Part shown: positions 1-27,045 of the stretch, in pieces | Layout of the letters: each line of letters opens with the position of its first letter | Position numbering within the stretch: the first letter of the stretch is position 1 | Origin: a virus | Virus record (IMG/VR): IMGVR_UViG_3300025418_001109 | Coordinates: 1 to 27,045 of that record | Reading direction: 5' to 3' (one strand) | Length of the DNA stretch: 27,045 nucleotides | Made by a program: the position numbers and the translations under genes | Notes under the pieces: model-generated | The model's database searches: none | What the model was told of the DNA's origin: nothing | The model's input: only the letters and a program-made list of their open reading frames with translations

Positions 1-11
1 GTATTTACCTT

Positions 12-197
12 TTATGTACCATAATAAGATTCTAATTCACCTAATACAATATTCATGCACATTAATTGAAACCGAGATAAATCATATTGATTATCTTCCA
101 TCATAGAAATGGCCTCAATAAGAGAATCACAATTATTATCGACACCATATTGATTAACGATATTCAATGCTTCATTATAAGTGGTTATTCCGATCAT
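12..197 (-). CDS. Hypothetical small phage protein (61 aa)
   Basis: A 61-residue acidic protein I do not recognise. The start is well supported: AAGGAG sits six bases upstream of the ATG at 197. It contains no membrane segment or metal-binding motif. It is the last complete gene of a small minus-strand series (778 to 12) that appears to be driven by the sigma70-type promoter at 812-841. The ten bases left of it are too few to assign. It is probably an accessory early protein, judged only from its position. Confidence 0.6.
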   Translation of the reverse strand: MIGITTYNEALNIVNQYGVDNNCDSLIEAISMMEDNQYDLSRFQLMCMNIVLGELESYYGT

Positions 198-206
198 TAT
201 ATCTCC

Positions 207-467
207 TTATTGATTCAAAAACTGTGTGAACCGATTATCAAAACTCTCATAATTACCATTTTCTTCGGACCATATATCATAATCCTCTGTTTTATCGCCA
301 TTTTCATCTTCTCCGAATAATGGCTCATTATTCATTATGTAATTTTCATATACATTCAATGCCGACATAATCACGTCCAAATCAGTATGGGATAATACCA
401 ATTCAGTTTCGATACCATTAATGGTATCGAATTCGATACCATTAACCAGTTTAACCATTTTAATCAT
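207..467 (-). CDS. Hypothetical acidic phage protein (86 aa)
   Basis: I do not recognise this acidic protein. The frame is open from 479, but GGAG followed by six bases precedes the ATG at 467 (product begins MIKMVKLVNGIE), so I use that start. The N-terminal part repeats the unit NGIE twice, and the underlying DNA carries two overlapping 18-bp palindromes (411-440). The C-terminal half is rich in Asp, Glu and Asn. It lies between two other small unknown genes in one minus-strand unit. Confidence 0.6.
   Translation of the reverse strand: MIKMVKLVNGIEFDTINGIETELVLSHTDLDVIMSALNVYENYIMNNEPLFGEDENGDKTEDYDIWSEENGNYESFDNRFTQFLNQ
411..440. repeat. Two overlapping 18-bp perfect palindromes
   Basis: GATACCATTAATGGTATC (411-428) and GGTATCGAATTCGATACC (423-440) are each perfect palindromes and share six bases. 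They lie in the 5' end of the 207-467 gene. They could be an operator or only a by-product of the repeated NGIE codons. Confidence 0.6.
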
Positions 468-496
468 ATTATACTCCAATTCACTCCGTTAACCAA

Positions 497-778
497 TCAA
501 ATACCAAAATACCGTTTGGATAATGCCTTATTCCGTTTAGGCTTAATAACCGTAACCCGTTTACCGGATAATAGAAAATCAATATGTGCCTGTTCAGAGA
601 TAATCAGTTTGGACTCATTATGCTTATAATCAGTCACAATAACTGGATTACCATTAAGATTAAGTGGTGCATATACAGGTTGATTAACCGATTCACATTT
701 AGCATTATAAATTGCTTTATTCAATTCTGCCAATTGTTTTTCTAATTCAATAATGGATAATGGTAGACTTGCGTTCAT
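497..778 (-). CDS. Hypothetical phage protein (93 aa)
   Basis: The frame is open from 865, but the region above 778 contains the promoter at 812-841, so upstream starts would lie inside or before it. The ATG at 778 (MNASLPLS) has AAGGA about ten bases upstream and is the likely start. The N-terminal third (IIELEKQLAELNKAIYNAK) is a predicted short coiled coil. The C-terminus is strongly basic (VTVIKPKRNKALSKRYFG), which would suit a nucleic-acid-binding tail. I do not recognise the family. It is the first gene of the leftward unit. Confidence 0.6.
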   Translation of the reverse strand: MNASLPLSIIELEKQLAELNKAIYNAKCESVNQPVYAPLNLNGNPVIVTDYKHNESKLIISEQAHIDFLLSGKRVTVIKPKRNKALSKRYFGI

Positions 779-811
779 TATAATACCGTCCTTGTTTCCT
801 GATATGGATGG

Positions 812-841
812 ATTATAACCGAAAACCATGGAGTAGGTCAA
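812..841 (-). promoter_or_regulatory. Sigma70-type promoter for the leftward unit
   Basis: On the minus strand TTGACC (836-841) and TATAAT (812-817) are 18 bp apart. The -10 context, TCGGTTATAATCCATCCAT, is nearly identical to that of the plus-strand promoters at 1965-1970 and 1320-1325. Confidence 0.7.
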
Positions 842-857
842 CCAGTAGTCCAGCAAA

Positions 858-1109
858 CCGGTCAAGTATCCGATCGGCTGTTGTATGGAAACAACATCGG
901 AAAATAGTGTTGTTCCTACGCAACAGCAGTCGCAAGCTGTGGATAACCTGTGAATAAGTCTTTTGGAGTGTAATGAGAATCATTCGCAACCAGGCAGGAA
1001 ACCGTTTCACTTAGTCTGAAGGTGCGATTCCGGCAAAATTTTCCGAAAGTTGGCAAGCGTTTTTCGTAGGTTTTCGTTGTTTTTTTGATACTTTTTGAAA
1101 ATTTTTTGC
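858..1109. other. Candidate replication origin with two DnaA boxes
   Basis: This is the core of a gene-free stretch between the leftward unit and the plus-strand island. TGTGGATAA (938-946) and TGTGAATAA (949-957) both match the DnaA-box consensus TTATNCACA (reverse strand) and lie 11 bp apart in the same orientation. An imperfect inverted repeat (GGAAACAACA at 887-896 with TGTTGTTCC at 908-916) precedes them. A T/A-rich stretch (about 1068-1109) that could unwind follows. Transcription diverges around the region. Sequence alone does not prove origin function; the boxes could also act as DnaA-responsive regulatory sites. The open frames crossing it on both strands lack ribosome-binding sites and look like shadows. 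Confidence 0.4.
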
Positions 1110-1139
1110 TTGCCTTTGAGGTTTATAGTATGTTATAAT
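1110..1139 (+). promoter_or_regulatory. Sigma70-type promoter P1
   Basis: TTGCCT (1110-1115) and TATAAT (1134-1139) are 18 bp apart. No supported gene follows until 1358, so the first about 210 nt of transcript would be a long leader or a small RNA. The -10 context ATGTTATAATGGTCC recurs on the opposite strand at 2459-2473. Confidence 0.55.
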
Positions 1140-1221
1140 GGTCCAAACGTTTTCCGCCGGCACTTTCAGGAATGGCAGGCAGCCTCCGTGTGCATCCCGC
1201 TTGGCTTCGAATCTGGGTCCT

Positions 1222-1249
1222 ATTATACCAGAACCAGAGGTACCGGCAA
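1222..1249 (-). promoter_or_regulatory. Minus-facing promoter inside a hairpin (M2)
   Basis: On the minus strand TTGCCG (1244-1249) and TATAAT (1222-1227) are 16 bp apart. The -35 lies in the loop of an inverted repeat, CCAGAGG (1234-1240) with CCTCTGG (1253-1259). It faces P1 and lies back to back with the promoter at 1297-1325. The -10 context GGTTCTGGTATAATAG matches the plus-strand promoter at 1718-1723. Confidence 0.5.
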
Positions 1250-1296
1250 GCCCCTCTGGAATACTCCAGCAGTCCGGTCGAGAATTCCTGAGATGG

Positions 1297-1325
1297 TTGC
1301 CGATCGGCCATGGATCGGTTATAAT
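1297..1325 (+). promoter_or_regulatory. Sigma70-type promoter P2 for the 1358 gene
   Basis: TTGCCG (1297-1302) and TATAAT (1320-1325) are 17 bp apart, about 32 bp upstream of the gene. The conserved motif CCGGTCGAGAATTCC lies just upstream at 1274-1288. Confidence 0.7.
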
Positions 1326-1357
1326 TCATCCATACTAAACGAACAAAGGAACAGAAA

Positions 1358-1603
1358 ATGTCATACACTCTCCTCTCCGTGCGTGAAGCCGAGCAATCCT
1401 TCGAGGAAATGCTGGACGAATGTAACCCAGTCCTCCGCATAGGGGCGCTGGAATTCTATCCATCCGAGGTGCTCCGCCGCCTGGACTATACCGCCTACCG
1501 CGAGGACTTTATCCTGTACTGCGACAGCCTGGCAGAGAATGGCATATACGTGAAAGACTATACCGACGACCAGATGGCGCCAGAGGAAGTGGAAGAGGAG
1601 TAA
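1358..1603 (+). CDS. Hypothetical acidic phage protein (81 aa)
   Basis: An acidic, soluble 81-residue protein (MSYTLLSVREAEQSF...) with a Glu-rich C-terminus, of a kind often seen in phage early regions, but I cannot assign a family. AAGGA precedes the ATG and a good promoter lies at 1297-1325. The leader, with its ACAAAGGA core, closely resembles that of the next gene (1756), so the two were probably built from the same promoter-leader unit. Codon choice is GC-rich (many C/G third positions) and unlike the AT-rich minus-strand genes, which suggests separate ancestry. A perfect consensus promoter at 1621-1649 points back into it on the antisense strand. Confidence 0.65.
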   Translation: MSYTLLSVREAEQSFEEMLDECNPVLRIGALEFYPSEVLRRLDYTAYREDFILYCDSLAENGIYVKDYTDDQMAPEEVEEE

Positions 1604-1620
1604 GCTCGGCGAAGCCTTCC

Positions 1621-1649
1621 ATTATAGCACTCCATGGAGGTCCTGTCAA
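1621..1649 (-). promoter_or_regulatory. Perfect-consensus minus-facing promoter (M4)
   Basis: On the minus strand TTGACA (1644-1649) and TATAAT (1621-1626) are 17 bp apart, an exact sigma70 consensus. The -35 sits in the loop of the inverted repeat GGAGG/CCTCC (about 1637-1658). It would direct RNA antisense to the 1358-1603 gene. It may instead be a chance product of a hairpin region. Confidence 0.55.
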
Positions 1650-1695
1650 GGGCCCTCCAATAACACTACCGCCAGGTCGAGTATTCCAAAAGTCC

Positions 1696-1723
1696 TTGAC
1701 GGATTCCCTGGTTCTGGTATAAT
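1696..1723 (+). promoter_or_regulatory. Sigma70-type promoter P3 for the 1756 gene
   Basis: TTGACG (1696-1701) and TATAAT (1718-1723) are 16 bp apart. The conserved motif CCAGGTCGAGTATTCC lies just upstream at 1672-1687. Confidence 0.7.
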
Positions 1724-1755
1724 AGAGCCATCTTAAACAAAACAAAGGAAAGAAA

Positions 1756-1917
1756 ATGCAAAACCAACTGACTGTAGCACAATTGATAGCCATCCTCCAA
1801 GCACTGCCTAACCAGAATGCCTTGGTGGAAATGGCAATGAACCAAGAGTACCAGCAAGCCGTGGAAGCCGATGATATCCACGTGTGGTCCGAGGAACTGG
1901 TTATCATAGGCGAATAA
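1756..1917 (+). CDS. Small phage protein, LIxxLQxLP type (53 aa)
   Basis: A 53-residue protein beginning MQNQLTVAQLIAILQALP. The pattern of a short N-terminal helix, LTVxxLIxxLQxLP, followed by a short acidic beta-rich part ending DDIHVWSEELVIIGE, is common among small uncharacterised phage and bacterial proteins. No biochemical role is known to me. AAAGGAAAG is positioned well before the ATG and promoter P3 lies 33 bp upstream. Codon use is GC-richer than in the minus-strand genes, as in its left neighbour. Confidence 0.7.
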   Translation: MQNQLTVAQLIAILQALPNQNALVEMAMNQEYQQAVEADDIHVWSEELVIIGE

Positions 1918-1941
1918 CACTACAGTCCGGTCAAGTATCGC

Positions 1942-1970
1942 TTGCAAATTCCATCCACTTCGGTTATAAT
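1942..1970 (+). promoter_or_regulatory. Sigma70-type promoter P4
   Basis: TTGCAA (1942-1947) and TATAAT (1965-1970) are 17 bp apart. The conserved motif CCGGTCAAGTATCG (1927-1940) abuts the -35. The predicted transcript start (about 1977) coincides with the ATG of the next small gene. Confidence 0.7.
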
Positions 1971-1976
1971 CCATCC

Positions 1977-2075
1977 ATGATGCAAATAATTAAAGACCTA
2001 TTCCAAGCCGCAGTGATTGCCATGTTAATCGGTGGTCCAGTTTTCTTTTACATCCTCTTCCAAATGAAACCCTAA
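1977..2075 (+). CDS. Single-pass membrane micro-protein (32 aa)
   Basis: A very small protein, MMQIIKDLFQAAVIAML..., with one hydrophobic segment (about residues 9-28, including AVIAMLIGGPVFFYILF) and a short basic tail. The first ATG falls six bases after the -10 of promoter P4, and no Shine-Dalgarno sequence is present, so translation would be leaderless or would begin at the second ATG (1980). It is followed by a well-formed ribosome-binding site for the 2086 gene, so it could be a real inner-membrane peptide or part of that gene's leader. Confidence is moderate because of its size. Confidence 0.45.
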   Translation: MMQIIKDLFQAAVIAMLIGGPVFFYILFQMKP

Positions 2076-2085
2076 GGAGTACATT

Positions 2086-2331
2086 ATGTCCAAATCTGTT
2101 CGCTTCTCTTATAATGACGTTAATGTGGTCACCAATGACCTAATCGAATCCATTCGGATAATGAATGATAATCGTGGATATGACCGCACGGATAATGCTA
2201 ACTACACCTTAGGCTATATCCAATCATTATTGAATAGCCTTATAGCGGATATGCCTGTAACCAAACAGCACCAGATTATCGCTGATTTGGCAAAGCATAC
2301 GGAATCCAAATTGAAAACGGCAGGAGTATAA
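2086..2331 (+). CDS. Hypothetical phage protein (81 aa)
   Basis: An 81-residue, probably helical protein with no recognisable motif (MSKSVRFSYNDVNVV...). AAGGAG lies eight bases before the ATG, so the start is secure. It follows the membrane micro-protein and precedes the 41-aa gene at 2333 (one intervening base), so the three probably form one rightward operon from promoter P4. Its codon use is closer to the AT-rich minus-strand genes than that of the 1358 and 1756 genes. Confidence 0.7.
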   Translation: MSKSVRFSYNDVNVVTNDLIESIRIMNDNRGYDRTDNANYTLGYIQSLLNSLIADMPVTKQHQIIADLAKHTESKLKTAGV

Positions 2332-2332
2332 T

Positions 2333-2458
2333 ATGGATAATCGGTTTAAACTCATGGTAATGGCTCTCATGGATAATAATCAGGAGGCAGTGGTATTATT
2401 GGAATATAAAATGACCAAATCGGTGGTTAATCGGAGAGTATATACGGAGAGAAAATAG
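2333..2458 (+). CDS. Hypothetical small protein (41 aa)
   Basis: A 41-residue protein (MDNRFKLMVMALMDNNQ...) with a basic C-terminus (VVNRRVYTERK). GGAG is well placed before the ATG, one base after the stop of the 2086 gene, which indicates translational coupling. Function unknown. A hairpin likely to terminate the operon follows at 2481-2502. Confidence 0.6.
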   Translation: MDNRFKLMVMALMDNNQEAVVLLEYKMTKSVVNRRVYTERK

Positions 2459-2462
2459 GACC

Positions 2463-2491
2463 ATTATAACATAATCGGAGGCTGGTGGCAA
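2463..2491 (-). promoter_or_regulatory. Minus-facing promoter at the end of the plus island (M3)
   Basis: On the minus strand TTGCCA (2486-2491) and TATAAT (2463-2468) are 17 bp apart. The -35 lies inside the terminator-like hairpin. Its -10 context repeats that of P1 on the opposite strand. It would produce RNA antisense to the 2333 and 2086 genes. Confidence 0.45.
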
Positions 2492-2506
2492 GAGCCACTG
2501 GCGTTT
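2481..2506 (+). terminator. Probable terminator of the plus-strand operon
   Basis: GCTGGTGGC and GCCACTGGC pair around an AAGA loop (with G-U pairs) and are followed by GTTTT. The hairpin comes 22 bases after the stop of the 2333 gene. The remaining 2507-2585 has no gene; a second inverted repeat (CTGGTGG near 2553, CCACCAG near 2579) followed by a T-run at 2591-2597 is a backup terminator candidate. Confidence 0.6.
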
Positions 2507-2585
2507 TCAGCAGTGTTTCGGACAGCAGTTGGTGGGGGCCGGTTGCCGTCTGGTGGGCGTCATGTAAGCAAATTTCGCCACCAGG

Positions 2586-2963
2586 TCAAACTCTTTTTTT
2601 CTCTATTTTATTTTTTCCGGTTTTTTTCGCCGGAACGATTTTCTCCGGAACAAAAAAGTCCTCCAGTGACGAAAAAGGTAATTCCGTCTTTTTCTTCCTA
2701 GGAATTTTTTCTCGGACCGGTTTCTCTCCAGGACCCTCGTCATCATCCAGAGGTACGTCTAGTGGCTGGCAGTAATAGTCCTCGTAAGCCTCTCTGGTTG
2801 TCTCCTCCCACACATACTCAGCACCTACAGATTCTTGGAAGGCCATCCATGATTTAATGTCGTAACCTCTACAGAAAATCTTAAAGCTGACTTTGGTCAT
2901 AGTAACCGTTAAGACATAGTAAGAGTCACGATTAAATTTAGAGGTTAAGGGCATGTTGCTCAT
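2586..2963 (-). CDS. Hypothetical protein with basic C-terminus (125 aa)
   Basis: I do not recognise this protein. Residues 1-60 look globular (YYVLTVTMTKVSFKIFCRGYD). Then comes an acidic linker (PLDVPLDDDEGPGEKP) and a Lys-rich tail (KKTGKNKIEKKRV). It overlaps the upstream gene (2938-3240) by 26 bases, which suggests coupled translation. It is the last gene of the leftward unit before the convergent plus-strand operon; both end near 2460-2590. Confidence 0.6.
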   Translation of the reverse strand: MSNMPLTSKFNRDSYYVLTVTMTKVSFKIFCRGYDIKSWMAFQESVGAEYVWEETTREAYEDYYCQPLDVPLDDDEGPGEKPVREKIPRKKKTELPFSSLEDFFVPEKIVPAKKTGKNKIEKKRV

Positions 2964-3240
2964 TTAATTCATCCAGAATTTTTCTCAGGGTTTCGTTGGA
3001 CGGATTCGTTCTTAATATCATTTGATAGATAACATCTCTGATATCTGGTCTTTCTCTCCAGGTACCCACTAACCATCCAGTAGGGTTTCTTACACCCATA
3101 ATACTATCTTTATTCTGTACATAGACAAAATTGGATAAGGATACATCGACACCACTGTCCCACAGTTCTGCGGACTTTTTATTCATGAAGTCTCTAAACT
3201 CTCGGTGAGTACCAGTGATAACGTAGTATTTCCCGTTCAT
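2938..3240 (-). CDS. Hypothetical phage protein (100 aa)
   Basis: A 100-residue soluble protein beginning MNGKYYVITGTHREFRDFM. It is probably alpha/beta, with a repeated pattern of strands and basic helices, but I cannot place it in a family. Its ATG overlaps the stop of the 44-aa basic gene at 3237 (ATGA), and its 3' end overlaps the 2586 gene, so all three are probably translated from one message. Confidence 0.65.
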   Translation of the reverse strand: MNGKYYVITGTHREFRDFMNKKSAELWDSGVDVSLSNFVYVQNKDSIMGVRNPTGWLVGTWRERPDIRDVIYQMILRTNPSNETLRKILDELNEQHALNL

Positions 3241-3371
3241 TTCTTCTTGGGTTGGGACGGTTTCAGTCTCTCAGTAATAACCTTAGAGGTACCAGTCTTT
3301 TTGTCAGTGAACTTAGTGGTCTTGAATCCACCAGACTTATTCTTGTAGGTTTGTTTCTGTTTAGTTGCCAT
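3237..3371 (-). CDS. Small Lys-rich protein (44 aa)
   Basis: A 44-residue, highly basic protein (MATKQKQTYKNKSGGFKTTK...) ending in KPSQPKKK. The composition suits a nucleic-acid-binding or virion peptide, but there is no diagnostic motif. It is joined to its downstream neighbour by an ATGA overlap and starts inside the 3' end of the 3361 gene, so it fits the compact operon. Confidence 0.55.
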   Translation of the reverse strand: MATKQKQTYKNKSGGFKTTKFTDKKTGTSKVITERLKPSQPKKK

Positions 3372-3537
3372 ATAATCTATTCTTAATGGTTAAAATTTTT
3401 CTTCTACGATTCTCAGGAAGTTTTCTCATATCCTCTACCCAATTGAGCATACTCACAAGTTTATCTTGTGAATCTACAGGACCATGTATCTTTACATAGG
3501 TCCTAGTATAATACTCAATATCAGATACCGTAATCAT
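3361..3537 (-). CDS. Hypothetical small protein (58 aa)
   Basis: A 58-residue protein (MITVSDIEYYTRTYVKIHGP...) with a basic C-terminal helix (PENRRRKILTIKNRLYGN). Its ATG overlaps the stop of the 3534 gene (ATGA) and its stop overlaps the start of the 3237 gene, filling what would otherwise be a 160-base gap. I do not recognise a family. Confidence 0.6.
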   Translation of the reverse strand: MITVSDIEYYTRTYVKIHGPVDSQDKLVSMLNWVEDMRKLPENRRRKILTIKNRLYGN

Positions 3538-4022
3538 TTCTCTTGGTTTTTTCTAATTAATTGTGTTTGACTATCTGGAGTGACAAATAATCTTGCTGCA
3601 ATAATCTTGTTATATGTTGCAAAGTCAGTTCGTTGAGTAAATTCAATATACTTACCTTCTAATAACTTGTGTGCTATTTGTAAAGCTAAATCATGTTTGA
3701 TTTTATCTTTGTCAATAAGTTTGTCTTCAAGTAAACTTTGATTAATGAACAGTTGAACCGTCAGCATCTCACCTCTGATAGAAATTGATTCTTGTTGTGG
3801 TTGTGGTCCTGGCCAAGGATATGCATTTACACTGATTGAGGGAAGTGGACCGGTTGACGAGAGACTATTACTACCGACAGCACCAAGTGTTGTAGTGGCA
3901 GATAGTTTTGTTCCAGGTGAGTTGATGCCTATACCGATACTGTCAATATTTAATGTAGTCGCCTCTCTTGGTGTATGAAGTATGCTATCCCACGAACCAG
4001 ATAAATCGTTTGTTATTGCCAT
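3534..4022 (-). CDS. Hypothetical phage protein, possibly structural (162 aa)
   Basis: The ATG at 4022 overlaps the stop of the preceding gene (TAATG) and has GGAG upstream, so I prefer it over the ATG at 4034. The N-terminal half is low in charge and rich in Ser, Thr, Gly and Pro (TTTLGAVGSNSLSSTGPLPS, then PWPGPQPQ). The C-terminal half is helical and charged (LLEDKLIDKDKIKHDLALQI). Such a two-part layout is common in minor virion proteins, but no family is recognised. Confidence 0.6.
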   Translation of the reverse strand: MAITNDLSGSWDSILHTPREATTLNIDSIGIGINSPGTKLSATTTLGAVGSNSLSSTGPLPSISVNAYPWPGPQPQQESISIRGEMLTVQLFINQSLLEDKLIDKDKIKHDLALQIAHKLLEGKYIEFTQRTDFATYNKIIAARLFVTPDSQTQLIRKNQEK

Positions 4023-4681
4023 TAATAACTCCATCCTTTTTCTTTGTACTTGTCGATTCTTCTCTTAGGAACATTTAAGTTTTTTGTATTAACAACTAGT
4101 TTCTTGTTTTTAATGGATCGCCATTGATCCATCGAGACATACAATTGGTCCTTAAAAATGTCATAGTAAGGCATACAGTGAAGAAAATCAAAAGACTTGC
4201 GTGCTTTCTCATAATCAGAAAGTGTTATAAATTGCATTCTGTTTTTGAGAGTGATGGCATTTGGTGTTTCATAGAAACCAGTTGCATCAAAGACACCACC
4301 ATATTCTGAACCAACATCATCAGTCATAATATCTTTGGCTTCGTCTTTGATTAACATGGCCAAATCGTGAATAGGAAAAACATCTCTGCACCAGAAGTCA
4401 TAGTCCTTTACTTTTTCTCCATGGTATAAGGACGATATGGAACCTCCAGAGAGTATCAGTTGTTGTGAAAAACGTTCACGGACAGCAAAACGAAAATCAT
4501 TAAGTAACCTAGTAACCGACATTTTAACCTTCAACTTCAGGTCTTTGCATTCCTCTTGGAATAACTGAGACTCTGGTTTGTCTCTGTTCAGAGCCGCTTT
4601 CATTCGTTCCAAGTTACTGATTAGGTCAAACGGTGTTCTGGTTATCAGAGGTTGGTGTGCTTGGTGTGGAATTACTTGCAT
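4022..4681 (-). CDS. Nucleotidyltransferase-like protein (219 aa)
   Basis: The central region has LSGGSISSLYHGEKVKDYDF. A GG followed by a DxD pair (here G79-G80 and D93-Y-D95) is the active-site pattern of the polymerase-beta nucleotidyltransferase superfamily, in which the two acids bind metal for nucleotidyl transfer. A later acidic residue that would complete the triad cannot be identified with confidence. T4-like phages carry proteins of this kind near small accessory genes; their substrate is unknown. Its ATG lies within the 3' end of the overlapping 4672-4800 gene. I read it as a probable transferase or a degenerate relative. Confidence 0.6.
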   Translation of the reverse strand: MQVIPHQAHQPLITRTPFDLISNLERMKAALNRDKPESQLFQEECKDLKLKVKMSVTRLLNDFRFAVRERFSQQLILSGGSISSLYHGEKVKDYDFWCRDVFPIHDLAMLIKDEAKDIMTDDVGSEYGGVFDATGFYETPNAITLKNRMQFITLSDYEKARKSFDFLHCMPYYDIFKDQLYVSMDQWRSIKNKKLVVNTKNLNVPKRRIDKYKEKGWSY

Positions 4682-4800
4682 GTGCAGTTACGTCCTTGGT
4701 TACAGTTACCGGTGCAGGAGTCCTTGGAAACCTTGGAAAACCAGGAATTAATCCTCGAAAACAGCAATGATATCTTCTTCTTTAATAATGTAAAACTCAT
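4672..4800 (-). CDS. Small Cys-rich CNQGR-motif protein overlapping groES (42 aa)
   Basis: A 42-residue protein with an amphipathic basic N-terminus (MSFTLLKKKISLLFSRINSW) and a Cys-rich end, SCTGNCNQGRNCTCK. The CNQGR-C pattern with flanking Cys is familiar from small uncharacterised proteobacterial proteins and may bind metal. The ATG at 4800 has AAGGTGG six bases upstream and lies inside the 3' end of the GroES gene in another frame, a 53-base overlap. Its stop overlaps the start of the 4022 gene, so it bridges the two. The Cys motif makes chance reading unlikely. Function unknown. Confidence 0.6.
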   Translation of the reverse strand: MSFTLLKKKISLLFSRINSWFSKVSKDSCTGNCNQGRNCTCK

Positions 4801-5008
4801 CTTGATCCACCTTTGATTTGGTTGCCTTGTTCCAGTTGGCCAGTATAACATCTCCAACTTTTACGTCAAGTACTTCTGCGCCAACTGCAAGAACAATACC
4901 ACGATTGGCTTCTTGTGGATCGGCACTGGACAAAACAATACCACTTGATGTCACGGTTTCTTTTTGTACCAACTCAATGATAACTCGGTCTTTTAATGGT
5001 GTAATCAT
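4748..5008 (-). CDS. GroES-like co-chaperonin (86 aa)
   Basis: A Cpn10 homologue: it begins MITPLKDRVIIELV, matching the GroES opening IxPLxDRV, then has a mobile-loop region (TVTSSGIVL, about residues 18-26) carrying the hydrophobic IVL tripeptide that GroES uses to contact GroEL. Residues 32-58 (GIVLAVG ... VKVGDVIL) match the beta-barrel. It would cap the host GroEL ring, as T4 gp31 does for capsid-protein folding. The frame is open to 5041, but the family start at 5008 is chosen. It is shorter than E. coli GroES (97 aa). The 3' end overlaps the CNQGR gene. Confidence 0.93.
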   Translation of the reverse strand: MITPLKDRVIIELVQKETVTSSGIVLSSADPQEANRGIVLAVGAEVLDVKVGDVILANWNKATKSKVDQDEFYIIKEEDIIAVFED

Positions 5009-5043
5009 AATTTTCTTTCTGTTTTTGTTGCGTTGCAACATTT

Positions 5044-5061
5044 ATTAGTATAAATACTAAT
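5044..5061 (+). promoter_or_regulatory. T4-type late promoter motif within an 18-bp palindrome
   Basis: ATTAGTAT-AA-ATACTAAT is a perfect inverted repeat, and on the plus strand it contains TATAAATA (5049-5056), the T4 late -10 consensus. It lies 29 bp upstream of the isolated plus-strand gene at 5086. It also sits between that gene and groES, so it could serve as an operator for both. Confidence 0.5.
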
Positions 5062-5085
5062 ATCGTTACTACTAGGGTGGTTAAA

Positions 5086-5241
5086 ATGTTTGCTTATCTT
5101 GCTAAATTAATTCAATTCTTTTCTGGTGATCGCACCAGCAATTTGGACCTTTATTTGAAATCAAAAAATGTCCAAAACACTGCTGAGATTGACTATTGGG
5201 TTCGTCAATGGGAAAAACACCAGCGTACTGCGTTCTTCTGA
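5086..5241 (+). CDS. Isolated plus-strand small protein (51 aa)
   Basis: A 51-residue protein (MFAYLAKLIQFFSGDRTSNL...) with an amphipathic N-terminal helix, then LDLYLKSKNVQNTAEIDYWVRQWEK. The layout resembles small DUF3563-type proteins (N-terminal MFAYL, then a YL-S-x(n)-E helix), but this is a weak similarity from memory. It is the only plus-strand gene among minus-strand neighbours and ends two bases from the convergent 5244 gene. A TATAAATA late-type motif precedes it. The ribosome-binding site is weak (GGGTGG). Confidence 0.6.
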   Translation: MFAYLAKLIQFFSGDRTSNLDLYLKSKNVQNTAEIDYWVRQWEKHQRTAFF

Positions 5242-5243
5242 TT

Positions 5244-5456
5244 TTACTCAGCTAGAAACGCTGGGCCAGGTTTATTCTGGCCAGCAACTTCCACATAATT
5301 TTCTGCAAGGCGTTGAGCCTCGTAAAAATTAAATGCATTGGTTACATGTGACAAACGGCCGTTGACATAAAACTCAACACGGTACATTCCATTGTGTTCC
5401 TGTAATACATCGGTGCGTTTGCCATTTAATTGATATGACATAATTACATTGTTCAT
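5244..5456 (-). CDS. Hypothetical small phage protein (70 aa)
   Basis: A 70-residue protein (MNNVIMSYQLNGKRTDVLQEHNGMY...) predicted as a three-stranded sheet plus helix (FYEAQRLAENYVEVAG). Small phage proteins of this form are common and uncharacterised. It lies just downstream of the large VWA peptidase gene with an 8-base gap and may be co-transcribed with it. A second in-frame ATG, at residue 6, is a possible start. Confidence 0.65.
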   Translation of the reverse strand: MNNVIMSYQLNGKRTDVLQEHNGMYRVEFYVNGRLSHVTNAFNFYEAQRLAENYVEVAGQNKPGPAFLAE

Positions 5457-5464
5457 AAAATTCC

Positions 5465-7624
5465 TTAAGCAACTAGTCCAATGAAACGGTTCAAGACCAC
5501 TCGATTGGATTTACGATTATTGTTAAATTTGGAGAATGCAGAAACGAAACCACGAGTAGTTGCATTTTCTTTCACTTCAAACTCCGCATCTTCTTCAGTA
5601 TCCAAACCTTCTGCATATAATAGGTAATACTCATCATAACCTTCAGAAGTAACAACTTGGTACTTATTATTACGGAAGTTTCTCTTGTATTCATCTTGTT
5701 CAGATGAACTTTTAGTGTCCGTAAAATTATTAATTTGATTATTATAATCCCGACCAGAAAGAATGTAAAAACCAATAACATGAGCATTGGTTCTATATTT
5801 CAACAGTTTAATATAAGCACTGGTTAATTCACGAGACCAACCTTCTTTAACATGTTCTTCATGTTTAGTAACTGGATCACGAATAACCATTGTGGCCTTT
5901 TCCATTTTTTGATAATTGTGGCGACCATAATTATCATAGGTGTACAATGATTTTTGGCCATCACCATCAGTCAAGAAAACTGTGTTTACAATTTGCAACC
6001 GATTCTTTTTACGGAACTCAGGTACAATTTCCATAGCAGCAACCACAGCTTCGTTCAAAGGAGTACCAGACAAACCAAACCAATCAGGTTTAATTGTATA
6101 TCGTTTGGTAAACGCCAACAAAGCGGCTGCAGCATACGAATATTCTGATGCACCCATTCTACTTGACAAAAGATTCATCAATGAAAATTCAATCAAAACC
6201 ATGTCATTATTTTTAGGCACAGGTCTTGGTGATTTGTCATAAGCCTGAGTAAAAGCATAAACCTCGTAAGGAATATTAACTTTCTTACAGAACATAACCA
6301 AGTTCAACAACTGGCGAATGGTATTATCCATATAAGTGTGCATTGAACCAGACCAATCGATAAACATAACCAAGCCATGTGACTTGCCGTTAGGTACAAC
6401 TGAAATCTTCTTAAAGATATCTTCATTAAAACCATAAGAATAAATTTTGGACATATTCAGTTCACCAGTTTTAGCAACTGATGCACGTTTCATTTGATCC
6501 GCATTCTTACGTAGTTCAAATTCTTTCACCAAATAACCAACAACCTTTTTAGAGTCTTCACGCATTTTTTGGAAAGCCTTGACATCAATACCTTGAAGAT
6601 CACCACGGCCTTGCATAGCATACATGTGGACTTTGGTTTTAACATCCAAGCGATGACGAGCCCACAAAATTTTGTGGTCTACGATAATATCATTGACGTT
6701 GAGCTTAGGAACATTACCGTAATGGTATCTTTTACCATCATTGGAAAACAATCTGTGTTCATTTCTACGGAATGAATTATCGGTATGTGAAACCGGTTGA
6801 TTTGTGTTAGAGCCGGAGTTTCCGGCAGCACCATTTTGTTCACCCTTATTACTTCTACTTTCTGGAGCCGATGATTCTTGATTAGAGTTTCCAGAAGATT
6901 CTTCATTCTTTGATTCACCTTCAGTGTCTTGTCGCTCAGATTTTTGACCTTTGTCACTAGGTTTACCATTAGGTTTATCAGTTTTTTGTTCAGTAATCTC
7001 AGTTTCAATCTCATTTCCGTCTTCATCATACTCATAATCGTCAAAATTTGTTTTTTTCGAGCGTTGCTTTTCTTCTTCCGTCATTTGGTCACAGATTTTT
7101 TTAGCAACGGCAATGACATCATCATAGGTTACAGTGTTTTCCACTTCGTCCAAGATGATTTTTTCTTCATCCGTAAACAAAATGCCAAGGTCAACACCAC
7201 CTTTGCAGTACAAATTGATGCGGTCAATGAAGTTTAGTGCATTTAAATTTTGACCTTGGGTGCCAAAAAAGTCTTTTGCAAGTAAATCCTTGTATGCACG
7301 AATGAAGGATTGACGCAAACCAGGATATTTGTTCTTGATTTTACGCTCAATACGAGAATCTTCAACAACATTCAGTACGGACATAGACATTTTTTCTTCA
7401 AATGCCTTTTTAAGACCGTCCAAAGGAGTATAAAGTGCGTGGCCAACTTCATGACCAATGAAAAGGTCGTATTGGTCGTTGGTAATTTCTTTGTTTAGAA
7501 CAGGAATAGTCAGAATACGATTTTCCACATCAAAAGAAGCAGTGGAAACATTGCGTTGTTCGATATGGAGATTTTCGGTGGCCATAAGTTTGGCCAAAAG
7601 TGACTTAGATTGTGTTAGTTCCAT
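5465..7624 (-). CDS. Metallopeptidase-like protein with C-terminal VWA domain (719 aa)
   Basis: The N-terminal domain has a zinc-peptidase motif, HEVGH (residues 58-62), followed by NVVEDSRIE (85-93), whose Glu is placed like a third zinc ligand. An acidic, Ser/Asn/Gly-rich linker covers about 185-290. The C-terminal half is a von Willebrand A domain with a complete MIDAS: D423-W-S425-G-S427, T521 in SGTPL and D553 in LTDGDG. Related proteins occur in T4-like phages, often with a MoxR-type AAA+ ATPase; no such partner is in this window. Fold partners suggest a metal-dependent protein-remodelling role, as in CobT/BchD-like chelatase subunits, but substrate and activity are unknown. It has its own consensus promoter (7650-7677). 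Confidence 0.85.
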   Translation of the reverse strand: MELTQSKSLLAKLMATENLHIEQRNVSTASFDVENRILTIPVLNKEITNDQYDLFIGHEVGHALYTPLDGLKKAFEEKMSMSVLNVVEDSRIERKIKNKYPGLRQSFIRAYKDLLAKDFFGTQGQNLNALNFIDRINLYCKGGVDLGILFTDEEKIILDEVENTVTYDDVIAVAKKICDQMTEEEKQRSKKTNFDDYEYDEDGNEIETEITEQKTDKPNGKPSDKGQKSERQDTEGESKNEESSGNSNQESSAPESRSNKGEQNGAAGNSGSNTNQPVSHTDNSFRRNEHRLFSNDGKRYHYGNVPKLNVNDIIVDHKILWARHRLDVKTKVHMYAMQGRGDLQGIDVKAFQKMREDSKKVVGYLVKEFELRKNADQMKRASVAKTGELNMSKIYSYGFNEDIFKKISVVPNGKSHGLVMFIDWSGSMHTYMDNTIRQLLNLVMFCKKVNIPYEVYAFTQAYDKSPRPVPKNNDMVLIEFSLMNLLSSRMGASEYSYAAAALLAFTKRYTIKPDWFGLSGTPLNEAVVAAMEIVPEFRKKNRLQIVNTVFLTDGDGQKSLYTYDNYGRHNYQKMEKATMVIRDPVTKHEEHVKEGWSRELTSAYIKLLKYRTNAHVIGFYILSGRDYNNQINNFTDTKSSSEQDEYKRNFRNNKYQVVTSEGYDEYYLLYAEGLDTEEDAEFEVKENATTRGFVSAFSKFNNNRKSNRVVLNRFIGLVA

Positions 7625-7649
7625 AATATGTCCTAAAGAATATGTATCT

Positions 7650-7677
7650 ATTATACATTAATTCCAAAGATTGTCAA
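7650..7677 (-). promoter_or_regulatory. Consensus sigma70 promoter of the VWA peptidase gene
   Basis: On the minus strand TTGACA (7672-7677) and TATAAT (7650-7655), both perfect hexamers, are 16 bp apart, 26 bp upstream of the gene start. AGGA precedes the ATG. Confidence 0.85.
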
Positions 7678-7680
7678 TAA

Positions 7681-7698
7681 GTGTTGTATTTTTACAAC
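7681..7698 (-). promoter_or_regulatory. Inverted repeat abutting the -35 (possible operator)
   Basis: GTTGTA (7683-7688) and TACAAC (7693-7698) flank a TTTT loop, three bases upstream of the -35 and overlapping the stop of the AbrB-like gene. The same element occurs at 8570-8589 before the other consensus promoter. It is either an operator or a terminator for the upstream gene. Confidence 0.5.
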
Positions 7699-7883
7699 TA
7701 AATTTCGGTAATATAGAGGCAACCGTCTTTAACTTCAAGATTTAATTTGGTTCCTTCTACCCATCCAGTAATTTCAATTAGTTCTGGAGGAAAAGTAAGA
7801 ATTCCATCGCCGGATCCGTCAGGAGCATCTTCAATAATTGCTGGCCAAGAGCGGTCATTCATATTGATGTTTAAGTTTTTCAT
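7698..7883 (-). CDS. AbrB/SpoVT-like domain protein (61 aa)
   Basis: The C-terminal part, GDGILTFPPELIEITGW followed by VEGTKLNLEVKDGCLYI, matches the swapped-hairpin AbrB/SpoVT pattern (a sheet, PxELxExxGWxxG, then acidic strands) found in MazE-type antitoxins and small phage proteins. In phages its role is unknown; DNA binding as a dimer is typical of the fold. The start is uncertain: ATG at 7883 has AGGA at a longer spacing, while ATG at 7862 gives MNDRSWPAII. Both lie within the 3' end of the 7855 gene. It has no toxin partner beside it. Confidence 0.65.
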   Translation of the reverse strand: MKNLNINMNDRSWPAIIEDAPDGSGDGILTFPPELIEITGWVEGTKLNLEVKDGCLYITEI

Positions 7884-8019
7884 AATTTTCTTGGTCCTGC
7901 TCGAATTGAGTGAGATTGGCCCACATTTTAGTGACTTCAATAAGACTTTTGACTGCTTCTTGGTCGACTTTAAGTGGTTCCATTAAACGGTGGTCACTTT
8001 GCGCTGAAAATTCTGTCAT
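7855..8019 (-). CDS. Hypothetical small protein (54 aa)
   Basis: A 54-residue, mostly helical protein (MTEFSAQSDHRLMEPLKVDQ...). GGAG precedes the ATG at good spacing. Its 3' end overlaps the start of the AbrB-like gene, suggesting coupled translation. No recognised family. Confidence 0.55.
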   Translation of the reverse strand: MTEFSAQSDHRLMEPLKVDQEAVKSLIEVTKMWANLTQFEQDQENYEKLKHQYE

Positions 8020-8020
8020 T

Positions 8021-8170
8021 TTATGCATCTCCATTCAAAAAATGCGACAAAGTTCGCTTATGCTTTTCTTTCCGTGCATTAAAAACGACAGGTTTATGCA
8101 CTTGAACTGGTTTTATTGGTGTTCGACACACCGGACGTTGTAGTTTTACTGTAAAATTAAGTTTTTTCAT
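8021..8170 (-). CDS. Hypothetical small basic protein (49 aa)
   Basis: A 49-residue basic protein (MKKLNFTVKLQRPVCRTPIK...) rich in Lys, Arg and His. Its ATG overlaps the stop of the 8170-8514 gene (TAATG) and it ends just before the 7855 gene. The composition suggests nucleic-acid binding, but this is inference. Small basic proteins of this kind are usual in phage operons. Confidence 0.55.
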   Translation of the reverse strand: MKKLNFTVKLQRPVCRTPIKPVQVHKPVVFNARKEKHKRTLSHFLNGDA

Positions 8171-8514
8171 TATCGCCTCATGTTTGAAATGTCTTTTGCT
8201 TGTTCATCCGTAAAAACCGGCACCGCATTGCTCTTATGCATGGTTGCAATACCTTTCATTGCAGTTCCTGTATAGACTTTTGGTGCAGATTTTGTGGCTG
8301 TGCCAAGTCCTGAGTTTAAAGATTCGATTTTACGAGTTTCCCGAACAAAAACGCCAGTAACCACTGGACTTTTGATTGCAGGACGCTGAGTAAATTTACT
8401 CAATGATTTTGGCTTCATATCTTCAATGGATTTTAACCATGCATCATACTCTGCCTGCTTAGCTTTAGGCATTTTGCGTTTTTTGGACTTTGGAATACTA
8501 CCGTGAATAAACAT
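8170..8514 (-). CDS. Conserved phage protein with HKSNAVPVF C-terminal motif (114 aa)
   Basis: The C-terminal segment reads KVYTGTAMKGIATMHKSNAVPVFTDEQAKDISNMRR (about residues 79-114), a block I recognise as recurring in uncharacterised small phage proteins; its function is unknown to me. The N-terminus (IPKSKKRKMPKAKQAEYDAW) is basic and may bind nucleic acid. The frame can be opened upstream by a TTG, but ATG at 8514 has GGAG at good spacing and follows the consensus promoter at 8537-8564. It is the first gene of a five-gene small-protein unit running to 7698. Confidence 0.75.
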   Translation of the reverse strand: MFIHGSIPKSKKRKMPKAKQAEYDAWLKSIEDMKPKSLSKFTQRPAIKSPVVTGVFVRETRKIESLNSGLGTATKSAPKVYTGTAMKGIATMHKSNAVPVFTDEQAKDISNMRR

Positions 8515-8536
8515 AAAATCTCCGTACAAGATTTGT

Positions 8537-8564
8537 ATTATACAGAGATTGAATGTTTTGTCAA
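8537..8564 (-). promoter_or_regulatory. Consensus sigma70 promoter of the 8514 unit
   Basis: On the minus strand TTGACA (8559-8564) and TATAAT (8537-8542) are 16 bp apart, 23 bp upstream of the start. The layout is the same as the promoter at 7650-7677. Confidence 0.85.
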
Positions 8565-8569
8565 GCCAT

Positions 8570-8589
8570 GTGTTGTTTTTTTACAACAC
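8570..8589 (-). promoter_or_regulatory. Perfect inverted repeat upstream of the promoter
   Basis: GTGTTGT (8570-8576) and ACAACAC (8583-8589) are perfect arms around a six-T loop, five bases upstream of the -35 and touching the stop of the 8589-8768 gene. It is the better-formed copy of the element at 7681-7698. Confidence 0.55.
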
Positions 8590-8768
8590 TATCGTCTTTG
8601 GCGTTTAGGTTCGGAATACCAGTCGGATTCATATGAATCAAAATATTTTGATTGTTTTTTTGATTCTCTCTGTTTGTCTCGCTTTTTACGTTCATATGTA
8701 TTCTGTTTGAATTCATAATCATCGCTGTAGTCTCTTTCAGGGCGAAACTTAGCTACAAATTTTGACAC
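8589..8768 (-). CDS. Hypothetical small charged protein, GTG start (59 aa)
   Basis: A 59-residue protein very rich in Lys, Arg, Asp, Glu and Tyr (FRPERDYSDDYEFKQNTYER...), predicted disordered. It starts at a GTG (8768) preceded by AGGAG at good spacing. No family recognised. It fills the gap between the DUF6433-like gene and the 8514 unit. Confidence 0.6.
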   Translation of the reverse strand: MSKFVAKFRPERDYSDDYEFKQNTYERKKRDKQRESKKQSKYFDSYESDWYSEPKRQRR

Positions 8769-8781
8769 TTACTAACTCCTA

Positions 8782-9204
8782 TTAAGGTAACATTCCAGGA
8801 AAGGCTTCTTTAACAAATTTATAATCCAGACCACGGACACCTAAGTCTTTATTGAAAATACCAATAACAACTTCAGCCTCTCTAGGTTCCAGGTTCTGGA
8901 GATACTCTACGAGTAATTGATTACGCTTTTGTGGTGTGAGTTTTTCTGCGGTTGGATCACCTTTACGGAACATATACAGTTTCCGAATTTCGGTAGTCAA
9001 CTGTGCATAACCCATTCCAGGAGGAACTTCTTTAATTTGATAACCCTGAGGAACTTCGTGGTGTAACCACTCATATTGTGGATGAAATGCCAATTCTAAA
9101 ACTTGAGTCATTAATTTAGAAACATTTCTTTGCAATACCGCTAGTCGTTCCTTTTTATTTTTGGCCAATTCAAATTCGTCAAAAACTTCATACATATTTT
9201 TCAT
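8782..9204 (-). CDS. DUF6433-like conserved T4-type phage protein (140 aa)
   Basis: The layout matches a conserved T4-like family I recall as DUF6433: a helical N-terminus (KKERLAVLQR), then FHPQYEWLHHEVP, a central EIRKLYMF, a REAEVVIGIFNKDLGVRGL block and FVKEAFPGMLP. T4-like phages carry similar sequence as an N-terminal part of, or separate from, DNA-ligase-type proteins; its activity is unknown. The ATG overlaps the RNase H stop by one base (TAATG) with GAGGAA upstream, so translation is coupled. The location beside rnh fits a replication accessory role. Confidence 0.75.
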   Translation of the reverse strand: MKNMYEVFDEFELAKNKKERLAVLQRNVSKLMTQVLELAFHPQYEWLHHEVPQGYQIKEVPPGMGYAQLTTEIRKLYMFRKGDPTAEKLTPQKRNQLLVEYLQNLEPREAEVVIGIFNKDLGVRGLDYKFVKEAFPGMLP

Positions 9205-10052
9205 TAAAATTCCTCAATCACATCCATTAGGTTTGTTAGTTTATATTGAATAAAATAATTCAACATTTTCTGCTTTGTTGCAGGTTTAGTTTCTTCATAT
9301 GTATTTATAATTTTATCACGGATTTCAACAGGTACCTTCTTGAGGTCAATTAGTGTTGCATTCCGAATAAAATTGGCTTTATCTGTTTCATTGTATTCTT
9401 CAACATCTTGCCACAGATACTTTTCCATAATTGCTTTGGTGATTGGTTTCTGTCGTTGGTCACGGACAAAACAATCGGCTGGTGAGAACATATTAGGAAT
9501 ACCGTCACCTTTATCTCCACGGATAATCTTTTCTTTCAAGTCAATCAACGGACTTTCAGACTTCAGGTATTTCTTCAATGCTGGATTGTACTGCTTGATA
9601 TTACTACCATATTGTTGTAACTGCAAGAAATCTCCGTCACTGGACAAAATCAGGATCTTTTCATGTGGTGCATGACGAGGTACCAAGGTTCCAATGATGT
9701 CATCAGCTTCTGCACCTTCCACATCAATCACTTTATAAGGAAAGTTTTCTTTGAGTTCTTGTTTAAACTTGGCCAACAAATCAAATATTTGGTGCCAATC
9801 TAAGGCAGATTTTTCACGGGTTTTCTTACGGCCGGCCTTGTAGAATGGAAAGTATTCCTTGCGCCAGTATTTACGGTTGTCACAGCAAAGCACAACTTCA
9901 CCATATTCATTACGGAAGTTTTTAAGGTGCATACGGAGAATATTTAAAACCATATGTCGGATTAAACCTTCTTCCAACTTAAAGTTCTTTTGATTGGAGA
10001 TTTGAGCCATTAGTCCGGCTAAAAGGACCTGATTTAGGTCAACGAGAATCAT
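9204..10052 (-). CDS. rnh: T4-type RNase H, 5'-3' exonuclease (FEN-1 family, 282 aa)
   Basis: Removes RNA primers from the lagging strand and adjacent DNA during phage replication. Family motifs in order: VDLNQ (D5), CDN (D58), a basic bridge region (KYWRKEYFPFYKAGRKK, 61-77), EGAEADD (E115, D117, D118), SSDGDF (D139, D141) and RGDKGDGIPN (D180, D183). These are the metal-binding acids and the helix-hairpin-helix of FEN-type nucleases. Length is close to T4 RNase H (305 aa). The start at 10052 has only a weak Shine-Dalgarno. Primase and RNR lie upstream in the same direction. Confidence 0.93.
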   Translation of the reverse strand: MILVDLNQVLLAGLMAQISNQKNFKLEEGLIRHMVLNILRMHLKNFRNEYGEVVLCCDNRKYWRKEYFPFYKAGRKKTREKSALDWHQIFDLLAKFKQELKENFPYKVIDVEGAEADDIIGTLVPRHAPHEKILILSSDGDFLQLQQYGSNIKQYNPALKKYLKSESPLIDLKEKIIRGDKGDGIPNMFSPADCFVRDQRQKPITKAIMEKYLWQDVEEYNETDKANFIRNATLIDLKKVPVEIRDKIINTYEETKPATKQKMLNYFIQYKLTNLMDVIEEF

Positions 10053-10082
10053 TACGAATCCAATAGTTAAAATTGTACTATA

Positions 10083-10421
10083 TCACACTTCTTGCATTTT
10101 GGCAAATGTATTGTTGACAAATTCTTCGGATGTTGTTGTTTTCCTACAAACAATACCAAACCAATTCTCTTTAATCATTCTGGTAATATATTCCACAGGT
10201 GCGGTAAGGATACCTTCAAACCTATCCAAGTCAATCATTCCACCTTCTTCATCTTCACGGAAAAGAATGATGTGGTAACAATCACCTAGTTCCGATCCAT
10301 TTAACTTGGTGCCTCTGTCTTTGTAATTACTCGATTGAACATGAATGTTGTCGGATTCTTCCATGGGTAGAAAGAAGTAACTATCACTATCATTATCCAA
10401 CACTTCTCGTAGTTCTGCCAT
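10083..10421 (-). CDS. Hypothetical acidic phage protein (112 aa)
   Basis: A 112-residue acidic protein (MAELREVLDNDSDSYFFLPMEE...) with a possible mixed alpha/beta core ending KENWFGIVCRKTTT. No family recognised. AAGGA lies six bases before the ATG. The 5' end overlaps the GIY-YIG gene by 29 bases, so it is probably translated from the same message. Confidence 0.65.
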   Translation of the reverse strand: MAELREVLDNDSDSYFFLPMEESDNIHVQSSNYKDRGTKLNGSELGDCYHIILFREDEEGGMIDLDRFEGILTAPVEYITRMIKENWFGIVCRKTTTSEEFVNNTFAKMQEV

Positions 10422-10827
10422 TGTAGTCCTTAATATGAGACTTTCTCACTCTGACCATAATCCAGTCATTGTAATACTCATCACTTTCCATTACGTTGTT
10501 TGCGAATTGTTCTTTCGCCTCAAGGTAACTACATTCTCCTTTAGACTTGCAAAGATGTAGTATCTCTCGGCGGAATTTATCCTGGCCATACAGTATAACA
10601 TCTTTTTGAAGTTTGTCACTACTTCCGTAATAAGTTTGCCAGTCTGATGGGACTTTTACTCTTTTCTTCTTACCTTTGACTTGTTTAGTCCTAGAGAACC
10701 AGAAAAGTTTCTTACCAATATACTTTTTGTTGTTCTCTAGGTTAGTTATCAGATATACGAATCCGTAACTATCGCCAATTTGGTCTTCTGTGAAATCAGT
10801 ATCATTATATTGCCAGGTTATTCCCAT
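10393..10827 (-). CDS. GIY-YIG family nuclease (144 aa)
   Basis: Residues 22-40 read GFVYLITNLENNKKYIGKK, the GIY-YIG signature in its variant form (GFVY ... KKYIGK) with Y25 and Y36 in place. A basic insert (SRTKQVKGKKKRVKVPSD) and a YGQDKFRREIL helix that could carry the catalytic Arg/Glu follow. T4-like phages carry related proteins that are not obviously mobile. It could be a repair or host-DNA endonuclease or a degenerate homing enzyme; nothing here shows insertion into another gene. It overlaps the zinc-ribbon gene by ten bases. Confidence 0.8.
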   Translation of the reverse strand: MGITWQYNDTDFTEDQIGDSYGFVYLITNLENNKKYIGKKLFWFSRTKQVKGKKKRVKVPSDWQTYYGSSDKLQKDVILYGQDKFRREILHLCKSKGECSYLEAKEQFANNVMESDEYYNDWIMVRVRKSHIKDYNGRTTRSVG

Positions 10828-11006
10828 TTGAGGTCATCTTCATCTAAGTCATCATCCTCTATATATTCTTCGGATAATTCTTCGATGGGATCACCACAAA
10901 ATGGGCAAAACTCCGGCATTGGTTGTGAAACTAATTCTTGTGTATATTCGACTGTATAAGACGATTCACACTCTAAACATTCTCCAGAAATTACTTTGTT
11001 TGTCAT
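10818..11006 (-). CDS. Small zinc-ribbon protein with acidic tail (62 aa)
   Basis: Two CxxC pairs (C10-LE-C13 and C34-PF-C37) form a zinc ribbon, followed by an acidic tail (residues 41-62, EEYIEDDDLDEDD) that could mimic nucleic acid or bind basic partners. Weak AAGAAGA precedes the start. It sits directly downstream of nrdB. Function unknown; transcription or replication accessory roles are usual for such phage proteins. Confidence 0.75.
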   Translation of the reverse strand: MTNKVISGECLECESSYTVEYTQELVSQPMPEFCPFCGDPIEELSEEYIEDDDLDEDDLKWE

Positions 11007-11035
11007 TTTTATTCTTCTTATTATGGTTTAACAAT

Positions 11036-12022
11036 TTATTTGGCCCAAACATCGGACCAATCTCCAGTCAAAGCACCTTTAGCATAGTCTGTTGCACGAT
11101 TCTCAAAGAAATTTGTGTGCGTAGGTGCATTAATCATTTCTTCAACCCAAGGTAATGGATTTTTCTTCACTTTAAAGATACCTTTGAGTGATAGAGAAAT
11201 CAATCTACGGTCAGCAATGTAACGGATGTATTTCTTAACATCTTCAGCAGTTAGTCCTTCCATTTCACCCATTGCAAATGCTAGGTCGATGAACTTATCT
11301 TCTAGTTCAACCATCTTTTCAGCAATGGTGTAAATGCGTGACTTCAATTCATCATTCCAGATTTCTGGATTTTCTTGAATGTAAGTGCGGAACAACTTAA
11401 TCATGTTCTCAGCGTGTTGTGTCTCATCTACAATAGACCATGTAACAATTTGACCCATGCCTTTCATTTTACCATGACGAGGGAAGTTCAACAACATAAT
11501 AAATGAACTGAATAGTTGCATACCTTCAGTGAATGCAGAGAATACCGCAATGTGTGTTGCAGTATTTTCTTTTGTGGTATTCTGTGCAGAGATATCCATA
11601 ACATAGTCATGCTTCTCACGCATTTCAGCATACTCTAAGAATTCGTTGTATGTTGTTTCTGGCAAACCAAGAGTTTCAATCAAGTGTGAGTATGCGGCAA
11701 CATGTAATGCTTCACGAGCAGCAAAACCCAACAACATCATTCTCATTTCTGGTTGCGGAAAGTATGGTAAATAATTATTAACATAACCACCAGCAACGTC
11801 AATGTCACCTTGAGTGAAGAAACGGAAGATATGTGTCAGAAATTTCTTTTCTTCTGGTGTTAGTTTCTTCTTCCAATCTTTAACATCTTCCATCATTGGA
11901 ACTTCTGTATGAAGCCAATGTGATTGTTCATGTTTCAACCATGCATCGTAAGCCCAAGCATAATTGAATGGTTTGAAATAACTTCTCTCTGAAGTTACAT
12001 CTTGTTTTGTTTTTTTAATCAT
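11036..12022 (-). CDS. nrdB: Ribonucleotide reductase class I small (beta) subunit
   Basis: Holds the diiron/tyrosyl radical that powers NDP reduction by NrdA. From the ATG at 12022 (328 aa) the ligand set is present: acid at D73/D75, E104 and H107 (EALH), E166 (TEGMQ), E200 and H203 (DETQHAE), plus the radical Tyr at 111 (EALHVAAY, spacing as in E. coli E115-x-x-H118-x-x-x-Y122). That indicates a class Ia-type enzyme. The start at 12022 overlaps the thioredoxin stop (ATGA) with AAAGGAA upstream, so I prefer it to 12031. It is translated with the thioredoxin. Confidence 0.95.
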   Translation of the reverse strand: MIKKTKQDVTSERSYFKPFNYAWAYDAWLKHEQSHWLHTEVPMMEDVKDWKKKLTPEEKKFLTHIFRFFTQGDIDVAGGYVNNYLPYFPQPEMRMMLLGFAAREALHVAAYSHLIETLGLPETTYNEFLEYAEMREKHDYVMDISAQNTTKENTATHIAVFSAFTEGMQLFSSFIMLLNFPRHGKMKGMGQIVTWSIVDETQHAENMIKLFRTYIQENPEIWNDELKSRIYTIAEKMVELEDKFIDLAFAMGEMEGLTAEDVKKYIRYIADRRLISLSLKGIFKVKKNPLPWVEEMINAPTHTNFFENRATDYAKGALTGDWSDVWAK

Positions 12023-12261
12023 GCTGCCCATTCCTTTAGTTGTTGTACAGATAGTACACCTGAAGAACGCTTCAGGATTGTTCCATCTTCTACCATAACT
12101 AAAGTTGGAACTGAGCGGATGCCATATTCTATAGCAACGTCAGACATAACATCAATGTCAATGACCTCAATTGGAACATCCAATTCAGCTGACTCTAAAT
12201 TCATAGCCAAACCCTTACATGGTTGGCACCAAGAAGCTGTGAATCTTAATATTTTTTTCAT
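12019..12261 (-). CDS. nrdC: Small thioredoxin/glutaredoxin-like protein (80 aa)
   Basis: An 80-residue redoxin with the active site CQPC at residues 12-15 (ASWCQPCKGLA) and the cis-proline motif SVPTLV (50-55). It is the size of a phage glutaredoxin/thioredoxin and lies directly upstream of nrdB, so it likely reduces the NrdA C-terminal cysteines. AAGGA is well placed. The gene symbol follows T4 naming and is my assignment from position and motif. Confidence 0.88.
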   Translation of the reverse strand: MKKILRFTASWCQPCKGLAMNLESAELDVPIEVIDIDVMSDVAIEYGIRSVPTLVMVEDGTILKRSSGVLSVQQLKEWAA

Positions 12262-12290
12262 TTTTTATCCTTAATCTAATTAATGTAATA

Positions 12291-12929
12291 CTATTTTATC
12301 AATCTGTCAACAAAATTTAATAATAATTTATGATGACTACCATTATGATAGTGGCCTTTCATCCAACTATATGATTCATACCAATGTGGTTCACTTTCAG
12401 GATGACAACCAATTATACCAATGTTATTTTGTATAATGGCCATCGGATCACCGTTCATGTATCTTGCGACTGTTTCAAAATTTCTTTGATCTCCGACAAC
12501 TGCAAATCCATCGTAAAAGAACATTCTTTCCCGTTTACCGTTCCAGTCAACTTCCAAGTTTTTTGCGTGAGGTCTTCTTGTGTCTGTTCCTGGCCGTCTA
12601 ATGTACTGAACCGTATCAGAACCAGAAAGTATATCAAAATAATTTGAACCAGCCCAATATCCTCCCATGCAGATGCCGAGATAACTACCTCCGGCATGAA
12701 CAAAGTTTCGTATGCGATCACCATTATTGGCAAAACACATGTCAAAACTGTTAGCATCACCAAAACCACCAGGGATAGCCACGGCATCCACGTTTTCAAA
12801 AAAGTCATCTTCGAGTTCATGTTTAGTAAATAATTTAAATTTATATTTGCCTGACAGAGCATTCATTATACCATTGTCTGATTGTACTGAACAATAAGGT
12901 TGATGTACAAACAAGGCAATGGTTTTCAT
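12291..12929 (-). CDS. Class I glutamine-amidotransferase-like protein (BPL_N type, 212 aa)
   Basis: The nucleophile elbow GICMGGYW places a Cys at residue 87, and a HPE (H176, E178) completes a Cys-His-Glu triad; IPGGFGDANSF (52-62) matches the loop before the oxyanion hole. The overall pattern resembles the biotin-protein-ligase N-terminal (BPL_N) class of amidotransferase-like domains. No ligase or synthetase domain is attached, so it would need a partner or use another substrate. It lies between nrdA and the thioredoxin, TAA and ATG adjoining, in one operon; substrate unknown. Confidence 0.8.
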   Translation of the reverse strand: MKTIALFVHQPYCSVQSDNGIMNALSGKYKFKLFTKHELEDDFFENVDAVAIPGGFGDANSFDMCFANNGDRIRNFVHAGGSYLGICMGGYWAGSNYFDILSGSDTVQYIRRPGTDTRRPHAKNLEVDWNGKRERMFFYDGFAVVGDQRNFETVARYMNGDPMAIIQNNIGIIGCHPESEPHWYESYSWMKGHYHNGSHHKLLLNFVDRLIK

Positions 12930-14729
12930 TTATCCCTCACAAGCAATGCAATCATTACCTTGTGCAATTTGTGTCATGTCGATTTCTTTAATGACTTGGC
13001 GTTCAATTTTCTTGGACACTTTATCAGCCTTACCAATCTTCTCAGAACGACAGTAGTACAATGTTTTCAATCCTTTTTTCCATGCCATAAAATGAATAGC
13101 ATGAACATATTTAATGTTAGCATCTGGACGGAAGAACAAGTTTAGTGATTGAGCTTGGTCAATATACACTTGTCTATCTGCGGCCAAATCAATAACCCAA
13201 CGTTGGTCAATTTCCATCGATGTTTTGAATACTGCCTTCTCATCATCACTTAGAATATCCAAGTGTTGAACTGAACCATCGTTAGCAATAATACTAGACC
13301 AAGTGTCGGCGTATGTACCAGAATGCAGTCCTTCAGGTAAATTAAGTTTTTGTTTGATTAGTTTATCCAACCAACGATTCTTATTTAAAAATGAGCCCGA
13401 TAAAGTGTCCTGACGGTAAGCATTAGCACGATAAGGCTCAACACTAGGGCTAGTATTTCCCAAGATGATAGACGAAGAAGCATTTGGAGCAATAGCCATA
13501 ATATGACTAAAACGCTTGCCAGTGCCCCTAGCATCGGGAGCCTCCCCTCTTTCTTTACCCAATTCAAGATTCGCTTCATCTAAACCTCCTCTAATAGATT
13601 TAAACATTTTGTTATTAGCAACCTTGGCCATTACACCCTCGAATGCAATTCCGTTCTTTTGTAGATATGCATGAAAACCGAGGGCACCAATACCAATAGA
13701 CCGTTCCATAGTAGCTGAATATCTTGCTCGTGATACGCTATCAGGAGCATTATCAATGAAATACTGTAGAACGTTATCAAGCATCTCAGCAACGTCCCGA
13801 AGAAAGGTTGGATGATCTTTCCAAGCATCATAAGTCTCCAAGTTTAAAGAAGATAGGCAACACACTGCTGTACGATCTTTATCTGTAGGTAGTATAATCT
13901 CAGAACACAGATTAGATTGATGTACCTTCAATCCTTTATCTTTTAGGTGTTGTGGTAACATTCTATTACTGGTATCAATATAGTGAATGTATGGTTCACC
14001 TGTATGCATACGCAATTCAAGAATTTGTTGCCACAAATGTTTTGCGGATACAGTTTCACGTACTTCTTTACTGTATGGGTCAACTAGATTCCATGAATCA
14101 TCAGCATTTGGATCCAACATGCACTTCTCAATAATTTGCATGAAGTCATCAGTGATGTTGATGCCGTGGTGTAAGTTCAGGCAACGTACATTTGGGTCGC
14201 CTGTTGGTTTACGCATTTCTAGGAATGGAATAATGTCAGGATGACTAATATCGAGGTAAGCAGCATAAGAACCACGGCGAGTCCTGCCTTGACGATATGC
14301 CAGACTAGAGGCATCGTATATCTTGAGGTGTGGCATAACACCAGTAGATTTATCATCCGCCGAACGTATACCAAAGCCGATGCCAACACCACCACCAAAC
14401 ATAGACAACCAATTAGTTTCAGAAAGATTATCAACTAGGCCCTCCGCTGTGTCTTCAATATAGTTAAGAAAGCATGAAATAGGTAGACCACGCTTACTAC
14501 GGCCGTAGCTAAGAATTGGAGTACTATAACTGAGCCAATGATTAGAGGCGTAATCATACAAACGCTGAGAATGTTCTGGATTAGAACCAAAAGATGACGA
14601 AACATATGCAAACCTTTGTTGTGGTGAAGTTTCATCTTCACGCATGTACGATTCTTTTAATCGTTTTATACCCAATTCATCAAATAGCTTATCACGTTCT
14701 AAGTCTATCTTAATGCCCATGTATTCCAT
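12930..14729 (-). CDS. nrdA: Ribonucleotide reductase class I large (alpha) subunit
   Basis: Catalyses reduction of ribonucleotides to deoxynucleotides, partnering NrdB. From ATG 14729 (599 aa; AAGGA five bases upstream; the frame is open to 14780) it has the substrate-site Cys in PISCFLN (C86), NLCSE (N273, C275, E277), CCLSSLN (C290), the tyrosine pair TLYYCRSEK and C-terminal CIAC. That covers the radical, redox and transfer residues. The length is well below the about 760 aa of E. coli NrdA and no N-terminal ATP cone is visible, so dATP-inhibition by a cone is probably absent, as in other phage enzymes. Confidence 0.95.
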   Translation of the reverse strand: MEYMGIKIDLERDKLFDELGIKRLKESYMREDETSPQQRFAYVSSSFGSNPEHSQRLYDYASNHWLSYSTPILSYGRSKRGLPISCFLNYIEDTAEGLVDNLSETNWLSMFGGGVGIGFGIRSADDKSTGVMPHLKIYDASSLAYRQGRTRRGSYAAYLDISHPDIIPFLEMRKPTGDPNVRCLNLHHGINITDDFMQIIEKCMLDPNADDSWNLVDPYSKEVRETVSAKHLWQQILELRMHTGEPYIHYIDTSNRMLPQHLKDKGLKVHQSNLCSEIILPTDKDRTAVCCLSSLNLETYDAWKDHPTFLRDVAEMLDNVLQYFIDNAPDSVSRARYSATMERSIGIGALGFHAYLQKNGIAFEGVMAKVANNKMFKSIRGGLDEANLELGKERGEAPDARGTGKRFSHIMAIAPNASSSIILGNTSPSVEPYRANAYRQDTLSGSFLNKNRWLDKLIKQKLNLPEGLHSGTYADTWSSIIANDGSVQHLDILSDDEKAVFKTSMEIDQRWVIDLAADRQVYIDQAQSLNLFFRPDANIKYVHAIHFMAWKKGLKTLYYCRSEKIGKADKVSKKIERQVIKEIDMTQIAQGNDCIACEG

Positions 14730-14743
14730 ATTATTCCTTATTA

Positions 14744-15082
14744 TTATTTTAAAAATTGCTTCAGTTCTGGTGGTGTCCAACCTTCTGGTTTCAACACTTT
14801 ACCGTCTTCTCTTTTATTCACTTTGCCTGTCTCTGGATTAATCTTAGCCAAGTTGGAACGTGCAACTTCATTCCATGCACCTTCTACATCCCAACCTCTC
14901 ATATAACAATAACCTAGAATGACCCAAATCATATCCATACAAGCATCAAGTTCATCTACATCATAATCTGCATCTAAAAATTCGCCATACTCTTCCGTAA
15001 TTAACTTGGTGTAAAGGCCTGCGTTTTGACTTGTCTTCTCTTGGTCACACGATTGAATAAATTTTACTACATCATTATACAT
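14744..15082 (-). CDS. MazG/HisE-like nucleotide pyrophosphohydrolase (112 aa)
   Basis: Contains EEYGEFLDA (about residues 30-38) and DELDACMDMIWVILG (43-57), the metal-binding ExxE ... ExxD pattern of the all-alpha MazG/PRA-PH NTP pyrophosphohydrolase superfamily, then an Asn/Lys-rich C-terminal tail (RSNLAKINPETGKV). It probably hydrolyses (d)NTPs or another nucleoside triphosphate to monophosphate; in this setting it may supply dUMP or limit (p)ppGpp-type nucleotides, but the substrate is not shown. AAGGAA precedes the start. It overlaps thyX by eight bases. Confidence 0.8.
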   Translation of the reverse strand: MYNDVVKFIQSCDQEKTSQNAGLYTKLITEEYGEFLDADYDVDELDACMDMIWVILGYCYMRGWDVEGAWNEVARSNLAKINPETGKVNKREDGKVLKPEGWTPPELKQFLK

Positions 15083-15752
15083 TGATAAATTCCTTAATCA
15101 TTGGGAAAACTGTTTCAATCACATCAGCACATGCCAATGCTACTTCTTGATGTTCTTTTTGTGTACCGTTTGCGCTTCGGAGTTGTATATAGTGAACCCA
15201 AGACCGCAAGGTTCCTGCCATATACATGCGTGATTTTGTCATGCCTTCTGGTAGAACTGCACGTGCTTGTTCTTTAGCAATTCCTTTATCCAAAGCAAAC
15301 TGATAAGCATTTTGGCACTTTTCAATAACTTCTTTTTGGTAATTTTGCCACCAAGTGTGTAAGGCCAGGTTATCTGTCTCAATACTGTTTTGACGATTCT
15401 TAGTGTCCTGTAGTCTAGCCTCACGCAACTCAAATCCAAGTTGTGATGCATCAGCATAACGTTGGCTAAACTCTTGGAAAGAGAAAGAACGGTGACGTAG
15501 AATTTGTCGTGCAATGTCTCTTGTCGTTTCAATTTCCAAAGTCAAGGAAACCATCTCCAATGGCGACCAATGTTGATTCTTAATCAAGTATCGCACCAAC
15601 TTTTCGGATGTCTCCTTGTTGTTTTGGTTCTCTGGATTAGACACTCTTGCTGCATAAGCAATCTGGTCTAACAAGCTGGTCTTGGATGGTACATCTACAC
15701 CCATGATATTCTCAAAAGGACCTTGAGAATAATTAATCAATTTTACATTCAT
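15075..15752 (-). CDS. thyX: Flavin-dependent thymidylate synthase
   Basis: Converts dUMP to dTMP with FAD and methylene-tetrahydrofolate. The ThyX signature RHRxxSxxxxSxRY is complete (R86-H-R88 ... S96-Q-R98-Y99). Residues before it (SPLEMVSLTLEIETTRDIARQ) and the later GMTKSRMYMAGTLRSWVHYIQLR match the family FAD/dUMP-binding core. Length (225 aa) is normal. The start at 15752 follows the primase stop immediately. With nrdA/B and the pyrophosphohydrolase it forms a dNTP-supply cluster. Confidence 0.95.
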   Translation of the reverse strand: MNVKLINYSQGPFENIMGVDVPSKTSLLDQIAYAARVSNPENQNNKETSEKLVRYLIKNQHWSPLEMVSLTLEIETTRDIARQILRHRSFSFQEFSQRYADASQLGFELREARLQDTKNRQNSIETDNLALHTWWQNYQKEVIEKCQNAYQFALDKGIAKEQARAVLPEGMTKSRMYMAGTLRSWVHYIQLRSANGTQKEHQEVALACADVIETVFPMIKEFINV

Positions 15753-15753
15753 A

Positions 15754-16755
15754 CTATACTTTCTTCCAGTTTACAAATTCCATTTTTGCACGTAAGTTTA
15801 CAAACGTGTTTTTCTCCATTATATCATGTAATTCTTCAATGTCAAATCCTGTCAAAAGCATGTCATTAACATCTTTGTCAGTAATCATAGGAGGCCAAAT
15901 AATCACGTTGAAGTGGTTATCGATGGCCTTTTCCATCAACTTTACAATTTCTTTATTTCTTGGTTCATTATCGTAGACCAATACCAGTTTTGATTTGTCC
16001 AAGAATTCTGCTGCCGATTCCAACGAACTACTTGCAACTGCAACGGCATTCTTGATAAACATTGAATCAATCGGTCCTTCAAAGACATAAATCTTCTCTT
16101 GTTCGTTAACACGGTCTATACCAAACATGCGTGGACCTTCGTCCGTTAGTTTAATTGTGATGTAACGTATCTTTGACTCACCTAGAGCACGACCTTGAAA
16201 CCCTGTGATGTTTCCTTCTTTGTCGTGAAACGGAATAACAAGTCGTTTGTCACCAGCAATAATATCTTTCTCAATACCAAACGAATCAACCAAAGCCTTG
16301 AAATCTTCAGCGTAGTATAAGTTACCATACATGGATGTAGGAATCACACGGTTAATTACATACTGTTTGGCAAAATGTTCATCAGGCAATTCAGATATTT
16401 TAGGTAGGTCTAGACTTTTCTTGAAGGTGGGTTTAACTGTCAATTCTGAGAATGTAGGTTCAGGAGAGTTTGTGTTGGCTGATGCCTTGTATAGTTCTAG
16501 AGAGTATTGTTCTAGAAGGTTGGTATCAACTTGTTTGAGGAAGTTATAAAACGAGGTAGATGCACCACAGTTATGGCACATGTAGAAGTAGTTGTTACCT
16601 TTTCGGTAAATATAACCACGACATTTCGATTTGTTTTTTTGGGAATCTCCACACAGAGGACACCGAAAATTATAGAGGTCTTCTTTCTTTTTAGAAAACC
16701 TCAGTAATTTTGGCGACACTTGGAGGAGGAAACTACGATCAATGTATACGCTCAT
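15754..16755 (-). CDS. DNA primase (T4 gp61-like)
   Basis: Makes RNA primers for lagging-strand synthesis with the replicative helicase. A zinc-binding domain is visible at residues 32-63 (CPLC ... CHNC, with an additional C45). The TOPRIM core follows: VFEGPIDSMF (E226, D230), LVYDNE (D262) and a third acidic cluster, DKDVND (293-298). Length (333 aa) is near T4 gp61 (342 aa). No helicase domain is attached, unlike T7 gp4. It lies first in the replication/nucleotide operon; thyX follows it at one base. Confidence 0.92.
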   Translation of the reverse strand: MSVYIDRSFLLQVSPKLLRFSKKKEDLYNFRCPLCGDSQKNKSKCRGYIYRKGNNYFYMCHNCGASTSFYNFLKQVDTNLLEQYSLELYKASANTNSPEPTFSELTVKPTFKKSLDLPKISELPDEHFAKQYVINRVIPTSMYGNLYYAEDFKALVDSFGIEKDIIAGDKRLVIPFHDKEGNITGFQGRALGESKIRYITIKLTDEGPRMFGIDRVNEQEKIYVFEGPIDSMFIKNAVAVASSSLESAAEFLDKSKLVLVYDNEPRNKEIVKLMEKAIDNHFNVIIWPPMITDKDVNDMLLTGFDIEELHDIMEKNTFVNLRAKMEFVNWKKV

Positions 16756-16773
16756 AATATAAAAAAGAGAAAA

Positions 16774-17187
16774 TTATCCGAACAGACTTCTCAGTGTATC
16801 AGGTTTGACATGAGAAATCAACCATGACATTACAAGTATACCACCCGCAACCATCCACTTCCATTGCAGAAGCTTATCTAAGGATTCTTTTTCTTTAGTG
16901 TTGTGGTCCTGCATTTCTTTACGGAGAAGCTTAATTTCATCCAGTAAAGTTTTTTCGGTATCCTGGACCTTGTCTAATACCGCATCTATACGACCATGCA
17001 ATTCATTAATGTCGCCGTTGGTTTCAAGTCTTCTCTTATCCATATCATCATACACCTTTGCAATGTGTCGGTCGTGCTGATCCACAAGTTTTTCCATAAC
17101 TTTGTCCATCTTATTACACAGTTCTGTTATGGTTGACACTTGAGACTTTAAAACACCAACGTCAACATGAATTGAATCTTCAACCAT
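16774..17187 (-). CDS. Coiled-coil protein with C-terminal TM segment, XhlA/holin-like (137 aa)
   Basis: A long helical coiled coil (about residues 10-105) is followed by one TM segment (about 109-128, WKWMVAGGILVMSWLI) and a short tail. The layout resembles XhlA-type accessory lysis proteins and similar phage membrane proteins. It begins the run of membrane and secreted proteins before the endolysin, so a holin/antiholin or membrane-anchored role is plausible. Its ATG overlaps the stop of the secreted-protein gene (TAATG) without a clear Shine-Dalgarno. Confidence 0.65.
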   Translation of the reverse strand: MVEDSIHVDVGVLKSQVSTITELCNKMDKVMEKLVDQHDRHIAKVYDDMDKRRLETNGDINELHGRIDAVLDKVQDTEKTLLDEIKLLRKEMQDHNTKEKESLDKLLQWKWMVAGGILVMSWLISHVKPDTLRSLFG

Positions 17188-17366
17188 TATTTTTTGTCAG
17201 GGATTTTGGTACCATCTAGTTTTTTGTGGATGGTAATTGTTTTGCAGACTTCTTTTTCTTTTTGTGTCTTAGCATCTTTAGTGGTTTCGCAAACCTTTTT
17301 GGTTTCGGCTTGAACTGCGCCAACTGCCATTAAAGATAAAGAAAGGGCTAGAATAATTGATTTCAT
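17187..17366 (-). CDS. Small secreted protein with signal peptide (59 aa)
   Basis: The first 20 residues form a Sec signal peptide (MKSIILALSLSLMAVGAVQA, AxA-type cleavage before ETKK). The mature part is basic, has a Cys pair (VCETT ... EVCKT) and ends HKKLDGTKIPDKK. Comparable short secreted phage proteins with this layout are common beside lysis genes; their role is unknown. It is periplasmic if processed. The gene overlaps the 16774 gene start. Confidence 0.75.
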   Translation of the reverse strand: MKSIILALSLSLMAVGAVQAETKKVCETTKDAKTQKEKEVCKTITIHKKLDGTKIPDKK

Positions 17367-17375
17367 TTTGGTTCC

Positions 17376-17879
17376 TTAGATTTCAGGTTGTGGAGCTGGA
17401 GGGGGAGCAAGCTTACCACCAAATCCAACTACCACATCTGAAGATGGAACACCGGCATTATCTGATGAAACTGGTGCTGTTGGCAAGGGGGTAACTGGTA
17501 CAATTGGTCTTGGTATTGGCGCAGATACTGGAGGTGCTGTAAACACAGGTTGTGAAACGGGTGCTGCCAATGGCGCTGGTGAGACTGGTGTTGGTCTGTT
17601 TGCTGCATCTAATGCCTTTGCTTTTAGGTCTTTGTCGTTACCGGCCAACATAATACCTGACAATGTACCTGTCAAGAAAGTGGCAATTGGTATAATCATT
17701 TCAAAGAACTTCTGGTCAATAGGGCTGATAGCGTTTAACGGCTGTGTAATAAAGATGATAGAATAAAGCACAACAAAAACAATACCTGTCAAGGTCAATG
17801 CTAGACAGATACCGATGAAGAACTTCAGACGAGCCATTAGCTGGTCTTCGGTGTATAGGAATTGTTCGTTATTTTCCAC
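17376..17879 (-). CDS. Two-TM membrane protein with Pro-rich tail, holin candidate (167 aa)
   Basis: I use the GTG start at 17879 (AAGGAG upstream, product begins MENNEQFLYTEDQ). The long open frame to 18137 is mainly the shadow of the lipoprotein gene and overlaps it completely. There are two TM segments: about residues 19-43 and 61-80 (FFEMIIPIATFLTGTLSGIML). The remaining half is a Pro/Ala/Val-rich tail. Two TM segments next to an endolysin fit a class II holin, but the long tail is unusual, so this is a candidate only. Confidence 0.65.
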   Translation of the reverse strand: MENNEQFLYTEDQLMARLKFFIGICLALTLTGIVFVVLYSIIFITQPLNAISPIDQKFFEMIIPIATFLTGTLSGIMLAGNDKDLKAKALDAANRPTPVSPAPLAAPVSQPVFTAPPVSAPIPRPIVPVTPLPTAPVSSDNAGVPSSDVVVGFGGKLAPPPAPQPEI

Positions 17880-18156
17880 AGTTAACTCCTTGCGGCGGTT
17901 TTCCTGCTGTTGGTGTTTGGTTGACTGGTGTAGCTGGTTCAGGCGCAGGCGGACCCAATCTCGGATCACGCTGACCTTTGAAGATATGTTCCGGACAAGT
18001 CCTTGTGACATCACATATAGGCGGTTTACATTCCTCTTTATCCCAGTTCTTAGGATCCTGACAAGGGTAACGAAACTTATCACCCCCACACATAGCAAGA
18101 GTAAGTGGTAGTATGAGTAAGATTGCGGCATAAGCAAATAGTTTTTTGTCGTGCAT
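17869..18156 (-). CDS. Cys-rich lipoprotein-like protein (95 aa)
   Basis: A hydrophobic N-terminus (about residues 5-21) ends LTLAMCGGDK, a near-lipobox with an atypical Met before the Cys. A block with five more Cys follows (CQDPKNWDKEECKPPICDVTRTCPEHIFKG), then a Pro-rich tail. I recognise this block as recurring in phage lysis-region proteins, of unknown role. GGAG precedes the ATG. It sits between the endolysin and the two-TM gene and overlaps the latter by 11 bases. It may be an accessory lysis or superinfection-exclusion lipoprotein. Confidence 0.7.
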   Translation of the reverse strand: MHDKKLFAYAAILLILPLTLAMCGGDKFRYPCQDPKNWDKEECKPPICDVTRTCPEHIFKGQRDPRLGPPAPEPATPVNQTPTAGKPPQGVNCGK

Positions 18157-18157
18157 G

Positions 18158-18781
18158 TTACGCTCCTAGAACGGCCATAACATGATTATAATGTTTAATA
18201 CGGTCATCAAGACCAATAGTGCCACCATTGATACGTTTAGTCAATGTAATCATATCATTCTTATCAGCCCATTGGTTTAGGTTATTAGTTTCCCAGAACC
18301 AACATGCTGATTGTGCAGCACCCTCAAATGTTTGCATATACTCAGCTGCTTCTTCTGGTGATATACCAATACTTGCAGCAAACCAGAAATAATTGTCTTT
18401 ACCTGTAGTCTGAATTAGACCACGACCACAGTAACGGTAACCATCACCAGACGCTTCATCGCCGTTACCCATACGGTTGGCGTAAACACGGTTGGCAATC
18501 GCTTCCTGTTTGTTAGGCATACTCGCATATTGATTTGCAAGTTCGTCTGTAGGAAAATACTTTGGAAAAATCTTACGTAGAGTTGCCGCTTTGTAATTTA
18601 GATTCTCTTTCAATGCGGTGAATTCAGCAGACTCATGGGCACACTGAGCCAAGAACGCAGCGATACGTTGTGGTGTATCGATCTGGTAATCTGGCAATAA
18701 TTGTTCTAACGCAGAATACCAATGGTCAATGTATTGATTCTTTGGTAGAATTTGTTTTAGTTGTGCTTTTGAAAGTTGCAT
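18158..18781 (-). CDS. GH19 endolysin (chitinase-like lysozyme, 207 aa)
   Basis: Degrades peptidoglycan at lysis. The GH19 catalytic region is visible: QCAHESAEFTALKENLNY with catalytic Glu at residues 50 and 59. Further on are YANRMGNGDEASGDGYRYCGRGLIQTTGKDNY (98-129) and WADKNDMITLTKRINGG, both typical of phage GH19 lysozymes. No signal peptide is seen, so release to the periplasm would need a holin. Its ATG overlaps the o-spanin stop (TAATG). Confidence 0.95.
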   Translation of the reverse strand: MQLSKAQLKQILPKNQYIDHWYSALEQLLPDYQIDTPQRIAAFLAQCAHESAEFTALKENLNYKAATLRKIFPKYFPTDELANQYASMPNKQEAIANRVYANRMGNGDEASGDGYRYCGRGLIQTTGKDNYFWFAASIGISPEEAAEYMQTFEGAAQSACWFWETNNLNQWADKNDMITLTKRINGGTIGLDDRIKHYNHVMAVLGA

Positions 18782-19041
18782 TACTTAACCTCATCAAAAA
18801 TCTTCTTTTGACTGTTGTACCAATCTATCCATGCATCAACTTTAGAAGAGCATTGGTGGTATAATGTATAATTATTTACAACTGTTTTTGCCACATCACT
18901 GAGTTTGGCCTCGTCAGATAACTTATTTAGTTCTTCACAATTTGTCTTTAATTCAACAGGTGCTTCTGGAAATTTTACGGTCACAGGAACAACAGTTGAA
19001 CAACCAGTGAGTAGAATTAGTGATAATAGTGTATATTTCAT
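18781..19041 (-). CDS. Outer-membrane spanin lipoprotein, o-spanin (86 aa)
   Basis: A clear lipobox, LLTGC (Cys at 14), after an 11-residue hydrophobic stretch. The mature part (73 residues) is helical with a few Cys and charged residues. It sits directly downstream of a two-TM/coiled-coil gene with an ATGA overlap, as expected for an i-spanin/o-spanin pair that fuses the inner and outer membranes in the last step of lysis. This implies a Gram-negative host. Confidence 0.8.
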   Translation of the reverse strand: MKYTLLSLILLTGCSTVVPVTVKFPEAPVELKTNCEELNKLSDEAKLSDVAKTVVNNYTLYHQCSSKVDAWIDWYNSQKKIFDEVK

Positions 19042-19460
19042 TTCTCAGCCGCCTTGTTCAACACTTCAATAAATTCTTTTGGTATTGTGCATTGATTGTC
19101 ATACTTGACTATTTCACGGTCAACAAATTTGACAATATCATCACCTTTTTCACGATAGTATTCTCTCTTGGTGACAAACTTGGTCACAACCGTCTGGTTT
19201 GCTTCTTTTGACTTTTCTTCTGCGACTGCAACCTTGGCTTCCATTTCTTTTACTCTTGCAATCCAAACACTCTCATTATAACTTGCACCAGACATAAAAG
19301 TTCCAATTACGACAAGTAATATGGAACCTATTTGTACTGGAGTTTTGTAAAGTGATAGACCAGGAAGAAATTTTATCAAATAGGATGCGGCATAACCAAT
19401 TACACCTATTAATAAAACTGCATAAAAAAACCAATCAGGAAGCCATTTTAATATCCACAT
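19038..19460 (-). CDS. Inner-membrane spanin-like protein, i-spanin (140 aa)
   Basis: Two hydrophobic segments (about residues 8-30 and 42-60) are followed by a helical coiled-coil segment (RVKEMEAKVAVAEEKSKEA) and a periplasmic basic end. This matches the i-spanin layout with a second TM segment more than the usual one. Its stop overlaps the o-spanin start (ATGA). With the o-spanin and GH19 endolysin it completes a Gram-negative lysis cassette. AAAGGTG precedes the start. Confidence 0.72.
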   Translation of the reverse strand: MWILKWLPDWFFYAVLLIGVIGYAASYLIKFLPGLSLYKTPVQIGSILLVVIGTFMSGASYNESVWIARVKEMEAKVAVAEEKSKEANQTVVTKFVTKREYYREKGDDIVKFVDREIVKYDNQCTIPKEFIEVLNKAAEK

Positions 19461-19462
19461 TT

Positions 19463-19675
19463 TTACACCTTTGGTGGTTTTCTAGAACCCATTCCCATCA
19501 TTATGGGGTTGTGTGCCTTCTTTTTCTTTAGATAAACACCAGGTTCACCAGACTTACTGCCTGGTGGTTGACCCATGCCTGCAACAGCACCACTACTTGT
19601 TACGTTTGTTGGACCTGCTGATACAGCTCCAGCACCCATACCGTCTTCTTTGACGAATTGTTTAAAACGTTTCAT
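19463..19675 (-). CDS. Small CTS-type head-region protein (70 aa)
   Basis: From ATG 19675 it begins MKRFKQFVKED, close to T4 capsid-targeting sequences (MKTYQEFIAE): basic residue, aromatic, then a hydrophobic-x-E site. The rest is Gly/Ser-rich (GAGAVSAGPTNVTSSGAVAG) and ends HNPIMMGMGSRKPPKV. Similar small proteins occur in T4-like head regions. Its ATG overlaps the stop of the 19675-20553 gene (TAATG). Possibly packaged in the head, by the N-terminal motif. Confidence 0.65.
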   Translation of the reverse strand: MKRFKQFVKEDGMGAGAVSAGPTNVTSSGAVAGMGQPPGSKSGEPGVYLKKKKAHNPIMMGMGSRKPPKV

Positions 19676-20553
19676 TAGCAGTTCCATTTTCTTAGTGCTA
19701 GCGCTTTGCGAGTTGGTTTACCGTCCTTCTTCATAGGACCTTTCATACCACCCATTCTAGCACAGAAAGATTTACGGCGATTAGCTGCCTTAGAACCTTT
19801 TTTAAGTTTTGATGGAGGTGTTGTAACCGCCATCTTTAGTTTTGAACCTGGATTCTCTCTACGATATGATGCAACACCTTTGCGATTCAAACCACCCTTA
19901 GGGTCTTTACCTTCTTTACGGCGCCATGCGGCAGACTCATAAAGTTCTTCATCCGAAACGTCTTCTAGGTCTTCCCAAATTTGTTCAGGATCGATGTTAT
20001 GTGTCTCTGCAATCTCCATGACCAGTTCTTCAACGATGTCAAACATTGCATCTGGATTGTGTTCTTCTTTAAGTTCACTACGCATGTAATTGGCAACAGT
20101 CATGATGTAGTCTTCTGCCAATGTAATTTTAGATTCAACCCATTCAGGTAAGTCCGTTTTGTCACCAATCAAGTCCATCATCTCTTGTGCATTGTGCATG
20201 ATGGTACGTAATTGATTGATGGCCATGTATGGATCAGAGTATTCTGGATCTTTTTCTTCCATTACACCTTTCTTCTTCAATGTGTTAGGATGTGCTAGAC
20301 CTTTTTTGACTTTTTCTGCCTGACTCATCTTATCAACTTGCTTGCCAAGTTTGGTATCAACATCATACCAAGTCTGTGGGTGTGGTTTTTTATTGCCTTC
20401 CGTCACATCTTCAACTTCTTCCGGTACACAATTTGGAACTGTACGTCCACCTTTTTGTTTTGTACCAACAGGATGGTATCCAGTCCAGCATGGATTACTG
20501 GTTCTCAAAGATTTCTTTTTTTCTTCTTCTCTGATTTGTTTGAAACTTTTCAT
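19675..20553 (-). CDS. Multi-module head-region protein with DUF6321-like C-terminus (292 aa)
   Basis: Three segments recognised from separate phage proteins are joined here. First, an N-terminal CTS-like MKSFKQIREEEKK and NPCWTGYHPVGTKQKGGRTVPNCVPEE (20-46), a Cys-pair motif frequent in phage head-region proteins. Second, a helical DPYMAINQLRTIMHNAQEMM ... WVESKITLAEDYIMTVANYM block (107-157). Third, a basic C-terminal block (about 208-292: AAWRRKEGKDPKGGLN ... SFCARMGGMKGPM ... RKALALRKWNC) that matches DUF6321. The C-terminal part is often a stand-alone protein, so this looks like a natural fusion. Role unknown; a DNA-binding, packaged protein is a reasonable guess from the basic content and CTS. 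Confidence 0.75.
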   Translation of the reverse strand: MKSFKQIREEEKKKSLRTSNPCWTGYHPVGTKQKGGRTVPNCVPEEVEDVTEGNKKPHPQTWYDVDTKLGKQVDKMSQAEKVKKGLAHPNTLKKKGVMEEKDPEYSDPYMAINQLRTIMHNAQEMMDLIGDKTDLPEWVESKITLAEDYIMTVANYMRSELKEEHNPDAMFDIVEELVMEIAETHNIDPEQIWEDLEDVSDEELYESAAWRRKEGKDPKGGLNRKGVASYRRENPGSKLKMAVTTPPSKLKKGSKAANRRKSFCARMGGMKGPMKKDGKPTRKALALRKWNC

Positions 20554-20936
20554 ATCTTCCTCAGTATATCTGCGACTTTCATGTCCACTGGAATTACGTC
20601 CGTTATTATATTCTTACCTTTAATACCTTTAACGACTTCAGGTAATATGTTTAGATACAATAAGAAAGTCTTGAGTACATCATAGTCTTTCTCATCTATT
20701 CTAAAAAACAATATTCTTGCCGTTGCTTCAACACCAAATACATTGTTCAATAATATAATGTGATTAAGTATCAACCTTTCTTTCAGGTTCTTAGTCACCT
20801 TATATCTGCGAAGGAGCCTTTTGAGATACTTAGTTCTTTTCAAGTCTCCTTCAAATTCCGACATAAGACAACTAGTGGATGTGTAACACTTAACCGCATA
20901 CATCACAAAATTGTCTTCATTCAAATCATCAAACAT
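20550..20936 (-). CDS. Conserved T4-type phage protein, DUF7207-like (128 aa)
   Basis: Begins MFDDLNEDNFVMYAVKCYTS and continues LKRTKYLKRLLRRYKVTKNLKERLILNHIILLNNVFGVEATARILFFR. This matches a small conserved family of T4-like phages (DUF7207 in my recollection); its function is unknown. No clear Shine-Dalgarno precedes the ATG; a hairpin (20942-20957) lies directly upstream. It overlaps the 19675 gene by four bases (ATGA). Confidence 0.7.
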   Translation of the reverse strand: MFDDLNEDNFVMYAVKCYTSTSCLMSEFEGDLKRTKYLKRLLRRYKVTKNLKERLILNHIILLNNVFGVEATARILFFRIDEKDYDVLKTFLLYLNILPEVVKGIKGKNIITDVIPVDMKVADILRKI

Positions 20937-20941
20937 AATGT

Positions 20942-20957
20942 TGGGGCAAAAGCCCCA
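20942..20957 (-). terminator. GC-rich hairpin between structural gene and 20550 gene
   Basis: TGGGGC (20942-20947) and GCCCCA (20952-20957) pair around a four-base loop, in the 27-base gap after the 20964-21581 stop. The minus strand lacks a U-run, so it may only attenuate or stabilise the transcript end. Confidence 0.5.
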
Positions 20958-20963
20958 TCCTTA

Positions 20964-21581
20964 TTATAGACCAGTGAATGCTTGTCCCCAGCTTGTATTG
21001 CCGGAGTTAGTATTGGAAGCAACTGGACTGGCCAAAGCAACCAATGTTTCATTGATGTAACGAACTGTTCCATCATTGTTGGTTTTCTTTTGGATGTGAA
21101 CCCAACCTGGATTAACACTACCGAAAGCAACAGTGCTGTTTGCTAGACGAGTTGGTGTTACCAAAATTGTGTCTGCACCATATGTTTTAGTCATTGTTTT
21201 GTTTGTGTTATAAACAATAGCTTTGTCAAACTCAACGCCATAACCTGCACTTACAGTATTAAATAATGCTGTACCTAAAGTGATTGTATTACCACTTGTG
21301 GAAGCAACAGTTGTGTTAGAAGCAAAGAAACCTGGAACACCATTACCTGCTGTACCACCTGGAGTTCCAAATCCGTTTGCCCAGAAATAGACATATTGAC
21401 CGGCGGTTATACCAATATTGGCTACGTTATTTAATCCACCATCATTGTAAGAAACTTGGATGATTGTATTACCTGCGGTATTGCCGGTAAGAATGTAAAG
21501 CTGAACGTTTTCTCTTGTTTCACGTTCAACATCCATTTTTGGTTTGCTGATGTGTTTGTCGTTATTTGACCATGCTGACAT
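20964..21581 (-). CDS. Putative virion structural protein (205 aa)
   Basis: Begins MSAWSNNDKHISKPK and ends with GWVHIQKKTNNDGTVRYINETLVALASP, features of a T4-like phage protein annotated as structural. The middle is Gly/Thr/Asn-rich and probably beta-rich. AAGGAG gives a secure start and a late-promoter-like AATAAATA lies 30 bp upstream. It is probably a virion protein made late; its exact place in the particle is unknown. Confidence 0.75.
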   Translation of the reverse strand: MSAWSNNDKHISKPKMDVERETRENVQLYILTGNTAGNTIIQVSYNDGGLNNVANIGITAGQYVYFWANGFGTPGGTAGNGVPGFFASNTTVASTSGNTITLGTALFNTVSAGYGVEFDKAIVYNTNKTMTKTYGADTILVTPTRLANSTVAFGSVNPGWVHIQKKTNNDGTVRYINETLVALASPVASNTNSGNTSWGQAFTGL

Positions 21582-21610
21582 TTTTATATCTCCTTGAAGG
21601 GTAATCTACC

Positions 21611-21618
21611 TATTTATT
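21611..21618 (-). promoter_or_regulatory. T4-like late promoter motif
   Basis: The minus strand reads AATAAATA, matching the NATAAATA late motif of T4-like cyanophages and close to T4 TATAAATA. It lies 30 bp upstream of the structural gene and overlaps the end of the preceding gene. Confidence 0.55.
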
Positions 21619-22663
21619 GAATTGATTTTTTGCCTGTGTTTGTGGCAATATAGTCTGGTTGTTTGCCACGATTTTTCATCATTGGATCAATTTCAATCGT
21701 GTCTCGTTTCTCACCAGTGAGAGTAGTTCCACCTTTTAGAACCATTCGAGCATTGGTTCCTTTTTCATCATCATCGTTAACCTCTTGTTTTTTAACCACT
21801 TTTGGTGGTTTAACATTAGTACCTGGACCCTTATCGTCTTTTTCATGGTCATACATGTCTTCTTTTAATCTATGTTTTGCATAGATTTCTTTGACCATTT
21901 TGGCAGCCTTAGATTTCTTAGGTGCAACATCGTTGGTTGTATTTGCACCATCAAATGGAGATTGAGTGGCGCATTGTGGATCATTGATGTTATCTTCTTG
22001 TCTTAACCCAGTTTTTGCTGGACTATGCACAGTTTTGATTATACCATCTTGTGCAGCCTTATTCAATTGGTGTGCTCTTTTACGGGTTGGTGAATCTGAA
22101 ACGTGTGAACGAATTTTTTTAACTGAAATTGGATCAGTTTCTTCTTTCACGGATGACTTTTTACCTTTTGCGGCTTCTTCTGGAGAATCATGGAATGTGG
22201 TAGTCTTGGTTGGATGTGAAGAACTGCCACCGGCAGCAAAATACTTACCAGTTTCACCATGCTTCATAATGTTGGCATGTTTGGTGCCATTTGAATGCCA
22301 TGAGTGACCAACAAGTGTATGTCCTGCGCTTGTTTTAGAAGGTTTACCATGAGCCGGCTCGTAAGTTACGCCTTCATCGATAGTATCCTCTTCATAAATG
22401 CCGTGGTCACGTTTCCACTTATCAAACTCACCAGTCTTTGCTTGACCAACTCTTTGGTTTTTGCTTACATAATTGATATTGTAACCTTTAGCTTTGTAAA
22501 ACTTGGATAATAAGTCTGCTCGGCGTGAGGTCACATTTTCTGGAATTTGAAGGCCGCCACCTGCACCGGTGGCAGACCATGGATCACTTGGGTCCACATT
22601 TCCTTTGGAAGGTGGTGCAGATTGTTTTGCAACACCTTTCACCACATCCTTCATTTTAGTCAT
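21614..22663 (-). CDS. Charged virion-region protein (349 aa)
   Basis: Rich in Lys, Gly, Ser, Thr and His. Notable segments are TSRRADLLSKFYKAKGYNINYVS (45-67), a His-containing core (HTLVGHSWHSNGTKHANIMKHGETGKYF) and PMMKNRGKQPDYIATNTGKKS at the end. GFDxWKRDHGIYEEDTI-type segments recur in T4-like head-region genes, but I cannot name a family. AGAGGAA precedes the ATG at 22663, which overlaps the stop of the preceding gene. A packaged or core protein is plausible. Confidence 0.6.
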   Translation of the reverse strand: MTKMKDVVKGVAKQSAPPSKGNVDPSDPWSATGAGGGLQIPENVTSRRADLLSKFYKAKGYNINYVSKNQRVGQAKTGEFDKWKRDHGIYEEDTIDEGVTYEPAHGKPSKTSAGHTLVGHSWHSNGTKHANIMKHGETGKYFAAGGSSSHPTKTTTFHDSPEEAAKGKKSSVKEETDPISVKKIRSHVSDSPTRKRAHQLNKAAQDGIIKTVHSPAKTGLRQEDNINDPQCATQSPFDGANTTNDVAPKKSKAAKMVKEIYAKHRLKEDMYDHEKDDKGPGTNVKPPKVVKKQEVNDDDEKGTNARMVLKGGTTLTGEKRDTIEIDPMMKNRGKQPDYIATNTGKKSIQ

Positions 22664-23738
22664 GTTTCTTTTCCTCTGAAGTTCCTAGTTTGCCCATAAC
22701 TTCGGTTCTAATTTTTTTAAAAGATTTGTGTGCCAATTCTTTTGCAAGTTTCATTGGTGTTCTTTCTTCTTCCTCAACATTCAACTTAACTTTGTAAGAA
22801 AGTGGTTTGTTGTGATAATCAGCAGGAACTTTTACACGACCTTTTAACGTATCAACAGTTTTGGTTTTCATGTTTTCGGTTGGATCGATATGCACATCCT
22901 CTTCTTCGCTCATTGTGCTGATACCACCAAGGTTTTCATGTTTCATTGCTTGTTTTGTAGCAGTTGCGTACATCACATTCTTAGCACGATCACCATAACG
23001 TGATTTGAATCCTGCCAAACCTTTTTTCATAGATTTGACAATCTTTTCACGCTTTTCTTTTTCACCACTAGTCATGTGGCGTTCTTCTTCCTCTTTGTGC
23101 ATCTTGTCAACGTGTTTACCGACTTCTTTGTCAGCAATTTTCTTTGCTTGTGGTGGTGTTACACAATCACCTTCTTCTGTCATCTTGTGAGCAGACAAAT
23201 GAGTTTCTTTTTCTTCTTCTTTCTTCAAGGCAGAAGGTTTAACCATTTTTTTAACAAGTGCTTTGTCTTCTTTCTCATCCGGATGAGATTCTTCCTTAAC
23301 TGCTTTTTTGGTGTATACATCACCAGTAGAAGTTTTCTTGTGCTCATGTCCAGTCAACTCACCTTTTTTCTTAGGCAATTGGCTCATGTATTTACCTTTT
23401 AGAACGTCAAAAGGATTAGAAGATTTCTTCTCATCTTCTTCTCTAACATCAGCAGAATGACCTTTTGCAGCAGCTTTATCATCTTTTTTCTTTGCAATTT
23501 CTCCACCAATTTTTTCTGGAGGAACCATACCTTCAGAGTGGTGTTTTGCGGTCACTGGATATCTTTTACCTTGAAATTCAAAGTGGGATTGATTTGCTCT
23601 TTTAGCAGCATGTGCAGCCTTATGAAAACCAGTTTCGTCTAATTCTGGTTCTAAAAGCATCTTTTTCTTTTCATCAGCTTCCATGATTGCTCTGGTTGCA
23701 TCAACCAATGATTGTGGTACTAGAGATTTAGTAAACAT
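22656..23738 (-). CDS. Highly charged head-region protein with RYGDRAKNVMYATATKQAM motif (360 aa)
   Basis: A Lys/Glu/His-rich, probably largely helical and disordered protein. The N-terminal MFTKSLVPQSLVDATRAIMEADEKKK is a phage-type leader with an IxE site after residue 18. Residues 244-270 read KSRYGDRAKNVMYATATKQAM, a motif I recognise as recurring in T4-like phage proteins. AGGAG precedes the ATG, and its start overlaps the stop of the 23738-25735 gene (TAATG). It could be a prohead core or packaged protein; no enzyme motif is visible. Confidence 0.6.
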   Translation of the reverse strand: MFTKSLVPQSLVDATRAIMEADEKKKMLLEPELDETGFHKAAHAAKRANQSHFEFQGKRYPVTAKHHSEGMVPPEKIGGEIAKKKDDKAAAKGHSADVREEDEKKSSNPFDVLKGKYMSQLPKKKGELTGHEHKKTSTGDVYTKKAVKEESHPDEKEDKALVKKMVKPSALKKEEEKETHLSAHKMTEEGDCVTPPQAKKIADKEVGKHVDKMHKEEEERHMTSGEKEKREKIVKSMKKGLAGFKSRYGDRAKNVMYATATKQAMKHENLGGISTMSEEEDVHIDPTENMKTKTVDTLKGRVKVPADYHNKPLSYKVKLNVEEEERTPMKLAKELAHKSFKKIRTEVMGKLGTSEEKKHD

Positions 23739-25735
23739 TATTTTGCTCCTGTTTTATTTTTGATCCAGTTGTCTGGTGTTTTTCCGTGTTTATCTTTAAA
23801 GTGATTATGTAACTCTTTACCTGTAACCTTGTGTTTCTTAGAAATAGTCAACATTAATTGATTAATTGTATCATAATCGTGGTCTTTCAATTCATTCAAT
23901 CCTTTTTCCAGTTCTGCAACATGGTCTTCTTTAATCTTTTTCTTTTTAATTGTTATACCTGATTGGCCAAACTTTTCTGATGGCTTAACAAAGTCTTCCT
24001 TATTACCAGCACCACCAAGAGTGCCACCTACACCAGAATCTCCTTGACCAAAATCAAAGATTGATTCCTTAAACTTTTTCAACTTTTTATTCTTTTCTGC
24101 TAGTGGATTTGGGTTTACGTTTCTTGGTTGACCAGCAAAATTTGCAACATCATCGTTGCTAAATTCTCTTTCCTCACGGTATGTAGAATCTCCTAAACCT
24201 GAACTAGCAGCAGCACTTTGTCCTGCTGCTCTTGAGTTTGTTGTTGGTCCGATTCCACCAACGTCAGCAATCTTTGCGGAACTTAAAGACTTGTCACCAA
24301 ATTTCTTTCTTTTGATTGTGTCTGCGTCTTTATTGAAGTTGTCTACTTTTGGTTCTGGTTGTTTAACTAATACAGGACCTTTATCTTCAGTATATGTGCT
24401 ACCGCCACCAATTTTAGGTGTATAACCTCCATTAGGTTTGATATCACCATCTCTCACATCATCTCTACGACCTAGTTTTGCTGCAAATTGCATAACTGGA
24501 CTATTGTTATCTTTCAATACATTTAAACCTTTAGATGTAAGGTTTGACTTTTGAATAGACTTTGCACCAACTTTAGATTCATAGATTTGCAAGAATTTAT
24601 TTGCACTTGTGTAGTGTATTGAACCGTTGTCCAAGAATTTTGTTGTTTCTGTAAACAAGTCAGCAATATCACTAACTTTTTCTTCTAGGTCTCCAGTGTT
24701 GTCGAAGCGAGAGAAACTTTCAAACAATTCGGAAAAATGTGTAATATTCTTTTGTGCTTCTGTCCAACGGGTATGACGAATGGATTCTACCATCATTCTA
24801 GACAATAAGGTGTTTCTTTCTTGGCTCACTTGGTCTGTTGTGTCAACAAATACCATCATGGTTTTGTAACCCAATTCTTCCAATTCTTCTTTGATTTGAG
24901 AAATCTTTTCATAATCATCAGCAGGACCATTAATGATAAGTGGACCACGTTGACGAATTGCTTCCATCTTAGGATTCATAGAACGCATGGCCAATTTGTG
25001 CTTGTCGTTCATAATGTCCATAACTTGTTGGAAGTTTAATTCTACAATGTTTTGTTCTGCAATACACTCACGGATAACAACATCTTTACCAGAACCAGGA
25101 CCACCAGTAACAAAGATTGCTTTACCTTGTCCACGATTGGTAGATTCATGCAATCCCATGCCTTTAGTTACATCATGAAACAATTCTGTTGCATGTTCTG
25201 GATGTTTCTGAATGTTTGTTGGTAGATTCTTTTTGAATTCTTTGAAGTTACCAGTTTTGACATGGTTACGCATGTCAGTACCTGATATACCAGGTTTACG
25301 TTCACCAGTTGATTGTTGTTCGATATGGTCAAACTTAAAGTATCCGTGACGACCTTCTACACCATTATACTTTTTCAAGAGGTGATAATTTGCTGATGCA
25401 TCTTCACCGGATGCAACGATGGCGTGGGTGTAACCTTTTTTATGCATCAATGCAGCATGGTGCAATAGTCCTGGTGCTTCTTTTGTAGCAGGAACAATGT
25501 TTGCATCTGGAAAAGCACGCTTGATGTGCTTCATTTTCGTCTTAATGTCAAGTGGGTTTTTCTTGGCATCATGAGCATGTGAAGCCACAATAATGTGGTC
25601 TGCGTGGTTCTTTTTAGCCAAATCTTGAATACCTTTGACATTTTCCTCATGACCCTTAGTTGGTGGATTCATGCGGCCAATTGCCAGGACAATCGACTTG
25701 GTCTTTTCTTCTACTAATTGTCTAAAGGATTTCAT
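23738..25735 (-). CDS. CTS-tagged nucleotidyltransferase/P-loop kinase fusion (665 aa)
   Basis: N-terminal residues 1-10, MKSFRQLVEE, look like a capsid-targeting sequence with an LxE site. Then follow a HxGH-type nucleotidyltransferase (GRMNPPTKGH at 20-29; ISGTDMR at 150-156), a P-loop kinase (Walker A GGPGSGKD at 211-218; VFVDTT later), a long Gly/Ser-rich linker, and a C-terminal domain (VTGKELHNHFKDKHGKTPDNW). The transferase-plus-kinase order resembles NadR (NMN adenylyltransferase/ribosylnicotinamide kinase), and similar phage proteins are annotated as cytidylyltransferases. Substrate unknown. It overlaps the preceding gene by ATGA. Confidence 0.8.
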   Translation of the reverse strand: MKSFRQLVEEKTKSIVLAIGRMNPPTKGHEENVKGIQDLAKKNHADHIIVASHAHDAKKNPLDIKTKMKHIKRAFPDANIVPATKEAPGLLHHAALMHKKGYTHAIVASGEDASANYHLLKKYNGVEGRHGYFKFDHIEQQSTGERKPGISGTDMRNHVKTGNFKEFKKNLPTNIQKHPEHATELFHDVTKGMGLHESTNRGQGKAIFVTGGPGSGKDVVIRECIAEQNIVELNFQQVMDIMNDKHKLAMRSMNPKMEAIRQRGPLIINGPADDYEKISQIKEELEELGYKTMMVFVDTTDQVSQERNTLLSRMMVESIRHTRWTEAQKNITHFSELFESFSRFDNTGDLEEKVSDIADLFTETTKFLDNGSIHYTSANKFLQIYESKVGAKSIQKSNLTSKGLNVLKDNNSPVMQFAAKLGRRDDVRDGDIKPNGGYTPKIGGGSTYTEDKGPVLVKQPEPKVDNFNKDADTIKRKKFGDKSLSSAKIADVGGIGPTTNSRAAGQSAAASSGLGDSTYREEREFSNDDVANFAGQPRNVNPNPLAEKNKKLKKFKESIFDFGQGDSGVGGTLGGAGNKEDFVKPSEKFGQSGITIKKKKIKEDHVAELEKGLNELKDHDYDTINQLMLTISKKHKVTGKELHNHFKDKHGKTPDNWIKNKTGAK

Positions 25736-26910
25736 CGTGGTCTTGCCAAAAAGTTAAGTCTGTTGAATTCTTGTCTATCATTTAGTTTAGAAACTTTACC
25801 TTTGTGTGTTGCAACGAAACCTTCTGGTTTAACTGATGCATCACCAACTGTATGTTCTAAGCCACCTGTATGTCTTGCTAAAACGTGAACCAAAGAATTT
25901 TTTGCTTGTTGCAAGTGATGATGCATTTTAAAGAAGTTCTCATAGTGTTGTGTATTGTTATCAATATGTTCAACGTGAGCTTTCTTTTCTGCTTCTTTTC
26001 TAGCAATCGCAGCAGGAGTTTTTACTTTAGCAATATCTTTGTCATATTTAGCTTCGATAGATTTCTTTAGTCCACCAACACTTGGTTTTTCACCAGTTCT
26101 AATAGTTTGGTTAATATGTGTCTCAATAGGACCACCAGCATTTCGGTGTGGCTCTGTGGCTGCATACATTTGTTTACCATGCAGATCATGTAGAGCTTGT
26201 GCTGATGCCAAATGGTGATGGTATTGCTCATCATCATGTTTGGACATCATAACTTTAGATGTGTCATGACCGGGTTCTCTATGATAGACATCCGGATGGT
26301 TTTTAAAACCAGACAAATCTGGATGAAAATCTGCTTTCATGTCCGCTAAGGTTTTACCATGATATTGTGTGTGCGTATAAACACCAATCTTGGCTTTACG
26401 AATCTTTTTACCTTCTTCAGACTCTTTAGGTGCAGAATAATTGATTGTGTTTGGTTTGAAGTGAACTCTACCGTCATGTTCAGTCTTATCACCATGGCCA
26501 AACATCATATCACCTTGATAAACACCAGTTTTAGGTGTAACTTTAGGTAGATGATGTAATGCGTCTTTTAGTTTAGCGACCAGACCTGGAGCATGTCCAT
26601 GGTTTAATTCGATGTCTTTTTCTGAGTAATTAACTTTTGGGTTTACATTAAAAGCAGATTTGGAAGCAACAAAAAACTTACCGGTTTCTGGATGGTGACC
26701 GTATACGATACTTGGTGAACCATCGTGTTTCATAGTCAAAGTAGGATCATTTTTGCCTGCTTTGATGTGTTTCCTAACTTGATTCAATACTCCAACCGCA
26801 TGGTCAAATCCTTCTGAACCACCATGGATAGCATGATCTTCCACATGCGTAATGTGTTTCAGCTTGGACTCGTCAGCTTCCTCTTTAAGTAGAGATTTAA
26901 AAGTTCTCAT
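25732..26910 (-). CDS. DUF6267-like protein with polynucleotide-ligase-like motifs (392 aa)
   Basis: From ATG 26910 it begins MRTFKSLLKE, a CTS-like leader with an LKE site. Residues 61-64 read KHDG, the KxDG motif I of covalent nucleotidyltransferases (DNA/RNA ligases), then SPSIVYGHHPETGKFFVASK. YQGDMM (131-136) could be motif III-like, EGFV (363-366) motif IV-like and KLNDRQEF (375-382) motif V-like. I recall phage proteins with this core as DUF6267. Rich in His (HHLQQ, DEQYHHH). Activity untested: it may ligate, nucleotidylate, or be a degenerate relative. A late promoter lies upstream and its 3' end overlaps the transferase-kinase gene. Confidence 0.75.
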   Translation of the reverse strand: MRTFKSLLKEEADESKLKHITHVEDHAIHGGSEGFDHAVGVLNQVRKHIKAGKNDPTLTMKHDGSPSIVYGHHPETGKFFVASKSAFNVNPKVNYSEKDIELNHGHAPGLVAKLKDALHHLPKVTPKTGVYQGDMMFGHGDKTEHDGRVHFKPNTINYSAPKESEEGKKIRKAKIGVYTHTQYHGKTLADMKADFHPDLSGFKNHPDVYHREPGHDTSKVMMSKHDDEQYHHHLASAQALHDLHGKQMYAATEPHRNAGGPIETHINQTIRTGEKPSVGGLKKSIEAKYDKDIAKVKTPAAIARKEAEKKAHVEHIDNNTQHYENFFKMHHHLQQAKNSLVHVLARHTGGLEHTVGDASVKPEGFVATHKGKVSKLNDRQEFNRLNFLARPR

Positions 26911-26953
26911 GTTTACCTTTAGACATTGCAATACACTATGATTGCCATGAGGG

Positions 26954-26961
26954 TATTTATA
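26954..26961 (-). promoter_or_regulatory. T4-type late promoter for the 26910 gene
   Basis: The minus strand reads TATAAATA, an exact T4 late -10, 44 bp upstream of the ATG at 26910. No -35-like hexamer is required in T4 late promoters. It partly follows the end of the gene at the right edge. Confidence 0.65.
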
Positions 26962-26968
26962 TAACTTT

Positions 26969-27045
26969 TTAGTTTATAACCCTAAACTGTCGAGAGTTTG
27001 GGTTCGATACATAGTCAATAATTTTCAACTTGGCCATTGCCTGCC
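26969..27045 (-). CDS. Possible 3' end of a gene continuing off the right edge
   Basis: The minus-strand frame ends at TAA (26969-26971) and stays open to the window edge, reading ...MAKLKIIDYVSNPNSRQFRVIN. Only 24 codons are visible, so identity and start are unknown, and a frame ending further right (GNGQVENY) is also possible. The late promoter at 26954-26961 follows just after the stop, which fits a normal gene boundary. The hairpin AACCC(T)AAAC / GTTTGGGTT (26978-27004) overlaps this end. Confidence 0.35.
   Translation of the reverse strand, partial: QAMAKLKIIDYVSNPNSRQFRVIN

Follow-up and report, generated by a model that had tools for sequence, protein, structure and literature searches.

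Leaders resembling T4 capsid-targeting sequences on putative enzyme cargo of an aquatic T4-like phage

Four minus-strand genes of one cluster in a T4-like phage open with nearly the same peptide, which raises the question of whether the encoded proteins, two of them with enzyme motifs, are addressed to the phage head by a signal of the kind carried by the internal proteins of T4. The DNA analysed, here called the window, comprises 27,045 bases (IMG/VR record IMGVR_UViG_3300025418_001109). Its nearest relatives are IMG/VR contigs, the named-phage relatives, including HTVC008M and Melnitz, are mostly Kyanoviridae, and the company of these relatives points to a lake habitat of the virus. Mutants of T4 have assigned leader residues 4 and 7 to targeting and residues 8 and 10 to processing, with the prohead protease cleaving after L/I-x-E, and the leader of T4 IPIII alone suffices to package a foreign protein (PMC9026906). 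The four genes and their N-termini were found as the first-pass annotation had listed them (Table 1). The same annotation had placed them in a head region, a misleading label, as the cluster lies between the replicative helicase side and primase/nrdA, outside the capsid gene block; the window itself stops short of the capsid genes. In S-SCSM1, S-SZBM1 and S-SM1 the cluster is likewise located 5' of primase and nrdA, and in HTVC008M and Melnitz the corresponding cluster comes after the replicative helicase.

Table 1. Leaders, genes and motifs of the cluster, in window coordinates.
Feature	Position	Strand	Support or remark
DUF6267 protein, 392 aa, ligase-type nucleotidyltransferase motifs	25732..26910	-	PF19782 E 2e-92
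Leader 1, MRTFKSLLKE	26881..26910	-	strict T4-type motif; kept in 164/168 relatives
DUF6267 KHDG motif, putative nucleotidyl-accepting lysine K61	26719..26730	-	
DUF6267 EGFV motif, ligase motif IV-like	25813..25824	-	
NadR-like nucleotidyltransferase + P-loop kinase-like protein, 665 aa	23738..25735	-	phrog_3041 cytidyltransferase E 2e-42
Leader 2, MKSFRQLVEE	25706..25735	-	strict T4-type motif; MKxFxxF[LI]xEA form in 79/79 marine homologues
GRMNPPTKGH, nucleotidyltransferase HxGH-type signature (TKGH)	25649..25678	-	sequence and alignments
ISGTDMR, second nucleotidyltransferase signature	25268..25288	-	
GGPGSGKD, P-loop of kinase-like domain	25082..25105	-	
DUF6321-ending protein, 292 aa	19675..20553	-	PF19846 E 4e-22
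Leader 3, MKSFKQIREE	20524..20553	-	weakest of the four; IRE at residues 7-9
70-aa gp61.1-like peptide, gp23 N-arm-like body	19463..19675	-	aligned with T4 gp61.1
Leader 4, MKRFKQFVKE	19646..19675	-	strict T4-type motif; top matrix score in window

A pattern derived from T4 (M[KR].[FY]..[FILVM][ILVM].E) was scanned over the 47 non-overlapping ORFs of the window and matched exactly three of them; a form one residue shorter matched the fourth, in which R occupies position 8 and I-x-E comes one residue early. The shared element is a leader of about ten N-terminal residues with an aromatic residue at position 4, hydrophobic residues at 7 and 8 and E at 10, strict in three genes and shifted by one residue in one. 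Patterns with permuted residue classes gave a mean of 0.005 matches per window and none of 200 permutations reached three, which rules out a chance likeness of the N-termini and bears out the motif as a real feature. Applied to the whole T4 genome, the pattern matches only gp61.1 and two proteins which we take, from the T4 map, to be IPII and IPIII, and with a matrix trained on leaders from other viruses the four highest scores in the window fall to these four genes. Two further candidates were rejected. Recent copying of a single leader from gene to gene is at odds with the many sites at which the four leader DNAs differ, and a signal at the level of DNA or translation with the several synonymous codons that encode the conserved residues.

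Comparison of the N-termini across homologues, which the first-pass annotation had proposed as a check, showed that the leader is kept in all 79 nucleotidyltransferase loci from IMG/VR (consensus MKxFxxF[LI]xEA), in 164 of the 168 DUF6267 loci and, by a wider pattern, in 38 of 40 DUF6321-bearing ORFs. The least variable leader positions in relatives are 4, 7, 8 and 10, those which control targeting and cutting in the T4 mutants. For DUF6267 the entropies at these positions are 0.47, 1.10, 0.47 and 0 bits, with all other positions after M1 above 2 bits, values which derive from the canonical-register subset (69 of 88 unique leaders) and are somewhat favoured by a selecting pattern that itself requires residue classes there; nearly all loci satisfy the wider pattern too. 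The spacer between leader and nucleotidyltransferase core is highly variable in length and the leader is constant, so that, by both entropies and spacer lengths, the key positions are kept independently of the cargo body. In some of the nucleotidyltransferases from lakes, position 10 is occupied by D. In S-TIM5 and S-CBWM1 no homologue of the window nucleotidyltransferase was found, and each yielded a single odd match to the motif; these two phages were therefore left out of the supporting evidence.

With regard to cleavage, the major capsid proteins of nine relatives carry an LxE-type site, of the form [FILQ]LxE, at or near the position of the T4 cut FLTE/A (the slash marks the cut), and a gp21-family protease was found in both lake-type relatives whose contigs extend to that region. 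The relatives have both a cognate protease of L/I-x-E specificity and the corresponding gp23 cut-site motif, and the matching sites in leader and capsid protein suggest that the leaders may be cleaved by the prohead protease. Of the earlier proposal that these proteins are loaded into the head and cleaved, loading is well supported through homologues (conserved positions, virion mass spectrometry elsewhere, and the leader profile), and cleavage through motif and cut site.

Homologues of the window nucleotidyltransferase have been detected in the virions of S-SM1 (leader MKKFSAFLNEA; PMC3037559), S-SCSM1 (MKSFLQFLKEA; PMC9602691), S-SZBM1 (MRFRQFIIEA; PMC9146016) and S-CREM2 (MKNFSSFLTEA; PMC10665884), and the window DUF6321 protein is homologous to S-SCSM1_29, a protein with a virion annotation. 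In the S-PM2 virion proteome (PMC3037559) the nucleotidyltransferase went undetected, and it is seemingly absent from the 14 reported virion proteins of S-CREM1; likewise, detection in virions is neither marked nor listed for the leader-bearing S-SCSM1_30 and S-SZBM1_191. The kinase gene of S-CRM01 also opens with a leader, MISFDQFLSE. Its product is reportedly present in S-CRM01 virions, according to a paper citing the original 2011 study by Dreher. The cytidylyltransferase/NMNAT, kinases and SAM hydrolase found in virions of these cyanophages (S-SM1, S-SCSM1, S-SZBM1, S-CREM2 and S-CRM01) bear leaders of the same kind. The cyanophage nucleotidyltransferases share family and gene neighbourhood with the window protein, whereas in the latter a P-loop domain is added and the spacer is much reduced in length. 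The cyanophage papers, in the texts consulted, report presence in virions and mention no targeting leader, and no paper linking cyanophage virion enzymes to such leaders was found in a literature search that covered a minority of the subscription journals. We infer that the leader-bearing proteins are present in this virus's own particle as well.

The leader also served as a predictor of virion content. A matrix trained solely on 55 nucleotidyltransferase leaders from IMG/VR was run on all ORFs of S-CREM2, where five scored above zero (26.1, 20.6, 11.5, 10.1 and 10.0) and the sixth scored -1.4, the zero cut-off having been picked after this gap was seen. These five, ORF154 (nucleotidyltransferase), ORF14 (kinase), ORF13, ORF6 (SAM hydrolase) and ORF136, are all in the published virion table (5/5; PMC10665884). 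Such an outcome has a chance probability of 6e-4 when all coding genes are the background and of 5e-5 when the background is the genes not predicted to be structural; without ORF154, which belongs to the training family, the same counts give about 3e-3 and 3e-4 for the other four. Applied to S-SCSM1, S-SZBM1 and T4, the matrix also returned some plainly unrelated low positives, the clean gap being specific to S-CREM2. The S-CREM1 record, which carries no marks for detected proteins, did not serve as a second test case. A sixth enzyme of the S-CREM2 virion, ORF12, has LRFASFMAE/A behind an N-terminal extension. This protein, annotated as Cas9-like, and S-CRM01_128 (LSLDSFIKE/A) both have an FxxF-type site ending a longer N-terminus.

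The DUF6267 protein and the NadR-like protein are the candidate enzymes of the cluster, and the motifs ascribed to them in the first pass were recovered in both. In DUF6267 the ligase-like KxDG motif is accompanied by EGxV and a downstream lysine, and K61xDG64, EGxV363-366 and K375 are invariant in 66 aligned sequences. This motif set characterises covalent nucleotidyltransferases, ligases among them, and it is shared with ATP-dependent DNA and RNA ligases and mRNA capping enzymes, from which DUF6267 differs by a large helical insertion; a nucleotidyltransferase activity is putative. A sequence search of the PDB with DUF6267 gave no significant or useful match. With its AF2 model, Foldseek placed DNA ligases on top (E 0.035, low TM-score) and RNA ligases and capping enzymes lower, and the leader (residues 1-12, disordered) is the sole segment of that model with confidence below 50. 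A search of a viral structure library with DUF6267 hit an S-PM2 protein of 591 residues that carries a cytidyltransferase-like annotation, a match suggesting a natural fusion of DUF6267 with a nucleotidyltransferase.

In the 665-aa protein, the nucleotidyltransferase signatures GRxNPPxxGH and ISGTxxR and a P-loop were all present. Its model matches ATP sulfurylase and NadR across both domains, the P-loop part being of low confidence, and apart from ATP sulfurylase, NadR (bifunctional NMN adenylyltransferase/ribosylnicotinamide kinase) is the best structural match to span the two (Foldseek E 3e-6), with the same order of nucleotidyltransferase and P-loop and with intact motifs. In sequence, NCBIfam matches to NMNAT/NadR are well below the cut-offs and the P-loop instead matches Zeta_toxin (1e-5), to which it is nearer than to that of NadR; a long disordered C-terminal part is a further difference. 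Since phages have NAD-restoring pathways directed against host defence (PMC12774641), NAD supply is one plausible role of the putative cargo, and nucleic-acid end repair is another.

Capsid targeting by the leaders is strongly supported, and the most likely reading is that new enzyme cargo here carries capsid-targeting sequences of the T4 type. T4 IPI, IPII and IPIII have the same ten-residue N-terminal leader with key positions 4, 7, 8 and 10, E before the cut and a protease of the gp21 type, and T4 Alt is an injected enzyme, so that enzyme cargo has a counterpart in T4. The cargo itself (DUF6267, the NadR-like nucleotidyltransferase and DUF6321) is, however, unrelated to the T4 internal proteins, its genes lie in a cluster on the replication side, and it is known here from sequence. 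By analogy with T4, the leader, with F4 and an aromatic or large hydrophobic residue at position 7, would bind the prohead core during assembly and draw the protein inside, after which a gp21-type prohead protease would cleave behind [LIV]-x-E near residue 10 and release the cargo. The latter would remain in the head and probably pass into the next cell with the DNA, where DUF6267 and the NadR-like/P-loop protein could plausibly act at once on NAD and nucleotide pools or on nucleic-acid ends. This sequence of events as a whole, from loading, cleavage and retention to probable entry with the DNA and enzyme action, is considered highly probable.

The fourth leader-bearing product, the 70-aa peptide, aligns with the gp23 N-arm of the lake relatives, none of 500 shuffles aligning as well. 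T4 gp61.1 likewise has a leader and a gp23 N-arm-like body, and its gene also lies on the 5' side of primase; the window peptide differs in that its likeness is to the gp23 of its own virus kind and not to that of T4. The T4 protein (T4 18966-19130) can be aligned without gaps to the part of T4 gp23 directly past the cut site, with about 50% of residues identical; for the window peptide, the counterpart is instead the gp23 N-arm found in its own relatives (AVSAGPTNVTSSG versus AVSAAPTNVTGSG). From their sequences, in both a leader seems to be joined to a segment mimicking the capsid arm of the same phage, and gp61.1 has already been named 'major capsid domain-containing' by some annotators.

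This resemblance to the capsid N-arm, together with the influence of T4 IPIII on head morphogenesis (PMC9026906), would also fit proteins that serve as parts of the prohead core or scaffold, tethered by the leader for head building, with no delivery of active enzymes. Intact and invariant catalytic motifs would be superfluous in a purely structural part, though, and the cargo differs between phages (kinase, SAM hydrolase, nucleotidyltransferase) with the leader staying in place, and this explanation is regarded as unlikely. Less probable still is a partial packaging, in which the nucleotidyltransferase is true cargo and the leaders of DUF6267 and DUF6321 are relics or have another role. Virion homologues are known for only two of the four families, the nucleotidyltransferase (four phages) and DUF6321 (one phage), and none of DUF6267 is among the virion proteins of the phages compared; DUF6267 is often leaderless among cyanophages (S-SZBM1, S-SM1 and S-CRM01), the leaderless S-SZBM1_141 is absent from the S-SZBM1 proteome list, and R stands at position 8 in the leader of DUF6321. 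Against this, the DUF6267 leaders of lake viruses retain positions 4, 7, 8 and 10, and DUF6321 has both the near-constant leader noted above and an annotated virion homologue. That the shared N-terminus is a DNA or translation signal or a part of the fold, with no relation to the capsid, and that the virion detections reflect contamination by abundant proteins, as the proteome authors allow for CsCl-purified bulk preparations (PMC9602691), is very improbable, as synonymous codons vary, disorder in the DUF6267 model is confined to the leader, spacer length is free and contaminants would not favour leader-bearing proteins.

If the leaders do address enzymes to the head, a broader reading may tentatively be advanced, namely that aquatic T4-like phages share a leader-addressed system in which an exchangeable kit (a nucleotidyltransferase with or without a kinase domain, ligase-type DUF6267, SAM hydrolase and protein kinase) is loaded into heads, injected with the DNA and active before phage gene expression. 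Should this hold, NAD and nucleotide supply, nucleic-acid repair and anti-defence activities would precede any phage expression, the injected-protein strategy of T4 would extend to abundant viruses of sea and lake, and candidate enzymes for the first minutes of host takeover would be named. Cyanophage proteomics left open whether cytidylyltransferases, kinases and SAM hydrolase belong in the particles, and the conserved leader offers a mechanism for their presence and, as in S-CREM2, a sequence rule by which virion cargo may be predicted from genomes alone.

Some further features of the locus may be mentioned. An endolysin (phrog_181) and a spanin-like protein (window 18158-19460) immediately adjoin the leader cluster. 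The gene at window 22656-23738 encodes a lysine-rich protein with the N-terminus MFTKSLVPQSLVDATRAIME followed by a cut-like /AD; its relatives retain [IL]xE in a stretch that is otherwise variable, and this N-terminus is possibly a second, longer type of leader. A box resembling a T4 late promoter, TATAAATA, lies at window 26954-26961 on the minus strand, 43 bases upstream of the DUF6267 start, and recurs at the equivalent place in the relative G006; it was dropped as supporting evidence, as its three copies in the window against 1.69 expected are within chance. The gene directly upstream of DUF6267 is itself leader-initiated in G006 (20578-21618, MLTFLSFLGED) and in Melnitz (10872-11957, MQGFKTFLSEA).
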